From the NCBI RefSeq assembly GCF_001463765.1, contig NZ_BBWK01000034.1:1-64000 (forward strand): a stretch of 64,000 nt of DNA, in the 5' to 3' direction. This stretch comes from Aureimonas sp. AU4 (lineage in GTDB: Bacteria; Pseudomonadota; Alphaproteobacteria; Rhizobiales; Rhizobiaceae). The notes below the pieces were generated by a model, which saw only the letters and a program-made list of their open reading frames with translations, ran no database searches and was not told the DNA's origin. Positions 1 to 64,000 of the stretch are shown in pieces; positions within the stretch are counted from its first letter, which is position 1; every line of letters starts with the position of its first letter. The position numbers were made by a program, and so were the translations under genes.

Positions 1-1258
1 GCGGGACGGCGGGCGGAGCGCCCTCCCCGCCACGGCGATGCGTCAGCGCGAAGTCCACCATGCGCGGCACGATCTCGGCGCGGAAGCGCGAGCCGTTGAA
101 GACGCCGTAATGCCCGACCTTGGGCTGGACGTAGTGGACGCGCATGTCGTCCGGCAGACTGCGGCAGAGCGTATGGGCCGCGCGCGTCTGGCCGAGGCCC
201 GAAATGTCGTCGTTCTCGCCCTCGACCGTGAGAAGCGCGGTCCGGCGGATCGCCCCCATGTCGAGGCGGCGACCGCGATGGGCGATCTCGCCGCGCGGAA
301 GCGAGTGCTTGATGAAGACCTCGTCCACGGTCTGCAGATAGAACTCGGCGGTGAGGTCCATCACCGCGTTGTACTCGTCGTAGAAGACGCGGTGCTTCTC
401 GGCGCTGTCGCCGTCGTTCTTCACGAGATGGAAGAAGAAGTCCTTGTGGGCGATGAGGTGCCGGTCGAGGTTCATCGACATGAAGCCGGTGAGCTGCAGG
501 AAGCCGGGATAGACCTGCCGCCCGAAGCCCGCATGGGGAAAGGGCACGGCCATGACGACGTTGTCGCGGAACCAGTCGATGCCCTTGGCCTCGGCCAGCC
601 GGTTCACGGCGGTCGGGTTGACGCGCGTGTCGATGGGTCCGCCCATCAGGGTCATCGTGGCGGGAACGCAGGGGTCGTCGTCCATGGACATGGCAGCGAC
701 CGCCATCATCACCGGCACGGCCGGCTGGCAGACGCCCACGACGTTCACGCCCTCGCCCAGGAAGCGGAGCATCTGCGTGACGTGGTCGACATAGTCGTCG
801 AGATCGAAGCGCCCCGCAGCGACCGGCACGGTGCGCGCGTCGGTCCAGTCGGTGATATAGACCTCGCCGTAGGGCAGCAGCGCCTCGACCGTGCCGCGCA
901 GGAGCGTGGCATAATGTCCCGACATCGGGGCGACGAGCAGAAAGCGTGGATCGGGGCGGCGTTCCTCGGGCAGCGCGCGCTCGAAATGGAGGAGCCGCGC
1001 GAAGGGCGTCTCCCAGACCGTGCGGTCGATCACGGGCACGCGCATCCCGTCCACGAACGTGTCGTGGATGTTCCATTCGGGCTTGCCGTAGACGCGGGTG
1101 GTGCGCTCGAACACCTCCGCCATCGCGGCGACGGTTCGGCCGAACTCGGTCGCGGCGACCGGGTTCAGCGGGTTGCGGTAGAAGACCTGCGTCGCCTCGG
1201 CGACCGCGCGCCAGGGCGCGAGCGCGGCATGGTTCCATTCGTAGAACTGGTACAACAT
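1..1258 (-). CDS. phaZ: Intracellular polyhydroxybutyrate depolymerase, 3' end cut by the window edge
   Basis: The frame opens with ATG at 1258 (MLYQFYEWNHAALAPWRAV) and stays open to base 1, so about 419 residues are visible and the C-terminus is missing. It matches the intracellular PHB depolymerase family, which degrades stored polyhydroxybutyrate granules in the cytoplasm. The nucleophile region reads VVGVCQPA with Cys177 in place of the usual lipase Ser, as expected for intracellular PhaZ enzymes. Further on are GENDDISG, likely holding the catalytic Asp, and KVGHYGVF, likely holding the His. It is the last visible gene of a minus-strand run behind pyrF, a DUF1330 gene and a GNAT gene. 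A 91-bp gap with a palindrome precedes it, so it probably has its own promoter. Confidence 0.88.
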   Translation of the reverse strand, partial: MLYQFYEWNHAALAPWRAVAEATQVFYRNPLNPVAATEFGRTVAAMAEVFERTTRVYGKPEWNIHDTFVDGMRVPVIDRTVWETPFARLLHFERALPEERRPDPRFLLVAPMSGHYATLLRGTVEALLPYGEVYITDWTDARTVPVAAGRFDLDDYVDHVTQMLRFLGEGVNVVGVCQPAVPVMMAVAAMSMDDDPCVPATMTLMGGPIDTRVNPTAVNRLAEAKGIDWFRDNVVMAVPFPHAGFGRQVYPGFLQLTGFMSMNLDRHLIAHKDFFFHLVKNDGDSAEKHRVFYDEYNAVMDLTAEFYLQTVDEVFIKHSLPRGEIAHRGRRLDMGAIRRTALLTVEGENDDISGLGQTRAAHTLCRSLPDDMRVHYVQPKVGHYGVFNGSRFRAEIVPRMVDFALTHRRGGEGAPPAVP

Positions 1259-1299
1259 GCTCTCCCGCATCCCGGCCGCATACGTGCCGCACATCGGCT

Positions 1300-1312
1300 A
1301 TTGCATTGCAAT
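1300..1312. promoter_or_regulatory. Palindrome upstream of the PHB depolymerase gene, possible operator
   Basis: ATTGCA and TGCAAT arms flank a single T, about 42 bp upstream of the phaZ start. On the minus strand a TTATAT stretch, resembling a -10 element, sits directly beside it, so the palindrome would lie near the transcription start where a repressor could act. TGCA-type palindromes are known for PhaR-family regulators of PHB genes, but assigning this one to PhaR is my inference. Confidence 0.4.
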
Positions 1313-1349
1313 ATAAGCGCTTTGGATCTGGCGTCCAATTTTCGCGGCG

Positions 1350-1931
1350 TCACAGCCAGCGAACCATCACGGTGCGCCGGGCCGGATCGACCCCCGGCGG
1401 CAATTCCGCATCGAACCGCTTGCGCAGGGCTGGAGGGCGATCGGCGGGCGGCACGGCCAGGAAGCCGCGCCGGGCGTAGAAGCCTTCGTTGAAGGCGAGA
1501 TCGCGCGCGGTGGACAGGGCGACCGCGCGCTGGAAGAACCAGCCGGCCCGCGCCACGACGGCCGTCAGGAGCGCCGAGCCGAGCCCGCGCCGGCCATGGT
1601 CGGGATCGACCGAAAGCGCCGAAAGCCAGGTGCAGCCCGCCCCTTCCGCCGCCTCCGGCTCGCCGGCCAGGATCTCGGCAAGGTCCACGCTCGCGGCAAA
1701 GCCCACCGCCTCGCCGTCCTGCTCGGCCACGAAGACCTCGTGGGCGAGCAGGAACTGGACGAAGCGTCCGGGCGCGAGGGGCTCGGCATCGGCGATGTGT
1801 CCGGCCTCGACGAGAAGCTGACCGGCCCGGCGGTCGATCTCGCGCAGGCGCATCGCCTCGCCGGGCTCCATCATGCGGATGCGGTAGGGCTCGGGCGCCA
1901 TGCCGCGAAACGGCTTGCCGCCGCGCTTCAC
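1350..1931 (-). CDS. GNAT-family N-acetyltransferase
   Basis: This 193-residue protein has the acetyl-CoA-binding core of the GNAT fold: WLSALSVDPDHGRRGLGSALL carries the RxxGxG pyrophosphate-binding loop and is followed by a typical helix. The C-terminal FNEGFYARRGF matches the GNAT segment around the last strands. The start is GTG at 1931, which overlaps the TGA of the upstream DUF1330 gene (GTGA), so translation is probably coupled. An internal ATG at 1901 (MAPEPYRIR) is an alternative start. The acceptor substrate cannot be told. It sits in a minus-strand run with pyrF and the DUF1330 gene. Confidence 0.82.
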   Translation of the reverse strand: MKRGGKPFRGMAPEPYRIRMMEPGEAMRLREIDRRAGQLLVEAGHIADAEPLAPGRFVQFLLAHEVFVAEQDGEAVGFAASVDLAEILAGEPEAAEGAGCTWLSALSVDPDHGRRGLGSALLTAVVARAGWFFQRAVALSTARDLAFNEGFYARRGFLAVPPADRPPALRKRFDAELPPGVDPARRTVMVRWL

Positions 1932-2224
1932 CCCTCGGCCACGCCCTCGACGATCAGGAGCTCGGCGTCCGACACTTCCTGGCGCAGGCGCTTGGCCTCC
2001 TGGTATTCGGGCGAGTTGTAGCAGGCGAGCGCCTCTTCCATCGACGCGAACTCGATCACCACGTTGCGCGCCCGCGCGTCGCCTTCCAGATCGCGGAACG
2101 GCCCGCCGCGCGCTAGGAACTTCGCCCCGTGACGCTGCATCGCGGGCGCGGCCGTCGTGACATAGTCCTTGTAGCGCTCGGGATCGTGCACATCGACATG
2201 GGCGATCCAGTAGGCCTTCGGCAT
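1928..2224 (-). CDS. DUF1330 domain protein
   Basis: The protein has 98 residues and starts MPKAYWIAHVDVHDPERYKDY, the usual opening of the DUF1330 family, a small ferredoxin-like alpha/beta barrel dimer fold of unknown biochemical role. The conserved FRDLEGD and NVVIEFASMEEAL segments are present. I chose ATG 2224 because a GAGGAG ribosome site lies just upstream and the family begins here; the open frame extends further up with low-complexity residues. It follows pyrF by 43 bp and overlaps the GNAT gene by four bases, so these three genes probably form one transcript. Confidence 0.85.
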   Translation of the reverse strand: MPKAYWIAHVDVHDPERYKDYVTTAAPAMQRHGAKFLARGGPFRDLEGDARARNVVIEFASMEEALACYNSPEYQEAKRLRQEVSDAELLIVEGVAEG

Positions 2225-2267
2225 GGTCGGGGTCTCCTCTTCACGTCCCCGGCCAGATAGAGGCGGC

Positions 2268-2972
2268 TTACGCCGCTTCCATCTCGGCGAGGATGGCACG
2301 CGCCGCCGCCAGGGGATCGGCCGCCTCGACGACCGGGCGCGCGACCACCAGATGGGTCGCCCCGTTTCGAAGCGCGTCCGCGGGCGCGACGACGCGCTTC
2401 TGGTCTCCCGCCGAAGCGCCCGTCGGGCGGATGCCGGGCGTCACGATCGCCGGGCCCGGCCCGGCCAGCGCCCGCACGCGCCCCGCCTCCGCCGCCGACG
2501 CGACGATGCCGCCGACGCCCGCCTCCACGGCCTGTCGCACGCGCCGCTCCACCAGCGCCTCGACGCCGCCATCCCAGCCCATCTCGTTGAGATCCGCATC
2601 CTCCAGCGAGGTCAGCACCGTGACGGCGAGGATCGTGAGATCCGAGCCAGCTGCCGCCCGCACCGCCGCCCGCATCACCTGCGGATAGGCATGGACCGTC
2701 AGCATCGCGACGCCGAGCCGGGCGGCGGCTTCCACGCCCTTCTCCACCGTGTTGCCGATGTCGTGCAGCTTGAGATCGAGGAACACCCGGCGGCCCGAGG
2801 CGGCCAGATCGCGCGCGAAGTCGAGCCCGCCCGGCGCATAGGCGAGCTGATAGCCGACCTTGTAGAAGCCGACCGCCTCCCCGAGCCGCTCCACCACGGC
2901 GCCCGCGCTCGCCACGTCAGGCAGGTCGAGGCCGACGATCAACCGGTCGCGTGCGGACGTGGGCATGGGCAT
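2268..2972 (-). CDS. pyrF: Orotidine 5'-phosphate decarboxylase
   Basis: PyrF catalyses the last step of UMP synthesis, decarboxylating OMP in the cytoplasm. The 234-residue length is normal for the bacterial enzyme. The N-terminal LIVGLDLPD strand is followed by the catalytic motif [14 protein letters not shown], which carries the Lys and Asp residues of the active site. The C-terminal IVTPGIRP and [12 protein letters not shown] supply the phosphate-binding loop. MPMPTSARD has a second ATG two codons in. pyrF is first in a minus-strand run with the DUF1330 and GNAT genes, and a hairpin-rich repeat separates it from polA. Confidence 0.95.
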
Positions 2973-2997
2973 GGCTCCTGAGGCGTTGGGATCGTAG

Positions 2998-3101
2998 CGG
3001 GGCTACCGCCCCGTGCCCCGTCCGGGAAGAGTTCCCGGACCCTTCTTTTCGTTTGAGCCGTCTTTTCCCCTGGTTGGGGTGCAGGGGACGGCGTCCCCTG
3101 C
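2998..3101 (+). repeat. Multi-hairpin intergenic repeat, copy A (core 2998-3056)
   Basis: The core holds a CGGGGC/GCCCCG hairpin (2998-3013), then TCCGGGAA/TTCCCGGA (3021-3039), then CCCTTCTTTTC and TTTGA. A further 9-bp hairpin, GCAGGGGAC/GTCCCCTGC, lies at 3081-3101. The same ordered modules recur near 30.3 kb and, inverted, at 41.4 kb. The copy lies between polA and pyrF, both on the minus strand, and could stop or process the polA transcript. I know of no established name for this repeat. Confidence 0.75.
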
Positions 3102-3119
3102 CTTGCCTTCACCGATGCC

Positions 3120-6044
3120 TCAGTGCGCCTCGTCCCAGTTATGCGCCGCGCGCGCCTCGACGACGAGGGGCACGGAGAGGTCTAGGACGGGTTCGGCGGC
3201 GGTCTCCATGACGTGGCGGATCAGCGGGATGGTGGCCTCCACCTCCTCGTCCGGCACCTCGAAGACGAGCTCGTCGTGGACCTGCAGGAGCATGCGGGCG
3301 CCGAGGCGCTCCTTGGCGAGCGCCCCCTCCATGCGGACCATGGCGCGGCGGATGATGTCGGCGGCGGTGCCCTGGATCGGCGCGTTGACGGCGGCGCGCT
3401 CGTTGAAGGCGCGCACCTGCGGGTTCGACGCCTTGATGTCGGGATAGTGCGCGCGGCGCCCGAACAGCGTCTCGACGTAGCCGCGCTCCTTCGCGCCCTG
3501 CTTCACGCGGTCCATGTAGTCGCGGATGCCGGGGAAACGCTCGAAGTAGCGCTTGATGTAGGCGCCGGCCTCGCTTTGCGGGATGGTGAGCTGGGCGGCG
3601 AGGCCGAAGGCAGAGATGCCGTAGATGATGCCGAAGTTGATGGTCTTGGCGCGTCGCCGGATGTCGGCGGGCATCTTGTCCACTGGCACGCCGAACATCT
3701 CGGCCGCGGTCGCGGCGTGGATGTCCTGCCCCTCGCGGAAGGCCTGTATCAGCGAGGGGATCTGCGACATGTGGGCGAGAAGACGCAGTTCGATCTGCGA
3801 GTAGTCGGCCGAGACCAGCTGGTAGCCGGAGGCCGCCACGAAGGCGGTGCGGATCTCGCGGCCCTCCTCCGTGCGGATCGGGATGTTCTGGAGGTTCGGG
3901 TCGGAGGAGGAAAGGCGCCCGGTCGTGGTCGAGGCCATGGAATAGGACGTGTGGATGCGATCCTGCTCGTCCATGAAGGTCGGCAGCGCGTCGGCGTAGT
4001 TGTTCTTGAGGCGCGTGATCTGGCGCCAGTCGACGATCCGTCGTGGCAGCTCGTGCCCCTGCGAGGCGAGGTCTTCCAGGAGCTTGGCGTCGGTGGCCCA
4101 CTGGCCGGTGCGGGTCTTCTTTCCGCCCGGCAGGCCGAGCTTGCCGAAGAGGACGTCGCCGAGCTGCTTGGGGCTGCCGATGTTGAAGGGCTCGCCGGCC
4201 AGGATGTGGATGTCGGCCTCGAGGCCCGCCGCCTTCTGCGCGAAGCGCCCCGAAAGGCGCGACAGGATCTGCCGGTCGACGCGGATGCCGCGCTCCTCCA
4301 TGCGCGCCAGCACCGGCACGAGCGGGCGCTCGAGGCGCTCGTAGACATGGAGCAGGCTCTCGGCGACGAGGCGGGGCTTGAGGGCGCGCCACAGGCGCAG
4401 CGTCACGTCGGCATCCTCGGCGGCGTATTCCGTTACGCGCTCGATGGGAACGCTGGCGATCGGCTTCATCGCGCGGCCCGAGCCGCAGAGCTCCTTGTAG
4501 GAGATGGGCTTGTGGCCGAGGAAGCGCTCGGACAGCTCGTCCATGCCGTGGCCGTCCAGCGAGGACGAGGCGTCGAGCACGTAGGAGATCAGCATCGTGT
4601 CGTCGAGCGGCGCGATCTCGACGCCGTGCCGGCGCATCACGAGGTAGTCGTACTTGGCGTTCTGCGCGACCTTGAGGATCGCGGGGTCCTCCAGGAGCGG
4701 CTTCAGGAGGTCGAGCACGCGCCCGAGCGGGATCTGCGGGCCGACCCCTTCGCCCTCCCGCTCGCCGAGAAGGTCGCCGTGCCCCTCGCCGACATGCGCG
4801 ATCGGCACGTAGGCGGCCTCGTTGGGGGCCACCGCCAGGCTCAGACCGACGATCTCGGCGCGCATGGCGTCGAGCGCGGTGGTCTCGGTGTCGAAGGCGA
4901 CGACGCCCTCCTCGGTCGCCCGGCGGATCCAGTAGGCGAGGCGCGCCTCGTCGCGCACGGTCTCGTAGCGCGAGCGGTCCACCTCCTGCGCGGCGGCTTC
5001 GGCGAGGCGCGCCTGCGCATGGGCGGCGGGGGAGAGTTCGAGATTGCCCGCGCGAGCACCCGTAGCGGCGGCCGGGCCCGCGTCGAGGTCGGGGCCCCGC
5101 GGAGCGGCCTCCACCTCGACCTTGGCGGCGGGCACCTCGGCGATGTCGGTGCCGAGCTTGGCCGAGACGCGACGCGTCAGCGTCGTGAACTCCATCGCCT
5201 TCAGGAAGGCGACGAGCTTCTCGCCGTCGGGCTCGTGGATGAAGAGGTCGTCGAGCTCCTCGCCGTCCACCATCGGGACGTTCTGATCGAGCGTCACGAG
5301 GCGCTTGGAGAGCCGCGCCTGTTCCGCGTTGGCCTCGATCACCTCTCGGCGCTTCTGCTGCTTGATCTCGCTCGTGCGCTCCAGCAGCGCCTCCAGCGTG
5401 CCGAACTGCTCGAGGAGGCCGGCGGCGGTCTTGGGCCCGATGCCGGGCACGCCCGGCACGTTGTCGGAACTGTCGCCGACCAGCGCCTGCAGGTCGATCA
5501 TCTTGTCGGGATAGACGCCGAACTTCTCGAAGACCTCCTGGGCGCCCAGGCGCTTGTCCTTCATCTGGTCGTAGAGCGTGACGCCGGGCCCCACGAGCTG
5601 CATCAGGTCCTTGTCGGAGGAGACGATCGTGACGTCGCCGCCCGCTTCCACGGCGAGGCGCGTATAGGTCGCGATCAGGTCGTCGGCCTCGAAGCCCTGG
5701 CGCTCGACGCAGGGCAGGTCGAAGGCGCGCACGGCGTCGCGGATCAGCGAGAACTGCGGGCGCAGGTCCTCCGGGGGCGCGGCGCGATTGGCCTTGTAGT
5801 CGCCGTAGAGTTCGTTGCGGAACGTCGTCGAGGAGTGATCGAAGATCACCGCGAAGTGGGTGGGCGCGACGCCGACCTGCGTCTCGCGCGCCTCCTCGAC
5901 GAGCTTCCACAGCATGTTGCAGAAGCCCGCCACCGCGCCGACCGGCAGACCGTCGCTCTTGCGGGTCAGCGGCGGCAGCGCGTGATAGGCGCGGAAGATG
6001 TAGGCCGAGCCATCGACCAGGAAGAGATGATCGCCTTTTTGCAT
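3120..6044 (-). CDS. polA: DNA polymerase I
   Basis: A 974-residue family A polymerase for Okazaki fragment maturation and gap repair. The N-terminal 290 residues are the 5'-3' exonuclease (LFLVDGSAYIFRAYHAL, GIGPKTA). The 3'-5' exonuclease looks intact: AFDTETTALD, QNAKYDYL and YAAEDADVT keep the acidic metal ligands, so proofreading is expected. The polymerase domain shows motif A (SADYSQIELRLLAH), motif B (RRRAKTINFGIIYG) and motif C (QVHDELVFE). I set the start at ATG 6044 (MQKGDHLFLVDG) because the family begins there; upstream in-frame codons read as low-complexity. Its start faces the candidate sRNA promoter across a divergent spacer. Confidence 0.97.
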   Translation of the reverse strand: MQKGDHLFLVDGSAYIFRAYHALPPLTRKSDGLPVGAVAGFCNMLWKLVEEARETQVGVAPTHFAVIFDHSSTTFRNELYGDYKANRAAPPEDLRPQFSLIRDAVRAFDLPCVERQGFEADDLIATYTRLAVEAGGDVTIVSSDKDLMQLVGPGVTLYDQMKDKRLGAQEVFEKFGVYPDKMIDLQALVGDSSDNVPGVPGIGPKTAAGLLEQFGTLEALLERTSEIKQQKRREVIEANAEQARLSKRLVTLDQNVPMVDGEELDDLFIHEPDGEKLVAFLKAMEFTTLTRRVSAKLGTDIAEVPAAKVEVEAAPRGPDLDAGPAAATGARAGNLELSPAAHAQARLAEAAAQEVDRSRYETVRDEARLAYWIRRATEEGVVAFDTETTALDAMRAEIVGLSLAVAPNEAAYVPIAHVGEGHGDLLGEREGEGVGPQIPLGRVLDLLKPLLEDPAILKVAQNAKYDYLVMRRHGVEIAPLDDTMLISYVLDASSSLDGHGMDELSERFLGHKPISYKELCGSGRAMKPIASVPIERVTEYAAEDADVTLRLWRALKPRLVAESLLHVYERLERPLVPVLARMEERGIRVDRQILSRLSGRFAQKAAGLEADIHILAGEPFNIGSPKQLGDVLFGKLGLPGGKKTRTGQWATDAKLLEDLASQGHELPRRIVDWRQITRLKNNYADALPTFMDEQDRIHTSYSMASTTTGRLSSSDPNLQNIPIRTEEGREIRTAFVAASGYQLVSADYSQIELRLLAHMSQIPSLIQAFREGQDIHAATAAEMFGVPVDKMPADIRRRAKTINFGIIYGISAFGLAAQLTIPQSEAGAYIKRYFERFPGIRDYMDRVKQGAKERGYVETLFGRRAHYPDIKASNPQVRAFNERAAVNAPIQGTAADIIRRAMVRMEGALAKERLGARMLLQVHDELVFEVPDEEVEATIPLIRHVMETAAEPVLDLSVPLVVEARAAHNWDEAH

Positions 6045-6201
6045 GGGAAAGGTTGGTATCGCGGGGCGCGGAACCTGTCCACGGCAACCCGCCGAAGCCG
6101 GAGCAGCACCGGGATGGCAGGCGGCGACTGGGCAGCGAAAACGGTCGTCAAGGGGAGAGAAGCGACGCCGGATCGCCGACATTACAGAGGTTTAAGGTTC
6201 A

Positions 6202-6256
6202 GATCACGAAGCTGTGATCAGATCGCCTTGAACTTATTCGGGGGCAGGCGCATTTT
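6202..6256 (+). promoter_or_regulatory. Inverted repeat and promoter-like elements ahead of the sRNA
   Basis: GATCAC (6202-6207) and GTGATC (6214-6219) form a palindrome with a 6-bp spacer. CTTGAA (6227-6232) could serve as a -35 box, with a weak -10 candidate CATTTT (6251-6256). A palindrome just upstream of a -35 box fits an activator site, for example of a LysR-type regulator; LsrB/VtlR regulators are known to control AbcR sRNAs in relatives. The -10 match is poor, so the start of transcription is uncertain. Confidence 0.35.
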
Positions 6257-6262
6257 CTGCCC

Positions 6263-6420
6263 AACGACGCACGCAAAGAGGCGTCGCCTTCGGCCTAAAG
6301 CTTGTCCCCCGCTTTCGTGCCGAACGCTGAGCGGAAAGATCCCATCCCCCCTCTCGGGACATCCGCTCTATCAGAAGGAGCCGTCGCGACAACCCCCCTC
6401 CAGTCCGCGACGGCTCTTTT
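6263..6420 (+). ncRNA. abcR: AbcR/alpha-r15-like trans-acting sRNA with three C-rich loops
   Basis: No coding frame is evident here, yet the plus strand folds into three successive hairpins and ends at a strong terminator. Hairpin 1: AAAGC/GCTTT (6297-6315) with loop TTGTCCCCC. Hairpin 2: AGCGGA/TCCGCT (6330-6367) with an inner TCCC/GGGA stem and loop ATCCCCCCTCTC. Hairpin 3 is the terminator, whose loop includes CCCCCCTCC. Such loops can pair with Shine-Dalgarno sequences. From memory, the AbcR (alpha-r15) sRNAs of Sinorhizobium and Agrobacterium lie beside polA and repress ABC-transporter binding-protein mRNAs, so both structure and location fit. The 5' end is not defined; the minimal structured unit is 6297-6420. 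Confidence 0.72.
6378..6420 (+). terminator. Rho-independent terminator of the sRNA
   Basis: A perfect 11-bp stem, GAGCCGTCGCG (6378-6388) with CGCGACGGCTC (6406-6416), encloses a 17-nt loop and is followed by TTTT. No protein-coding gene lies upstream on this strand, which is the main reason for proposing an RNA gene here. Confidence 0.85.
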
Positions 6421-6573
6421 CTGTTTTCCTGCCTCGGCTTCTCCCCGTTTTCCACATGACCTGTTGTTTGTGCGCCACGCATCGCGCGGGTGGACCTGCG
6501 CGAGCCGGAAGGGCTATGGCCATGGTCGAAGCCCGCCCTTCGCGGCGGGCCGTCCCGCAGCCCGGATGATCCC
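6421..6573. other. Non-coding remainder between the sRNA terminator and the M20 peptidase
   Basis: I see no second sRNA copy, although relatives often carry two in tandem. A 7-bp hairpin GCCCGCC/GGCGGGC lies at 6531-6550, in what would be the leader of the peptidase mRNA. A GTG at 6490 opens the same frame as the peptidase but adds 28 residues that do not look like the family. Confidence 0.5.
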
Positions 6574-7971
6574 ATGGCCGACCTCGACAGCGTCCTTTCC
6601 TCCCTCGACCTGAACCTCGACCGCTCGGTGGAGCGTCTGCAGGCCCTCCTGCGCATCCCCTCGATCTCGACCGACCCGGCCTATGCGGCCGACTGCCGGC
6701 GCGCCGCCGAGTGGCTGCGCGGCGACCTCGAGGCGATCGGTTTCGAGGCGCGCGTCCACGACACGAAGGGCCATCCCATGGTGGTGGCGCGGCGCGAGGG
6801 ACCGGCCGGCTCGCCCAACGTCCTCTTCTACGGCCACTACGACGTGCAGCCGGTGGACCCGCTGGAGCTGTGGGATGCCGACCCGTTCGATCCGCGCGTC
6901 GTCGACGGGCCCGACGGCTCGCGCCGCATCACGGGACGCGGCTCGGCCGACGACAAGGGCCAGCTGATGACCTTCATCGAGGCGTGCCGCGCCTTCATCG
7001 CCGAGACCGGCGGCCTGCCCTGTTCGGTGACGATCTTCCTGGAGGGCGAGGAGGAGTCCGGCTCGCCCTCGCTCCTGCCCTTCCTCGACGCGCACCGCGA
7101 GGCTCTGCGGGCCGACGTCGCGCTGATCTGCGACACGAGCATGTGGGACAAGGACACGCCCGCCATCTCGACGGGGCTGCGCGGCCTCGTCGGCGAGGAG
7201 GTGACGATCCGCGCCGCCTCGATGGACCTTCATTCCGGCTATTTCGGCGGGGCGGCCGCCAACCCGATCACGGTTCTGGCGCGCATCATCGGTGATCTGC
7301 ACGACGCAGAGGGCCGCGTGACCCTGCCCGGCTTCTACGACGGCGTGCCGGAGCTGCCGGACGACGTGCGCCGGGTCTGGGACGAGCTGCCCTTCTCGCA
7401 GGACGCCTTTCTCGGACAGGTCGGCCTTTCCGTGCCCTTCGGCGAGAAGAACCGCTCGGTCCTCGAGCAGACCTGGTCGCGCCCGACCGCCGAGGTCAAT
7501 GGCATCGAGGGCGGCTACACGGGCAAGGGCTTCAAGACCGTGATCGCGGCCGAGGCCCATGCCAAGATCTCCTTCCGCCTCGTCTTCGACCAGGACCCGA
7601 CGGCGATCCGCGAGAGCTTCCGCCAGTTCGTGCGCGAGCGCCTGCCGGCCGACTGCCGCGCCGAGTTCCACGAGCACGGCGGCTCGCCGGCGATCCAGCT
7701 GCCCTTCGATTCGCCGGTGCTGGAGACGGCCCGCGAGGCGCTGTCGGCCGAGTGGCCGAACAAGGCGGTGATGATCGGCATGGGCGGCTCGATCCCGGTG
7801 GTGGGCGAGTTCAAGCGCCGGCTCGGCATGCCATCATTGCTGGTCGGCTTCGGCCTGGCAGACGACCGCATCCACTCGCCCAACGAAAAGTACGAGATGC
7901 GCTCCTTCGCCAAGGGCCAGCGCTCCTGGGCGCGCATCCTGGCGGCGCTGGGCGAGCGGGGGACCGCGTGA
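6574..7971 (+). CDS. M20-family metallopeptidase (dipeptidase-like)
   Basis: This 465-residue cytoplasmic hydrolase belongs to the M20/M25/M40 zinc peptidases, close to the dipeptidase (carnosinase-like) branch. FYGHYDVQP carries the first metal ligand His88 and catalytic Asp90; GRGSADDKGQ (about residue 126) gives the bridging Asp; EGEEESGSP (157-162) holds the general-base Glu and a metal Glu. The dimerisation or lid domain sits in the middle. I start at ATG 6574 (MADLDSVLSSLDLNLDRSV). The last base of its final sense codon begins the GTG of the next small ORF. The actual peptide substrate is not known. Confidence 0.92.
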   Translation: MADLDSVLSSLDLNLDRSVERLQALLRIPSISTDPAYAADCRRAAEWLRGDLEAIGFEARVHDTKGHPMVVARREGPAGSPNVLFYGHYDVQPVDPLELWDADPFDPRVVDGPDGSRRITGRGSADDKGQLMTFIEACRAFIAETGGLPCSVTIFLEGEEESGSPSLLPFLDAHREALRADVALICDTSMWDKDTPAISTGLRGLVGEEVTIRAASMDLHSGYFGGAAANPITVLARIIGDLHDAEGRVTLPGFYDGVPELPDDVRRVWDELPFSQDAFLGQVGLSVPFGEKNRSVLEQTWSRPTAEVNGIEGGYTGKGFKTVIAAEAHAKISFRLVFDQDPTAIRESFRQFVRERLPADCRAEFHEHGGSPAIQLPFDSPVLETAREALSAEWPNKAVMIGMGGSIPVVGEFKRRLGMPSLLVGFGLADDRIHSPNEKYEMRSFAKGQRSWARILAALGERGTA

Positions 7972-8135
7972 GCCGTCTGCCGCCCGGATACGAGGACGAG
8001 GAGCGCGAGGACGCGGAGGGAGCCGGGGCACCGGCGCTGCCCCCGCTCTCCGACCCGTTGCGCGAGGCCAAGATGCAGGTCGCGCGCGCCGTCGCGCGGC
8101 GGCGGCGCGCCGCGCTCGCGGCGCTGAAGGATTAG
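7968..8135 (+). CDS. Small hypothetical protein coupled to the M20 peptidase
   Basis: The 55-residue frame begins with GTG at 7968, overlapping the peptidase TGA (GTGA), and ends 6 bp before the Doc-like gene. The first half is acidic (YEDEEREDAEG) and the C-terminal half is basic and helical (REAKMQVARAVARRRRAALAAL). I do not recognise a family. Its tight placement suggests translation from the peptidase mRNA and possible pairing with the next gene. It is not an obvious Phd-type antitoxin. Confidence 0.55.
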   Translation: MSRLPPGYEDEEREDAEGAGAPALPPLSDPLREAKMQVARAVARRRRAALAALKD

Positions 8136-8141
8136 GGCGCG

Positions 8142-8591
8142 ATGTTCGAGATCACCTGGCTCGACCGTCTCGACATCGAGCGCATCCATGCCGAGCTTGC
8201 GGGCCGGCCGGAGGGCGACGCCGCGCCCGCCCTCGCCCTTCTCCTGCGTCGTCTGGCGGGCCTCCTGCAGGGCGACGAGGAGGTCGAGCTGACCGACCTT
8301 GCCGCGGCGCTCGCCGAGGCGATCCTGCGCGACCGGCCGTTCGCGAGCGGCAACCGCGCCGTTTCGCTGGTCGCCTGCGAGACCTTCCTGGTGCTGAACG
8401 GGCTGGATCTCCTGCCGCTCTCCGACGAGGAGCTCGCCGCGACCTGGCTCGCCCTCGAGGCGGGCGAGCTGACCGCGTTCGAACTGGCCGGCATCCTGCG
8501 CGGCGAGCGCCCCGAACTCGTCGAGGACGCCATCGTCGCCCATGGCCACCGGCTGCCAGCGGCGATGGGCGACGACGCAGGCGAGTTCTGA
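8142..8591 (+). CDS. Doc/Fic-family-like protein with a degenerate active site
   Basis: The 149-residue protein has the layout of the Doc (death-on-curing) branch of the Fic fold: DIERIHAEL at the N-terminus, a helix LAAALAEAILRD, then the motif region RPFASGNRAVSLVACETFLVLNG, and a trailing region typical of Doc. Fic/Doc enzymes need HxFx(D/E)GNxR; here residues 65-73 read RPFASGNRA, so the catalytic His is Arg65, the acidic residue is Ser69 and the final Arg is Ala73. AMP- or phosphate-transfer activity is therefore unlikely. It may be a pseudo-enzyme. It closes a possible three-gene unit with the M20 peptidase and the 55-aa ORF. Confidence 0.72.
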   Translation: MFEITWLDRLDIERIHAELAGRPEGDAAPALALLLRRLAGLLQGDEEVELTDLAAALAEAILRDRPFASGNRAVSLVACETFLVLNGLDLLPLSDEELAATWLALEAGELTAFELAGILRGERPELVEDAIVAHGHRLPAAMGDDAGEF

Positions 8592-8595
8592 CGCG

Positions 8596-9570
8596 CTACT
8601 CGATGCGCGCGCCGGACTGCTCGATCACCGGGCGCCAGCGCGCGATCTCGGACTGGACATGGGCGGCGAGTTCCTCGGGCGTGCCGCCCACCGTCGTCGC
8701 GCCGACCTCGGCGAGGCGCGACTTGACGGCCGGGTCGGCGATCGCCTCGTTGGCCGCCCGGTTGAGCTTCGCCACGATCTCGGGCGACGTGCCGGCCGGC
8801 GCGAAGAAGGCGTTCCAGGTGTTGGTCTCGTAGCCCGGCACGCCCGCCTCCTCCATGGTGGGAATGTCGGGGAAGTTGGCGGCGCGCGTCTTCGTCGTCA
8901 CGGCCAGCGCCCGCAGCGCGCCCGAGCGGATGAACTCGGTCGAGGACGGCAGGTTGTCGAAGTTGATCGGCACCGCGCCCGACACGGCGTCCACCAGCGC
9001 CGGGCCTGAGCCCTGGTAGGGCACGTGCACCATGTCCGTGCCGGTCATCGACTTGAAAAGCTCGCCCGACAGGTGGAGCGGCGTGCCGTTGCCGCTGGAG
9101 GAATAGACCTCCTCGCCCGGCCGTTCCTTGAGCCGCGCGATCAGCTCGCGCACGTCCCTGGCCGGATAGTCCTTGTTGACGGTCAGGACGTTGGGCACGG
9201 TCACGAGCCAGGCGACGGGCGCGAAGTCCTTGACCGGGTCGAAGGGCGGCTTGGCATAGAGCGAGGCGACCAGCGCATGGGTCGCGATCGTTCCCATCAG
9301 GATCGTGTAGCCGTCGGCCGGGGCCTTGGCGACGAAGCTGGCGCCGAGATTCCCGCCCGCACCGCCCTTGTTGTCCACAAGAACCTGCTGACCGAGGATC
9401 GTCGACATCTTCTGCGCGATCGTGCGCGCCACGAGGTCCGTGGAGCCGCCGGCCGCGAAGGGCACGACCAGCGTGACGGGCCGCTCCGGATAGCCCTGCG
9501 CGACCGCCGGCGACAAGGCGCCCGCCAGCGCGGTGGCGAGCGCGGCTGCAAGCAGTTGGAGTCGTTTCAT
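8596..9570 (-). CDS. Bug-family tripartite tricarboxylate transporter substrate-binding protein
   Basis: A 324-residue periplasmic protein with a signal peptide (MKRLQLLAAALATALAGALS, cleavage near AVAQ-GYPERPV). YPERPVTLVVPFAAGGSTD is the hallmark of Bug/TctC binding proteins, followed by VDNKGGAGGN and the PFDPVKDFAPVA segment typical of the family. These proteins deliver carboxylates and related solutes to TctAB membrane subunits. No tctA or tctB gene lies nearby, so this is an orphan binding protein, as is common for the family. I start at ATG 9570; an open frame further upstream reads as unrelated sequence. The ligand is unknown. Confidence 0.9.
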   Translation of the reverse strand: MKRLQLLAAALATALAGALSPAVAQGYPERPVTLVVPFAAGGSTDLVARTIAQKMSTILGQQVLVDNKGGAGGNLGASFVAKAPADGYTILMGTIATHALVASLYAKPPFDPVKDFAPVAWLVTVPNVLTVNKDYPARDVRELIARLKERPGEEVYSSSGNGTPLHLSGELFKSMTGTDMVHVPYQGSGPALVDAVSGAVPINFDNLPSSTEFIRSGALRALAVTTKTRAANFPDIPTMEEAGVPGYETNTWNAFFAPAGTSPEIVAKLNRAANEAIADPAVKSRLAEVGATTVGGTPEELAAHVQSEIARWRPVIEQSGARIE

Positions 9571-9811
9571 CCCGTTTCCTCCCTCGGGCCTCTGTCGCGT
9601 CGCGCAAGCCCTTTTCAGTCTGCTAGTGTGACGCGGGCGGGCGGGTGCGACAAGCGCGGGGACGCGCAACTGCTTGTGACCTATCGGCCACGCCTCGTTG
9701 CAGGAACAGCACACGGGCACCGGGCGGCCGTTGAAACGATGGGGCTGCGCGAGACATGGTGTGGCAACGCGGCGCCTCGCCGGCCTGCCCCTGTTTTCGG
9801 AGTTCCCGCCC

Positions 9812-10642
9812 GTGTCGATCCGCGCACTCGCCCTTGCCCTCGCCGCCTCGACGCTCGCGATCTCCGCCGCCTCGGCGGCCGACGTCTACACACCGGATAC
9901 GACCGAGGTCGCCGTCGTCAACAATGCCGACCTCATCATCGAGCTCGGCGCCGGCATCTCGACCCAGCCCGCCTACGAGGGCGCGAACGACTACATCGTC
10001 TCGGGCTTCCCGATCGTCGCCCTGCAGTATCTCAGCATCCCCGGCCTCTTCAACATCGGCTCGCCGGACGAGCGCCAGGGCGGCCTGCGCATCGGGCCTT
10101 CGTTCCGGTTCGTCGACAAGCGCAACGCGGCCGACTACCCCGAGCTTCTCGGCACGCTGCCGCTCGACGACAGCTACCAGATCGGCCTGCGCGCGGGCTA
10201 CGAGTTCCCGGTCTACGAGACGCTGAACGTCGAGGTCTACGGCGCGGCGCGCTACGCCTTCAACGAGGGCGAGGGCTTCGTGGGCGACGCGGGCTTCGAC
10301 CTGATCTCGCGTCCGCGGCCGGACCTGGAATTCAAGCTGGGACCCCGCACGAGCTTCGCCGATTCCGACTACATGGACACCTACTTCGCCGTGAAGCCGA
10401 TCGAGGCGCTCGGCTCGTTCGGGGGCTTGCGCGCCTACGACACGTCGGGCGGCTTCAAGTCGGTGGGCGTCGCGGCCTCCGCGCGCTACGAGTTCCGTCC
10501 CGACTGGTTCCTGAACGCGAACGCCGCCTGGGACCGCCTGGTGGGCGATGCGGCCGATTCGCCGATCGCGCAGGTCGGGTCGAAGGACCAGTTCTTCGCG
10601 GGCCTCGGCCTGTCGCGCCGCTTCAGCTTCGACCTCTTCTAG
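9812..10642 (+). CDS. MipA/OmpV-family outer membrane protein
   Basis: The 276-residue product starts with GTG at 9812 and has a signal peptide (VSIRALALALAASTLAISAASA). The mature part has alternating strands and aromatic ends typical of an outer-membrane beta barrel and resembles MipA/OmpV proteins: GAGISTQPAYEGANDY near the start, GGLRIGPSFRF in the middle and a terminal Phe (RRFSFDLF), the usual barrel C-terminal residue. MipA scaffolds murein hydrolase and synthase in E. coli; the adjacent class A penicillin-binding protein makes a cell-envelope role plausible here, but that link is inference. Confidence 0.78.
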   Translation: MSIRALALALAASTLAISAASAADVYTPDTTEVAVVNNADLIIELGAGISTQPAYEGANDYIVSGFPIVALQYLSIPGLFNIGSPDERQGGLRIGPSFRFVDKRNAADYPELLGTLPLDDSYQIGLRAGYEFPVYETLNVEVYGAARYAFNEGEGFVGDAGFDLISRPRPDLEFKLGPRTSFADSDYMDTYFAVKPIEALGSFGGLRAYDTSGGFKSVGVAASARYEFRPDWFLNANAAWDRLVGDAADSPIAQVGSKDQFFAGLGLSRRFSFDLF

Positions 10643-10899
10643 CCCTTTCCGAGCGGACCGCGCGGGGCCTGGCCGGTCCCGCGTCCGCCGTTCACGCCTC
10701 GGCAGGCTTCCTTAACGCCCCGTTAATTCGCCGCATTTAAGCTTCACCCGGTCAGGCTGCCGTATCCGTTCAGGCGCGGCGCAGCGGACCGCCTCCGACG
10801 AGCTCCTTGGCGGAGCCGGAGGATCGAGGGTCCCGCCGTCCTGCGCTCCTAAGGGGAGATCGGCGCGCCGGGCGGTGAGCTTCAAGGGGAAAACGGCGC

Positions 10900-13557
10900 A
10901 TGGCGTTCAGCCGCAACAAGGGCAGGATCGAGCCGACCTTCGGCGCATCGTCGGCGGACGACGACAGCGTCGTGCGCGTGTCGGCGGACGATCGCGCCGT
11001 GATGCCCATGGCTGCCGCCTCTTCCCGCAAGCGCCCCGTGATCGAGGGAACCGCGCGCCGCGAGCCCCCTGTCTCCCCTTCCCGCGACCTCGGCTCCGGC
11101 CGGCGCAGCGGCAACGGCTCGGGGAGCGGCAACGGCGGCGGTGGCGGCGGGCGTGGTCTCGGCGGCTTCTTCGGCGGCGGTCGCAAGCGGCCGCGCCGCT
11201 CCTTCTTCGGCCATATCGTGCGCCTCTGCCTCATGCTGGCGATCTGGGGCGGCCTCGCGGGCTTGGCGGTGCTCGGCTACTTCGCGGCCAAGCTGCCGCA
11301 GGAAGCCTGGGCGATCCCGGCCCGCCCGCCCAACGTCAAGATCGTGTCGGTCTCGGGCGATCTCCTGGCCGATCGCGGCACGACCGGCGGCGAGGCGGTC
11401 GCGCTCGACCAGATCAGCCCCTACGTGCCCAAGGCCGTGCTCGCCATCGAGGACCGGCGCTTCTACTCGCACTGGGGCGTCGATCCGCTCGGCATCATCC
11501 GTGCCTTCTCCGAGAACATGGCGGCGGGCGAGACCGTGCAAGGCGGATCGACCCTGACCCAGCAGCTTGCCAAGAACATCTTCCTGACCGCCGACCAGAC
11601 CCTGCAGCGCAAGGTCCAGGAGGCGATCCTCGCGCTCTGGCTCGAGCACAAGTTCACCAAGGACCAGATCCTCGAAATGTACCTGAACCGGGTGTATTTC
11701 GGATCGGGCGCGACGGGCATCCAGGCCGCCGCCCGGCGCTACTTCGACAAGAACGCCGCCGACCTGACCCTGCCCGAGGCCGCCACCATCGCCGGCCTCC
11801 TCAAGGCGCCCTCGCGCCTGTCCCCGGCGCGCGACCCGGAGGCCGCCGCCGCCCGCGCCGCCGTCGTGCTGCAGGCCATGCTCGACGAGCACGCCATCAC
11901 GCAGGCCGAGTTCGAGGCGGCCAAGGCCGCCAAGCCGACCAAGGCCCGCTCCTTCTGGACCGGCGCCGAGCACTACGCCGCCGACATGGTGATGCGGGAC
12001 CTGCCGCTCCTGGTCGGCGAGATCCACGAGGACGTGGTGGTCGAGACCACGATCGACCTCGGCCTGGAGAAGAAGGCCGAGGCTGCGATCCGCAAGACGA
12101 TCGACGGCGCCAAGCAGAACGTCAGCCAGGGCGCCCTTGTCTCGATCGACGGCACGGGCGCGATCCGCGCGATCGTCGGCGGGCGCGACTACGCCGAGTC
12201 GCAGTTCAACCGCGCGGCGGACGCCAAGCGCCAGCCCGGCTCCTCGTTCAAGCCCTTCGTCTACGAGACCGCGCTGGAGTTCGGCGTGCGGCCCGAGACG
12301 GTGGTGAACGACGCGCCGATCCGCATCGGCAACTGGTCGCCCTCCAACTACGACAACCGCTTCCGCGGCGAGGTCAGCGTCGCCGACGCGGTGGCGAAGT
12401 CCCTCAATACCATCGCCGCCAAGCTGACCGCCGATGTCGGGCCGCAAGCCTTGATCGACACGGCCAAGCGCATGGGCATCAACTCGCCGCTCGTGAACAA
12501 CGCCTCGCTGGCGCTCGGCACGTCCGAGGTCTCGCTGCTCGAGCTGACCGGCGCCTACGCGCCGTTCGCCAACGGCGGCTACCAGGCCACGCCGCACCTC
12601 GTGAACCGCGTCACCACCGCGTCGGGCAAGGTGCTGTTCGAGCGCGACGACGCCGTGCCGCCGGTGATCGTGACCTCCGACATCGTCGCCATGATGAACG
12701 CCATGCTGGAGCGTGTCGTCTCGTCCGGCACGGGGCGCCGCGCCGCGCTGAAGGGCTGGCAGGTCGCGGGCAAGAGCGGCACGACGCAGGACTTCAAGGA
12801 CGCTTGGTTCGTGGGCTACACCGCGAACCTCACCACCGGCGTCTGGCTCGGCAACGACAACGGCGCGCCGATGAAGCAGGTGACCGGCGGCTCGCTGCCG
12901 GCCGACGCCTGGAAGAGCTTCATGACCGCCGCGCACGAGGGCCTGCCGCCCATGCCCCTGCCCGGCAACTACCGGATCGGCGACCCTGCCAACATCCCGG
13001 TCGCCAACAACGCGCAGGACCGCATCATCGGCTACGACGCCGCCGGCAACCCGGTCTACGAGAACACCGAGCTTCCGGGCGGGGCACCGGCCGACGACGG
13101 CTTCTACGACGCGCCGGGCGCCTCGACCGGGGCGCCGCTGCCACCGGCCGGCCAGATGCCGCGCGCGGAGCCCGGCGCTGGCTTCTACGACCAGGAGCAG
13201 GTTCCCGTGGCCCGCGGCGAGGCGCCCCCGGTCCGGCGCATCCCGGACAACCGTCGCGCGGTTCCGCAGGACGACTACGCCGTCGCGCCGGCCGATCCCT
13301 ATGGCGACGATCGCTACGGCGGCGCGCCGCCGGTCTACGATGCCCCGGCCGACTACGGCGAGCCGGCCCGCATGCGCCCGCCCGAAAACGTCGGGCCGGC
13401 GCGCGTGGTGCGGCGCGGCGACCTGCCGCCGGACGCGGTGCTGGAGGGGCCGGCACGCCGCGTGTCGCCGGACCAACTGCCGCCGGACGCCGTCCTGGAA
13501 GGTCCGGTCGGCGGACGCGAGAGCGACCGCTCCCTGTTCCGCGGCTTGTTCAACTAG
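10900..13557 (+). CDS. Class A penicillin-binding protein (PBP1A-type)
   Basis: An 885-residue bifunctional peptidoglycan synthase anchored in the inner membrane. Residues 1-100 are cytoplasmic, basic and glycine-rich; the membrane segment is about 101-128. The GT51 glycosyltransferase carries catalytic Glu184 in LAIEDRRFYSHWGVD and GGSTLTQQLAKN. The transpeptidase has SxxK at Ser448-Lys451 (PGSSFKP), an SLN motif and KSGTT. After about residue 690 comes a disordered Pro/Ala/Tyr-rich tail with two near-identical DLPPDAVLEGP/QLPPDAVLEGP units. The start ATG 10900 has an AAGGGGA ribosome site. A terminator follows directly. The tail is unusual compared with a core PBP1A. Confidence 0.95.
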   Translation: MAFSRNKGRIEPTFGASSADDDSVVRVSADDRAVMPMAAASSRKRPVIEGTARREPPVSPSRDLGSGRRSGNGSGSGNGGGGGGRGLGGFFGGGRKRPRRSFFGHIVRLCLMLAIWGGLAGLAVLGYFAAKLPQEAWAIPARPPNVKIVSVSGDLLADRGTTGGEAVALDQISPYVPKAVLAIEDRRFYSHWGVDPLGIIRAFSENMAAGETVQGGSTLTQQLAKNIFLTADQTLQRKVQEAILALWLEHKFTKDQILEMYLNRVYFGSGATGIQAAARRYFDKNAADLTLPEAATIAGLLKAPSRLSPARDPEAAAARAAVVLQAMLDEHAITQAEFEAAKAAKPTKARSFWTGAEHYAADMVMRDLPLLVGEIHEDVVVETTIDLGLEKKAEAAIRKTIDGAKQNVSQGALVSIDGTGAIRAIVGGRDYAESQFNRAADAKRQPGSSFKPFVYETALEFGVRPETVVNDAPIRIGNWSPSNYDNRFRGEVSVADAVAKSLNTIAAKLTADVGPQALIDTAKRMGINSPLVNNASLALGTSEVSLLELTGAYAPFANGGYQATPHLVNRVTTASGKVLFERDDAVPPVIVTSDIVAMMNAMLERVVSSGTGRRAALKGWQVAGKSGTTQDFKDAWFVGYTANLTTGVWLGNDNGAPMKQVTGGSLPADAWKSFMTAAHEGLPPMPLPGNYRIGDPANIPVANNAQDRIIGYDAAGNPVYENTELPGGAPADDGFYDAPGASTGAPLPPAGQMPRAEPGAGFYDQEQVPVARGEAPPVRRIPDNRRAVPQDDYAVAPADPYGDDRYGGAPPVYDAPADYGEPARMRPPENVGPARVVRRGDLPPDAVLEGPARRVSPDQLPPDAVLEGPVGGRESDRSLFRGLFN

Positions 13558-13570
13558 TCTCGACGTGGAG

Positions 13571-13601
13571 AAGCCCCGGCGCCTTTCGGCGCCGGGGCTT
13601 T
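13571..13601 (+). terminator. Terminator downstream of the penicillin-binding protein gene
   Basis: A 12-bp perfect stem, AGCCCCGGCGCC (13572-13583) with GGCGCCGGGGCT (13588-13599), has a TTTC loop and is followed by a short TT run. It lies between convergent genes and may serve both strands. Confidence 0.75.
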
Positions 13602-13626
13602 GTCCTGCCGACGAAGCGTCTTGGCC

Positions 13627-14646
13627 TCAGGCGAGACCTTCCTTGCGCGCCTCGTCCTTGGCCGTGCCCACGGCGGCGCTCGCCACGGCCGATACCTTCT
13701 GCGCGAGCGTCTCGCCCTCGCCGGTCGGCTTGAGCCCGTGCTTGTCGGCCTCCGCGTTGCCGGCATCGAAGGCGCGCTCGGCGACGTGGGTCGCCTTGTC
13801 GAGCGTCTCGCGGCCCTTGCCGATCGCCTCGTCGCGCAGACGGTCGCGCGTCTCGCCCAGCCACTCGTCTTCCGTGCGGGTAGACGGCAGGGCCGCGCCG
13901 ATCGCCGCGCCGACGGCCACCGCGATGGCGCCGAGGATCAGCGGCTCGTCATGCAGCGTGTCGACGATGGTGCGCTGGGCGCGACGGCCGAGGTCGCCGA
14001 CCCGCTCTCCGGCATGGGCCGCGGTGCGATAGCCCGCGCGGCCGGCGTCGTAGGCGGCGTCGCGCACGTCGTGGCCGAGGCGGCTCGCGCTGTCCGACAC
14101 GTGGCCGGCCGCCGAGGAGAGACGATCCCCCGCCGCATGAGCCGCATCGCTGATCGACGAGCCGGCATGGGAAAGGGTGTCGGCCACGCTGGAGCCTGCG
14201 CTCGACAAGCTGTCGCCGACGCTCGATCCGGCCGATGACAGGCGCGCGCCGATGCCGGGGCCCGAGGAGCGCTCGGCTCCCTCAAAACGGTTGTCCCGGT
14301 CGTCCTCGCGCCAGTGGTCGGTGCCCCAGTCGCGATCCGTGCTCCAGTCGCCCCGCCGGTTGCGGTCGGCGACGGAAAGGGCCCGCGAGCCGGTGTCGCG
14401 TACGCCCTGTCCGAGCAGCAGCCAGGCGATGCCGGCGCCCACGAGGCCGAGCGCCAGCGGGTTGTCGCGGACCTGCCGGTTGAGGTTGTTCACCATCTCC
14501 GCGCCCTGCCCGTTGCGGACGTAGGACGCGACCTCGTCCACGATCTGGCCGGGGGTGAAGCGGTTCTTCAGCGATTCCAGCGTCGAGTCGAGCTGGCCGC
14601 GCCGCTCTTCGGCCTCGCGGGCCAGACGTTCGGTTTCCGAGCTCAT
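13627..14646 (-). CDS. DUF3618-type membrane protein with LEA-like 11-residue repeats
   Basis: A 339-residue protein. The N-terminus (SETERLAREAEERRGQLDSTLESLKNRFTPGQ, split here by family motif) is the DUF3618 domain, with a membrane segment NPLALGLVGAGIAWLLLG and a second hydrophobic stretch LILGAIAVAVGAAIGAALP. Between them residues 136-223 repeat every 11 residues: LSSAGSSVGDS, LSSAGSSVADT, LSHAGSSISDA and further diverged units. Such 11-mers form amphipathic helices in LEA proteins and apolipoproteins. ATG 14646 overlaps the preceding gene's stop (ATGA). It is the last gene of a minus-strand set with a holin-X-like protein and a third stress protein. A role in envelope protection is inferred. 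Confidence 0.82.
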   Translation of the reverse strand: MSSETERLAREAEERRGQLDSTLESLKNRFTPGQIVDEVASYVRNGQGAEMVNNLNRQVRDNPLALGLVGAGIAWLLLGQGVRDTGSRALSVADRNRRGDWSTDRDWGTDHWREDDRDNRFEGAERSSGPGIGARLSSAGSSVGDSLSSAGSSVADTLSHAGSSISDAAHAAGDRLSSAAGHVSDSASRLGHDVRDAAYDAGRAGYRTAAHAGERVGDLGRRAQRTIVDTLHDEPLILGAIAVAVGAAIGAALPSTRTEDEWLGETRDRLRDEAIGKGRETLDKATHVAERAFDAGNAEADKHGLKPTGEGETLAQKVSAVASAAVGTAKDEARKEGLA

Positions 14647-15035
14647 AGCGTCTTCTCCTTCACGAGGCGCCCGTCCTTGCCGAGCTGGTCCAGGGTCCGG
14701 TCCGGGGTGATGCTGAGGGTTTCGAGATCCTTCTTGCCCTTGGCGAGCAGCATCGCGCCGATCACGGCCAGCACGATGCCGACGATCAACGCCGACCACC
14801 CTGCGCCGACGACATGGGCGAGAGCGATGACGAGCGCCTGCGAGAGCACGATCAGCGCGACGAGGAGGCAGATGCCGCCGGCCGCCAGCGATCCGCCGCC
14901 GACCTGGAGCTGCGAGACCTTGTCGGAGATCTCGGCACGGATCAGCCGGCCTTCCGTGCGGAAGAGCTCGGTGGTCTCGCGCAGGAGATCGCTCAGGAGA
15001 TCAGGAACCGAACGTTGTTCGCGGTCGAGGCTCAT
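14643..15035 (-). CDS. Phage holin-superfamily III / DUF1469-like membrane protein
   Basis: The 130-residue protein has an N-terminal amphipathic region (DLLSDLLRETTELFRTEGRLIRAE) followed by two hydrophobic helices (GICLLVALIVLSQALVIALAHV and ALIVGIVLAVIGAMLL) and a charged tail. This matches the actinobacterial holin-X/DUF1469 family, which despite its name is common on bacterial chromosomes as an inner-membrane stress protein. Four-base overlaps with the genes on both sides (14643-14646 and 15032-15035) show a tightly coupled operon. No lysis genes are nearby, so a phage origin is not supported. Confidence 0.85.
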   Translation of the reverse strand: MSLDREQRSVPDLLSDLLRETTELFRTEGRLIRAEISDKVSQLQVGGGSLAAGGICLLVALIVLSQALVIALAHVVGAGWSALIVGIVLAVIGAMLLAKGKKDLETLSITPDRTLDQLGKDGRLVKEKTL

Positions 15036-15916
15036 CGGGCGTTCTCCTCGTGACCGGGAAGCTTGGTGGTGTCGGTGGAGCCCGAAGCGCCGGAGCGGTT
15101 GAGCTGGGAGTCGCTGGCACCCGTCTGGTAGGCGCCGCCCGTCACCGTGCCCGCGGACTGCGCGCCGCTGCTCGATCCGCTGGGGCTCGAGAAGCTGGCG
15201 GAGTACGTGGACGACGCGCCCGCCTGGGACGTGCCGAAGGAGGAGGCGCTGCCGGAAGACGACGAGCCGCCCGAAGGGCCCGAGCCGAAGCCCGCCGCCG
15301 TTCCGGCGCGGCGATCGCGCTCCTCGAAGGAGCCGTGCGAGGCGGACGATCCGCTCGTGTAGGCATTGCCGCGCATCGCATCGCTGCGGTCGCGTCCGTC
15401 GAAGCCGCGCCCGTAGCGGTCCGCACCATGGGACCCGGCGGCCGATTGTCCGCGCCCGTGGTCTGACGAGGCGCGAGCGAAGCGGCCGAGCGCGACGCCC
15501 GCCAGCGTCGCGCCGATCAGGAAGGCGGCGGGCTGGCGGCGCGCGAAGTCGGCGACCGACCCCGCGATCTCGGGAATGCTGCGGCCCTTCAGGGCATCGG
15601 AGGCCTGCTCCAGGCCGCCCGCCACCTGGCGCACGAGGCCGGCGCCCAGCGACTGGTCGCGGTCGCCGAGTTCGTCCGAGGCGCGTCGGATCGCGGCGGC
15701 GAAGTCCTCGAGGCTGCTCGCGGCAGCGGACTTTCCGTCCTCGGCCGTGGCGCTCGCGCGGTCCTTGGCCTCCGACAGGGCCGACTGCGCGCCGTCGCGC
15801 AGCTTGGCGCCGGCCGAGCCGAGTTCGTCGCGGGCCGATTGCGCCTCGCGGTTGAGGGCGTTGCTTGCGTCACGGCCGGGCGTGCCGCCGCTGCCCGTAT
15901 CGAAGGTGGAAGACAT
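15032..15916 (-). CDS. Low-complexity stress-type protein with one membrane helix
   Basis: A 294-residue protein that opens the three-gene set. The N-terminal third is Ala/Asp/Lys/Ser-rich and helical (NREAQSARDELGSAGAKLRD), like LEA proteins. RRQPAAFLIGATLAGVALGRFA is a single membrane helix at the middle, in the style of proteins described in rhizobia as nutrient-deprivation-induced. The C-terminal half is a Ser/Gly-rich disordered tail (GSGPSGGSSSSGSASSFG). The exact biochemical role is unknown. It is translated ahead of, and overlaps, the holin-X-like gene. Confidence 0.78.
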   Translation of the reverse strand: MSSTFDTGSGGTPGRDASNALNREAQSARDELGSAGAKLRDGAQSALSEAKDRASATAEDGKSAAASSLEDFAAAIRRASDELGDRDQSLGAGLVRQVAGGLEQASDALKGRSIPEIAGSVADFARRQPAAFLIGATLAGVALGRFARASSDHGRGQSAAGSHGADRYGRGFDGRDRSDAMRGNAYTSGSSASHGSFEERDRRAGTAAGFGSGPSGGSSSSGSASSFGTSQAGASSTYSASFSSPSGSSSGAQSAGTVTGGAYQTGASDSQLNRSGASGSTDTTKLPGHEENAR

Positions 15917-15936
15917 GGTGAAGACTCCGGGTCGGT

Positions 15937-16011
15937 TCAGCGCAGGCCGAGGAAGGACAGGATGGCGAGAACCACCACGATCAGGCCGATGAGGTAGATG
16001 ATGTTGTGCAT
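15937..16011 (-). CDS. 24-residue single-helix membrane protein
   Basis: ATG at 16011 opens a 24-residue frame, [20 protein letters not shown] followed by LGLR. It is almost entirely one hydrophobic helix with a basic C-terminal end. Very similar tiny proteins ([17 protein letters not shown]) recur in Hyphomicrobiales genomes as far as I recall. It lies 20 bp upstream of the three-gene stress set on the same strand, so it probably shares that transcript. Its function is unknown. It is short enough to be missed by ordinary gene calling. Confidence 0.75.
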
Positions 16012-16338
16012 GGGGCGTCTCGCCTTGCTCGTCCGGTGGGTTTGGTTCCGACGCCGCGACAGGACGACGCCGTTGCCGTGTCGCCTGCTAACCGGCCACG
16101 GGCGAGAGGGTTCCACCACCGGAGCGGGTCGCGGCGGGCGAGGCGTCGGCCGGGTCCGTCGAAAAAGGGCGGTCGGCGGGCGTCTTGCACGGCCGAAACG
16201 CCGTTCATATATAGCCCGCAGCCCCGGTGGTCCGGCCTTTCGAGCCGGGTTTCCGGCCCCCATTCATCCCAAGGTGCCGCCTCGCGGAACGCCTCAGCAG
16301 AGGGTCCGGGCGGCACGCTCGAAAAGGAGAGTTTTCGT
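16012..16338. other. Divergent spacer between the stress cluster and dnaK
   Basis: This 327-bp gap holds the dnaK promoter candidate (16184-16214), a leader of about 120 nt and the dnaK ribosome site AGGAGA. The half nearer to the stress cluster must hold the cluster's own promoter, but I see no convincing box. No small ORF or RNA gene stands out. Confidence 0.5.
16184..16214 (+). promoter_or_regulatory. RpoH (sigma-32)-like promoter of dnaK
   Basis: CTTGCA (16184-16189), a 16-bp spacer and CATATATAG (16206-16214) match the alphaproteobacterial heat-shock consensus, roughly CTTG, 16-17 bp, then CYTATNT. The predicted start near 16220 gives a leader of about 120 nt. Heat-shock control of dnaK is well established in the group; the assignment of this site is from pattern only. 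Confidence 0.68.
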
Positions 16339-18267
<1,929 letters not shown>

Positions 18268-18296
18268 TCAGCTCGTCACCGATGAAGCATGAGAAG

Positions 18297-18322
18297 AGCC
18301 CCGGCATCGCCGGGGCTTTTTT
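18297..18322 (+). terminator. Rho-independent terminator of dnaK
   Basis: AGCCCCGGC (18297-18305) pairs with GCCGGGGCT (18309-18317) around an ATC loop and is followed by a run of six T. It lies about 30 bp past the dnaK stop. Confidence 0.92.
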
Positions 18323-18491
18323 CGTTCGAGGCCGCGTTCAGGTTAACGAACGATAAAGGCTTCGTCCGATCGATCGGCCGGCCGGATGCGGGTTATAGGC
18401 TGCAACGGCACACTCGTTCCCGGCTATTCCATCACGCCGCTCCGGGGTGACTTGCGCGCCGTCACCGTCGATCGCGGGAGTCATTGCGCGC

Positions 18492-19595
18492 ATGCCGGAA
18501 CAGCCCATCCACTACCGGATCTTCGACTGCTGGCGCTTCGCCGCGGCGCTGCTCGTGATGGCCTATCACTACCTGTTCTTCGCGCCCGGCACGGACGCCC
18601 CGGCGGCGACGGACTTCCTGCACCGCCTCCTGCCGCTCCTCGACATGTTCTTCATGATCTCGGGCTTCCTGATCATGACGCTCTATGCCGGCCGGATGAA
18701 CACGGTCGGCGACTACGGCCGCTTCCTGCGCCGGCGGCTGGCGCGCCTTTATCCGCTTCACGTCCTGACGCTCCTGTTCTTCGCGGCCGTCGCGGCGGCC
18801 GGCGCGGGCGGCATCCTGTCCCTGCACGACCCGCAGCGCTGGACCTTCCGCGACGTGCCGCTCCATCTTCTGGCGATCCACGCTTGGGGCACGACCGACC
18901 ACCTGTCCTTCAACTACCCGTCCTGGTCGGTCAGCGCCGAGATCTTCTGCTACCTGCTCTTCCCGGTCGTGGTCGTGGTCGCCCGGCTCGGCGGGACGCG
19001 CGCACTCATCGCTCTTTTGCTCGCCTGGGTCGCGCTTCTGGAAGTCCTGTCGCGGGCGGGCGTCTTTCCGAGCGGCCACTGGACGAATGCTGACACGCTC
19101 GGCGCCTATCGCGCCTTTGCCGATTTCACGGCGGGAGCCGTCGCCGCCTGCCTCGTGGCGCGGCGGGCCTTCCCCGTGCGCTCCCACCTGCCCGGCCTTC
19201 TGTCGCTGGCCCTCGCGCTCGCGATGATGATCGCGCAAGGGCCAGTCTATCCGATCCTCGCCCTCCTCTTTCTCGCGATCCTGCTGGTCGGACTGTCCGA
19301 GACCGCCCGCCCCCGGTCCACCGCCGTCCTCGCCCCGCTAATGGTTCTGACGCGTGTGTCCTTCGGCATCTACATCCTGCATTCGATCCCGGAGATCGTG
19401 TTCCTTTCGTTCGGCTGGCGGCGCGTTCTGGAGCCGGCGGGCTCGGTCGGCTTCTACACGTGGCTTCTTGTTCCAATGCTGGCGACGATCGGCCTGGCGC
19501 TCCTGTCCCATCGCTTCGTCGAGGGGCGTCTCGGCCGGCTTCTGTCGGGCGGCCGCAAGCCCGCCTCGCCCGACCTGAGACTGGCGGGAGCCTGA
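18492..19595 (+). CDS. Acyltransferase 3 family membrane protein, between dnaK and dnaJ
   Basis: A 367-residue polytopic membrane protein with about ten hydrophobic segments. IFDCWRFAAALLVMAYHYLFF carries the conserved His of the AT3 family, DMFFMISGFLIM the FFxxSGFL motif, and RFLRRRLARLYPLH the RRxxRxxP segment. These enzymes move acyl groups onto extracellular sugars such as exopolysaccharide or lipopolysaccharide. I start at ATG 18492 (MPEQPIHYR). The gene sits on the same strand between dnaK and dnaJ, an uncommon position since these are usually neighbours. The acceptor is unknown. Confidence 0.9.
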   Translation: MPEQPIHYRIFDCWRFAAALLVMAYHYLFFAPGTDAPAATDFLHRLLPLLDMFFMISGFLIMTLYAGRMNTVGDYGRFLRRRLARLYPLHVLTLLFFAAVAAAGAGGILSLHDPQRWTFRDVPLHLLAIHAWGTTDHLSFNYPSWSVSAEIFCYLLFPVVVVVARLGGTRALIALLLAWVALLEVLSRAGVFPSGHWTNADTLGAYRAFADFTAGAVAACLVARRAFPVRSHLPGLLSLALALAMMIAQGPVYPILALLFLAILLVGLSETARPRSTAVLAPLMVLTRVSFGIYILHSIPEIVFLSFGWRRVLEPAGSVGFYTWLLVPMLATIGLALLSHRFVEGRLGRLLSGGRKPASPDLRLAGA

Positions 19596-19776
19596 CCTCG
19601 GAGCCTCCCCGGCCCGCCATCCCGCCCTTTCCCCGGGTGCCCGCCTATGGTAACGGCCGCGCGCAGCCCTTACATGCGCGAAAAGCGCGCCGACGGCCGC
19701 CCTCCGGGGGCGGCACGAGGCCACGCGGCCGTTCTCTCGGTCGCGCCCTTGTTCCAGATGCGAGAACGGTGAAGCA

Positions 19777-20931
19777 GTGTCCGTGAAGGTCGATTACTAC
19801 GAGACGCTCGGCGTCGCGAAGACGTGCGACGACAAGACCCTCAAGGCGGCGTTTCGCAAGCTCGCCATGCAGTTCCACCCGGACAAGAACCCCGGCGACT
19901 CCGCCGCCGAGCACCGCTTCAAGGAGATCGGCGAGGCCTACGAGGTGCTCAAGGATCCGCAGAAGCGCGCGGCCTACGACCGCTTCGGCCATGCCGCCTT
20001 CCAGAACGGCGGGGGCGCGGGCGGGTTCCGGGGCGACTTCTCCTCGTCCATGGCCGACATCTTCGACGACATCTTCGGCGAGATGATGGGCGGGCGCGGC
20101 GGCCAGGGCCGGCGCGGCGCCGGCGGCCAGCAGAGCGGGCGCGAGCGCGGCTCCGACCTTCGCTACAACATGGAGATCGGCCTCGATGAGGCCTTCGCGG
20201 GCAAGACCGCCGAGATCTCGGTTCCCACCACCATCCAGTGCGACATCTGCCACGGCACCGGCGCCAAGGCCGGCACGGCGCCCAAGGCCTGCCCGACCTG
20301 CGGCGGCATCGGGCGCGTGCGCGCGGCACAGGGCTTCTTCTCGATCGAGCGCACCTGCCCGACCTGCCAAGGGCGCGGCGAGATCATCGCCGACCCCTGC
20401 GGCAAGTGCGGCGGCGACGGCCGGCTGCCCGAGGAGCGCAACCTCTCGGTCAACATTCCGGCCGGCATCGAGGACGGCACGCGCATTCGCCTCGCCGGCG
20501 AGGGCGAGGCGGGCCTGCGCGGCGGGCCGGCGGGCGACCTCTATATCTTCCTCTCGGTGCGCCCGCACGAGTTCTTCCAGCGCGACGGCGCCGATCTCTT
20601 CTGCAAGGTGCCGGTTTCGATGACCACGGCGGCGCTCGGTGGCACCTTCGAGGTGACGACGCTCGATGGCGCCAAGTCGCGCGTCAAGGTCCCCGAGGGC
20701 ACGCAGTCCGGCAAGCAGTTCCGCGTCAAGGGACGCGGCATGCCGGTGCTCCGCTCCAACCAGACGGGCGACCTCTTCATCCAGATCTCGATCGAGACGC
20801 CGCAGAACCTGTCGCGCCGGCAGCGCGAGCTTCTGGAGGAGTTCGAGGAAATCTCGTCCTCCGAGAACTCGCCGCAGTCGACCGGCTTCTTCTCGCGCAT
20901 GAAGGAGTTCTTCGAGGGCTTGAGCGAGTAG
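19777..20931 (+). CDS. dnaJ: Chaperone DnaJ (Hsp40)
   Basis: A 384-residue type I J-protein. The J domain (DYYETLGV, then HPDK at residues 34-37) stimulates DnaK ATPase. A Gly/Phe-rich linker ([11 protein letters not shown]) follows, then four zinc motifs, [24 protein letters not shown] and CGKCGGDG, and the C-terminal substrate-binding domains. The frame opens with GTG at 19777; a second GTG at 19783 would give [10 protein letters not shown] and is equally possible since neither has a strong ribosome site. A hairpin follows the stop. Confidence 0.98.
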
Positions 20932-20940
20932 CGAAAATGT

Positions 20941-20971
20941 TCTCGGAGCGACGCCTTTTGTCGCTCCGAGA
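20941..20971 (+). terminator. Hairpin after dnaJ, terminator-like
   Basis: A perfect 12-bp stem, TCTCGGAGCGAC (20941-20952) with GTCGCTCCGAGA (20960-20971), loops out GCCTTTT. There is no T run after it, so it may attenuate or protect the dnaJ mRNA rather than fully terminate. Confidence 0.6.
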
Positions 20972-21016
20972 CACGTGCCATGATGCGCTGCGGCAACCCC
21001 AGATGGAGCAGCGCCG

Positions 21017-21643
21017 ATGTCCAACCTTCGCCCCGACACCCCGGCCGGACGCGAGGAGCGGCGTGCGCGCCGCGCCGACCTCGCCCGCTTCTTCGGCACC
21101 TGGATCCGCAAGCCGCTCTCGCTCGGCGCGGTCGCGCCCTCGTCGGCGACCTACTGCGCGACCATGGCGGCCGCCGCCTCCACCCATCTCGACGGACCCA
21201 TCCTGGAACTCGGACCGGGTCTGGGCGTCGTGACCCGCGCGCTTCTGGCCAAGGGCGTCGATCCCGGCCGGATCACCGCGATCGAGTACGACGCGGACTT
21301 CGCCCGGACGCTCCGCGAGCGCTTCCCCCGCGTGGACGTCGTCCAGGGCGACGGCTTCGATCTCGACGCCACGCTCGGCGACGGCGGCGCGACACGCTTC
21401 GCCGCGATCCTGATGGCGATCCCCGTCGTCTCGAAGCCCCAGGCCGAAAGGCAGGCGCTCTTCCGCCGCTATCTCGACCGGCTCGCCCCCGGCGGCAACA
21501 TCACGCAGCTCTCCTATCTCGTGACGCCTCCGGTGAAGCCGGTCGAGGGCGTCTTCGAGGTCTCCTCGACACCCATCGTCTGGGACAACATCCCGCCGGC
21601 CCGGGTCTGGATCTACCGCAAGACCCCCGTGCGTCCCCATTGA
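21017..21643 (+). CDS. pmtA: Phospholipid N-methyltransferase (PmtA-like)
   Basis: A 208-residue SAM-dependent methyltransferase without a signal peptide. ILELGPGLGVVTRALLAKG is motif I (SAM binding), AIEYDADFARTL the acidic loop, and VVQGDGFDL motif II. Length, the N-terminal RFFGTWIRKPLSLGAVAPSS and the C-terminal IPPARVWIYRK fit the rhizobial/Rhodobacter PmtA type, which converts phosphatidylethanolamine to phosphatidylcholine. From memory, rhizobia also place a pmt gene near dnaJ. The related RNA-methyltransferase-like family members are an alternative reading. The stop overlaps the next gene. Confidence 0.78.
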   Translation: MSNLRPDTPAGREERRARRADLARFFGTWIRKPLSLGAVAPSSATYCATMAAAASTHLDGPILELGPGLGVVTRALLAKGVDPGRITAIEYDADFARTLRERFPRVDVVQGDGFDLDATLGDGGATRFAAILMAIPVVSKPQAERQALFRRYLDRLAPGGNITQLSYLVTPPVKPVEGVFEVSSTPIVWDNIPPARVWIYRKTPVRPH

Positions 21644-22182
21644 GCCCCCGCATCCTGATCATGGCGGCCTCGGCACGCTCCGGGTCGCCCGAGACGCAGC
21701 TTGCGGGCGAGGCGATGCGGCGCCTTGCGGTCACCGACGCCGTGCTCGCGCAGGTCCACGCCGCCGACTATCCCCTGCCCGTCTTCGACGGGCTGGAAGG
21801 CGACGAGGCGGCACCGCAGAACGCACGGCTCCTCGCCGGACGCCTCACGCTGCAGGATGGCCTGGTTCTCGTCACGCCTGCGCGCTGCGCGGGCGCGCCG
21901 GCCCTTCTCGTCAACCAGCTGGAATGGATCGCGGCAAGCGGCGGCGAGGCGGCCTTCCGGCGGCTCGTGGTGGCGCTGGCGGTGGTCGGAGATCCGGGGG
22001 ACGCCGCCCTATGCGCGCAGGAGCTCCGCACGCGCCTTGCGCGTCTGGGCGCGAGCGTCGTCACGCCGACCTTTCCCGTCGCAGCCGAGGACACGACGCT
22101 CGACCGCGAGGCGGACGGGGCACTCGACGGCTGGCTTGATGCGTTTCTCGATCACGCCCGGGCCCTTGGTCGCCACGGCTAA
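21640..22182 (+). CDS. NADPH-dependent FMN reductase-like (flavodoxin fold) protein
   Basis: The frame begins with TTG at 21640, overlapping the pmtA TGA (TTGA), and gives 180 residues. SPRILIMAASARSGSPETQLA is the first strand and phosphate loop of the NADPH-dependent FMN reductase family, so the upstream TTG is preferred over ATG 21661, which would remove this strand. PLPVFDGLEGDEA and DGLVLVTPA also fit. The central PEYN-like FMN-contact motif is altered to PARCAGAPALLVNQLEW, so flavin binding is not certain. It is translationally coupled to pmtA. Confidence 0.68.
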   Translation: MSPRILIMAASARSGSPETQLAGEAMRRLAVTDAVLAQVHAADYPLPVFDGLEGDEAAPQNARLLAGRLTLQDGLVLVTPARCAGAPALLVNQLEWIAASGGEAAFRRLVVALAVVGDPGDAALCAQELRTRLARLGASVVTPTFPVAAEDTTLDREADGALDGWLDAFLDHARALGRHG

Positions 22183-22245
22183 AAGGAGGGAGCCGGGAAC
22201 CCGCTGCGGTCCGCCTCATTTCGCGGGAGCGAAGAGCCGTTTCTC

Positions 22246-22869
22246 GTGTCTGGAGTGACCAACGTGCCGACCCCTCTGCCGACGCCCACCGACCCGGCGC
22301 CCCCGACGGCCTCGATGGTCGAACAGAAGATCCGCCGCCACCTCGGCGACCATTGGAAGAGCTATGCCTTCCAGGGCGGCCTGATGGCGCTGGCCGGCGT
22401 CCTCGCGCTTCTGGCGCCGCTCGTCGCGACGCTGGCCTCCGCGATCTTCTTCGGCTGGCTGCTGCTCGTTCTCGGCGTCGTCGGCATCGTGTCGAGCCTG
22501 CGCATGCGAGGCTCCAGCGGCTTCTGGTCGGGCCTTCTCGTCTCGGTTCTGGCGCTGGTGCTGGGCGTCATGATCCTGTTCGACCCGTTTGCGGGCGCGG
22601 TGACGCTGACGACGCTTCTGTCGATCTACTTCCTCCTGTCGGGCCTGAGCATGCTCTCACTCGCCAACGCCTTCCGTCCATCCACCGCACGCTTCTGGCT
22701 GCCGGCGCTGGCGGGCGTCCTCAACATCGCGCTGGCGGTGCTGCTCGTTCTCGGCCTGCCGGGCACCGCGCTCTGGGCGAGCGGCGTCTTCCTCGGCATC
22801 TCGCTCCTGTCGTCCGGCCTGGGGCTCCTCTTCGCAGCCCTCGACGCCCGGGGCGCGCGTCGCGCCTGA
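22246..22869 (+). CDS. HdeD/DUF308-family membrane protein
   Basis: A 207-residue inner-membrane protein starting with GTG at 22246. After a short Pro-rich cytoplasmic N-terminus there are six hydrophobic helices arranged in pairs (for example GLMALAGVLALLAPLVATL and VLALVLGVMILFDPFAGAV). The ALLAPLVA and ILFDPFAG pieces are typical of the DUF308 repeats in HdeD, a protein linked to acid resistance in E. coli. Its role here is unknown. The next gene runs convergently, 3 bp away. Confidence 0.8.
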   Translation: MSGVTNVPTPLPTPTDPAPPTASMVEQKIRRHLGDHWKSYAFQGGLMALAGVLALLAPLVATLASAIFFGWLLLVLGVVGIVSSLRMRGSSGFWSGLLVSVLALVLGVMILFDPFAGAVTLTTLLSIYFLLSGLSMLSLANAFRPSTARFWLPALAGVLNIALAVLLVLGLPGTALWASGVFLGISLLSSGLGLLFAALDARGARRA

Positions 22870-22872
22870 GCC

Positions 22873-23637
22873 TCAGACGTGCTGGCCGCCGTTGATGTGG
22901 ATCTCGGCGCCGTTCACGTAGGAAGCCTGGCCCGAGCACAGGAAGAAGATGATGTCGGCGACCTCGGACGTCTTGCCGAGTCGCCGCATCGGAATGCCTT
23001 CCACGATCTTCTCGGTGCCCGGTGACAGGATCGCGGTGTCGATCTCGCCCGGCGCGATGGCGTTGACGCGAATGCCGTCCGGCCCAAAATCGGCCGCCAT
23101 CTCGCGCGTCAGCGAGGCGAGCGCCGCCTTGGACGTGGCGTAGGCCGTGCCCGCGAAGGGATGGACACGGCTGCCGACGATCGAGGTGACGTTGACGATT
23201 GCCCCGTTGGCCGCCGCGAGCTCGGCATGAAGGCCGCGCGCCAGCATGATCGGCGCGAAGAAGTTCACCTGGAAGACATCGCGCCAGACATGCATCGGCG
23301 TGCGGATCGAATCCATCCGCGCGCCCTTCTCGGCCTTCGGGCTGATCGCGGCATTGTTGACGAGGGCATGGAGCCGCCCGCCCTCGGCCGCGACGCGTTG
23401 GCGGATTTCCGACACGGCGAAGCCCACGTCCTCGGGGTCCGACAGGTCGACGCGGATATGGTCTTCAGGCCCGGCCGGCCACGGGCAGTCGATCGAGAAG
23501 TCCTGGCGCGAGCAGGTGATGACGCGCCACCCTTCGCGCGAGAACCGCTTCACGGTGGCGTGGCCGATGCCGCGCGAGGCACCGGTCAGGACCAGGATCC
23601 GGCGACCCTCGGAGGAATTGGCGGCGTCGGCGGACAT
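22873..23637 (-). CDS. Short-chain dehydrogenase/reductase
   Basis: A 254-residue classical SDR. LVLTGASRGIGHATV is the Rossmann dinucleotide loop, ALVNNAAIS the NNAG-like motif, VNVTSIVG holds the catalytic Ser, and GTAYATSKAAL carries the YxxxK pair. The C-terminal MRRLGKTSEVADIIFFLCSGQASYVNGAEIHINGGQ, split here by motif, is the usual end of the FabG-like branch. I start at ATG 23637. A CPWPAGPEDH insert follows the second strand. The substrate is unknown; no biosynthetic cluster surrounds it. Confidence 0.93.
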   Translation of the reverse strand: MSADAANSSEGRRILVLTGASRGIGHATVKRFSREGWRVITCSRQDFSIDCPWPAGPEDHIRVDLSDPEDVGFAVSEIRQRVAAEGGRLHALVNNAAISPKAEKGARMDSIRTPMHVWRDVFQVNFFAPIMLARGLHAELAAANGAIVNVTSIVGSRVHPFAGTAYATSKAALASLTREMAADFGPDGIRVNAIAPGEIDTAILSPGTEKIVEGIPMRRLGKTSEVADIIFFLCSGQASYVNGAEIHINGGQHV

Positions 23638-23791
23638 CGGAGCTTCCCTGCTGGCGGCGACGACGGCGGGCGTCCGATCGGTGAAGCCCGGCGCCGTTGA
23701 TTTTCCGCGTCTGCGCTCCTCTTTAACCGAAGGTCGCCGGCAGCGGCATCCCCCTCGCCGCGTAACTTGAGTTCCGGACCCGACAATCGTC

Positions 23792-24982
23792 ATGACCCTT
23801 CTTCGCGCCGCGCCGGTCGTCCTCGCCCTTCTCCTGGCGCCGGGCGGCGCTGCGGCACGCGCCGACGACTGGGCGGCGGTCGAGAGCGCCGCGCGCGGGC
23901 AGCGCGTCGAGATGACCTTCGTCGGCGGCGAGGCCGCGCAAGCGCATCTGGCCTGGGCCGCCGGCGAGGTGGAGCGCCTCTACGGCGTGACGCTCGTTCC
24001 ACGGGCCGCCGCGTCGCTCGCGGAGGCCGCGCGCGGCGTCGAGGCGGATGGCGCGGCTGTGCCCGACCTCGTGGCGACCGGCGGCGAAAGCTTCCGCCGC
24101 CTCGACGAGGCGAAGCGCCTGTCCGAGCCCTTCGCGCGGCGGCTGCCGAACTGGCGCCTCGTCGACACGGCGAACCAGCCGGCCGCGCTGATGGACGCGA
24201 CGCGCCCGACCGGCGGGCGCGAGGTGCCGACCGGCGCGACGCGGCTCGTCTTCCTGGCCGACACCTCCCGCGAGGCCACGCCCGGCGACGCCCTGCCCTC
24301 GTCGCTGGAAGCGCTGCGCCTCCATGCGCAGGTCCATCCCGGGCGCATCCCCTTCCCTTCCCCGGAGGATCCGGCCGGACTGATGCTGATCGAGCAGGTT
24401 CTCTTCATGACGGCGGAGGAACCCTCGGTCCTGTGGCGTCCCGCAGCCGAGAGCGACGTGGCGGCGGTAACCGCGCCGCTCTGGGCCTGGCTCGACACGC
24501 TGCGCGCGGCGAGCTGGCGCGAGGGCGCCGAACAGCCGGACGCGGTGGCGCAGCTTGGGCTGTTGCGCGAGGGCGCGATCGACGTCGCGGTCGCGGCGGA
24601 TGCGGGCGCGGCGGCGGGTGCCGTCGCGCGGGGCGACCTGCCGGCCGATCGTGCCGCCTTCGCGCTGGAAGGCGGCACGATCGGCGGCGCCGCCTACCTC
24701 GCCATTCCCGCCGCAAGCGACGCCAAGGAGGGCGCGATGGTGGTCGCGAACTTCCTCCTGTCGCCCGAGGCGCAGCTGCGCAAGGCCGATCCCGCGATCT
24801 GGGGCGAGCCGACGATCCTCGCGCCGGACCGCCTCGCCCCGGCGCTGCGCGCAAGGCTCGCCGCCTTCGCGAAGGCGCCGGGCCAGCCGGCCGGGCCGGG
24901 TGTCAACCTCGTGATCCAACCGCTCCATCCGAGCTGGGCCGCCCCTTTGCGCGACGAGTGGCGGCGGCGCTACGGGGGCTGA
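23792..24982 (+). CDS. YnjB-like ABC-transporter solute-binding protein, orphan
   Basis: A 396-residue secreted protein with a signal peptide (MTLLRAAPVVLALLLAPGGAA, cleavage near ARA-DDW). Two-lobed binding-protein features include YGVTLVPR near the N-terminus, GGAAYLAIPAAS and MVVANFLLSPEAQLRKAD, the last being characteristic of the family-1-like solute-binding proteins that include YnjB. C-terminal NLVIQPLHPSWAAPLRDEWRRRYG fits the family end. No permease or ATPase gene adjoins it. The ligand is unknown; a thiamine- or sulfonate-like guess would be unsupported. Confidence 0.68.
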   Translation: MTLLRAAPVVLALLLAPGGAAARADDWAAVESAARGQRVEMTFVGGEAAQAHLAWAAGEVERLYGVTLVPRAAASLAEAARGVEADGAAVPDLVATGGESFRRLDEAKRLSEPFARRLPNWRLVDTANQPAALMDATRPTGGREVPTGATRLVFLADTSREATPGDALPSSLEALRLHAQVHPGRIPFPSPEDPAGLMLIEQVLFMTAEEPSVLWRPAAESDVAAVTAPLWAWLDTLRAASWREGAEQPDAVAQLGLLREGAIDVAVAADAGAAAGAVARGDLPADRAAFALEGGTIGGAAYLAIPAASDAKEGAMVVANFLLSPEAQLRKADPAIWGEPTILAPDRLAPALRARLAAFAKAPGQPAGPGVNLVIQPLHPSWAAPLRDEWRRRYGG

Positions 24983-24985
24983 GCG

Positions 24986-25651
24986 ATGCGTCTAGCCGCC
25001 GGCCTCCGCTCGCGTCCCCGCCTTCTGGCCGCGCTCGGCGTCGCGCTTCTGGTCACCCTGGTCCTGCCCGGCTCGCTGCGCTGGTCAACCGTCTCGCTGG
25101 TGGCCTGGGACAGTGCGGTCGCGGTCTATCTGGTTCTCGTCGCGCGCATGATGGCCAGGGCCGATGCCGGGTTGATCCGGCGGCAGGCGCGGGCGCAGGA
25201 CGAGGGGGCGGCCGCGATCCTCTTCCTGACGACGCTCGCCATCGCATTCTCCTTCGTCGCGATCGCCGCCGAACTCCATGGCGGGGGCGGACAGGCGGCC
25301 GGGGCCGGCGGCGACCCCTCGCCCTCGCCCCGCAGCCTTGCGCTCGCCGGCATCACGATCCTCCTATCCTGGACCGTCACGCAGGTCACCATGGCCCTGC
25401 ACTATGCCGGCCGCTACTACGGCGACGCGAAGGCGGAAGGGGGCCTCGACTTCCCCGGCGACGACCGCGACCCGGACTATGTCGACTTCCTCTACTTCGC
25501 CTTCACCATGGGCGCGGCCTGCCAGACCTCCGACGTCTCGGTGACCTCGCGGCCCATGCGCAAGCTCGTGCTCGTGCACACCGTGCTCGCTTTCCTGTTC
25601 AACACGACGATCCTGGCGCTGGCCGTCAACGTGGGCGCGAGCCTCGTCTGA
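24986..25651 (+). CDS. DUF1345 membrane protein
   Basis: A 221-residue inner-membrane protein with five or six helices. DPDYVDFLYFAFTMGAACQTSDVSVTS is the DUF1345 signature, followed by MRKLVLVHTVLAFLFNTTILALAVN. An acidic, Gly-rich loop (LHGGGGQAAGAGGDP) lies mid-protein. The start ATG 24986 is 3 bp after the YnjB-like stop, so the two are probably co-transcribed. No function is established for the family. Confidence 0.88.
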   Translation: MRLAAGLRSRPRLLAALGVALLVTLVLPGSLRWSTVSLVAWDSAVAVYLVLVARMMARADAGLIRRQARAQDEGAAAILFLTTLAIAFSFVAIAAELHGGGGQAAGAGGDPSPSPRSLALAGITILLSWTVTQVTMALHYAGRYYGDAKAEGGLDFPGDDRDPDYVDFLYFAFTMGAACQTSDVSVTSRPMRKLVLVHTVLAFLFNTTILALAVNVGASLV

Positions 25652-25694
25652 GGGCGGCTGGACAAGCGCCGACCTCGCCCCCACAACGCCGCCC

Positions 25695-28196
25695 ATGAAC
25701 CAGACGCGCCAACAGAACCGGGAAGCGGGCGCCGGCATCGCGCTGCACGAGCTGCCGGTCTCGGCCGTCCTACCGGACGTCGAGCGGGCCCTCGCGCAAG
25801 CGCCGCACCGGGCCGTTCTCGTCGCCCCGCCCGGCGCCGGCAAGACGACCCTCGTGCCGCTCCATCTCCTCGGCTCGCTGCCCGAGGGGCGCATTCTCCT
25901 GGCCGAGCCGCGACGCGTCGCGACCCGCGCCGCCGCCTCGCGCATGGCCGAGCTCCTCGGCGAGGCGCCGGGGCGGACGGTCGGCTGGCGCATGCGGCTC
26001 GACACGCGCGTTTCGGCCGCGACGCGCATCGAGGTCGTGACGGAGGGCGTTTTGACGCGCCTGCTTCTCGCCGACCCCGAGCTGTCCGGCGTGTCGGCGA
26101 TCCTCTTCGACGAGTTCCACGAGCGCTCGCTCGACGCCGATCTGGGGCTGGCGCTGGCGCTGGAGACGGCCGGCGCGCTGCGGCCGGACCTGCGGATCCT
26201 CGTCATGTCGGCGACGCTGGACGGCGCGCGCGTGGCGGGCCTTCTCGGCGACGCGCCCGTGATCCGGAGCGAGGGACGCGCGTTTCCGGTCGAGATCCGG
26301 CACCGCGCGCCCGAGCCCGGCGCGCGGATCGAGGACGAGGTCACGCGCACCATCCTCGACGAACTCGAGGCGGGTTCGGGCTCGATCCTCGCCTTCCTGC
26401 CGGGCGCCTTCGAGATCGAACGCACGGCCACAGCACTGCGCCCCCGCCTGCCGGGCGACGCGATGCTGTGTCCGCTCTACGCCGCTTTGCCGCCCGCCGC
26501 GCAGGACGAGGCCATCCGCCCGGCGCCCACCGGACGGCGCAAGGTCGTCCTGGCCACGACGATCGCCGAGACCTCGATCACCATCGACGGCGTGACGACG
26601 GTGGTGGATTCCGGCCTCAAGCGGCAGCCGCGCTTCGAACCCTCGACCGGCCTGCAGCGCCTTGAGACCGTGCGCGTGTCGCTAGCCTCGGCCGAGCAGC
26701 GCGCGGGCCGCGCCGGCCGCACGGCACCGGGAACCGCCATCCGGCTCTGGCGCGCCGAGCAGAGCGGCGCGCTCCAGCCCTTCGACCGGCCCGAGATCCT
26801 GAGCGCCGACCTGTCGGGCCTGACGCTCGACGCCGTCAGCTGGGGCGCGCGCTCGCCGGCCGACCTGCCCTTTCTCGACCCGCCGCCGGCCGCCGCCCTG
26901 GCCGAGGCCGTCGCGCTCCTGCGCGATCTCGGCGCGCTCGACGAGGCGGGCCGCCTGACCGCGATGGGCGAGGCGATGCGCCTCCTGCCGCTCGCCCCAC
27001 GCCTAGCGCGCATGGTGGCGGGAGCCAAACCCGGCGAGGCGCGAAACCTCGCCTCGCGGCTGGCCGTACTCCTGTCGGAGCCGGGGCTCGGCGGCCCCTC
27101 GCCCGACCTTGCGGAGCGCCTGCGCCGCTGGCGGGCCGAGGACGGCGCGCGTGCGCGCGACGCCGCGGCCCTTGCCCGGCGCATCGCGGCCTCGGTGCCG
27201 GAAGGCGAGGTCGGCTCGCAGGAGAGCGAGGCCGATCCGGCGGTGCTCCTTGCGCTCGCCTATCCCGACCGCATCGCGATCCCGCGCGGCGCGCCGGGGC
27301 AGTTCATCCTGTCCAATGGCCGGGGCGCGAGGATCGACGAACGCGACGCGCTGGCCCGCGTGCCCGCGCTGGTGGTGGCCGATCTCGGCGAGAGCGAGAA
27401 CGCGCCGGCCCGCGTCGGAACGATCCGCGCGGCCGCCGTGCTCGACCGCGAGGCGCTGGAGACGATTCTGCGCGCCCGCGCCGTGGAAGAGGACGCGGTG
27501 GTGTTCGACGCCGCCTCGCGCTCCGTGCGCGGACGCCGCCGCCGCCGCGTCGGCCGTGCCGTCCTGACGGAGCAGCCGATCGCCCTTTCCCCCGGCGAGG
27601 CGGTGGGGCGAGCGCTGATGGAAGGGGCGCGGAGCCTCGGCCTGCGCGCCCTGCCCTTCGACAACGAGACCGAGCGCCTTCTGCGCCGGATGCGGTTCGC
27701 GGCCTCCGCGGAGCCCGACTGGCCGGCGCTCGACGACGAGGCGCTGCTCGCTGGCCTTGAGGGTTGGCTCCTGCCCTTCGTGCCGGGCATCGCCTCGCTC
27801 GGTGCGATCACGCCCGGCCAGGTGAGGACGGCCCTCCAGAGCCTCGTTCCGCCCGGCGCGAGGCTCGACGCGCTCGCCCCTTCCCACTTCACCGCCCCCA
27901 CCGGCAACACGCACCCGATCCGCTACGAGGAGGACGGGCCGGTGCTCGCGATCCGCGTCCAGGAACTGTTCGGGCTGCGGGTGCATCCCGCGATCGCGGG
28001 CGGTCGCCTGCCGCTGACGCTGGAGCTCCTGTCGCCGGCCTCGCGGCCAATCCAGATCACGCGCGACCTGCCGGCCTTCTGGGCCGGCTCCTGGCGCGAC
28101 GTGCGCGCCGACCTGCGCGGGCGATACCCCCGCCACCCGTGGCCCGAGGATCCCGCCGGAGCCGTGCCGACGGCACGCGCCAAGCCGCGAGGCTGA
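25695..28196 (+). CDS. hrpB: ATP-dependent RNA helicase HrpB
   Basis: An 833-residue DEAH-type helicase. Walker A is PPGAGKTTLVP (about residues 45-54), then PRRVATRAAASRMA (motif Ia), DEFHERSLD (motif II, with DEFH) and MSATLDG (motif III). The second RecA lobe has TTIAETSITIDGVTTVVDSG and QRAGRAGRTAPG (motif VI). The HA2 region and long HrpB-specific C-terminus end in LPAFWAGSWRDVRADLRGRYPRHPWPEDP, which is diagnostic even when split. HrpB is a non-essential bacterial RNA helicase of uncertain target. It ends 68 bp before actS. Confidence 0.96.
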   Translation: MNQTRQQNREAGAGIALHELPVSAVLPDVERALAQAPHRAVLVAPPGAGKTTLVPLHLLGSLPEGRILLAEPRRVATRAAASRMAELLGEAPGRTVGWRMRLDTRVSAATRIEVVTEGVLTRLLLADPELSGVSAILFDEFHERSLDADLGLALALETAGALRPDLRILVMSATLDGARVAGLLGDAPVIRSEGRAFPVEIRHRAPEPGARIEDEVTRTILDELEAGSGSILAFLPGAFEIERTATALRPRLPGDAMLCPLYAALPPAAQDEAIRPAPTGRRKVVLATTIAETSITIDGVTTVVDSGLKRQPRFEPSTGLQRLETVRVSLASAEQRAGRAGRTAPGTAIRLWRAEQSGALQPFDRPEILSADLSGLTLDAVSWGARSPADLPFLDPPPAAALAEAVALLRDLGALDEAGRLTAMGEAMRLLPLAPRLARMVAGAKPGEARNLASRLAVLLSEPGLGGPSPDLAERLRRWRAEDGARARDAAALARRIAASVPEGEVGSQESEADPAVLLALAYPDRIAIPRGAPGQFILSNGRGARIDERDALARVPALVVADLGESENAPARVGTIRAAAVLDREALETILRARAVEEDAVVFDAASRSVRGRRRRRVGRAVLTEQPIALSPGEAVGRALMEGARSLGLRALPFDNETERLLRRMRFAASAEPDWPALDDEALLAGLEGWLLPFVPGIASLGAITPGQVRTALQSLVPPGARLDALAPSHFTAPTGNTHPIRYEEDGPVLAIRVQELFGLRVHPAIAGGRLPLTLELLSPASRPIQITRDLPAFWAGSWRDVRADLRGRYPRHPWPEDPAGAVPTARAKPRG

Positions 28197-28264
28197 GCCG
28201 GCGGCAAAGCGTTGATGCGCCGCATCTTTCCGACGGATCGCCTCGTGCTATCTCCGGAAGGGTC

Positions 28265-29653
28265 ATGATGAACCGCTCCACGACCGCCGAGTTCGAACCG
28301 GGTCCGCCCGAATGGCCGGGCCGCGCAGCCGCCGAGCGGCTGCGGCTCGCCACGCTGACGCGCCTGCGATGGTTGTCGGTCGGCGGACAGACGGCGTCCT
28401 GCGTCTTCGTCGCCTGGGGGCTCTGGTATCCCTATCCGGTCTTCAGCTGTCTCGCGCTGATCGGGCTGTCGGTCGCGCTCAACATCGGCCTGACGCTGCG
28501 CTTCCCGCGCAGCCACCGCCTGACGCCCCGTCTCGCCGCCGTTCTTCTCACCTACGACGTCGTCCAGCCCGCGGCGCTTCTGATGCTGACGGGCGGCGTG
28601 CAGAACCCGTTCGCGATCTTCCTGATCGTGCCGGTCGTGATCGCCGCGGCGACCCAGCCCGCCCGGCTCACCTTCGCGCTCGGCCTTCTCGCGCTCCTGG
28701 CCGCTACCGTTCTGTCCTTCGCGCATCTGCCGGTGCCCTGGCCGCGCGACACGCCCTTCAACCTGCCGCTTCCCTATCTCGGCGGGCTCTGGCTCGCCCT
28801 GGTGACAATGCTGCTCTTCTCGGCCTTCTACGTCTACCGCGTCGCAGCCGAGGCGCGGATGCTGTCCGATGCGCTCGCCGCGACCGAACTCGTGCTTCAG
28901 CGGGAGCAGCACCTTTCGGCTCTCGACGGGCTGGCGGCGGCCGCCGCGCACGAGCTCGGCACCCCGCTCGCCACGATCGCCCTCGTCGCCAAGGAAATGG
29001 GACGCGCGACGAAGGCGGGCGACCCCATGCGCGAGGACGTCGACCTCCTGATCACGCAGACCGAGCGCTGCCGCGAGATCCTGAAGCGTCTGTCCACCCT
29101 TTCCTCCTCGTCGGAGGAGCACATGGCGCGCCTGCCGCTTCCCTCGCTGGTGGAAGAGATCGCCTCGCCCCATCGCCATTTCGGCGTGACGATCCGCGTC
29201 GAGAACGGCCGACGCGAGGGATCGGAGCCGGTCATGCGGCGCAACGCCGGCATTCTCTACGGCCTCGGCAACATCGTCGAGAACGCGGTGGACTTCGCGG
29301 CGGGCGAGGTCGTGATCGACCTCAGCTGGACGATGGAGCGCGTCGAGATCACCGTGCGCGACGACGGCCCCGGCTTCCCGCCCGAAGTGCTCGGCCGCAT
29401 CGGCGACCCCTACATGGCGACACGCGAGGCGGGACCGCGCAATTCCGGCGGCGGTCTCGGACTCGGGCTCTTCATCGCCAAGACGCTTCTGGAACGTTCG
29501 GGCGCCCGCATTCATTTCGCCAACAGGTCGGAAAGCGACGGTCCCGGCGCGAGCGTCTCCGTATCCTGGCTGCGGGCGGGTATCGACGTGCCTCGCCGCG
29601 ACGCGGGAGCCTCGGTCATGCCGGAGGATGCCTTCGTCGCACCCTCGCGGTAA
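28265..29653 (+). CDS. actS: Redox-sensing histidine kinase ActS/RegB
   Basis: A 462-residue inner-membrane sensor with six N-terminal helices. GGVQNPF (110-116) is the quinone-binding motif of RegB/PrrB/ActS. The H box AAAAHELGTPL holds phospho-acceptor His229, and ITQTERCREIL holds the redox-active Cys269; the 40-residue spacing equals that of R. capsulatus RegB (225 and 265). The ATPase domain has NIVENAVDFA (N box), DDGPGFP and GGGLGLGLFIA (G boxes). It phosphorylates the adjacent ActR to control redox, carbon and nitrogen pathways. ATG 28265 and 28268 are both possible starts. Confidence 0.95.
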   Translation: MMNRSTTAEFEPGPPEWPGRAAAERLRLATLTRLRWLSVGGQTASCVFVAWGLWYPYPVFSCLALIGLSVALNIGLTLRFPRSHRLTPRLAAVLLTYDVVQPAALLMLTGGVQNPFAIFLIVPVVIAAATQPARLTFALGLLALLAATVLSFAHLPVPWPRDTPFNLPLPYLGGLWLALVTMLLFSAFYVYRVAAEARMLSDALAATELVLQREQHLSALDGLAAAAAHELGTPLATIALVAKEMGRATKAGDPMREDVDLLITQTERCREILKRLSTLSSSSEEHMARLPLPSLVEEIASPHRHFGVTIRVENGRREGSEPVMRRNAGILYGLGNIVENAVDFAAGEVVIDLSWTMERVEITVRDDGPGFPPEVLGRIGDPYMATREAGPRNSGGGLGLGLFIAKTLLERSGARIHFANRSESDGPGASVSVSWLRAGIDVPRRDAGASVMPEDAFVAPSR

Positions 29654-29716
29654 CCCGCCGAAACGTTGAAAAAACGTGTCACCGTGCCCATCTTCGGCAC
29701 CGAAGGGAGTGATGTG

Positions 29717-30292
29717 ATGCTGATCGAACACCAAGGCGCGATACCCGCTCCGATGCGGCTTCCCGAGGGCGACCGCTCGATTCTTCTGGTGGACGACGAC
29801 CGCCCGTTCGTCACCCGCCTCGCCCGCGCCTTCGAGCAGCGCGGCTTCGAGGTGCGCACCGCCGAAAGCGTCAACGAGGGCGTCGCGGCGCTCCGCGCCA
29901 GTGCGCCGGCCTATGCCGTCGTCGACATGCGGCTCGGCGCTGGCAACGGCCTCGACGTGATCGAGGCGCTGCGCCGCGCGCGGCCCGACGCCCGCGTCGT
30001 GGTTCTCACCGGCTACGGCAACATCGCGACGGCCGTCACCGCCGTGAAGCTCGGCGCGATCGACTATCTCGCCAAGCCTGCGGATGCCGATGAGGTGATC
30101 GGCGCCCTGATGCGCGATCCCGACACCAAGGCCGAGCCGCCCGAGAACCCCATGTCGGCGGACCGGATCCGCTGGGAGCACATCCAGCGCGTCTACGAGT
30201 TGTGCGACCGCAATGTCTCCGAGACGGCCCGCCGCCTTTCCATGCACCGCCGCACCCTCCAGCGCATCCTCGCCAAGCGCGCGCCGCGCTGA
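29717..30292 (+). CDS. actR: Response regulator ActR/RegA
   Basis: A 191-residue regulator. The receiver domain has the acidic pair in ILLVDDDRPF, phospho-acceptor Asp70 in AVVDMRLG, the conserved Thr in VVLTGYGN and Lys in YLAKPADAD. A short Pro-containing linker leads to the Fis-type helix-turn-helix RVYELCDRNVSETARRLSMHRRTLQRILAKR, split here, nearly invariant in RegA/ActR/PrrA. I start at ATG 29717, which follows a GGAG site; a TTG upstream is less likely. It sits directly downstream of actS with no senC/prrC gene between, unlike Rhodobacter where senC is adjacent. Confidence 0.96.
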   Translation: MLIEHQGAIPAPMRLPEGDRSILLVDDDRPFVTRLARAFEQRGFEVRTAESVNEGVAALRASAPAYAVVDMRLGAGNGLDVIEALRRARPDARVVVLTGYGNIATAVTAVKLGAIDYLAKPADADEVIGALMRDPDTKAEPPENPMSADRIRWEHIQRVYELCDRNVSETARRLSMHRRTLQRILAKRAPR

Positions 30293-30314
30293 CGGGTAGC
30301 GCGCGGGGCCGTGG

Positions 30315-30417
30315 TGGGGCTACCGCCCCGAGCCCTGTCCGGGAGAGAATTCCCGGGCCCTTCTCTTTGATTGGCGACATGTCCCGGACCGGAAAGGGCC
30401 AGCGGCCCTCCCCGGTC
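30315..30417 (+). repeat. Multi-hairpin intergenic repeat, copy B (core 30315-30370)
   Basis: The core has GGGGC/GCCCC (30316-30329) with loop TACC, then CCGGGA/TCCCGG (30339-30356), then CCCTTCTCTTTGA, in the same order as copy A. Next comes a nested hairpin, GACCGG/CCGGTC with inner GGGCC/GGCCC (30387-30417). A degenerate third module with GATGCAGGGGA follows near 30440. The repeat lies between convergent actR and mmcB and could end both transcripts. Confidence 0.72.
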
Positions 30418-30502
30418 GGGAAAACCTCTTCAACGAAAGGGGATGCAGGGGAGTCATTCCGCTGCCAGATCGAGGGTGCAGCCTCGTCCTGAGCTCCTGT
30501 GC

Positions 30503-31009
30503 CTACTCGTCCGCGTCCGGCAGACCGCTGAGCGCGGCGCCGTTGGCGATCCATTCGGCGCGCAGGAGGCGATCGGCCGAGAGGCGGGCGAGGCGCAGCG
30601 TCAGGGCCTTGCGGGCGGGCGCGCCGAGCCGGTGCTCGGGCGCCTCGCGGATCATCTCCGCGCCGTAGCCGTCGGAAAGCAGGAGCCCGCACTCTTCCGG
30701 GAAGATGTCGAGCGGCACGCCGGGATGGGTCGCGAAATAAAGGCGATCGCAGTGGAGGCGGTATTCCGGCCATTTGCGGTCGGCGCGGAAGTCCTCGATC
30801 GAGGATTTGATCTCGACGATCAGGACGTCGCCCTTTTCCCCGAGACCGATGAGGTCGGCGCGCCGCCCTCCGCTCAGCGGAATCTCGGGCAGCACCGAGA
30901 CGCGCATCTGCATGAGAAGGCGCTGCACGCCGCGCCGCACGAGAAGCGCGCGCTCGGATTGGCGCCCGTCGATCAGGGGATCGCGGGCGCGGAGGGACAC
31001 GAGAGGCAT
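30503..31009 (-). CDS. mmcB: MmcB-family DNA repair protein
   Basis: A 168-residue protein with a nuclease-like core: RRADLIGLGEKGDVLIVEIKSSIEDFRADRKWPEY, split by motif, contains the D and ExK of the PD-(D/E)XK fold. CDRLYFATHPGVPLDIFPEECGLLLSD and GAEMIREAPEHRL are the conserved central blocks. The name comes from the Caulobacter mitomycin-response gene; related proteins are found across alphaproteobacteria. Start is ATG 31009. SOS control is plausible but I see no clear LexA box upstream. Confidence 0.88.
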   Translation of the reverse strand: MPLVSLRARDPLIDGRQSERALLVRRGVQRLLMQMRVSVLPEIPLSGGRRADLIGLGEKGDVLIVEIKSSIEDFRADRKWPEYRLHCDRLYFATHPGVPLDIFPEECGLLLSDGYGAEMIREAPEHRLGAPARKALTLRLARLSADRLLRAEWIANGAALSGLPDADE

Positions 31010-31089
31010 GGCGCAATCGTTAACGCCGATCTCCCATCTCCTTCAAGACCGCCGCCTGCGACCATCCGGCCCGCCCCTTACCCGCACAC

Positions 31090-31497
31090 TCAGGCCGGGC
31101 GCGCGATCCGGACGGCGTGTTCGGGCATGTCCTCCAGCACGGGGCAGTCGGGGGCCGGCTCGTTCCCCTCCCGCTCCGCCAGGGCCGCGAGCGTGCGCTT
31201 CAGCGAGTGGAGCTGCTCGATCTTGCCGTCGATCTCCGCCAAGCGGCGATGGACGTGCCGGTTGGCCTCCGAGCCGCAGGACGAGGAACCGTAGAGTGCG
31301 AGAAGGCGGCGCGCCTCGTCGGTGGTGAAGCCGAGCGAGCGCAGGCGCTGGAGGAAGCGCAGGATATGGACGTCGCGCTCGGCGTAGTCGCGATATCCGT
31401 TGGCGGCCCGGGCCGGCGCCAGCAGCCCGACCTCCTCGTAGTAGCGGATGGTCTTGGGTGGCAGTCCGGAGCGCCGGGCCGCCTCACCGATGTTCAT
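31090..31497 (-). CDS. MerR-family metal-responsive regulator (CueR/HmrR-like)
   Basis: A 135-residue protein. MNIGEAARRSGLPPKTIRYYEEVGLL is the MerR winged helix-turn-helix, followed by GYRDYAERDVHILRFLQRLRSLGF and a long dimerisation helix. The C-terminal APDCPVLEDM resembles the metal loop of CueR, but only Cys118 is kept; the first Cys of the usual CxGDDxxxC pair is absent. A second Cys, Cys74 in SSSCGSEA, sits near the position of the Cys found in divalent sensors such as ZntR. The metal is therefore unclear. I start at ATG 31497. Confidence 0.85.
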   Translation of the reverse strand: MNIGEAARRSGLPPKTIRYYEEVGLLAPARAANGYRDYAERDVHILRFLQRLRSLGFTTDEARRLLALYGSSSCGSEANRHVHRRLAEIDGKIEQLHSLKRTLAALAEREGNEPAPDCPVLEDMPEHAVRIARPA

Positions 31498-31738
31498 GCC
31501 AAGCCCCCGGAACAGCAGCCCTTTTGGCCCGTCCATTGTAGAAATGCCGCAGGCGGCGGCCAAATCAACTGTGTCGGGCGGGCAACAAGATTTCCTTAAG
31601 CATGACCCGGTCTACTCCGTGCCGTTGCCTCGCGATTCACGGCGGCGTACCAGGGTTGTGGTCCCGCCGCGGGCGCTCTGGTCCGAAGCTACGACCGCCC
31701 GGCCGCTCGACCCAACAAGCCGTTCCGGACGCCCGCTC

Positions 31739-32530
31739 ATGACCTCCTCCCGCCTGCCTCTTCTTGGCGTCTCGCTTCTTTCGCTGATGGCGCTCGGCGC
31801 CTGCTCGACCACGCAGCGTGCCGCGCTGGCGCCCACCACGCCGCCCATGGCGCAGGCCTTCGTTTCGCCCTCGCCCGCCGAGCAGATGAACTGGGGCGGC
31901 CCGCTTGGCCCCGTGGAGCCGACGGCCTATGCTGCGCTGAGCGACGGCGAGTTCACGCTGCCCGCGATCCCGACCAACAAGGTCGATCCGCAGTTCCTGC
32001 GCCAGCGCGTCGTCTACAACGGCGAAGGCTTCGAGCCGGGCACCGTCGTGGTCGATACGCGCGCCCACCACCTGTATGTGATCGAGCCGCGCGGCACGGC
32101 GATGCGCTACGGCATCGGCGTCGGCAAGGCGGGCTTCGCCTGGGCCGGCGAGGCCGAGATCAAGGACAAGCAGCACTGGCCGAAGTGGTTTCCGCCGGTC
32201 GAGATGATCGCGCGCCGTCCCGAGCTCAAGCCCTACGGCAACGAGGTCGGCATGGGACCGGGCCTGAAGAACCCGCTCGGCGCCCGCGCCCTCTACCTCT
32301 ACCAGGGCAAGAAGGACACGCTCTATCGCCTGCACGGCACGCCGGAATGGTGGTCGATCGGCAAGAGCATGTCGTCGGGCTGCATTCGCCTGATCAACCA
32401 GGACATCATCGACCTCTACGACCGCGTTCCGATGAACGCGCGCGTGATCGTGCTCCAGGGCGACGACAGGCTCGACGATTATCGTGGCGGTCGCCGCATC
32501 GCCCAAGGGACGATCAAGACCGCCTCGTAA
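31739..32530 (+). CDS. L,D-transpeptidase lipoprotein
   Basis: A 263-residue exported protein. The lipobox LGAC puts the lipid anchor on Cys22. The YkuD catalytic domain has VVVDTRAHHLYVIEP and the active-site segment LHGTPEWWSIGKSMSSGCIRLIN, split here, with His, Ser, Gly and nucleophile Cys in the expected order. Such enzymes make 3-3 peptidoglycan cross-links or attach proteins such as beta-barrels to peptidoglycan. ATG 31739 is chosen because the signal peptide starts there. A strong terminator follows. Confidence 0.93.
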   Translation: MTSSRLPLLGVSLLSLMALGACSTTQRAALAPTTPPMAQAFVSPSPAEQMNWGGPLGPVEPTAYAALSDGEFTLPAIPTNKVDPQFLRQRVVYNGEGFEPGTVVVDTRAHHLYVIEPRGTAMRYGIGVGKAGFAWAGEAEIKDKQHWPKWFPPVEMIARRPELKPYGNEVGMGPGLKNPLGARALYLYQGKKDTLYRLHGTPEWWSIGKSMSSGCIRLINQDIIDLYDRVPMNARVIVLQGDDRLDDYRGGRRIAQGTIKTAS

Positions 32531-32563
32531 GGCTCCAAGTTTCGAAGCGGGGGACCCGCTGAT

Positions 32564-32598
32564 GGCCGGGCGTCTCGGGGGAGACGTCCGGCCTTTTT
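32564..32598 (+). terminator. Rho-independent terminator after the L,D-transpeptidase gene
   Basis: A 13-bp stem, GGCCGGGCGTCTC (32564-32576) with GAGACGTCCGGCC (32581-32593), contains one G-T wobble, a GGGG loop and is followed by five T. Confidence 0.92.
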
Positions 32599-32620
32599 CT
32601 TTAGCTGAACGCTCGACTTC

Positions 32621-33070
32621 TCAGCGTGCGCCGAGGCCTGCCAGCGTCGCGGAGGCGAGCGCGACGTAGCGCAACCCCTTGCCGATGCCGACGAGAAGCA
32701 CGAAGCGGCCGAGCGGAACCTGGAGCGCGCCGGCCGCGACCGTCAGGGCATCTCCCACGACCGGTAGCCAGGTGAACAGAAGCGAGACCTGGCCGAACCG
32801 CGCGAACCAGCGTCCGGCGCGCTCGATCTGGCCGGGCGACACCGGAAACCAGCGCCGGTCGCTCTGCGCCGCCAGGAAGCGGCCGCAGACCCAGTTGAAG
32901 ACGCCGCCGAGCGTGTTGCCAAGGGTGGCCACGGCCACCAGCCACCAGGGCTCCCCCGTTCCGGCGACGAGAAGCCCGACGAGGAGGGCCTCCGAGGAGG
33001 CGGGAAACAGGGTCGCCGCCACGAAGGCGCTGGCGAAGAGCGCCCCGTAGGCGGGCAGATCCGCGATCAT
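32621..33070 (-). CDS. YqaA/DedA-family membrane protein
   Basis: A 149-residue inner-membrane protein with four or five helices. FVAATLFPASSEALLVGLL and ATLGNTLGGVFNWVCGRFL are the conserved blocks of YqaA, a small member of the DedA/SNARE-associated group; FTWLPVVGDALTVAAGAL follows. DedA proteins act in membrane homeostasis and lipid translocation, but YqaA is not well studied. It is the last gene after glcB on this strand, separated by a 10-bp hairpin. Confidence 0.87.
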   Translation of the reverse strand: MIADLPAYGALFASAFVAATLFPASSEALLVGLLVAGTGEPWWLVAVATLGNTLGGVFNWVCGRFLAAQSDRRWFPVSPGQIERAGRWFARFGQVSLLFTWLPVVGDALTVAAGALQVPLGRFVLLVGIGKGLRYVALASATLAGLGAR

Positions 33071-33077
33071 GCGGGGT

Positions 33078-33102
33078 GCGGCGAGGCGCCAAGCCTCGCC
33101 GC
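33078..33102 (-). terminator. Hairpin between glcB and the YqaA-like gene
   Basis: A 10-bp perfect stem, GCGGCGAGGC (33078-33087) with GCCTCGCCGC (33093-33102), encloses a GCCAA loop. It lacks a T run on either strand, so partial termination or mRNA protection for glcB is more likely than a full stop. Confidence 0.55.
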
Positions 33103-33109
33103 GTCGAGG

Positions 33110-35290
33110 TCAGGCGCCAAACTGCGCCTTGCGCTCCTGGCGGCGGCGGTGAAGCACCGGCTCGGTGTAGCCGTTCGGCTGCTCGCGGCCCTTGAGCACG
33201 AGGTCGAGCGCGGCCTGGAAGGCGACCGAGCGGTCGAAGTCCTGCGCCATCGGTTGGTACAGGGCATCGCCAGCATTCTGCCGGTCGACGACGCCTGCCA
33301 TGCGCTTCATGGTCTCGAGCACCTGGGCCTCGGTGACGACGCCGTGGCGCAGCCAGTTGGCGATGTGCTGCGAGGAGATGCGCAGCGTCGCGCGGTCCTC
33401 CATCAGGCCGACATCGTTGATGTCGGGCACCTTGGAGCAGCCGATGCCCTGGTCGATCCAGCGCACGACATAGCCGAGGATGCCTTGCGCGTTGTTGTCG
33501 AGCTCGGCCTGGATGTCCTCCGGGCTCCAGTTCGGGCGGACCGCGATCGGGATGGTCAGGATCTCGGAGAGCTTGGTGCGCGCCTCACCCTCGAGCCTGG
33601 ACTGGACCGCCGCGACGTCGACCTCGTGATAGTGCGTGGCGTGGAGCGTCGCGGCGGTCGGGCTCGGCACCCAGGCCGTGTTGGCGCCGCTCTTGGGATG
33701 GCCCACCTTCTGCTCCAGCATGGCGGCCATCTTGTCGGGCATGGCCCACATGCCCTTGCCGATCTGGGCGTGCCCCTTGAGGCCGCAGGCGAGGCCCGTG
33801 TCGACGTTGCGGTCCTCGTAGGCCTTGATCCAGGTGGCGGCGCGCATGTCGCCCTTGCGGATCATGGGTCCGAGCTCCATCGAGGTGTGGATCTCGTCGC
33901 CGGTCCGGTCGAGGAAGCCGGTGTTGATGAACACGACGCGGTGGCGTGCCCGGCGGATGCATTCGGCAAGGTTCACCGTCGTGCGGCGCTCCTCGTCCAT
34001 GATGCCCATCTTCACCGTGTAGGGCTCGAGGCCGAGCGCCGCCTCCACGCGCGCGAAGGTCTCGTCGGCGAACTCCACCTCGTCGGGCCCGTGCATCTTG
34101 GGCTTCACGACGTAGATCGAGCCGGCGCGCGAGTTGCGCGGGCCGTCCGTCTTGCGCAGGTCATGCAGGGCGCAGAGCACCGTGAACATGGCGTCGAGAA
34201 GCCCCTCGGGCGCTTCCTGCCCGTCTCCCATCAGAACGGCCGGGTTGGTCATGAGGTGGCCGACGTTGCGAACCAGCATCAGCGAGCGGCCGGGCAGCGT
34301 GAGCTTCGAGCCGTCGGGCGCGGCGTAGTCGCGGTCGGGATTGAGCCGGCGCGTCACGGTCTCGCCGCCCTTCTGGAACGTGTCGGCAAGATCACCGCGC
34401 ATCAGGCCCAGCCAGTTGCGATAGACGGCGACCTTGTCCTCGGCGTCGACGGCGGCGACCGAGTCCTCGCAGTCCTGGATCGTGGTGACGGCCGACTCCA
34501 GGACGACGTCCGCGATGCCCGCCGGGTCGCTCGAGCCGATCGGCGAAGAGCGGTCGATCACGACCTCGGCATGGAGGCCGTGGGTGGCCAGGAGAAGCAC
34601 CGTCGGCGCCGCGGCCTCGCCGCGATAGCCGGCGAACTGCTCGGGGTCGGCGAGCGGAACCTGCCGCGCGTCCTCCAGCGTCGCCAGAAGACGGTTCTTC
34701 TCGACATGGAAGGAGCGCGCGTCGCTCCACGAGGCGCCGTTCAGCGGCGCGGAGCGGTCGAGGAAGCGGCGCGCCCATGCCACGACGCGCTCGCCGCGCC
34801 GGGGGTTGTAGGCGCGTCCGCCTCGTTCGGCGCCGCCCTCCTCGGACAGGGCGTCCGTGCCGTAGAGCGCATCGTAGAGCGAGCCCCAGCGGGCATTCGC
34901 CGCGTTCAGGGCGAAGCGCGCGTTGAGCACCGGCACGACGAGCTGGGGGCCGGCGAGGCTCGCGATCTCGGGATCGACATTCTCGGTCTCGACCGCGAAG
35001 GGCTGCCCTTCCGGCACGATGTAGCCGATCTCCCGCAGGAAGCTCTCGGCGGCCTCGCCGTCCACGGCGCCGCCCTGGCGCTCGCGGCACCATGCGTCGA
35101 TCCGCGCCTGCAGCTCGTCGCGCGTCGCGAGCAGCTCGCGATTGCGCGGTCCAAGGTCGTGAAGGAGTTCCGACAGCGATCGCCAGAAGCGGTCGGCCTC
35201 GATGCCGGTCCCGGGCAGCGCCTCGTCTTCGGCGAAGCGGCGCAGCTCCTCTGCGACGCGCAGAGAATGGATCTCGCTGTACTCTGTCAT
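33110..35290 (-). CDS. glcB: Malate synthase G
   Basis: A 726-residue enzyme, the usual monomeric G-form length. It condenses glyoxylate and acetyl-CoA to malate in the glyoxylate or glycolate pathway. Recognisable blocks are [66 protein letters not shown] and [18 protein letters not shown], holding the catalytic Arg and Asp and metal ligands, and [25 protein letters not shown] 35290 is the start. No glycolate oxidase or isocitrate lyase gene is in the window. Confidence 0.97.
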
Positions 35291-35486
35291 GGGGCCCCTC
35301 TCCCGTTTTCCGAATGCGCCGACCGCATGCGGCGCGTCGCTTGTCGTGCCGGGTGTCCCGCATCGCCGGGTGCGGTGTCAAACGGACTTTACCGGCCGGC
35401 GGTAAGGTAGGCTGCGCTTCGCGGTTGCCAAACCAGCGGCGCGCCGACCACACTGCCCCCGCATTCACGAGAGGACACGACCTACG

Positions 35487-37091
35487 ATGAAGCCCGCGAT
35501 CCTCGGCCTTGCCGCCCTTCTGACCGGTGCGAGCCTGCCGGCCCACGCCTTCGACCTGACGATCCTTCACATCAACGACTTCCACTCGCGCATGGAGCCG
35601 ATCGACAAGTACGACGGCCCCTGCTCGCAGAAGGCGGCGGACGAGAAGAGCTGCTTCGGTGGCATCGCGCGTATCGCGACCGCGATCGAGGCGGCGAAAG
35701 CCCGCGCGGGCAACAAGCCGACGCTCCTTCTCGATGCCGGCGACCAGAGCCAGGGCTCGCTGTTCTACACCTACTACCGGGACAAGGACTCGGCCGAGAT
35801 GATGAACCGCCTCGGCTTCGAGGCGATGGCGGTGGGCAACCACGAGTTCGACGACGGCGTGCCCGTGATCCAGGCGTTTGCCAGCGCCGCCAAGTTTCCC
35901 ATGCTGATGGCCAATGCCGACATGGCGCGCGAGCCGGCGCTGGCCGCGCTGGTGAAGCCCTCCACGATCATCGAGAAGGGCGGCGAGCGGATCGGCCTCA
36001 TCGGCCTGACGCCGCGCGACAACCAGGAGCTGACGGCAGCCGGCAAGTCGATCGACTTCGGCGATCCGGTCGAGGCGGCCAAGCGCGAAGCGGCCAGCCT
36101 CACGGCGCAAGGGGTCAACAAGATCATCCTCGTCAGCCATTCCGGCTACGAGGTCGACAAGCGCCTCGCCGCCGAGGTGCCGGAGATCGACGTGATCGTG
36201 GGCGGCCACTCGCACACGCTTCTGTCCTCCACGGACCCGAAGGCCGCCGGCCCCTATCCGACGATGGTGAAGGGCGCGAGCGGCCGGGACGTCCCGATCG
36301 TCCAGGCCTACGCTTATTCCAAGTATCTCGGCGAGCTGCGCGTCTCCTTCGACGACGAGGGCCGCGTGACGAAGGCGGAAGGGGCGCCGGTCCTTCTCGA
36401 TGCGTCGGTCGCCGAGGACGAGAGCATCAAGGCGCGGGTCGCCGAGCTCGCCAAGCCGCTGGAAGAGATCCGCTCCAAGGTCGTGGCCGAGGCCGCGAAG
36501 CCCATCGACGGCGCGCGAGAGCGCTGCCGCGTCGCGGAATGCGAAGGCGGCAACCTCGTCGCCGACGCGATCCTCGAGCGCACCAAGGACCAGGGCGTGA
36601 CGATCGCCATGGGCAACGGCGGCAACATCCGCGCCTCGATCGATGCCGGCCCCGTCACCATGGGCGAGATCCTGACCGTCCTGCCCTTCCAGAACACGAT
36701 CGCGACCTTCCAGCTGACGGGCGCCGATATCCGGGCGGCGCTCGAGAACGGCGTCAGCCAGGTCGAGGAAACGGCCGGCCGCTTCCCGCAGGTCGCCGGC
36801 CTCCAGTTCGACTGGTCGCGCAAGGGCCAGGCGGGCGTCAGCCGGATCAAGGCGGTGCGGGTGCGGAACGACGCCGGCGAGTGGGTGCCGATCGACCCGG
36901 CCGCGACCTATACGGTCGTGTCCAACAACTTCCTGCGCCAGGGCGGCGACGGCTACAAGGTCTTCGCCGAGAAGGCTGAGAATGCCTACGACTACGGCCC
37001 GAACATGGAGGACGTGGTGGTGGGCTACCTGCAGGCGCAGGGCGGCGCCTACGCACCGCACACGGATGGCCGCATCCGCGAGGTCGACTGA
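35487..37091 (+). CDS. Periplasmic 5'-nucleotidase/metallophosphatase (UshA-like)
   Basis: A 534-residue exported enzyme with a signal peptide (MKPAILGLAALLTGASLPAHA). The N-terminal calcineurin-like domain has ILHINDFHSRM, LLLDAGDQSQGS, AVGNHEFDDG and IIVGGHSHTL-like VIVGGHSHTLL, which supply the two-metal centre. The C-terminal 5'-nucleotidase domain (about 340-534) carries EGGNLVADAIL, MGNGGNIRASI and NNFLRQGGDGY for nucleotide binding. It likely removes phosphate from nucleotides outside the cytoplasm for salvage. Substrate range cannot be read from sequence. Confidence 0.93.
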   Translation: MKPAILGLAALLTGASLPAHAFDLTILHINDFHSRMEPIDKYDGPCSQKAADEKSCFGGIARIATAIEAAKARAGNKPTLLLDAGDQSQGSLFYTYYRDKDSAEMMNRLGFEAMAVGNHEFDDGVPVIQAFASAAKFPMLMANADMAREPALAALVKPSTIIEKGGERIGLIGLTPRDNQELTAAGKSIDFGDPVEAAKREAASLTAQGVNKIILVSHSGYEVDKRLAAEVPEIDVIVGGHSHTLLSSTDPKAAGPYPTMVKGASGRDVPIVQAYAYSKYLGELRVSFDDEGRVTKAEGAPVLLDASVAEDESIKARVAELAKPLEEIRSKVVAEAAKPIDGARERCRVAECEGGNLVADAILERTKDQGVTIAMGNGGNIRASIDAGPVTMGEILTVLPFQNTIATFQLTGADIRAALENGVSQVEETAGRFPQVAGLQFDWSRKGQAGVSRIKAVRVRNDAGEWVPIDPAATYTVVSNNFLRQGGDGYKVFAEKAENAYDYGPNMEDVVVGYLQAQGGAYAPHTDGRIREVD

Positions 37092-37103
37092 ACCACCGCC
37101 CAA

Positions 37104-37148
37104 TGCGCCCCGGCGGCCACGCGCCTTGCGTGTTCCCGGGGCGCATTT
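37104..37148 (+). terminator. Terminator-like hairpin after the 5'-nucleotidase gene
   Basis: TGCGCCCCGG (37104-37113) pairs with CCGGGGCGCA (37136-37145). The loop holds an inner CACGC/GCGTG hairpin, and TTT follows. It separates this gene from the SPFH gene. Confidence 0.65.
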
Positions 37149-37206
37149 CCCGCAGCGATGGGATAGAAGCCCCCTGATCGGAACGAGCGGAAGGAAACGG
37201 GACGAC

Positions 37207-38226
37207 ATGCTGGAGACCATCGGCCTTGGCGGCATTCTCGTCGTCGTTCTCCTGTTCGTGGCGGTCGTGGTAGTCGCCTCGACGGTCAAGATCGTGCCGC
37301 AGGGCTACAACTACACGGTCGAGAACTTCGGGCGCTACGTGCGAACGCTGACGCCCGGCCTCAACCTGATCACGCCCTTCGTGGAGCGGATCGGGCACAA
37401 GATGAACATGATGGAGCAGGTGCTCGACGTGCCGACCCAGGAGGTCATCACACGCGACAACGCTTCCGTCGCCGCCGACGGCGTCGCCTTCTACCAGATC
37501 CTCGACGCGTCCAGCGCCGCCTACGAGGTGTCGAACCTCAAATACGCCGTCCTCAACCTCGTGATGACGAACCTTCGCTCGGTCATGGGCTCGATGGACC
37601 TCGACGACCTCCTGTCGAACCGCGACACGATCTCGGAGCGCATCCTGCGCGTGGTCGATCAGGCCGCGCACGGCTGGGGCATCAAGATCACGCGCATCGA
37701 GATCAAGGACATCAATCCCCCGAAGAACCTCGTGGACTCCATGGCGCGCCAGATGATGGCGGAGCGCGAGAAGCGCGCCGAGATCCTCGAGGCGGAGGGC
37801 AAGCGCAACGCCCAGATCCTGAAGGCGGAAGGTCAGAAGCAGGCGCAGATCCTCGAGGCCGAGGGCAAGCGCGAGGCGGCCTTCCGCGAGGCCGAGGCGC
37901 GCGAGCGGCTCGCCGAGGCCGAGGCCAAGGCGACGCGGCTCGTCTCGGAGGCGATCGCGAGCGGCGACGTCCAGGCCATCAACTACTTCGTCGCCCAGCG
38001 CTACACCGACGCGCTCGCGAAGATCGCGTCGGCGCCCAACCAGCGCGTCGTCCTGATGCCGCTGGAGGCCTCCTCCGTGATCGGCGCGATCGGCGGCATC
38101 GCCGAGATCGCGCGGGCGACCTTCCCCGAGGCGCCGGAGCGCACCTCGGCTCCTGTCAGCCCGCGGCCGGCGGCCTCGCCGGTCCCGCGCATGCCGAATT
38201 TCGCGGTGCCGCCGCAGGGAGACTGA
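37207..38226 (+). CDS. SPFH-domain (stomatin/QmcA-like) membrane protein
   Basis: A 339-residue protein with one N-terminal membrane helix (GGILVVVLLFVAVVVVASTV), a band-7/SPFH domain (VPQGYNYTVENFGRYVRTLTPGLN onward) and a long coiled coil (EREKRAEILEAEGKRNAQIL). A Pro-rich C-terminal tail ends in RMPNFAVPPQGD. These proteins oligomerise into membrane scaffolds tied to quality control by FtsH-like proteases. It is followed after 6 bp by an NfeD-type gene; the SPFH/NfeD pair is a classic two-gene operon. Start ATG 37207. Confidence 0.94.
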   Translation: MLETIGLGGILVVVLLFVAVVVVASTVKIVPQGYNYTVENFGRYVRTLTPGLNLITPFVERIGHKMNMMEQVLDVPTQEVITRDNASVAADGVAFYQILDASSAAYEVSNLKYAVLNLVMTNLRSVMGSMDLDDLLSNRDTISERILRVVDQAAHGWGIKITRIEIKDINPPKNLVDSMARQMMAEREKRAEILEAEGKRNAQILKAEGQKQAQILEAEGKREAAFREAEARERLAEAEAKATRLVSEAIASGDVQAINYFVAQRYTDALAKIASAPNQRVVLMPLEASSVIGAIGGIAEIARATFPEAPERTSAPVSPRPAASPVPRMPNFAVPPQGD

Positions 38227-38232
38227 GCCGCC

Positions 38233-38694
38233 ATGGCCGAGTTCATGACGAGCACGGGCTGGTGGATCGCCGGGCTCCTGCTGCTCGGCGCCGAGGTCTT
38301 CGCGCCGGGCGTCTATCTCCTGTTCTTCGGCATCGCCGCCTTGGTGATCGGCCTCAACGCGCTGATCGTGCCGGACCTGTCCTGGCAGAGCCAGGTGATC
38401 GGCTTCGCCGTGGTCTCGGCCGCCGTCACGCTGGTCGGCCACCGCTGGTACGGACAGCGCCGCCCGGCGCGCGAGGGCGCCTCGCCGGAGCCGAACCGGG
38501 GCGCGGCACGCCTTGTCGGACGCCACGCCGTGGTCAGCGAGGCGATCCGCGGCGGGCGCGGCCGGGTCGCGATCGAGGACGGCTGGTGGATCGCGGAAGG
38601 GCCGGACCTGCCGGCCGGCACCGCCGTGCGCGTGACCGGTGCGGAAGGGTCGGTCCTGCGCGTCGCCCCGGAGCCGGGCGCCGGCGACGGCTGA
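38233..38694 (+). CDS. NfeD-family membrane protein
   Basis: A 153-residue partner of the SPFH protein. Two or three helices (WWIAGLLLLGAEVFAPGVYLLFFGIAALVIG and VIGFAVVSAAVTLVG, cut here) precede a C-terminal OB-fold domain: LVGRHAVVSEAIRGGRGRVAIEDGWW and GTAVRVTGAEGSVLRV. The short form lacks the ClpP-like serine protease domain of long NfeD proteins. The OB domain binds the SPFH C-terminus in known cases. It is 6 bp downstream of the SPFH gene and clearly co-transcribed. Confidence 0.93.
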   Translation: MAEFMTSTGWWIAGLLLLGAEVFAPGVYLLFFGIAALVIGLNALIVPDLSWQSQVIGFAVVSAAVTLVGHRWYGQRRPAREGASPEPNRGAARLVGRHAVVSEAIRGGRGRVAIEDGWWIAEGPDLPAGTAVRVTGAEGSVLRVAPEPGAGDG

Positions 38695-38759
38695 ACGCCC
38701 GGAGCCCGTCCGCTGAACCCCGGTTCACCGGACCGGCTCCAGCTTCTTGCTTTGTCGCG

Positions 38760-40004
38760 TTACCCGCGCTCGGTCAGGAGCACGCGATGGTCGAGCAGGA
38801 ACTTGGCGAAGAAGGGCAGGCTCGCCGAGCCGACCTCGCGCGCCGAGCGCCCGATCGTGCCCTCCCGCACGCCGACCGGCGACAGGCCGCGCCGCTCCAT
38901 TCCCTCCAGCGCTTGCGCGACCGCCTCGACGAGCCGGGCCCGCACGTTCGCGGGAAACGAGCCGTCGATCACGGCGTGCTCGAAGTCGTAGACGGCGGTG
39001 GCGGAGGTGACGGCCTCGGCGAGCCCTTGCGCGGCGGTGGCGATCCAGCCGTCGAGCGCGGGCCCGAGGCCTGACCAGTCCGCGTCGCGCCGCCAGAGGT
39101 CGACGCCCTCGCCGCCCTCGTCCTCCACCATGCGCTCCAGGACATGGATCGAGGCGGCGTGGATGAGCTGGACGCGGCCCTGCCCGCCCGGGCCCGCAAC
39201 CGGCATGGAGCCGAGCGCCCCGGCATTGCCGAGCCGCCCCGCCACGAGGCTGCCGTCGATCACGATGCCTCCGCCGACGAACGCCCCGACGAAGAAATAG
39301 ACGTAGTCGGCCGAGGGCTGCCGGCCGAAGGCCTGCTCGGCGCCGCAGGCGGCGGTCACGTCGTTGGCGAGGAAGACGGTCTCGCCCGTCAGCGCCGCGA
39401 TCTCGGCCGCCGTGTCGAGGTCGCGCCACGCGTCCAGCTCCTCGACCGGCGCGCCGTTCGCTTCGACCCAGGACCAGAGCTCGAACGGCAGGCCGACGCC
39501 GAGGCCCGCGATGCGCGGGCGCAGCTTTGCGGGCAGCGTCGCGCGCAACTCGCCCGCCGCCTCCGCCACGAAGCGCAGGATGTCGTCGCGCCGCGGGTAG
39601 CGGTAGAGGATCGCCCGGCTCTCGCGCACGCTGCCCACGAAGTCCATGAGCACCATCTCGCTGGTGCGCCGCCCGAGCTTCAGGCCGAGCGAGAAGGCGC
39701 CGTCCGGGTCGAGGCGCATGGGAACCGAGGGCTGGCCGACGCGCCCGCGCCGCGGCTCGCCGGGCAGTACGAGCCCGTCGCGCTCGAGCTGGCGCATGAT
39801 CACGGACGCGGTCTGCGGCGAGAGGCCCGAAAGGCGGGCGATCTCGCTCTTGGCCAGAGCCCCGTGCCGTCGAATCAGCGACAGGACCGCCCGTTCGTTG
39901 TGCGCGCGAAGGCTGGCCTGATTCGAGCCGCGCAGGGTGCCGTCCGCCCCTTCCAAAGGGCGCGGCAGCTCTATCTCCAAGGCGCGCAAGGCGTCCTCCG
40001 CCAC
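38760..40004 (-). CDS. frcR: ROK-family transcriptional regulator, probable FrcR
   Basis: A 414-residue repressor-type ROK protein. The N-terminal winged helix (LIRRHGALAKSEIARLSGLSPQTASVIMRQL, split) binds DNA. The ROK sugar domain follows, with VFLANDVTAACGAEQAFG, FVGAFVGGGIVIDGSLVAG and GNAGALGSMPV; the usual Cys-rich ROK zinc motif is not evident. I start at GTG 40004, which has GGGGAGG at proper spacing; a TTG at 40070 lies inside the operator-like repeat and is rejected. The gene is divergent from frcBCA, as frcR is in rhizobia, so control of fructose-type sugar uptake is likely. Confidence 0.85.
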   Translation of the reverse strand: MAEDALRALEIELPRPLEGADGTLRGSNQASLRAHNERAVLSLIRRHGALAKSEIARLSGLSPQTASVIMRQLERDGLVLPGEPRRGRVGQPSVPMRLDPDGAFSLGLKLGRRTSEMVLMDFVGSVRESRAILYRYPRRDDILRFVAEAAGELRATLPAKLRPRIAGLGVGLPFELWSWVEANGAPVEELDAWRDLDTAAEIAALTGETVFLANDVTAACGAEQAFGRQPSADYVYFFVGAFVGGGIVIDGSLVAGRLGNAGALGSMPVAGPGGQGRVQLIHAASIHVLERMVEDEGGEGVDLWRRDADWSGLGPALDGWIATAAQGLAEAVTSATAVYDFEHAVIDGSFPANVRARLVEAVAQALEGMERRGLSPVGVREGTIGRSAREVGSASLPFFAKFLLDHRVLLTERG

Positions 40005-40064
40005 GTGGTCCTCCCCGTCTCTTGCGGACGTCGTGGGGCAAGGGTTCGACCCTCCGGCATGAAC

Positions 40065-40101
40065 TGTCAATAAATAAATCCTCGTGAGTTATCGATTGAC
40101 A
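40065..40101. promoter_or_regulatory. Inverted repeat between frcR and frcB, operator/promoter candidate
   Basis: TGTCAATAAATAA (40065-40077) and TTATCGATTGACA (40089-40101) are 13-bp arms that match at 11 positions across an 11-bp spacer. Each arm carries a perfect TTGACA -35 hexamer facing its own gene, frcR on the minus strand and frcB on the plus strand. A ROK dimer bound here would cover both promoters. -10 boxes are weak; TCAGAT at 40119-40124 is the best for frcB. This A/T-rich patch stands out from its surroundings. Confidence 0.65.
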
Positions 40102-40226
40102 AGGGCTATCCCAGTTTGTCAGATCGCGTCGAAGGGTGCGGGCGAGGAGGTTCGCATCCAGCCGCACCGGGTGTCCTTCGCTTGCCGCGGGCCCCGCTCG
40201 GCTGTCTTCCGGGAGGATGTTCCATC

Positions 40227-41258
40227 GTGCAGCTTCGTCAGCTTCTCGCTTCCGCCGCGCTGGGCGCGCTGGGTCTCGCCGCCCTGGTCGCGCCGGCCGC
40301 GGCCCAGTCGCCGATCACGGTCTGCCTGATCACCAAGACCGACACCAACCCATTCTTCGTGAAGATGAAGGAAGGCGCCGAGGCGAAGGCCAAGGAGCTC
40401 GGCATCAAGCTGCAGAGCTATGCCGGCCGGGTCGACGGCGATTCCGACAGCCAGGTGCAGGCGATCGAGAGCTGCATCGCGGGCGGCGCCAAGGGCATCC
40501 TGATCGCGGCCTCCGACACCAAGGGCATCGTTCCGACCGTGCAGAAGGCGCGCGACGCCGGCCTCATCGTGATCGCGCTCGACACGCCGCTGGAGCCCCT
40601 CACCTCGGCCGACGCCACGTTCGCGACCGACAACTACGAGGCGGGAGTCCTGATCGGCCAGTGGGCCAAGGCCAAGATGGGCGCCGAGGCGGCCAACGCG
40701 AAGATCGCCTTCCTCGACCTCACCCCCCAGCAGCCCTCCGTCGCGGTCCTGCGCGACCAGGGCTTCATGGAGGGCTTCGGCATCGACGTGAAGAACAAGG
40801 ACGTGGTGGGCGACGAGGACGACAAGCGCATCGTCGGGCACGACATCACCAACGGCAACGAGGAAGGCGGCCGCCAGGCCATGGAGAACCTTCTCCAGAA
40901 GGACCCCGGCATCAACCTCGTCTACACGATCAACGAGCCGGCCGCGGCCGGCGCCTACGAGGCGCTGAAGGGTCTCGGCCTCGGCGGCAAGGTGACGATC
41001 GTCTCGGTGGACGGCGGCTGCCCGGGCATCGCCAACGTCAAGGACGGCGTGATCGGCGCGACCTCGATGCAGTATCCGCTGAAGATGGCCTCGCAGGGCG
41101 TCGAGGCGGTGAAGCGCTTCGCCGAGTCGGGCGAGAAGCCGAAGGCGTCCGAGGGCCTCCAGATCACCAACACCGGCGTCGACCTCGTGACCGACCAGCC
41201 CGCCCAGGGCGTGAAGTCCATGGACTCGGCGGCGGCCGCCAAGGCCTGCTGGGGTTGA
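40227..41258 (+). CDS. frcB: Sugar ABC-transporter binding protein FrcB
   Basis: A 343-residue periplasmic protein of the ribose/fructose-binding (family 4, LacI-like) class. It starts with GTG 40227 behind a GGGAGG site and has a signal peptide ending near APAAAQS. The mature protein begins [23 protein letters not shown], the typical first strand and sugar pocket; [22 protein letters not shown] and [13 protein letters not shown] fit the FrcB branch, which binds fructose and in rhizobia also ribose and mannose. It is first of the frcBCA operon, and a long structured spacer separates it from frcC. Confidence 0.93.
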
Positions 41259-41267
41259 AGGATGTCC

Positions 41268-41447
41268 GCAGGGGTTTCACCCCTGCACTCCGACCAGGGA
41301 ACATGATGTCCCCTGGACCCCTCTTCTCTTGAAGAGTGTTCGATCCGGGCGGGGGCCGACGACTCCCGCCCGGATCGAAGAGACCCATCAAAAGAAAAGA
41401 AGGGTCCGGGAAGTCCTTCCCGGATGGGGTCCGGGGCGATAGCCCCG
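41268..41447 (-). repeat. Structured frcB-frcC spacer including inverted repeat copy C (core 41388-41447)
   Basis: Five hairpins in a row: GCAGGGG/CCCCTGC (41268-41286), CCAGGG/CCCTGG (41294-41316), a 13-bp perfect CGATCCGGGCGGG/CCCGCCCGGATCG (41341-41377), TCCGGGAAG/CTTCCCGGA (41405-41424) and CGGGGC/GCCCCG (41432-41447). The last two plus AAAAGAAAAGAAGGG are the reverse complement of the copy A and B core. On the frc mRNA this could protect the frcB 3' end and lower frcCA expression, as REP elements do in malE-malF. Confidence 0.75.
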
Positions 41448-41480
41448 CCGGAGCCCCGAGCACCAGGGAGGCTTCACGCC

Positions 41481-42554
41481 ATGAGTGAGACGACCCGCAA
41501 GGGGAGCGACTTCGAGCAGGGGCTGGCGAACAGCGACACGCGGGTTGCGGACTTCTCCGCGCGCGGGCGCACGCCGCTCCAGCATCTCCAGCACTTCCTG
41601 CACGGCAACCCGACCATGGTGCCGGTGATCGTGCTGCTCTTCGGCATTCTGGTGTTCGGCCTCCTGATCGGCGGCCGGTTCTTCAACGCCTTCACGATGA
41701 CGCTGATCCTTCAGCAGGTGGCGATCGTGGGCATCGTCGGCGTCGCGCAGACCCTGATCATTCTCACGGCCGGCATCGATCTCTCGGTCGGCGCCATCAT
41801 GGTCTTGAGCTCGGTGATCATGGGCAACCTGGCCGTGGTGAACGGCGTGCCGGCGCCGCTGGCCCTCACGATCGGCCTCGCAGTCGGCACGCTCTGCGGC
41901 GCCATCAACGGCTTCCTCGTGGCGCGCGTGCGCCTGCCGCCCTTCATCGTGACGCTGGGCACCTGGTTCATCTTCGAGGCCGTCAACTTCATCTACACGC
42001 AGAACGCCACGATCCGCGCGCAGGACGTCGAGGCGGCCGCGCCCATGCTGCAGTTCCTGGGTAAGAGCTTCCAGATCGGCGGCGCGGTGTTCACCTACGC
42101 GGTGGTGGCGGCGCTCGGGCTCGTCGCGGTCTTCTACTACATCCTGAACTACACGGCCTGGGGACGGCATGTGTACGCGATCGGCGACGACGAAGACGCC
42201 GCGCGCCTGTCGGGCATCCGCTCCACCCGCGTCCTGACGTCGGTCTACGCGGTCTCGGGCCTCATCTGCGCCTTCGCCGGCTGGGCCCTGATCGGGCGCA
42301 TCGGCTCGGTGTCGCCGACCTCGGGCACGGAGGCGAACATCCAGGCCATCACGGCCGTGGTGATCGGCGGCACCTCGCTCTTCGGCGGGCGTGGCTCGGT
42401 GCTCGGCACGATGGTCGGCGCGCTCATCGTCGGCGTCTTCGCCATGGGCCTGCGCATCTACGGGACCGACCCGCAGTGGACGCGCCTCGCGGTCGGCGCC
42501 CTCATCATCCTGGCGGTCGCGGCCGACCAGTGGATCCGGAAGGTCTCGGCGTAA
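41481..42554 (+). CDS. frcC: Sugar ABC-transporter permease FrcC
   Basis: A 357-residue inner-membrane permease of the BPD_transp_2 (RbsC) class. A cytoplasmic N-terminus of about 50 residues leads to eight to ten helices. QTLIILTAGIDLSVGAIMVLSS is the signature of ribose-type permeases, and AVVIGGTSLFGGRGSVLGTMVGA the coupling motif facing the ATPase. ATG 41481 follows a GGGAGG site. Its TAA shares a base with the ATG of frcA (TAATG), so the two are coupled. It forms the channel for sugar delivered by FrcB. Confidence 0.94.
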   Translation: MSETTRKGSDFEQGLANSDTRVADFSARGRTPLQHLQHFLHGNPTMVPVIVLLFGILVFGLLIGGRFFNAFTMTLILQQVAIVGIVGVAQTLIILTAGIDLSVGAIMVLSSVIMGNLAVVNGVPAPLALTIGLAVGTLCGAINGFLVARVRLPPFIVTLGTWFIFEAVNFIYTQNATIRAQDVEAAAPMLQFLGKSFQIGGAVFTYAVVAALGLVAVFYYILNYTAWGRHVYAIGDDEDAARLSGIRSTRVLTSVYAVSGLICAFAGWALIGRIGSVSPTSGTEANIQAITAVVIGGTSLFGGRGSVLGTMVGALIVGVFAMGLRIYGTDPQWTRLAVGALIILAVAADQWIRKVSA

Positions 42555-43345
42555 TGGCACATCTCGGCAATCAGCCCGTGCTGCAGGCACGGGGTCTTTC
42601 GAAGCGCTACGGCCGCGTGGTCGCGATCGACAACGCCGACTTCGACCTCTATCCCGGCGAAATCCTCGCCGTGATCGGCGACAACGGCGCGGGCAAGTCG
42701 ACCTTGATCAAGGCCCTGTCGGGCGCCGTCACGCCGGACGCGGGCGAGATCAAGCTCGACGGGCAGGTCGCGAACTTCGCAAACCCGCAGGCCGCGCGCG
42801 ACGCCGGCATCGAGACGGTGTACCAGCAGCTCGCGCTCTCGCCGGCTCTCTCGATCGCCGACAACATGTTCCTCGGCCGCGAGATGCGGCGCTCGGGGCC
42901 GCTCGGCACCTACCTGCGCATGCTCGACAAGCCCTCCATGCGCCGCATCGCGCGCGAGAAGCTGAACGAGCTCGGCCTCATGACCATCCAGAACATCGAC
43001 CAGCCGGTGGAAACGCTGTCGGGCGGCCAGCGGCAGGGCGTGGCGGTGGCGCGAGCCGCCGCCTTCGGCTCCAAGGTGCTGATCCTCGACGAGCCGACGG
43101 CCGCGCTCGGCGTGAAGGAGTCGCGCAAAGTTCTCGACCTCATCCTCGAGGTACGCTCGCGCGGCCTGCCGATCGTGCTCATCTCGCACAACATGCCGCA
43201 CGTCTTCGAGATCGCCGATCGCATCCACATCCACCGCCTGTCGAAGCGGCTCTGCGTGGTGGACCCGAAAAGCATCTCCATGTCGGACGCGGTCGCGCTG
43301 ATGACCGGCGCCAAGACGCCCGAGGCCGAGATGATGGCGGCCTGA
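42554..43345 (+). CDS. frcA: Sugar ABC-transporter ATPase FrcA
   Basis: A 263-residue single-domain ATPase. IGDNGAGKSTLIKAL is Walker A, ETLSGGQRQGVAVARA the ABC signature, VLILDEPTAALG Walker B, and VLISHNMPHVFEI the switch His. One nucleotide-binding domain is typical of the Frc system, unlike two-domain RbsA/XylG proteins, so it acts as a homodimer. The ATG overlaps the frcC stop. No frcK kinase gene follows; the next gene is convergent and a strong terminator lies between. Confidence 0.95.
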   Translation: MAHLGNQPVLQARGLSKRYGRVVAIDNADFDLYPGEILAVIGDNGAGKSTLIKALSGAVTPDAGEIKLDGQVANFANPQAARDAGIETVYQQLALSPALSIADNMFLGREMRRSGPLGTYLRMLDKPSMRRIAREKLNELGLMTIQNIDQPVETLSGGQRQGVAVARAAAFGSKVLILDEPTAALGVKESRKVLDLILEVRSRGLPIVLISHNMPHVFEIADRIHIHRLSKRLCVVDPKSISMSDAVALMTGAKTPEAEMMAA

Positions 43346-43367
43346 GACGACAGGGCCGAAATGCGAA

Positions 43368-43393
43368 AAGGGCCGGTCCAGGGACCGGCCCTT
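43368..43393. terminator. Bidirectional terminator between frcA and oppF
   Basis: AAGGGCCGGTCC (43368-43379) pairs with GGACCGGCCCTT (43382-43393), leaving a tiny loop after fraying. The A/T ends give short U runs on both strands. It sits between convergent operons. Confidence 0.85.
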
Positions 43394-43399
43394 CTTCGT

Positions 43400-44446
43400 T
43401 CAGCCCGCCAGCGCTTCCAGCGCCGGAGCCTCCTTGGCCTTCATGCGCCGCGCCGCCTCTTCGCCCGCGAAGTGGCAGGCGGCCTCGTGGGCGGCCTCCA
43501 CCGCGCGTAGCTGCGGCGGGTCCGTGGCGCAGATCTCTTCCGCGATCGGGCAGCGCGTGCGGAAGGCGCAGCCGGACGGCGGGTTCACCGGCGAGGGCGG
43601 ATCGCCCTGGAGGACGGTTCGCTTGCGGGTGCGCGCGATGGCGGGGTCGGGAATGGGCGCCGCCGACAAGAGCGCACGGCTATAGGGATGGGCCGGCCGC
43701 TCGAACACGGCGGCACGCGGCCCCGTCTCCACCACGCGCCCGAGATACAGGACGAGGATGCGGTCGGAGACGAGGCGTACCACCGACAGGTCGTGGCTGA
43801 TGAAGATCAGCGTCAGGCCGCGCCGCTCACGCAGATCGCGAAGGAGGTTCACGATCTGCGCCTGGATCGAGACGTCGAGCGCCGAGACCGGCTCGTCGCA
43901 GACGATGAGCTTGGGCTCGGTGACGATGGCGCGCGCGATGCCGATGCGCTGCGCCTGGCCGCCCGAGAACTCGTGCGGGTAGCGGTTGATCATCTCGCGC
44001 ACGAGGCCGACCTCGGCCATGACCTTCTCGACGCGGGCGCGACGCTCGGTGCGGCTGAGGTTCGGCTCGGCGACGCGCAGGGGCTCGGCGATGATGTCGC
44101 CCACCGTCATGCGCGGGTCGAGCGAGGCGATCGGGTCCTGGAAGATGATCGACAGGTCTCGCCGCGCCCGGCGCATGTCGGCGGCCGAGAGCTCGGTCAG
44201 CTCGCGGCCCTGCCAGACGACCTTGCCTTCCGTCGGTTCGACGAGGCGCAGGATCGAGCGGCCGAGCGTGGACTTGCCGCAACCCGACTCGCCGACGACG
44301 CCGAGCGTCTCGCCCTCGCGCACCGAGAAGGAGACGTCGTTCACCGCCTTGAGGGTCTGGGTCTTGGAGAAAAGGCCCTTGCCGCGCAGCGTGAAGCGGG
44401 TCGACAGGTTCCGCACGTCGAGGATGGGCGTTCCGGTCTCAGACAT
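43400..44446 (-). CDS. oppF: Oligopeptide ABC-transporter ATPase OppF
   Basis: A 348-residue ATPase. VVGESGCGKSTLGRSILR is Walker A, HEFSGGQAQRIGIARAI the signature, LIVCDEPVSALDVSIQAQ Walker B and FISHDLSVV the switch. The C-terminal oligopeptide extension (PSGCAFRTRCP, then CATDPPQL) has the Cys pattern that in related enzymes binds an iron-sulfur cluster. ATG 44446 overlaps the oppD 3' end by 8 bp. It is last in the oppABCDF order and powers peptide uptake with OppD. Confidence 0.95.
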   Translation of the reverse strand: MSETGTPILDVRNLSTRFTLRGKGLFSKTQTLKAVNDVSFSVREGETLGVVGESGCGKSTLGRSILRLVEPTEGKVVWQGRELTELSAADMRRARRDLSIIFQDPIASLDPRMTVGDIIAEPLRVAEPNLSRTERRARVEKVMAEVGLVREMINRYPHEFSGGQAQRIGIARAIVTEPKLIVCDEPVSALDVSIQAQIVNLLRDLRERRGLTLIFISHDLSVVRLVSDRILVLYLGRVVETGPRAAVFERPAHPYSRALLSAAPIPDPAIARTRKRTVLQGDPPSPVNPPSGCAFRTRCPIAEEICATDPPQLRAVEAAHEAACHFAGEEAARRMKAKEAPALEALAG

Positions 44447-45473
44447 GGGCGGGCGTCTCCTGCGATGCGGTTCCCCGGTCGGCCAGCGCGAAGGGGCGCC
44501 AGCAGGCAGCGCGGCGCGGCCCCGTGCCCTCGCGCGCGACGCGCTCCAGCGGCGGGCGCTCGGCGACGCAGCGCTCGACGGCGGCCCGGCAGCGCGGATG
44601 GAAGGCGCAGCCCTTCGGCGGATGGATGAGATTGGGCGGACGGCCCGGAATGGGCTCCACGGTTCCGGCGTCGCGGTCGACGCGCGGGATCGAGGCGAGA
44701 AGCGCGGCCGTATAAGGGTGCGCGGGCGCCTGGAAGACGTCGTCCACCGTCCCCTCCTCCACGACGCGCCCCGCATACATAACCGCGATGCGGGTCGCGA
44801 CGCCCGCCACCACGCCGAGATCGTGCGTGATGAGGACGAGCGCCGTGCGCGAGCCTGCGGTCTGTTCGGCGAAGAGCTCGAGGATCTGCGCCTGGATCGT
44901 GACGTCGAGGGCCGTGGTCGGCTCGTCGGCGACGATGACCTTGGGCGCGCAGAGAAGCGCCATGGCGATCACGACGCGCTGCCGCATACCGCCCGAGAGC
45001 TCGTGCGGGTACTGCTCGATGCGCCGTTCGGCATCGGGGATGCCGACGCGCTTCAGCATGGCGAGGGCCTGGCCCTCCGCCTCGCGGCGGGGCACGCCCT
45101 TGTGCACCTCCAGCGTCTCGGCGAGCTGGCGGCGGATCTTCATGACGGGGTTGAGCGCCGTCATCGGGTCCTGGAACACCATGGCCATGTCGCGACCGCG
45201 ATAGCGGTCGAGCTCATGGGACTTCAGCGCGAGAAGGTCCCGGCCCTCGAGGCGCGCCTCTCCTTCCGTGCGCCCGTTTCGCGCCAGAAGGCCGAAGACG
45301 CCGTTGAAGGTCTGCGACTTGCCGGAGCCCGACTCGCCCACGATCGCCAGCGTCTCGCCGGCATGGACCGCGAGATCGACGTCGCTGACGGCCTTCACCT
45401 CGCCGTCGGGCGTGGAGAAGCGCACGGAGTAGTTCGCCAGTTCGAGAACCGGCCTATCGGTCGTTTGGGTCAT
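44439..45473 (-). CDS. oppD: Oligopeptide ABC-transporter ATPase OppD
   Basis: A 344-residue ATPase paired with OppF. AIVGESGSGKSQTFNGVFGLL is Walker A, with Q in place of the common T after GKS, as seen in many OppD proteins; HELSGGMRQRVVIAMAL is the signature and VIVADEPTTALDVTIQAQIL Walker B. The C-terminal extension has PKGCAFHPRCRAAVERC, part of the oligopeptide cluster motif. It starts at ATG 45473, 4 bp after oppC, and overlaps oppF by 8 bp. Confidence 0.95.
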   Translation of the reverse strand: MTQTTDRPVLELANYSVRFSTPDGEVKAVSDVDLAVHAGETLAIVGESGSGKSQTFNGVFGLLARNGRTEGEARLEGRDLLALKSHELDRYRGRDMAMVFQDPMTALNPVMKIRRQLAETLEVHKGVPRREAEGQALAMLKRVGIPDAERRIEQYPHELSGGMRQRVVIAMALLCAPKVIVADEPTTALDVTIQAQILELFAEQTAGSRTALVLITHDLGVVAGVATRIAVMYAGRVVEEGTVDDVFQAPAHPYTAALLASIPRVDRDAGTVEPIPGRPPNLIHPPKGCAFHPRCRAAVERCVAERPPLERVAREGTGPRRAACWRPFALADRGTASQETPAHV

Positions 45474-45477
45474 GGAA

Positions 45478-46398
45478 TCAACGGTCCTTCGGGTCGAAGG
45501 CGTCGCGCAGGCCGTCGCCGATGAAGGCGAGCGACAGGAGAAGCGAGACGAGGACGCCGCCGGGGAACAGGAGGAGCCAGGGCATGATCTCGAGCGTGTC
45601 GGCCCCTTCCGAGATCAAGGTGCCGAGCGAGGTGAGCGGCTCCTGAACGCCGAAGCCGAGATAGGAGAGGAAGCTTTCCGTGGCGATGATCTCGGGGATC
45701 GTCAGCGATGCGAAGATCACGACGGGCCCGACGAGGTTCGGCACGATGTGGCGGCGGATGATCGCGAAGGTCGAGACGCCGGATGCCCGCGCGGCTTCGA
45801 TGAACTCGCGCTCCTTGAGGCTCAGCGTCTGGCCGCGCACGATGCGCGCCATGGTCAGCCATTCCAGAAGGCCGATCGCGGCGAAGAGGAGGTAGACGTT
45901 GCGCCCGAAGATCACCATCAGGAGGATCACGAACAGGATGTAGGGCAGCGCGTACATCACATCGACGAAGCGCATCATGGCCGCATCGACGCGCCCGCCC
46001 ACGAAGCCCGACACCGCGCCGTAGAGGATGCCGACGAGCACGGAGACGGTGGTGGCGATGAGGGCGACCAGCAGCGAGATTCGCGTGCCGTAGAGCGTGC
46101 GGGCGAGAAGGTCACGCCCGTTCTGGTCGGTGCCGAAATAGTGGCCGGTCTCGACGGAGGGCGGGGCGCGGAAGGCCGCCCAGTCCGGCGTCTCGTAGTC
46201 GAAGGGCACGAACCACGGACCGACGATCGCGGCGACCACGATCAGAAGGAAGACCGCCAGCGAGAGCATCGCGGCCTTGTTGCCGCGAAAGCGTCGGATG
46301 GCGTCGCGCGTCAGCGAGCGCGGCTTGCCGTGGATCGCCTCCGCCTCGTGATTGATGAAGGGTTCGAGCGCCTCGCGCTTGTCGACGTAAAGGGTCAT
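45478..46398 (-). CDS. oppC: Oligopeptide ABC-transporter permease OppC
   Basis: A 306-residue inner-membrane permease. The N-terminal cytoplasmic part (SLTRDAIRRFRGNKAAMLSLAVF) precedes the first helix; a periplasmic loop with HYFGTDQNGRDLLARTLYGTRISL is the hallmark of OppC/DppC. EFIEAARASGVSTFAIIRRHIVPNLVGPVVIF is the EAA coupling loop (split here). Its ATG at 46398 overlaps the oppB stop (ATGA). With OppB it forms the channel. Confidence 0.96.
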   Translation of the reverse strand: MTLYVDKREALEPFINHEAEAIHGKPRSLTRDAIRRFRGNKAAMLSLAVFLLIVVAAIVGPWFVPFDYETPDWAAFRAPPSVETGHYFGTDQNGRDLLARTLYGTRISLLVALIATTVSVLVGILYGAVSGFVGGRVDAAMMRFVDVMYALPYILFVILLMVIFGRNVYLLFAAIGLLEWLTMARIVRGQTLSLKEREFIEAARASGVSTFAIIRRHIVPNLVGPVVIFASLTIPEIIATESFLSYLGFGVQEPLTSLGTLISEGADTLEIMPWLLLFPGGVLVSLLLSLAFIGDGLRDAFDPKDR

Positions 46399-47318
46399 CG
46401 CGCGCGCACCCGGGGGTCGAGCCAGGCATAGGCGAGGTCGACGAGAAGGTTCAGGACGACGATCAGCAGCATGTAGAAGACCACCGTTCCGAGCACCATG
46501 CCGTAGTCGCGGTTGAGGGCGGCCTGGATGAAGTAGCGCCCGATGCCGGGAATGCCGAAGATCTGCTCGATCACGATCGAGCCGGTGAGGAGATAGCCCG
46601 CGGCCGGGCCGAGATAGGAGATGACCGGGGTGAGCGCGGGCTTCAGCGCGTGACGCAGGATGGTGATGCGCGGCCCCACGCCCTTGGCCCGCGCCGTGCG
46701 GATGTAGTTGGAGTTCAGGACCTCGATCATCGAGCCGCGCATCAGGCGCGAGATGCGCCCCGCATGGGGAAAGGCCAGGACGAAGACCGGCAGGACGAGG
46801 TGGATGGGCGATCCGTCGCCCCAGCCGCCCACCGGAAGCCAGCCGAGGCGCACGCCGAAGATCAGCTGCAGGATCGGCGCGACCAGGAAGTTGGGCACCA
46901 CGACGCCGATCATGATCACGGCGGCGATCAGGTAGTCGGCGCCCCGGTTCTGGTAGAGCGCGCCGTAGATGCCGGCGGCAAGGCCGACGACCACCGCGAC
47001 CACGAAGGCGGAGCCGCCGAGGATCAGTGTGTAGGGCAGGCCGATCGCGATCTGCTGTCCGACCGAGAAGTCCTTGGTCACGAAGGACGGCCCGAGATCG
47101 CCCTGCAGGAGCCGCCCGAGATACAGGAGGTACTGCTGCACGAGCGGCAGGTCGAGATTGTAGTGGGCGCGCAGGTTGGCCAGGATCTCGGGGGGCAGTG
47201 CCCGCTCGGCGTCGAAGGGGCCGCCCGGCGCCAGCCGGAGGATGAAGAAGCAGGCGGTGATCGCAATCAGCACCACCGGGATCGCCGTCAGGAGACGGCG
47301 AAGGGCGAAGGACAGCAT
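46395..47318 (-). CDS. oppB: Oligopeptide ABC-transporter permease OppB
   Basis: A 307-residue permease. MLSFALRRLLTAIPVVLIAI is the typical first helix, followed by RLAPGGPFDAERALPPEI and a long periplasmic segment DLPLVQQYLLYLGRLLQGDLGPSF, both characteristic of OppB. YIRTARAKGVGPRITILRHALKPAL is the EAA loop (split). It is separated from oppA by 248 bp containing a strong hairpin, and overlaps oppC by four bases. Confidence 0.96.
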   Translation of the reverse strand: MLSFALRRLLTAIPVVLIAITACFFILRLAPGGPFDAERALPPEILANLRAHYNLDLPLVQQYLLYLGRLLQGDLGPSFVTKDFSVGQQIAIGLPYTLILGGSAFVVAVVVGLAAGIYGALYQNRGADYLIAAVIMIGVVVPNFLVAPILQLIFGVRLGWLPVGGWGDGSPIHLVLPVFVLAFPHAGRISRLMRGSMIEVLNSNYIRTARAKGVGPRITILRHALKPALTPVISYLGPAAGYLLTGSIVIEQIFGIPGIGRYFIQAALNRDYGMVLGTVVFYMLLIVVLNLLVDLAYAWLDPRVRAR

Positions 47319-47515
47319 CGCTGTGATTGTTCCATTGGGCGTCGTGCGCGGGATCGCCGGGGATAGGACCCAAGCAGCGACGCATCGAAAACGGGGGCTC
47401 GCGGGCCGTCAGGGGCAACGGAGCCTGAAAGGAGATGCACGATCGGTGGAGCGCCGGCCTGGGCGGGCGGGCGGGAGCGCGACGCGGAAGGGCGGCGCGC
47501 CGCCTTCACGAACTC

Positions 47516-47543
47516 GGACAGGGGCGGCGTGCCGCCCCTGTCC
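47516..47543 (-). terminator. Strong hairpin between oppA and oppB, attenuator-like
   Basis: GGACAGGGGCGGC (47516-47528) pairs with GCCGCCCCTGTCC (47531-47543), 13 bp with a tight top. It lies about 24 bp past the oppA stop and lacks a clear T run. It could reduce read-through so that OppA exceeds the membrane subunits. A second, imperfect hairpin is near 47488-47506. Confidence 0.65.
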
Positions 47544-47566
47544 CGATCAGCGGACGGTGCGCCGCC

Positions 47567-49153
47567 TTACTCGCTCTTGGCGAGCCAGCGCGTGCGGTGG
47601 ATGTCCTTCACGTTGTCCTCGAAGCCCGTGATCTTCGGCGAAACGACGTTCTTGGTGACGTAGTAGTAGATCGGGATCGCCGCCGTGTCGTTCAGCGCCA
47701 GCGTCTCGGCCTGCTTCAGGATGCCGGCGCGGGCCTTGAGGTCCAGCGTCGTCGCCGCCTGGGCGAGGAGCTTGTCGTACTCGGTGTTCGACCACTTGCC
47801 ATAGTTCATCTCGATGCCGCCCTTGAGGAGGTCGAGGAAGTTGGTCGGGTCGTCGTAGTCGGCGAGCCAGCCGGCGCGGCCGACCTGGAACTCGCCGGCG
47901 CGCAGGTCGGCGTAATGGACCTTGACCTCGGAGTTCGTCAGCTCGACCTCGACGCCGAGCGGCTTCCACATGGAGGCGATGGCGACCGCCACGCGCTTGT
48001 GGTTCTCGTCGGTGTTGTAGCGCAGCTGCAGCTTCAGGGGGTTCGAGGCGTTGTAGCCCTCGGCCTCCAGCAGCTTCTTGGCCTCGGCGATCTTCTGCCC
48101 CTGGGGCATGTCCTTCCAGTCGACATAGGCGGGGCCGCCCTCGTAGTTGCTGATGCCCGGCGGAACCCACGAATAGGCCGGCAGCTCGTTGGTGCCGAGG
48201 ATCTGCGGGCCGATCGCCTCGCGCACCACCGCCATGGAGAGCGCCTTGCGCACGTTGGCGTTGTCGAGCGGGGGCTTGGTGGAATTGAGGACGTAGTAGT
48301 AGAGGCCGGCGAACGGGGTCACGTGGGCCTGGCCGGGCGCGTTCTCCTGGAGCCACTTGTACTGGTCGGCCGGGAACTGCGTCAGGATGTCGAACTCGCC
48401 GGCGCGGTAGCGGCGCAACGCCGCCGGGATGTCCTCCAGCGTGAAGAACTTCGTGCCATCGATCTTCAGCGAGCTGGTGTCGTACCAGTTCGGGTTCTTG
48501 GCGGTCAGGACGTGGCTGCCCGGCACCCATTCCACGGGCTTGTAGGGGCCGTTGGTGACGATGTTGCCGATCTGGACCCAGGCATCGCCCTTGGCCTTCA
48601 CGACATGCTCGGGCAGCGGATAGGCGGTGTAGTGGGTGAGCGCGCCGAGATAGAAGGGGGTCGGGTTCTCCAGCGTGATCACGACGGTCTTGTCGTCGGG
48701 CGCCTTGACCCCGAGCTGCTCCATGTCGGTGATCTTGCCCGTGTTGATCGCCTCGGCGTTCTTCACGGGATACTGGAGGTAGGCGTATTGCGCGGCCTGC
48801 TTGGGATCCATCAGGCGGCGGAAGGCGAACACGAAGTCCGACGCCTTGACCGGCTCGCCGTCGGACCACTTGATCCCGTCGCGCAGCTTGAACGTATAGG
48901 TCAGGCCGTCGTCGGAGATGGTCCAGCTCTCGGCCATGCCGGGGATCGGCTGGGCCTTGGCGTCTTCGGCAACCAGACCTTCGAAGATGTCGCCCGCCAC
49001 GCGGTTCTCCCAGTCGCCCGACAGGCGCTGGGGATCGAGCGAGGTGACGTCGCCGCCGTTGTGAAGGTTGAGCTGGGCGGCCGAGGCCGTGCCCGCAAGA
49101 AGCAGGCCGGCGATCGAGACGGCGCCGAAGAGCGAACGGACGGAATGGTACAA
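47567..49153 (-). CDS. oppA: Oligopeptide-binding protein OppA
   Basis: A 528-residue periplasmic family 5 binding protein. It starts with TTG at 49153, chosen because GGAGGA lies at good spacing and MYHSVRSLFGAVSIAGLLLA is a clear signal peptide ending at ASA-AQLN. NLHNGGDVTSLDPQRLSGDWE matches E. coli-type OppA; VKASDFVFAFRRLMDP, GNIVTNGPYKPVEW and YDDPTNFLDLLKGG are further family blocks. It binds short peptides for OppBCDF. The leader carries a hairpin near 49177-49194, and its GGAGG site could pair with the C-rich loops of the sRNA at 6.3 kb. Confidence 0.95.
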   Translation of the reverse strand: MYHSVRSLFGAVSIAGLLLAGTASAAQLNLHNGGDVTSLDPQRLSGDWENRVAGDIFEGLVAEDAKAQPIPGMAESWTISDDGLTYTFKLRDGIKWSDGEPVKASDFVFAFRRLMDPKQAAQYAYLQYPVKNAEAINTGKITDMEQLGVKAPDDKTVVITLENPTPFYLGALTHYTAYPLPEHVVKAKGDAWVQIGNIVTNGPYKPVEWVPGSHVLTAKNPNWYDTSSLKIDGTKFFTLEDIPAALRRYRAGEFDILTQFPADQYKWLQENAPGQAHVTPFAGLYYYVLNSTKPPLDNANVRKALSMAVVREAIGPQILGTNELPAYSWVPPGISNYEGGPAYVDWKDMPQGQKIAEAKKLLEAEGYNASNPLKLQLRYNTDENHKRVAVAIASMWKPLGVEVELTNSEVKVHYADLRAGEFQVGRAGWLADYDDPTNFLDLLKGGIEMNYGKWSNTEYDKLLAQAATTLDLKARAGILKQAETLALNDTAAIPIYYYVTKNVVSPKITGFEDNVKDIHRTRWLAKSE

Positions 49154-49176
49154 GCGTGTTCCTCCGAAATTGCGAA

Positions 49177-49194
49177 GGCCGCCTTAGGGCGGCC
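49177..49194 (-). promoter_or_regulatory. Hairpin in the presumed oppA leader
   Basis: GGCCGCC (49177-49183) pairs with GGCGGCC (49188-49194) around a 4-nt loop, ending about 10 bp upstream of the oppA ribosome site. It may affect access to that site or stabilise the leader. Whether it is transcribed depends on a start point I cannot place. Confidence 0.4.
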
Positions 49195-49367
49195 GGAAGC
49201 GGTCATGAACCATTGCAGGGGATGGTTTGTCCAGCTACAAACCGCCGCATTCGAAGGCAGCCCAAGAAGCAGCCGCAATTTAAGGCAGCATTCCTGACCT
49301 ATCTCACCGCCTCAAAACCATTCGCGCGACAAAACCTGCGCGGCGACCGATCACCACCGCAACGCGC

Positions 49368-49393
49368 AAAAAAAAAGGGGGCCGAAGCCCCCT
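49368..49393 (-). terminator. Rho-independent terminator of the MltB-type gene
   Basis: Read on the minus strand: AGGGGGC, loop TTCG, GCCCCCT, then a run of nine T. This is the most classical terminator in the window and lies 27 bp past the stop of the transglycosylase gene. Confidence 0.95.
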
Positions 49394-49419
49394 TCCCGAT
49401 CGACCGATATCTGCCCGCC

Positions 49420-50232
49420 TCAGTTGGCGAGGCGCGAGGCGAAGAGCGCCAGGCCCTGCTGGTACACGCTCGCCCGGTTCCAGTCCTGGAGGCGCGCGAA
49501 GTTCGGCTGGCCCGGATTGTAGCCGGCGTCCGCAACCCAGCCGTGCTGCTTCAGGAAGTTGGCCGTCGAGGCCAGGACGTCGGCCTTGGAGCGGATCAGG
49601 TCGCGCCGGCCGTCGCCGTCGAAGTCCACGGCGTAACGCAGATAGTTCTTGGCGAGGAACTGCGTCTGGCCGATCTCGCCGGCCCAGGCGCCGCGCATGT
49701 CGCTGGCGCGCTTGTCGCCACGGTCGACGATCTCGAGGGCCGCGATCAGCTCTTCCGTGAAGAAGTCCGAGCGGCGGCAGTCGTAGGAGAGCGTCGCCAG
49801 CGAGCGGAAGATGTTCATGTTGCCGGAATTGGCGCCGAAGCCCGTTTCCATGCCCCAGATCGCGACGAGGATCTCCTTCTGGACGCCGAAGCGCTGCTCG
49901 ATGCGGTTCAGGAGGTCGCGGTTCTGCGCGATGACGCTCTTGCCCTTCTTGACGAACGAGGCGGGCGCACGGCGCTCCATGAAGGCGTCGAGCGAGAGCT
50001 TGAAGCTCTTCTGGTTGCGGTCGAGGCCGATGACCTTGGAATCGTAGGTCACGTCGCCGAGGGCGGACTCGATCGTGTTCTGCGAGATGCCCTGCGCGGC
50101 GGCCTGGCGCTTGAAGGAAGCGAGCCAGGGCGCGAAGCCGGCGGCGTTGTTGCCGCAGCTCTGGGCGAGCGCGGGCCCGGCCATGAGGGCGAGGACGCCG
50201 GCGGCGACGAGACGGAGGGCGGAGGGACGCAT
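49420..50232 (-). CDS. Lytic murein transglycosylase, MltB-type
   Basis: A 270-residue exported enzyme with a signal peptide (MRPSALRLVAAGVLALMAGP ending near ALAQS). FGVQKEILVAIWGMETGFGANSGNMN, split by motif, holds catalytic Glu129. GAWAGEIGQTQFLAKNYLRYAVDFDGDGRRDLI contains the MltB-typical G-x-Q and a calcium-binding-like DxDGDG loop. It cleaves peptidoglycan glycan strands to 1,6-anhydro products in the periplasm. ATG 50232 is chosen because the signal peptide starts there. The C-terminus lacks a PG-binding domain. Confidence 0.92.
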   Translation of the reverse strand: MRPSALRLVAAGVLALMAGPALAQSCGNNAAGFAPWLASFKRQAAAQGISQNTIESALGDVTYDSKVIGLDRNQKSFKLSLDAFMERRAPASFVKKGKSVIAQNRDLLNRIEQRFGVQKEILVAIWGMETGFGANSGNMNIFRSLATLSYDCRRSDFFTEELIAALEIVDRGDKRASDMRGAWAGEIGQTQFLAKNYLRYAVDFDGDGRRDLIRSKADVLASTANFLKQHGWVADAGYNPGQPNFARLQDWNRASVYQQGLALFASRLAN

Positions 50233-50513
50233 GGCATCGTTCCTTGGTTTGCGTGGGGCGGACCGGCCCTGGCGGCGGGAGGCTTCGCGATGAGGGCGGG
50301 CCGAAGAGGGCGGACCGGTCGGACCGGGTTCCGGGCGATGTTTCGGCCATAATGGCAAAGAAAGCGTTTGTGTGGCGCGAGGCGGCGAAACGCTTGCCGC
50401 GATCGGACCGCGGGCCGCGTTCACTCTTGCGCGAGAACCGGCGCGTCGGGCGCCCTTCCGCCACCGGTGCGGGCGACTATGATGCGCGCAGACACATCGG
50501 GAGACGCATGCGC

Positions 50514-50843
50514 ATGTTCATCGCCATGAACCGCTTCAAGGTCGTCAAGGACGGGCTGGAGGAGTTCGAGACGCTCTGGCGGAACCGCCAGTCGAACCTC
50601 CATACGGTGCCGGGCTTTCAGGAATTTCATCTCCTGAAGGGACCCGAACGCGAGGACCACCAGCTTTATTCCTCGCACACGGTCTGGGCCTCGCGCGAGG
50701 CGTTCGAGGACTGGACGCGCTCGGAGGCCTTCCGCGCCTCGCACCGGGGCGCGGGCGGCACGCGTCCGCTCTATCTCGGCCATCCCGAGTTCGAGGGCTT
50801 CGAGGTGATCCAGACGGTGGACCGGGAGGGGCGCGCGTCCTGA
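50514..50843 (+). CDS. Antibiotic biosynthesis monooxygenase (ABM) domain protein, HmoA-like
   Basis: A 109-residue dimeric ferredoxin-like protein. MFIAMNRFKVVKDGLEEFETLW is the usual start of this branch, then VPGFQEFHLLKGPEREDHQLYSSHTVWASREAFEDW, split by motif, with a conserved His and Trp. Related proteins degrade haem with iron release in some bacteria. A codon-adjacent ATG at 50508 is equally open; both sit behind GGGAG. Its stop is 4 bp from the convergent HxlR gene. Haem degradation is only suggested by family. Confidence 0.85.
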   Translation: MFIAMNRFKVVKDGLEEFETLWRNRQSNLHTVPGFQEFHLLKGPEREDHQLYSSHTVWASREAFEDWTRSEAFRASHRGAGGTRPLYLGHPEFEGFEVIQTVDREGRAS

Positions 50844-50847
50844 GGCG

Positions 50848-51288
50848 TCAGGTCCCGGCTGCGGAAGGCTCGTCGTCGCGCCCGGCCCGCCGGTCGTAGT
50901 CCTGCCGCGAGGCCTCGATCGAACCATGGTGGCGCAGCGCCCAGTCGCCCAGCGCCTCCACCGGCTCGCGAAGCGAATGGCCGAGCGGCGTCAGCGCGTA
51001 GTCGACGCGCGGCGGGATGGTGGGCGTCACGGTGCGCGTGACGAGCCCGTCGCGCTCCAGCCCCCGCAGCGTCAGCGTGAGCATGCGCTGCGAGATGCTG
51101 CCGACCCCGCGCTTGAGTTCCGAGAAGCGCTTGGGGCCGTGGCTGAGCAGCATCACCACCAGAACCGACCATTTGTCACCGACGCGCGACAGGACACCGC
51201 TGACGACGCGGCAGCGCGCGGGCGCGGCCAGTTCCTGCCGCGACAGACCGTCAGCCGGTATCACGTCTGTGCCTTCTTGCGTGTCCAT
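50848..51288 (-). CDS. HxlR-family transcriptional regulator
   Basis: A 146-residue winged-helix regulator. CRVVSGVLSRVGDKWSVLVVMLL is the conserved HxlR N-terminal Cys and GDKW block; RFSELKRGVGSISQRMLTLTLRGLERDGLV is the DNA-binding helix pair, and YALTPLGHSL the wing end. Cys26 is a candidate redox or electrophile sensor, as in other HxlR proteins. It is divergent from an LLM flavin oxidoreductase gene with a CGGTA/TACCG inverted repeat between, so self-control and control of that gene are likely. Confidence 0.92.
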   Translation of the reverse strand: MDTQEGTDVIPADGLSRQELAAPARCRVVSGVLSRVGDKWSVLVVMLLSHGPKRFSELKRGVGSISQRMLTLTLRGLERDGLVTRTVTPTIPPRVDYALTPLGHSLREPVEALGDWALRHHGSIEASRQDYDRRAGRDDEPSAAGT

Positions 51289-51310
51289 GCGGGGCTCACC
51301 TAATGGGACT

Positions 51311-51329
51311 CGGTAACAAAACCATACCG
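51311..51329. promoter_or_regulatory. Inverted repeat between HxlR and LLM genes, operator candidate
   Basis: CGGTA (51311-51315) and TACCG (51325-51329) flank an A-rich 9-bp centre. It lies 23 bp from the HxlR start, in the only region shared by both divergent promoters. GGTA/TACC half-sites are in line with HxlR-type operators, but assignment is by position. Confidence 0.5.
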
Positions 51330-51388
51330 CGTCAAGGTTGAAAAGCGGAGCGGCGCCGGGTGCGCCGCCGCCGCGAAAGGATCACGCC

Positions 51389-52405
51389 ATGAAGTCGATC
51401 GGCTTCCTGTCCTTCGGACACTGGACCCCCTCCCCCCAGTCGGGCACGCGCTCGGCGGCCGATGTGCTTCTCCAGTCCATCGAGCTGGCGGAGGCCGCCG
51501 AGGCGCTGGGAGCGGACGGCGCCTATTTCCGTGTCCACCATTTCGCGCGCCAGCTGGCCTCGCCCTTTCCGCTTCTGGCGGCCGTCGGCGCGCGCACGAA
51601 GCGCATCGAGATCGGCACCGGCGTCATCGACATGCGCTACGAGAACCCGCTCTATATGGCGGAGGACGCGGGCGCGGCCGACCTCATCTCGGGCGGCCGG
51701 CTGCAGCTCGGCATCAGCCGCGGCAGCCCCGAACAGGTCGTCGAGGGCTGGCGCCACTTCGGCTATGCGCCGCAGCCCGGCGAGAGCGACGCCGACATGG
51801 GCCGCCGCCACGCCGAGGTGTTCCTGGAGGTTCTGAAGGGCGAAGGCTTCGCCGAGCCGAGCCCGCGACCGATGTTTCCGAACCCGCCGGGCCTCCTTCG
51901 CATCGAGCCGCATTCCGAAGGGCTGCGTGAGCGCATCTGGTGGGGCTCGGCGTCGAACTCGACCGCCGTCTGGGCGGCTCGCATGGGCATGAATCTCCAG
52001 AGTTCGACGCTCAAGGCCGACGAGACGGGCGAGCCCTTCCACGTGCAGCAGGCCCGGCAGATCCGCGCCTATCGCGAGGCCTGGAAGGCGGCGGGACATG
52101 CGCGCGAGCCGCGCGTCTCGGTCTCGCGCTCGATTTTCCCGATCCTCGACGACCGCGACCGCGCCTATTTCGGGCGCGGCAAGGACTCGGACCAGGTGGG
52201 CGTGATCGACAACATGCGCGCCGTTTTCGGCCGCTCCTATGCCGACGAGCCGGAGCGGCTGGCCGACGAGCTGCGGCGAGACGAGGCGATCGCGGAGGCC
52301 GACACGCTGCTCCTCACCGTGCCCAACCAGCTCGGCGTCGAGTACAACGCGCATGTGATCGAGGGTGTCGTCCGCCACGTCGCGCCGCTCCTCGGCTGGC
52401 GCTGA
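51389..52405 (+). CDS. LLM-class (luciferase-like) flavin-dependent oxidoreductase
   Basis: A 338-residue TIM-barrel protein. IGFLSFGHWTP, SIELAEAAEALGADGAYFRVHHF (split), RTKRIEIGTGVIDMRYENPLYMAEDAGAADLISGGRLQLGISRGSPEQV (split) and IWWGSASNSTAVWAARMGMN are the flavin-binding strands of the luciferase-like family. It likely uses FMN or F420-like reduced flavin to oxidise a small molecule; the substrate is not known. ATG 51389 is chosen. Divergent HxlR control suggests induction by reactive or toxic compounds. Confidence 0.9.
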   Translation: MKSIGFLSFGHWTPSPQSGTRSAADVLLQSIELAEAAEALGADGAYFRVHHFARQLASPFPLLAAVGARTKRIEIGTGVIDMRYENPLYMAEDAGAADLISGGRLQLGISRGSPEQVVEGWRHFGYAPQPGESDADMGRRHAEVFLEVLKGEGFAEPSPRPMFPNPPGLLRIEPHSEGLRERIWWGSASNSTAVWAARMGMNLQSSTLKADETGEPFHVQQARQIRAYREAWKAAGHAREPRVSVSRSIFPILDDRDRAYFGRGKDSDQVGVIDNMRAVFGRSYADEPERLADELRRDEAIAEADTLLLTVPNQLGVEYNAHVIEGVVRHVAPLLGWR

Positions 52406-52425
52406 CGCCCCTTTTCCCCGGGTGG

Positions 52426-53271
52426 CTAGCGCAGCGGCCAGCCGCCCGGGCGCTCCGTGACGACCTCGACGGCGTCCCCGACGGCGAGCCGCCCGCCCGA
52501 GCGCGGCACGGCGTTCCAGCCGAACAGGGCGCCCGGCGCGCGGCCGTCCGCCGAGCGGCGCAGGCGGGCGAGCGTCGCCAGCGGTTCGGGCCCGTCGCGC
52601 GCGCCCGTGTCCTGATCGGTGGTCGTCACGATGCAGCGGGCGCAGGGCTTCACGAGGTCGAACAGGACGTCGCCGACGCGGATCGTCGCCCAGCCGTCGT
52701 CGGCGAAGGGCTCGGCGCCCGACAGGACGAGGTTCGGCCGGAAGCGGCTCATCGGGACGGCCTCGCCGCCGGCCGCGACGATCTCGCGGTTCAGCCCCCG
52801 CAGCGATTCCTGCGTGGCGATCAGAAGCGGAAACCCGTCCGCGAAGCCGACCGGCGCGTCGCGCTCCAGCCAGTCGCGCGACACGAGGCGGCGCGAGCCG
52901 GCGTCGAAGTGGACGAGGCGCAGGGACCGGCCGAACCAGCGCGACACGGCCGCATCGTCCTCGGGCGACGCCGCGGCCGCCTCGACCTCGTCGCCCCACA
53001 CCCGCACGGTGAGACGCGCTCCGCCGTCGGGCGTGGCGACGAAGCGCTCGCCGCCCTCCGGCAGGGAGAGATGAAGCCCGTCCGGGTCGGGCTGCGCGTC
53101 GAGAAGGGCAAGCTCCGGCATCTCGCGCTGGGAGACGAAGCGGCCCGCCTCGTCCACCAGCATCCAGCGCCGGTCGCCGGCCAGCCCTTCCAGGTCGAGC
53201 GTTGTCCGGTCGAGCGCGATGCCGCGCGCGCCCTTGACCGGATGGATGTGGAGCGAGGCGACGCGGGGCAT
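52426..53271 (-). CDS. MOSC-domain protein (YcbX/mARC-like)
   Basis: A 281-residue protein. The MOSC N-terminal beta barrel begins VASLHIHPVKGARGIALDRTTLD (split), and GDRRWMLVDEAGRFVSQREMPEL follows. The MOSC domain shows RFRPNLVLSGAEPFADDGW and VKPCARCIVTTTDQDTG, the latter holding the conserved Cys thought to ligate molybdenum cofactor. Such proteins reduce N-hydroxylated compounds, using an electron partner; no C-terminal ferredoxin domain is present here. It lies 7 bp after sqdB and is probably co-transcribed. Confidence 0.92.
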   Translation of the reverse strand: MPRVASLHIHPVKGARGIALDRTTLDLEGLAGDRRWMLVDEAGRFVSQREMPELALLDAQPDPDGLHLSLPEGGERFVATPDGGARLTVRVWGDEVEAAAASPEDDAAVSRWFGRSLRLVHFDAGSRRLVSRDWLERDAPVGFADGFPLLIATQESLRGLNREIVAAGGEAVPMSRFRPNLVLSGAEPFADDGWATIRVGDVLFDLVKPCARCIVTTTDQDTGARDGPEPLATLARLRRSADGRAPGALFGWNAVPRSGGRLAVGDAVEVVTERPGGWPLR

Positions 53272-53278
53272 GGCTCGG

Positions 53279-54457
53279 CTACTCCGCCGCCAGAGGCTTC
53301 ACCCAGAGCGAACGCGAGGGAATGCGGCTCGTGTCGCAGCGCCCGGCATAGCGGCGCGCGACGCTCACCACCTCGTCCATCAATCCGTCCGACAGGCGCG
53401 TCGGCTCAAGGCCGAGGCCGATCAGCGTATCGTTGGCGACCACGAGGTCGTTCTCGGCCATCTCCTTGCGGGGGTTGTCCTGCAGCGCGACCGGAACGCC
53501 GGTCATCTCGGAGACCATCTGGGCGAGGTCGCGCACGCGGTGCGTCTCGGTCATCTGGTTCATGATGCGCACCCGCTCGCCGCGCGCAGGCGGCGACTGG
53601 ATGGCCAGCGCGATGCAGCGCACCGTGTCGCGGATGTGGATGAAGGCCCGCGTCTGGCCGCCGGTGCCGTGAACGGTCAGCGGGTGGCCGAGCGCGGCCT
53701 GGCACAGGAAGCGGTTGAGCACCGTGCCGTAGTCGCCGTCGTAGTCGAAGCGGTTGACGAGGCGCTCGTCGAGGTCGGTCTCCGGCGTCGAGGTGCCCCA
53801 GACGATGCCCTGGTGAAGGTCCGTGATCGAGAGCGCGTCGTTCTTGGCGTAGTAGAGGAAGAGCAGCTGATCCAGCGTCTTCGTCATGTGGTAGATCGAG
53901 CCGGGGTCGGCGGGATACAGGATCTCGACGTCGGCCTCGGCGCCCGCCGAGCGCAGCGTCGCCTCGATATAGCCCTCCGGAATCGTCATGCCCTTGGTCT
54001 TGCCGTAGCCGTAGACGCCCATCGTGCCGAGATGCACGAGATGGGCGTCGGGGCAGGCCTCGACCATGGCGCAGAGCACCGCGCTGGTGGCGTTGACGTT
54101 GTTGTCCACGGTGTAGCGCTTGTGCCAGGGCGACTTCATCGAATAGGGCGCGGCGCGCTGCTCGGCGAAGTGGACGATGGCGTCGGGCCGCACGTCGCGG
54201 AAGAGCTGCTCCAGCCGGTCGTAGTCCCTGGCGACGTCGAGCTCGACGAAGTCGATCGGCGTGTTGCGCGTTTCGCGCCAGGCCTGCAGGCGCTCGCCGA
54301 TCGGGCGGATCGGGGTCAGGCTCTGGACGCCGAGTTCCTCGTCGGTGCGACGTCGCACGAGGTTGTCGACGATCGTCACCTCATGGCCCTCGGCCGAGAG
54401 GTGAAGCGAGGTCGCCCAGCCGCAGAAGCCGTCGCCGCCCAGCACTATGACCTTCAT
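53279..54457 (-). CDS. sqdB: UDP-sulfoquinovose synthase
   Basis: A 392-residue extended SDR enzyme that makes UDP-sulfoquinovose from UDP-glucose and sulfite, the head-group donor for sulfolipid. MKVIVLGGDGFCGWATSLHL is the NAD-binding start with the SqdB-specific GDGFCGW. FAEQRAAPYSMKS and YHMTKTLDQLLFLYYA (the YxxxK pair) are distinctive, as is IVWGTSTPETDLDERLVNRFDYDGDYGTVLNRF (split). Start ATG 54457. It is divergent from a glycosyltransferase that could finish the lipid. sqdB and the MOSC gene share a strand and a 7-bp gap. Confidence 0.96.
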   Translation of the reverse strand: MKVIVLGGDGFCGWATSLHLSAEGHEVTIVDNLVRRRTDEELGVQSLTPIRPIGERLQAWRETRNTPIDFVELDVARDYDRLEQLFRDVRPDAIVHFAEQRAAPYSMKSPWHKRYTVDNNVNATSAVLCAMVEACPDAHLVHLGTMGVYGYGKTKGMTIPEGYIEATLRSAGAEADVEILYPADPGSIYHMTKTLDQLLFLYYAKNDALSITDLHQGIVWGTSTPETDLDERLVNRFDYDGDYGTVLNRFLCQAALGHPLTVHGTGGQTRAFIHIRDTVRCIALAIQSPPARGERVRIMNQMTETHRVRDLAQMVSEMTGVPVALQDNPRKEMAENDLVVANDTLIGLGLEPTRLSDGLMDEVVSVARRYAGRCDTSRIPSRSLWVKPLAAE

Positions 54458-54657
54458 GCGCACACCTTCTCCGGCCCGGGGCTCCGGCGACCGCGCCGGC
54501 AGGCGCATCGGCGGGACCTTCGAGCATGCCAGAGACGACAAGCTCTTGAAATCCCGGCCGCTTGGCTGTTGAAGCCCCCTTCTCGACGGCTGATGCCTCA
54601 GCCGTCCGCCGAGCGCAAGCGCCCGGCGTTCCCCAAGCGACGGTTCCCCACCCTTCC

Positions 54658-55710
54658 ATGCGCATCCTGATCGCGACCGACGCCTGGACGCCACAGATCA
54701 ACGGCGTCGTGCGCGTCTTCCAGGTGACGGCCGGGCACCTGCGCGGCTTCGGCCACGAGGTCGAGGTGGTCGGGCCAGACCGCTTCCCCCTGACGCTGCC
54801 GGCCCCCGGATATCCGGAGGTCCGGCTGGCGGTGGCGCCCGGACGGCGCCTGCGTCGCCTCATCGAGGACTTCCGGCCGGACGCGATCCACGTACCCGTC
54901 GAGGGGCCGATCGGGCTTGCCGCCCGGCGCTACTGCCGGCGCCGCCGTATTCCGTTCACGACATCGTTCCACACGCGCTTTGCGGACTATTTCGAGAAGC
55001 GCATCGGCGGCGGCGGACGCTTCGCGCTGGCCGCGCAGCGCTGGTTCCACCGGGGCGGGCGCGCCATCATGGTGCAGACCGACACGCTGGAGCGCGAACT
55101 GACGGCGAGCGGCTTCGGCCCCGTGCGCCGCTGGGGCCGGGCGGTGGACACGCAGGGCTTTCGCCCGCTGCGCGGCGAGCCGGGCTTCGATGCCGACTTT
55201 CTCAACCTGCCGCGCCCGATCTTCCTGTATCTCGGCCGCGTCAGCCCGGAAAAGAACCTCGCCGACTTCCTCGCTCTCGACCTGCCGGGCTCCAAGGTCG
55301 TGGTGGGCGACGGGCCGGCGCTCCCGGCCCTGCGGGCGCGCTTTCCCGCGGCCCACTTCCTCGGCTACCGGACGGGCCACGACCTCGCCCGGCACTTCTC
55401 GGCCGCCGACGTCTTCGTGTTCCCCTCGCGCTTCGAGACGTTCGGGCTCGTGGTCCTGGAGTCCTTGAGCTGCGGCACGCCGGTGGCGGCCCTGCCCGTG
55501 CCGGGGCCGCTCGACATTCTCGGCCCCGCGCCGACCGTCGCGCGCCTGTCGGAGGACCTGCGCGCGGCGGCGCTGGAGGCGCTCGCGATCGACCGCACGG
55601 CCTGCCGGCGCTTTGCGGAAGGCTTCTCCTGGGAGGAATGCACGCGCGAGTTCGAGTGCAACCTCGAGCCGATCCCGCCCGGCGTGTGGGACGCGCTCGC
55701 GTCGGCTTGA
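54658..55710 (+). CDS. GT4-family glycosyltransferase, candidate sulfoquinovosyl-diacylglycerol synthase
   Basis: A 350-residue GT-B enzyme. MRILIATDAWTPQINGVVRV is the N-terminal loop of the SqdX/MgtA-like branch, IPFTTSFHTRFADYF another branch marker, and FLYLGRVSPEKNLADFL plus VFVFPSRFETFGLVVLESLSCGTPVAA the nucleotide-sugar EX7E site. Divergence from sqdB suggests it adds sulfoquinovose to diacylglycerol, but other lipid sugars are possible, as rhizobial relatives make several glycolipids. ATG 54658 is chosen; the open frame upstream is low-complexity. Confidence 0.82.
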   Translation: MRILIATDAWTPQINGVVRVFQVTAGHLRGFGHEVEVVGPDRFPLTLPAPGYPEVRLAVAPGRRLRRLIEDFRPDAIHVPVEGPIGLAARRYCRRRRIPFTTSFHTRFADYFEKRIGGGGRFALAAQRWFHRGGRAIMVQTDTLERELTASGFGPVRRWGRAVDTQGFRPLRGEPGFDADFLNLPRPIFLYLGRVSPEKNLADFLALDLPGSKVVVGDGPALPALRARFPAAHFLGYRTGHDLARHFSAADVFVFPSRFETFGLVVLESLSCGTPVAALPVPGPLDILGPAPTVARLSEDLRAAALEALAIDRTACRRFAEGFSWEECTREFECNLEPIPPGVWDALASA

Positions 55711-55781
55711 GGGTCGCGCGCTTGCGGACGCGCCGGGGTTGCGGCCATGATGCGCCCGTGGCCCGCTCACAAGGAGGATGC

Positions 55782-56837
55782 TTGCACCGCTCCGCTTCCC
55801 GCCCGGCCCCCGAGCGCCCCGCGCTGCGGGTCGGCTTCCTTCTGGCCCACAACTTCACCCTGTCGGCCTTCTCGCTCTTCGTCGACGCGCTGCGCCTGGC
55901 GGCCGACGAGGGCGACCGCTCGCGCCCCATTCGCTGCGCCTGGAGCGTCATGGGCGCGACGTCGCAGCCCGTGCGCGCCTCGTGCGGGGTGACCGTGTCG
56001 CGAACCGGGGGCTTCGAGGATCCTCGCGGCTTCGACTACGTGGTGGTGGTGGGCGGCCTCCTGCACGGCGGCGAGGCGATGGACGACGCCTCGGTGGCCT
56101 ACCTGCGCACGGCGGCGGCGAGCGGCGTGCCGCTGGTGGGCGTGTGCACCGGCTCCTTCGTGCTGGCGCGCGCCGGGCTCATGCGCGGGCGCCGCTGCTG
56201 CGTTTCCTGGTACCACCATGCCGACTTCGAGGCCGAGTTCCCGGACGGCGAGGCCGATGCCGACCGGCTCTTCGTGGTGGACCGCGACCGGATCACCTGC
56301 GCGGGCGGCTCGGGCGTGGCGGACCTCGCCGCCCATCTCATCGAGCGCCATGTCGGCCCGGCCGCCGCGCAGAAGTGCCTCCACGTGCTCCAGCTCCAGA
56401 ACGCGCGACACGGTCACGACGCACAGCCCCATGGCGGCGCGGTGCCCGGCGGCGACGATCGCGTGCGGCGCGCCGTTCTCCTCATGGAGCAACACGTCGC
56501 CGAGCCCCTGTCGGTGGAGGCGATCGCCCACCGGCTCGCGCTTTCCTCGCGCCAGCTGGAGCGTCTCTTTCAGGAGACCGTGGGCGCGAGCCCGGCGGTC
56601 GCCTATCGCCAGTTGCGCCTCGCCTATGCGCGGCGCCTTCTCGAGACGACGCGCAAGAGCGTCACCGAGATCGCGGTCGAGGCGGGCTTCTGCGACGGGG
56701 CCCATTTCGCGCGCCAGTTCCGCGCCCATTTCGGCGTGGCACCGCGCGACGTGCGCGCCGAGCCCGGCCGGCCCGATCTGCCCGGCGCGGCGGCACTGCG
56801 CCTAAATACCGGGCGCGTCTTGGAAAATCTGCAGTAG
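55782..56837 (+). CDS. GlxA-family (DJ-1/AraC) transcriptional regulator
   Basis: A 351-residue regulator. RVGFLLAHNFTLSAFSLFVDALRLA starts a DJ-1/PfpI-like sensor domain with YVVVVGGLL and GVCTGSFVLARAGLM, then HTTW-like CVSWYHH. The C-terminal AraC double helix-turn-helix has LSVEAIAHRLALSSRQLERLF and KSVTEIAVEAGFCDGAHFARQFRAHFG (split). I start at TTG 55782 behind AAGGAGG, with a GTG at 55758 as alternative. It precedes a betaine-type ABC operon; related GbdR/CdhR proteins sense glycine betaine or carnitine, so control of that uptake is likely. Confidence 0.86.
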   Translation: MHRSASRPAPERPALRVGFLLAHNFTLSAFSLFVDALRLAADEGDRSRPIRCAWSVMGATSQPVRASCGVTVSRTGGFEDPRGFDYVVVVGGLLHGGEAMDDASVAYLRTAAASGVPLVGVCTGSFVLARAGLMRGRRCCVSWYHHADFEAEFPDGEADADRLFVVDRDRITCAGGSGVADLAAHLIERHVGPAAAQKCLHVLQLQNARHGHDAQPHGGAVPGGDDRVRRAVLLMEQHVAEPLSVEAIAHRLALSSRQLERLFQETVGASPAVAYRQLRLAYARRLLETTRKSVTEIAVEAGFCDGAHFARQFRAHFGVAPRDVRAEPGRPDLPGAAALRLNTGRVLENLQ

Positions 56838-56975
56838 GCGCTTTTCCGAAACCGTCCTAAAACTACGCGCTCTGTCGGATTTCTACCCGCCGGTGTCCGA
56901 TACGGCATCGTCCGCGAGCCGGCGAAGTCCGCACCATCCGGCCCGTCGACACGTCGCGGGAAAGGATCGGTCCCG

Positions 56976-58277
56976 ATGCCAGCCGAGCGCATCCGAGTGG
57001 AAGGGGTGGTCAAGCTCTTCGGCGAGCGCGCGCACGAGGGCCTCGATCTCCTGCGCCAAGGCGCCGGCAAGGACGCGATCCGCGAGCGGAGCGGTGCCGT
57101 GCTCGGCCTCGACAACGTGTCCTTCACGGTCGAGGAGGGCGAGATCCTCGTCGTGATGGGCCTGTCTGGCTCGGGCAAGAGCACCATGCTGCGCTGCCTG
57201 AACCGCCTGGTCGAACCCACCGCCGGATCGATCCGGGTGGACGGTGTCGAGGTGACGACGCTGTCGCCCAAGGCGCTGCGCGAGTTTCGTCGCAAGACCT
57301 TCGGCATGGTGTTCCAGCACTTCGCCCTCTTCCCCAACCGCACCATTGCCGAGAACGTGGAATACGGGCTCGAAGTGCAAGGCGTGGCGCCTGCCGAGCG
57401 CCGCCGGCGCGCGCTGGAGTCGATCGAGCTGGTCGGCCTGAAGGGATGGGACGCCAAGCTGCCGAGCCAGCTCTCGGGCGGCATGCAACAGCGGGCGGGC
57501 CTTGCCCGCGCGCTCTGCGTCGACGCCGACATCCTCCTCATGGACGAGGCCTTCTCGGCGCTCGATCCGCTGATCCGCCGCGAGATGCAGGACGAGCTCG
57601 TCTCGCTCCAGCGCAATCTTCGCAAGACCGTGGTCTTCGTGTCCCACGACCTCGACGAGGCCATTCACCTCGGCGGCCGCATCGTCCTCATGCGCGACGG
57701 GGCGATCGTCCAGGCGGGCAGCGCGGAGGAGATCCTGCTGGCGCCCGCAGACGACTACGTCCGCCGCTTCGCCGAGCATATCGACGTCTCCTCCGTCCTC
57801 ACCCTCGGCCGTCTCGTGGAAGAGGCGCCGCCCCTCCTGCCCGAATCGCTTCATGCCGAGGACGCCTGGCCGCTGGTCGAGACGCGAAGCCCCGACGAGG
57901 TGCTTGTCGTCACCTGCGACCGGCGCATGCCGATCGGCCGCCTCAATCGCGACCGGCTCGGCGCGCCCGGCGCGCGCGGGCGCCGCCTCGACGCGTTGAT
58001 GGACGGCGGCATCGCGCGCGCCCGCTCGACCGACGTCCTGCGCACCGCGCTGCCGCTTCTCGCCCGCGAGCCGCACGGCATCGCGGTGGTGGACGCGCAA
58101 GACCGCTTCCTGGGCCTCCTCACGCGCGAGCGGGTCCTGCATGCCCTGGCCCGCACCCGACCCGGAGACGGCGAATGGAATGGCTCGATCCCCGCTCCTG
58201 GAGCGTTCCCAAGTTCCCGCTCGACACGCTCAGCGATGGCGGACTCGACTGGCTCACCGCTCACCTGTCCGGTCTGA
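56976..58277 (+). CDS. Glycine betaine/choline ABC-transporter ATPase (ProV/ChoV-like)
   Basis: A 433-residue ATPase. VVMGLSGSGKSTMLRCLNRLVEP is Walker A in the quaternary-amine class, PSQLSGGMQQRAGLARAL the signature, ILLMDEAFSALDPLIRREMQ Walker B and FVSHDLDEAIHLG the switch. The leading KLFGERAHEGLDLLRQGAGKD is typical of ProV/OpuAA. After about residue 290 is a regulatory region with one recognisable CBS-like unit (HGIAVVDAQDRFLGLLTRERVLHAL). The last 35 residues overlap the permease gene by 103 bp in another frame and look unlike the family. Confidence 0.93.
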   Translation: MPAERIRVEGVVKLFGERAHEGLDLLRQGAGKDAIRERSGAVLGLDNVSFTVEEGEILVVMGLSGSGKSTMLRCLNRLVEPTAGSIRVDGVEVTTLSPKALREFRRKTFGMVFQHFALFPNRTIAENVEYGLEVQGVAPAERRRRALESIELVGLKGWDAKLPSQLSGGMQQRAGLARALCVDADILLMDEAFSALDPLIRREMQDELVSLQRNLRKTVVFVSHDLDEAIHLGGRIVLMRDGAIVQAGSAEEILLAPADDYVRRFAEHIDVSSVLTLGRLVEEAPPLLPESLHAEDAWPLVETRSPDEVLVVTCDRRMPIGRLNRDRLGAPGARGRRLDALMDGGIARARSTDVLRTALPLLAREPHGIAVVDAQDRFLGLLTRERVLHALARTRPGDGEWNGSIPAPGAFPSSRSTRSAMADSTGSPLTCPV

Positions 58278-59035
58278 CGCGCTCGCTGAGCCGCCTTGTC
58301 GCAGGCTGGATCTCCAGCGGCACCGAACTCCTTCTCCTCGTTCCGCCGCCCGTGGTGATCCTCGCGCTGGCGCTTCTAGCCTGGCGCCTGGCGGGCCCGC
58401 GCATCGCCGTCCTCTCGGCCGCCGGCTTCCTGTTCCTGTGGAACCTGCGCCTGTGGGACGCGACGATGGAGACCATCGTCCTCGTCACGCTCTCAACGCT
58501 GGCCGCGCTCGCGATCGGCGTTCCCATCGGCATCGGCTGCGCCCTGTCGCGCCGGCTCTGGGGCACGGTCGGCCCTGGCCTCGACATGATGCAGACCATG
58601 CCGAGCTTCGTGTACCTCATCCCCGCCATCCCCTTCTTCGGTCTGGGCGCCGTGTCGGCGGTGTTCGCGACCGTCGTCTTCTCGATGCCGCCCGTGATCC
58701 GCCTGACGGCGCTCGGCATCCTGTCGGTGCCGCGCGACCTGACCGAGGCCGCCGACGCCTTCGGGACGAGCCCGATGCAGAAGCTCCTGAAGGTGCAGCT
58801 GCCGCTGGCGCTTCCCACCATCATGGCCGGCGTCAACCAGACCATCATGCTGTCGCTCTCCATGGTCGTGATCGCCTCGATGATCGGCGCGGGCGGCCTC
58901 GGGCGCGAGGTCTGGCGCTCGATCCAGCGGCTCGACGCGGGCTCCGGCTTCCAGGCGGGCGTCGCGATCGTGATCGTGGCGGTCGTGCTCGACCGCATCA
59001 CCCAGGCCATGGCGCGCCGCGCGCGGCCCGCCTGA
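58175..59035 (+). CDS. Glycine betaine/choline ABC-transporter permease (ProW/ChoW-like)
   Basis: A 286-residue permease that starts at ATG 58175 inside the end of the ATPase gene. MEWLDPRSWSVPKFPLDTLS matches the usual ProW amphipathic start. Hydrophobic helices begin at LLLLVPPPVVILALALLAW; TMETIVLVTLSTLAALAIGVPIGIG and DMMQTMPSFVYLIPAIPFFGLG are the conserved core, and LTEAADAFGTSPMQKLLKVQLPLALPTIMAGVNQTIMLSLSMVVIASMIG (split) the EAA loop. It forms the betaine or choline channel. It is followed after 39 bp by the binding protein gene. Confidence 0.94.
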   Translation: MEWLDPRSWSVPKFPLDTLSDGGLDWLTAHLSGLTRSLSRLVAGWISSGTELLLLVPPPVVILALALLAWRLAGPRIAVLSAAGFLFLWNLRLWDATMETIVLVTLSTLAALAIGVPIGIGCALSRRLWGTVGPGLDMMQTMPSFVYLIPAIPFFGLGAVSAVFATVVFSMPPVIRLTALGILSVPRDLTEAADAFGTSPMQKLLKVQLPLALPTIMAGVNQTIMLSLSMVVIASMIGAGGLGREVWRSIQRLDAGSGFQAGVAIVIVAVVLDRITQAMARRARPA

Positions 59036-59074
59036 TCCACTATCCACCCGAGCCCCCAACAGGAGACCATCGCG

Positions 59075-59914
59075 ATGCTGAAATCCCTCGTTCTCTCGAC
59101 CCTCGCGCTGGCCGCGCTCAGCGGCACGGCGCTGGCCCAGGGCAAGGCTGTGAAGCTCGCCTACGTGGAATGGTCGGACGCGGTTGTGGCCACCAACCTT
59201 CTCGCCGAGACGCTGAAGACCAAGGGCTACGACGTCACGCTGACGCCGCTTCCTGCCGCCGCCATGTGGCAGGCGGTCGCGACGGGCGAGGCCGACGCGA
59301 TGGTCGCGGCCTGGCTCCCGGCGACCCATGCCGCCTACTACGAGAAGCTGAAGGATCAGGTCGACCTCGTCGGGCCCAACGTCCAGGGCGCCAAGATCGG
59401 CTGGGCGGTTCCCGCCTATGTCGACATGAGCTCGGTCGCGGACCTGAAGACCAAGGGCGGCGAGGTCGAGAACAAGGTGATCGGCATCGATCCGGGCGCC
59501 GGCCTGATGCAGGCCTCCGAGAAGGCGATCAAGGACTACGAGCTGTCGGGCGTGACGCTGGTGGAGGGATCGGACGCCACGATGACGGCGGCGCTCAAGG
59601 ACGCGATCGACCGAAAGGAGCCGATCGTGGTGACGACCTGGACGCCGCACTGGATGTTCGGCCGCTACGAGCTGAAATACCTCGCCGATCCCAAGGGCTC
59701 GTTCGGCGGCGAGGAGAGCGTCAACACGGTTGCCCGCAAGGACCTCGCCAAGGACATGCCCGAAGTCCACAAGATCCTGACCAACTTCAAGATCTCGCTC
59801 GACGACGAGCAGAAGCTGATGCTCCAGAACGAGGAGAAGGGCACCGATCCGGCCAAGACCGCCAAGGCCTGGATCGACGCGAACCCGGAGAAGGTCGCCG
59901 CCTGGACGAAGTAG
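59075..59914 (+). CDS. Glycine betaine/choline-binding protein (OpuAC/ProX-like)
   Basis: A 279-residue periplasmic protein with a signal peptide (MLKSLVLSTLALAALSGTALA-QGK). KLAYVEWSDAVVATNLLAETLKTKGY is the family start, MWQAVATGEADAMVAAWLP holds one Trp of the aromatic cage, and VVTTWTPHWMFGRYELKYL another, so a cation-pi pocket for quaternary ammonium is likely. Betaine versus choline cannot be resolved. An AGGAGA site precedes ATG 59075. It completes the three-gene transporter behind the GlxA-type regulator. Confidence 0.93.
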   Translation: MLKSLVLSTLALAALSGTALAQGKAVKLAYVEWSDAVVATNLLAETLKTKGYDVTLTPLPAAAMWQAVATGEADAMVAAWLPATHAAYYEKLKDQVDLVGPNVQGAKIGWAVPAYVDMSSVADLKTKGGEVENKVIGIDPGAGLMQASEKAIKDYELSGVTLVEGSDATMTAALKDAIDRKEPIVVTTWTPHWMFGRYELKYLADPKGSFGGEESVNTVARKDLAKDMPEVHKILTNFKISLDDEQKLMLQNEEKGTDPAKTAKAWIDANPEKVAAWTK

Positions 59915-59931
59915 AGCTATCCGGCAAGACG

Positions 59932-59960
59932 ACGGGGCAGCTCCTGCGAGCCGCCCCGTT
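59932..59960 (+). terminator. Terminator-like hairpin after the betaine-binding protein gene
   Basis: ACGGGGC (59932-59938) pairs with GCCCCGT (59953-59959), extended past one mismatch by GCTC/GAGC around a CTGC loop. Only TT follows. It lies 18 bp after the stop. Confidence 0.7.
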
Positions 59961-59985
59961 CGGAGATATCGATCTCAGGTCGGTG

Positions 59986-60216
59986 TCAGGCGGTGGCCTT
60001 GGCGCGGCTCTTGCGCGCCGCCTTGACCGGCTTGGGCGCTGCCGCAGCCTCCGCGGCCTGAATTGCTTCGCGCTCCATGCGGAGCGCGCGCAGGCGCGCG
60101 GTCTTGTCTCCGGTGGCCTTGGCTTCGGCGCGGATGAGGGACATCGCCGATCCCTTCTCGGACCGATTGGCGATGTTGCCGAGCTCCAGCTCGGCCCGCG
60201 GGGTGTGCGTGTCCAT
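59986..60216 (-). CDS. Small basic hypothetical protein
   Basis: A 76-residue protein, MDTHTPRAELELGNIANRSE, then MSLIRAEAKATGDKTARLRALRMEREAIQ and an Ala/Lys/Arg-rich tail ending RKSRAKATA. The middle resembles short conserved proteins of Hyphomicrobiales with a KTARLRALR helix; no function is known to me. The ATG at 60216 is the longest frame; an internal ATG at residue 25 is an alternative start. The tail could bind nucleic acid, a guess from charge only. Confidence 0.65.
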   Translation of the reverse strand: MDTHTPRAELELGNIANRSEKGSAMSLIRAEAKATGDKTARLRALRMEREAIQAAEAAAAPKPVKAARKSRAKATA

Positions 60217-60310
60217 GGCGTCATGCCTTCCCGAACCGGGGGTTTGATCGTTTCACGCTGGTGCGTGGAAAACCCGGTGCGCCGATCACTCGGCATGACA
60301 GGAAAACTAG

Positions 60311-60338
60311 GGCGCGAGCGCCGCCTTTCGAGCGGCGC
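60311..60338 (-). terminator. Hairpins downstream of kup, terminator-like
   Basis: GCGCCGC (60318-60324) pairs with GCGGCGC (60332-60338); on the minus strand the stem is followed after about ten bases by TTTT. A second hairpin, CCGCCC/GGGCGG, at 60369-60387 lies just past the kup stop. Together they probably end kup transcription. Confidence 0.6.
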
Positions 60339-60395
60339 GGTGACGCGACGTTAAGAAACACCCTTTCCCCGCCCAGCGACAGGGCGGTCTCGCCA

Positions 60396-62327
60396 TCAAA
60401 GCGTGACGTAGGTTCCCAGTTCCACGACGCGGTTGGCGGGGATGCGGTAGTAGTCGATCGCGTCGTAGGAATGGCGTGCCATCTTGATGAAGAGCTGGCT
60501 CTGCCAGCGCGGCATCTCGGAGCGCGTGGTCGCCGACTTGATGCGCCGGCGCCCGACGAAGAAGGTCGTCGACATCACGTCGAACTTCACGCCCTGCTCG
60601 CGCAGCCGGATCAGCGCCTGGATGAGGTTGGGCTCGTCCAGGAAGCCGTAGTGCAGCTCGATCCGCGCGAAGCCCGGCGCGAGCTTGGTGAACTCGATCT
60701 GCTCGGCCGGCGGCACATAGGGGATGTCGGCCGTGCGGATCGTCACGATGACGTTCTTCTCGTGCAGAACCCGGTTGTGCTTCAGGTTGTGCAGGAGGGC
60801 CGAGGGGACTGTCTCGGGCGTCGAGGTGAGGTACATGGCGGTGCCCGCCACGCGCGTCACGGACTGCGAGTTCTCCATGGCCTGGATGAAGGCGTCGAGC
60901 GACAGGTTCTGCTGCTGCGCCTTCTCGTTGAGAAGGCGAACGCCCCGGACCCAGATCACCATCAGCGCCACGATGCAGCCGCCGATCACGAGCGGCAGAT
61001 AGCCGCCGTCGGCGAGCTTCAGGAGGTTGGCCGCCAGGAACGCCCCGTCGATCACGAGGAAGGGCGTCACCACCGCGAAGGCGAGGCCGAGGCCCCAGCC
61101 CCAGCCATAGGCGAAGACCACGATGGCGAGCAGGCTCGTGATGATCATCGTGCCGGTGACCGCGATGCCGTAGGCCGCCGCCAGCGAGGACGAGGTCTGG
61201 AAGAAGAGAACCAGCAGGACGACGCCCACCAGCATCAGCCAGTTCACGGTGGGCAGGTAGATCTGGCCCTGCTCCGACTCCGAGGTGTGCTCGATCTGGA
61301 GGCGCGGCAGGAGGCCGAGCTGGATCGCCTGCTGGGTGAGCGAGAAGGCGCCCGTGATCACCGCCTGTCCGGCGATGATGGTGGCGAGCGTCGCCAGGAT
61401 CACGAGCGGCAGGCGGAGGGTTTCGGGCGCCGACAGGAAGAAGAGGTTGGGCAGCGCCTCGGGGCTCGAGAGCGCGAAGGCGCCCTGGCCGAGATAGTTG
61501 AGAAGGAGCGCCGGGCCGACGAAGCCGAGCCAGGCGATGCGGATCGGCTGCTTGCCGAAATGGCCCATGTCCGCATAGAGCGCCTCGGCGCCCGTGACCG
61601 CCAGGAAGACCGAGCCGAGCACGGTGAAGCCGATCACCCCGTGGCTTGTCATGAAGGAGAGGCCCTCCAGCGGGTTCAGCGCATGGAGGATCATCGGCGC
61701 ATCGCCGATATGGGACACGCCGATCACGGCGAGCACCACGAACCACAGCACCATGATCGGGCCGAAGAACACGGCGACCTTGGCGGTTCCGAAGGACTGC
61801 ACGGCGTAGAGCGCCACGATGATCGCGAGCGCGATCGGCACGATATAGGGGTCGAGGCCGGGCGTCGTGACCTTGAGGCCCTCCACCGCCGAGAGCACCG
61901 ACACGGCCGGCGTCAGGATGGCGTCGCCGTAGAACAGCGCCGCCCCCATGATGCCGAGGATCATGATGGTCGGGTTGGGGTGCCGTAGGCCGCGCTTGGC
62001 CATGGCCTTCTGCGCCAGCGCCATCAGCGAGAGGGCCCCGCCCTCCCCCTGGTTGTCGGCCTGCAGCACGAAGATCACGTATTTCACCGTGACGACGATC
62101 ACCAGCGACCAGATCAGGAGCGAGACGATGCCGATGATCTCGGCCGCCGAGGGAACGCCGCCGACATGCAGCAGCGATTCCTTCATGGCGTAGAGCGGGC
62201 TGGTCCCGATGTCGCCATAAACGACGCCCACGCTTCCCACGACGAGAAGCGGCATCGCCTTCTTGGGGTGAGTCGGCGGGCGGTCATGCGATGTGCCGGC
62301 CGCGACCGCGGCGTCACCAGTGGTCAT
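60396..62327 (-). CDS. kup: Low-affinity potassium transporter Kup
   Basis: A 643-residue inner-membrane proton-coupled K+ symporter. The first helix has VVGSVGVVYGDIGTSPLYAMKES, the family hallmark, with the K+-site YGDIGTSP. Twelve helices follow: ILGIMGAALFYGDAILTPAVSVLSAVEG (split), SVFLAVTGAEALYADMGHFG and FFQTSSSLAAAYGIAVTGTM are further markers. The cytoplasmic C-terminus (about 450-643) ends PANRVVELGTYVTL as usual. Start ATG 62327; an upstream open frame of 57 codons looks non-coding. A place near betaine uptake fits osmotic adaptation. Confidence 0.97.
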   Translation of the reverse strand: MTTGDAAVAAGTSHDRPPTHPKKAMPLLVVGSVGVVYGDIGTSPLYAMKESLLHVGGVPSAAEIIGIVSLLIWSLVIVVTVKYVIFVLQADNQGEGGALSLMALAQKAMAKRGLRHPNPTIMILGIMGAALFYGDAILTPAVSVLSAVEGLKVTTPGLDPYIVPIALAIIVALYAVQSFGTAKVAVFFGPIMVLWFVVLAVIGVSHIGDAPMILHALNPLEGLSFMTSHGVIGFTVLGSVFLAVTGAEALYADMGHFGKQPIRIAWLGFVGPALLLNYLGQGAFALSSPEALPNLFFLSAPETLRLPLVILATLATIIAGQAVITGAFSLTQQAIQLGLLPRLQIEHTSESEQGQIYLPTVNWLMLVGVVLLVLFFQTSSSLAAAYGIAVTGTMIITSLLAIVVFAYGWGWGLGLAFAVVTPFLVIDGAFLAANLLKLADGGYLPLVIGGCIVALMVIWVRGVRLLNEKAQQQNLSLDAFIQAMENSQSVTRVAGTAMYLTSTPETVPSALLHNLKHNRVLHEKNVIVTIRTADIPYVPPAEQIEFTKLAPGFARIELHYGFLDEPNLIQALIRLREQGVKFDVMSTTFFVGRRRIKSATTRSEMPRWQSQLFIKMARHSYDAIDYYRIPANRVVELGTYVTL

Positions 62328-62653
62328 TCCTCTGACGAGGCCTCCGGATGATGGGGGATGAGTGATCGAGCGGTGCGGGCATGCCCGGCCAGGTGAGTCA
62401 TATGCGCTCCCCGACGGGGGAAGGTTTCCTGTTGCTCCCGTTGCCGGTTCGATCCGGCGTCTCGCACCCTCCGGCACGAAGCGGACAAGGATCCTCATCC
62501 GGTCCGCGCTTCTAGCACGAAGGCTCGTGGCGCGCCAAGCGCGACCCGCGAGCGCGCCCGGGGCGCCGGGAACGCGCCCTTAAGCCCTTGTCGGCAAGAG
62601 TGGGGAACCGGTGGCACCGAGGCCCGGCCTCCCGCTCGAAGGCTCAACCTGGA
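62328..62653. other. Divergent spacer between kup and the HD-GYP gene
   Basis: This 326-bp gap must hold the promoters of kup (minus) and the HD-GYP gene (plus). It has short stems such as GCCGG/CCGGC near 62443-62458 and GC-rich palindromes near 62530-62570, but no clear -35/-10 pair, riboswitch or RNA gene that I can support. A T-arm-like GGTTCGATCC lies at about 62446 without the rest of a tRNA. Confidence 0.4.
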
Positions 62654-64000
62654 ATGACGCCCCTTCTGTCCGGCTCCCTTCCCGCCGCCACGCCGGGGCT
62701 GCGCCTGTCGCAGATCCTGTCGACCCTCAGCCATGCGCTCGACATGACCGAGGGGCAGCCGGCGGGACACTGCGTGCGAGCGGCCTTCGTGGCGGACCGG
62801 ATCGGTGCGGCGGTCGGACTGGCGGGACCCGAGCGGCGCGAGTTGCGCTACGCCGTTCTCCTCAAGGACCTCGGCTGCTCCTCCAACGCCGCCCGGCTCT
62901 GCCAGCTCTATCTCGCCGACGACCTCGGCTTCAAACGGGACTTCAAGCGCCTCGGCAGCGGCCTGCCGGAGGTGCTGCGCTTCGTCCTGGAACAGACCGG
63001 CGCGGGGGCGGACCTTGCGGGACGGGTGCGGGCGGTCGGCCACATCCTGCGCCATGGCGGCGAGATCGCGCGCGAGCTGATCGAGACGCGCTGCACGCGC
63101 GGCGCCTCGATCGCCCGGCGGCTGCGCTTCTCGGAGACGGTGGCCGAGGGCATCGCCTCGCTCGACGAGCACTGGGACGGCGGCGGCAAGCCCGCCGGCC
63201 TGTCGGGCGGCGCCATCCCGCTCTTCAGCCGCATCGCGCTCCTGTCGCAGATCGTCGATGTCTTCCACCGCTTCGGCGGCCCGCGCGCGGCGCTGGAGGA
63301 GGCGCGGCGCAGGTCCGGCCGCTGGTTCGACCCCGCGCTCGTCGCAGCCCTTGGGGAATCGGCGCGCGACGGAGCCCTGTGGGACGCGTTGGCCGGCCCC
63401 GAGGCGCTCCTCGTGCCGGTGGAGGACGATCCGGCCGAAGAGGTGGACGAGCCCTATCTCGACGACATCGCCCAGGCTTTCGGCGACATCGTCGACGCCA
63501 AGAGCCCCTATACCGGAAACCACTGCCAGCGCGTCGCGCTCTATGCCGACATGATCGGCGAGTCGCTCGCCCTGTCGGACGAGACGCGCCGCCGCCTCCG
63601 GCGGGCCGCCCTTCTCCACGACATCGGCAAGCTCGGCGTCTCCAACAGCATCCTCGACAAGCCGGGGCGCCTCGACGAGCGGGAATGGAGCCTCATGCGC
63701 CGGCACCCGGTCCACAGCCGCCTCATCCTGACGGGGCTGCCCGTCTTCGCGGAAGCCGCCGAGATCGGCGGCGCCCATCACGAGCGCCTGGACGGGCGCG
63801 GCTATCCGGACGGGATCGGCGGGCCCGAGATCACGCCGCTGACGCGCGTCGTGACGGTCGCCGACATCTTCGACGCACTCACCGCCGACCGCCCCTATCG
63901 CAAGGCCATGTCGCGCGCGGACGCCTTCGCCATCCTCGAGGCGGATCGCGATACGGTGGTCGACCGCCAGGCGGTCGCGGCCCTGCGCGAGGGCATCGCC
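62654..64000 (+). CDS. HD-GYP-domain cyclic di-GMP phosphodiesterase, 3' end cut
   Basis: At least 449 residues; the frame runs off the window. The first 230 residues resemble an HD-like domain whose metal motif is degenerate (VLLKDLGCSSNAARL, with KD for HD near residue 70), though DEHWDGGGKPAGLSG keeps a GYP-like trace. From about residue 270 lies a canonical HD-GYP domain: GNHCQRVALYADMIG, ALLHDIGKLGVSNSILDKPGRL (split) near 321, HHERLDGRGYPDGIGG and VADIFDALTADRPYRKAM. It probably hydrolyses c-di-GMP. The start ATG 62654 gives the longest frame without low-complexity sequence. Confidence 0.9.
   Translation, partial: MTPLLSGSLPAATPGLRLSQILSTLSHALDMTEGQPAGHCVRAAFVADRIGAAVGLAGPERRELRYAVLLKDLGCSSNAARLCQLYLADDLGFKRDFKRLGSGLPEVLRFVLEQTGAGADLAGRVRAVGHILRHGGEIARELIETRCTRGASIARRLRFSETVAEGIASLDEHWDGGGKPAGLSGGAIPLFSRIALLSQIVDVFHRFGGPRAALEEARRRSGRWFDPALVAALGESARDGALWDALAGPEALLVPVEDDPAEEVDEPYLDDIAQAFGDIVDAKSPYTGNHCQRVALYADMIGESLALSDETRRRLRRAALLHDIGKLGVSNSILDKPGRLDEREWSLMRRHPVHSRLILTGLPVFAEAAEIGGAHHERLDGRGYPDGIGGPEITPLTRVVTVADIFDALTADRPYRKAMSRADAFAILEADRDTVVDRQAVAALREGIA

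Follow-up and report, generated by a model that had tools for sequence, protein, structure and literature searches.

The region upstream of polA in Aureimonas sp. AU4 almost certainly encodes the orthologue of the alpha-r7 sRNA (Smr7C/sra03/SmelC023), and the AU4 sRNA adds a member to this known family. The gene occupies positions 6262–6424 on the plus strand of the window, the 64,000-nucleotide stretch of contig NZ_BBWK01000034.1 that we analyzed, and was delineated by a match to the Rfam model RF02342, by a covariance model free of sequences from the genus (R1), and by DNA matches within the genus. A permissive search of positions 6050–6600 with RF02342 (ar7) yielded a match at 6262–6419 that spans model positions 1–145 of 145, with a score of 46 bits and an E-value of 8e-8. 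In the genome-wide search the same match (E 1.5e-7) was the sole one listed at E ≤0.01, and DNA similarity at E ≤0.01 likewise indicated a single copy. In the alignment to the model, the element shows the loops of the ar7 consensus, namely GUCCCCCGC, AUCCCCC-CUCUC and CCCCUCC.

Applying the Rfam gathering thresholds to the whole 64-kb window gave no match. The gathering score of RF02342 is 60 bits, which is a curation line and not a biological trait; in the wider family 37 of 61 genomes pass it, as does a single one of the 21 genus members (L019, 66.8 bits), the others, AU4 included, falling below because their stems have drifted far. The shortfall of AU4 looks like a reflection of this divergence. 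The model R1 was built from 35 family sequences, none of them from the genus, comprising all but L066 and L068 of the 37 matches above the gathering score, and was searched against the AU4 locus and 40 further loci. Its score was 58.0 bits (E 1.2e-12) for the AU4 element and ranged over 58.7–78.8 bits for the remaining 20 loci of the genus. R1 also assigned 22.8–39.7 bits to L083–L085 and L087–L089, which are weak second matches in relatives, and since ar14-like RNAs are thus matched at up to 39.7 bits, R1 scores below 40 are not decisive. With RF02342 at E ≤0.01, one of 14 control genomes was matched and none exceeded the cut-off; together with the ar14 cross-matches this indicates that weak scores alone prove little.

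The predicted transcript starts at 6262 and ends within the T run at about 6417–6424. Its first element is a 5′ hairpin of variable length at about 6266–6285, evident from the fold and the alignment (helix 1) and located 5′ of the three hairpins that a sequence-only reading of this DNA had noticed. The inner stem of hairpin 1 covers 6297–6315 and presents the loop TTGTCCCCC at 6302–6310, closed by an AAAGC/GCTTT stem in both sequence and fold, and the inner stem of hairpin 2 covers 6340–6359 with the loop ATCCCCCCTCTC at 6344–6355. Hairpin 3 (6374–6424) is the intrinsic terminator: it carries CCCCCCTCC in its loop and has an 11-bp core stem, formed by GAGCCGTCGCG (6378–6388) and CGCGACGGCTC (6406–6416), followed by TTTTCTGTTTT. 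Sequence and fold thereby confirm the three hairpins with C-rich loops, the 11-bp stem and the T run where they had been described on the plus strand.

On the minus strand polA (3120–6044; Pfam DNA_pol_A, 5_3_exonuc_N and others) is the divergent neighbor, its start lying 218 bases from the sRNA, and downstream on the plus strand follows a gene for an M20 family peptidase (6574–7971; Pfam Peptidase_M20, M20_dimer); the starts at 6044 and 6574 were picked by eye from the translations. The terminator at 6378–6424 is an orphan, because polA runs away on the minus strand and the next plus-strand gene only begins near 6574, so that the positions of both genes agree with the earlier statement that no protein gene explains it. 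A consensus scan of 6000–6700 reported no terminator, the scanner ignoring loops longer than 8 bases, and no sigma-70 promoter.

We assessed the stability of the fold for the 166 nucleotides at 6260–6425. The plus strand folds with −69.8 kcal/mol compared to −45.9 ± 3.9 kcal/mol for dinucleotide-shuffled sequences (z −6.15), and none of 200 shuffles reached its energy. An alignment of 37 Aurantimonadaceae-type sequences (21 from the genus and 16 others; 36 distinct) supports this fold: imposing the AU4 structure left 80.9% of cells paired compared to 38.8–47.7% for slid versions, and double-sided changes occurred in 23 of 49 pairs, amounting to 56 such cells versus 26.7 after shuffling. In the terminator hairpin (helix 7), 92.3% of cells were paired and 9 of 18 pairs had changed on both sides. 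Weaker values were obtained for the 5′ hairpin (69.7%), for helix 2 (44.1%), for helix 4, which is a single pair (60.6%), and for hairpin 2 in its outer part (61.9%), a stretch over which the sequence alignment slips. For the 35 family sequences outside the genus, 98.4% of cells were paired, 20 of 28 pairs had changed on both sides and the covariation score was 0.414 versus 0.217 for shuffled data, the structure tested having been derived from this same alignment. One of five measures in this set, the number of further pair types, did not rise above the shuffles, 113 of 500 reaching its value.

The loops show the opposite behavior to the stems. GTCCCCCGC in hairpin 1 is present in 37/37 aligned sequences, and the C stretches are predicted to be unpaired with a mean probability of at least 0.9 for loop 1 and with at least 0.95 for loop 2 in 36/37 sequences each, and with at least 0.9 for loop 3 in 35/37. 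The low exceptions are L121 for loops 1 and 2 and L077 and L119 for loop 3. Across the 37 sequences the loops thus remain fixed and unpaired while the stem sequences drift, which is the pattern expected of an RNA that acts by loop pairing. The earlier proposal of the C-rich loops as likely pairing sites is upheld to the extent that the folding model predicts them to be exposed.

Searching by DNA similarity, we found the 281-bp region in 21/21 genomes of the genus (AU4 and 20 further ones), in one copy each, and in none of 20 other genomes. RF02342 at E ≤0.01 matched 51 of 61 family genomes, 45 of them once and six with a second, weak match of 25.9–34.3 bits. The expectation that relatives often carry two copies is therefore inapplicable to this RNA, as the pair belongs to AbcR. 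Three of these second matches, those of G094, G095 and G068 (loci L083, L084 and L085), form hairpin rows with CCTCCTCCC loops and probably represent ar14/NfeR1-type RNAs. An order-level search of 150 genomes with RF02342 under strict filters (E ≤0.001) was positive in five, every one of the same family.

Most of the matches are linked to polA. Among 71 genomes with both a match and a located polA (21 genus members, whose positions except for AU4 were taken from the ends of DNA matches, and 50 others), the sRNA is divergent from polA within 1 kb in 63, including 21/21 of the genus; of the eight exceptions, three lie at 1.0–2.1 kb from polA and five elsewhere. At named polA loci, 71 of 80 were matched at E ≤0.001, in every case on the strand opposite to polA and upstream of that gene, with weak scores of 26 bits at L163 and L171 and an extra weak match on the other strand at L152. 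All 17 loci named Aureimonas, Aurantimonas, Jiella, Mangrovicella or Antarcticirhabdus (L115–L131) were matched, A. glaciei (L121) and A. leprariae (L123) being counted outside the 21 genus genomes searched. NCBI places Aureimonas in the family Aurantimonadaceae. These data extend the range of alpha-r7 to Aureimonas and its sister genera, where 20 of 21 tested members of the genus score under the Rfam cut-off.

The polA-linked relative in S. meliloti lies between polA and SMc02851 and has been described as candidate C7, sra03 and SmelC023. A 2011 survey counts 29 relatives, spread over the Rhizobiaceae, Brucellaceae and Phyllobacteriaceae, which with a single exception adjoin the DNA polymerase I gene, and describes four hairpins with conserved loops and varying stems. 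SmrC7 is reported as a free RNA of about 150 nt; on Northern blots it appeared as a short RNA with the probe for one strand only, and its level was about 13-fold up in nodules; in the reported experiment with tagged Hfq it was not detected, the authors allowing for binding that is too weak. The AU4 element shares with the S. meliloti alpha-r7 the divergent locus adjoining polA and the four hairpins with a variable 5′ hairpin, as well as the GUCCCCC and CCCCCUCUC loops, the C-rich terminator loop and one match per genome. It differs in its length (158 versus 145 model positions), in its drifted stems, and in the downstream gene, which encodes an M20 peptidase in AU4 versus the MarR-type gene described for Rhizobiaceae. 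Among the papers listed by the literature search, which covered little of the subscription literature, none reported an alpha-r7 RNA in Aureimonas; one of them mentions the genus, solely where it tabulates the relatives of an sRNA from Paracoccus.

Immediately upstream of the element, CTTGAA-N17-GCATTT at 6227–6255 on the plus strand resembles a promoter. Its general form, (C/A/T)TTG(A/T)(A/T)-N17-nCAnnT, which was defined after viewing the sequences, occurs at 33 of the 37 loci of Aurantimonadaceae type and at 36 of the 41 loci from the rest of the family (69/78 in total), compared to 0.27/37 and 0.31/41 in shuffled upstream regions. The first box reads CTTGAA, ATTGAA, CTTGAT or CTTGTT, and L123 is among the loci without the motif. 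The site mostly ends 6 bases before the model start, and 6 nt before the element in AU4, so that this conserved position makes 6262 the likely 5′ end of the sRNA. The −10 box GCATTT is a loose fit to both RpoH and sigma-70 promoters. In the sources available, the S. meliloti RpoH1 promoter is quoted as CTTGAA-N15-16-CCTATAT and a review table assigns SmelC023 to RpoD and RpoH1/2; a table in the 2007 sra03 paper lists neither a sigma-70 nor a sigma-54 promoter for that sRNA. A heat-shock-type promoter for the AU4 sRNA is plausible.

Further upstream, the inverted repeat ATCACGAAGCTGTGAT at 6203–6218, which contains the palindrome TCACG-N4-(C/T)GTGA at 6204–6217, is a candidate operator between the putative divergent promoters of polA and the sRNA, and may serve polA, the sRNA, or both. 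With at most one mismatch, the TCACG/CGTGA repeat was found at 32 of 37 loci (21/21 in the genus and 11/16 others; 0.45/37 in shuffles), L121 being one of those lacking it. Of the 21 genus genomes, 17 have the exact ATCACGNNNNYGTGAT at this position; a further 16 occurrences elsewhere are spread over 10 of them. A more far-reaching scheme, which we regard as improbable, is that alpha-r7 in Aurantimonadaceae-like genomes would be an anti-Shine-Dalgarno sRNA driven by a stress promoter and sharing its palindromic operator with polA, such that one regulator would couple the supply of DNA polymerase I to a broad translational repression.

The element could in principle act only in cis, as a leader or terminator of the neighboring genes without any free sRNA. 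Its location between two genes would fit this reading, as would the palindrome, which could be polA's, and the minus strand, which also folds better than shuffled sequences (z −2.87, 2/200 shuffles equally good). We nevertheless consider it very unlikely, as polA is encoded on the opposite strand and reads in the direction leading away from the element, the conserved promoter-like site ends 6 nt before it, a T run follows the stem on the plus strand only (by eye), and the S. meliloti relative is reported as a short RNA from one strand. The part of the sequence-only reading that proposed a free-standing rhizobial alpha-r-type sRNA gene adjoining polA stands; the AbcR family name that it attached does not.

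According to that name the polA-linked element would be an AbcR/alpha-r15 sRNA repressing ABC-transporter mRNAs, an interpretation that would suit its C-rich, anti-Shine-Dalgarno-like loops, its alphaproteobacterial host, and the 45 of 61 family genomes matched by the alpha-r15 model RF02345 at E ≤0.001. When this model was run as the reading had proposed, however, it found no match at the element at E ≤10 in 6050–6600, where RF02342 matches over its full length, and the loops and the order of the hairpins fit RF02342. The best RF02345 match in the AU4 genome lies elsewhere (20.4 bits, E 0.15), and at E ≤1 this model also matched 8 of 14 control genomes. The AU4 match is located just behind what reads as the end of a ribosomal protein S9 gene, and we take it to be the terminator of that putative gene. 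The genomic context differs as well: in S. meliloti, AbcR1 and AbcR2 are described in tandem between SMc01226 (ArsR) and lsrB and not next to polA, the polA-linked family being alpha-r7, and at L091 two tandem ar15 copies adjoin a LysR gene. AbcR1/2 are rhizobial trans-sRNAs with an anti-Shine-Dalgarno motif, as is proposed for the AU4 RNA, and differ from it in their ArsR/lsrB locus, tandem copies and reported stabilization by Hfq. Taken together, these findings leave the AbcR identity scarcely credible, and we found no support for a repression of ABC-transporter mRNAs by the polA-linked RNA. The correction matters, as the AbcR name would have directed experiments to ABC transporters.

At E ≤0.001, RF02345 matched none of nine Aurantimonadaceae-like genomes (G000, G056, G058, G059, G063, G073, G077, G078 and G088), defined as the AU4 genome itself or a PolA stretch at least 82% identical to that of AU4, whereas 45 of the 52 other family genomes were matched, ten of these 52 being outside the PolA search. 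The lsrB-like gene of the AU4 genome, which encodes LysR domains, is on another contig (G000:C17:1309-2202). Beside it, in the position that AbcR genes occupy in S. meliloti, we observed a weak match to suhB/mmgR, which belongs to the Rfam clan that includes ar15 (L225 2365–2447, on G000:C17; 21.9 bits, E 1.1); a weak match to this clan beside an lsrB-like gene was also noted at L226 1307–1383. The suhB/mmgR match of G003 reaches 38.2 bits (E 7e-5, cut-off 41). The fold of the G003 match has a z of −3.88; that of the AU4 genome, with −0.48, does not stand out. A diverged AbcR-clan RNA, distinct from the polA-linked one, may thus reside at the AU4 lsrB-like gene.

An assignment of the element to alpha-r14 (NfeR1) or to a CcsR-type CCUCCUCCC RNA is equally hard to sustain. 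RF02344 does give the element 21.7 bits (E 0.063), against 13.1 bits from CcsR1, the hairpin row is similar, alpha-r14 likewise has hairpins with C-rich loops, and the ar7-trained R1 accepts such RNAs as outlined above. These scores are nevertheless far below that of RF02342 on the same bases, and the CCUCCUCCC loops of the alpha-r14 model consensus are absent from the element, though present in the weak second matches L083–L085. Chance hairpin formation, for which one might invoke the GC-rich region and the failure of the simple scanner to report a terminator or promoter, is practically ruled out by the 200 shuffles and by the covariation and conservation across the 37 and 35 sequences. Three further named sRNAs were rejected by their described locations or ranges: the EcpR1 gene adjoins divK-pleD (celR2) and rpmG, the GspR gene lies between SMc03844 and SMc03845, and PmaR is described as limited to Agrobacterium and a near Rhizobium.

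For the alpha-r7 orthologue, a trans-acting role, in which G-rich ribosome-binding regions of mRNAs are the pairing partners of its C-rich loops as in Xanthomonas sX13, is by analogy the most likely function. The sRNA would be transcribed from the site with CTTGAA at −35, resembling sigma-70 or heat-shock RpoH promoters, would terminate at hairpin 3 and would remain folded. Its exposed loops GUCCCCC, CCCCCCUCUC and CCCCCCUCC would then pair with G-rich stretches around the ribosome-binding sites of several mRNAs and lower their translation, probably without a need for Hfq. We judge this loop-pairing mechanism to be likely, and hold a slightly firmer view of the joint reading that combines an alpha-r7 orthologue with the proposed promoter, terminator and mechanism, which we rate as highly likely; confidence in the latter is reduced because the 2007 table has no promoter and because of the ar14 cross-matches. 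The conserved loops, the promoter-like site and the palindrome offer concrete points for mutation.

Enterobacterial Spot 42 is found downstream of polA and is not known to have C-rich loops. It has the polA locus in common with the AU4 RNA and is described as requiring Hfq. A further parallel is sX13, which is polA-linked, has three apical C-rich loops and represses mRNAs with G-rich motifs near their starts, its targets having been tested in Xanthomonas; its authors assume Hfq independence. The sX13 paper itself describes alpha-r7 as a polA-linked family with three stem-loops and C-rich motifs, but sX13 lies downstream of polA and, according to the same paper, has no sequence similarity to alpha-r7.

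Candidate targets were sought with the complements of the loops. No proven alpha-r7 target was found in the accessible portions of the literature, the 2007 sra03 paper pointing to the gene upstream of zapA. Among 13 genus loci with zapA, 12 of which were readable (L096 lacks a start), a GAGGGG-type stretch is present 313–340 bases before zapA in four (L101, L105, L102 and L108), and in L101 it directly precedes a start codon as read by eye. The pattern GAGAGGGGGN{0,14}ATG gave 67 hits in 20 of 21 genomes versus 19 for the reversed pattern, which is a weak control as the pattern itself is Shine-Dalgarno-like, and eight of the 67 hits are the sRNA gene itself. Among 30 loci from this search, a gene common to the pattern loci was confined to three close species. 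At L195, L196 and L197, from three closely related members of the genus, the loop-2 complement GAGAGGGGG is separated by seven bases from the start of one and the same 501-residue protein, which appears by eye to carry a signal-peptide-like sequence and is a possible target.
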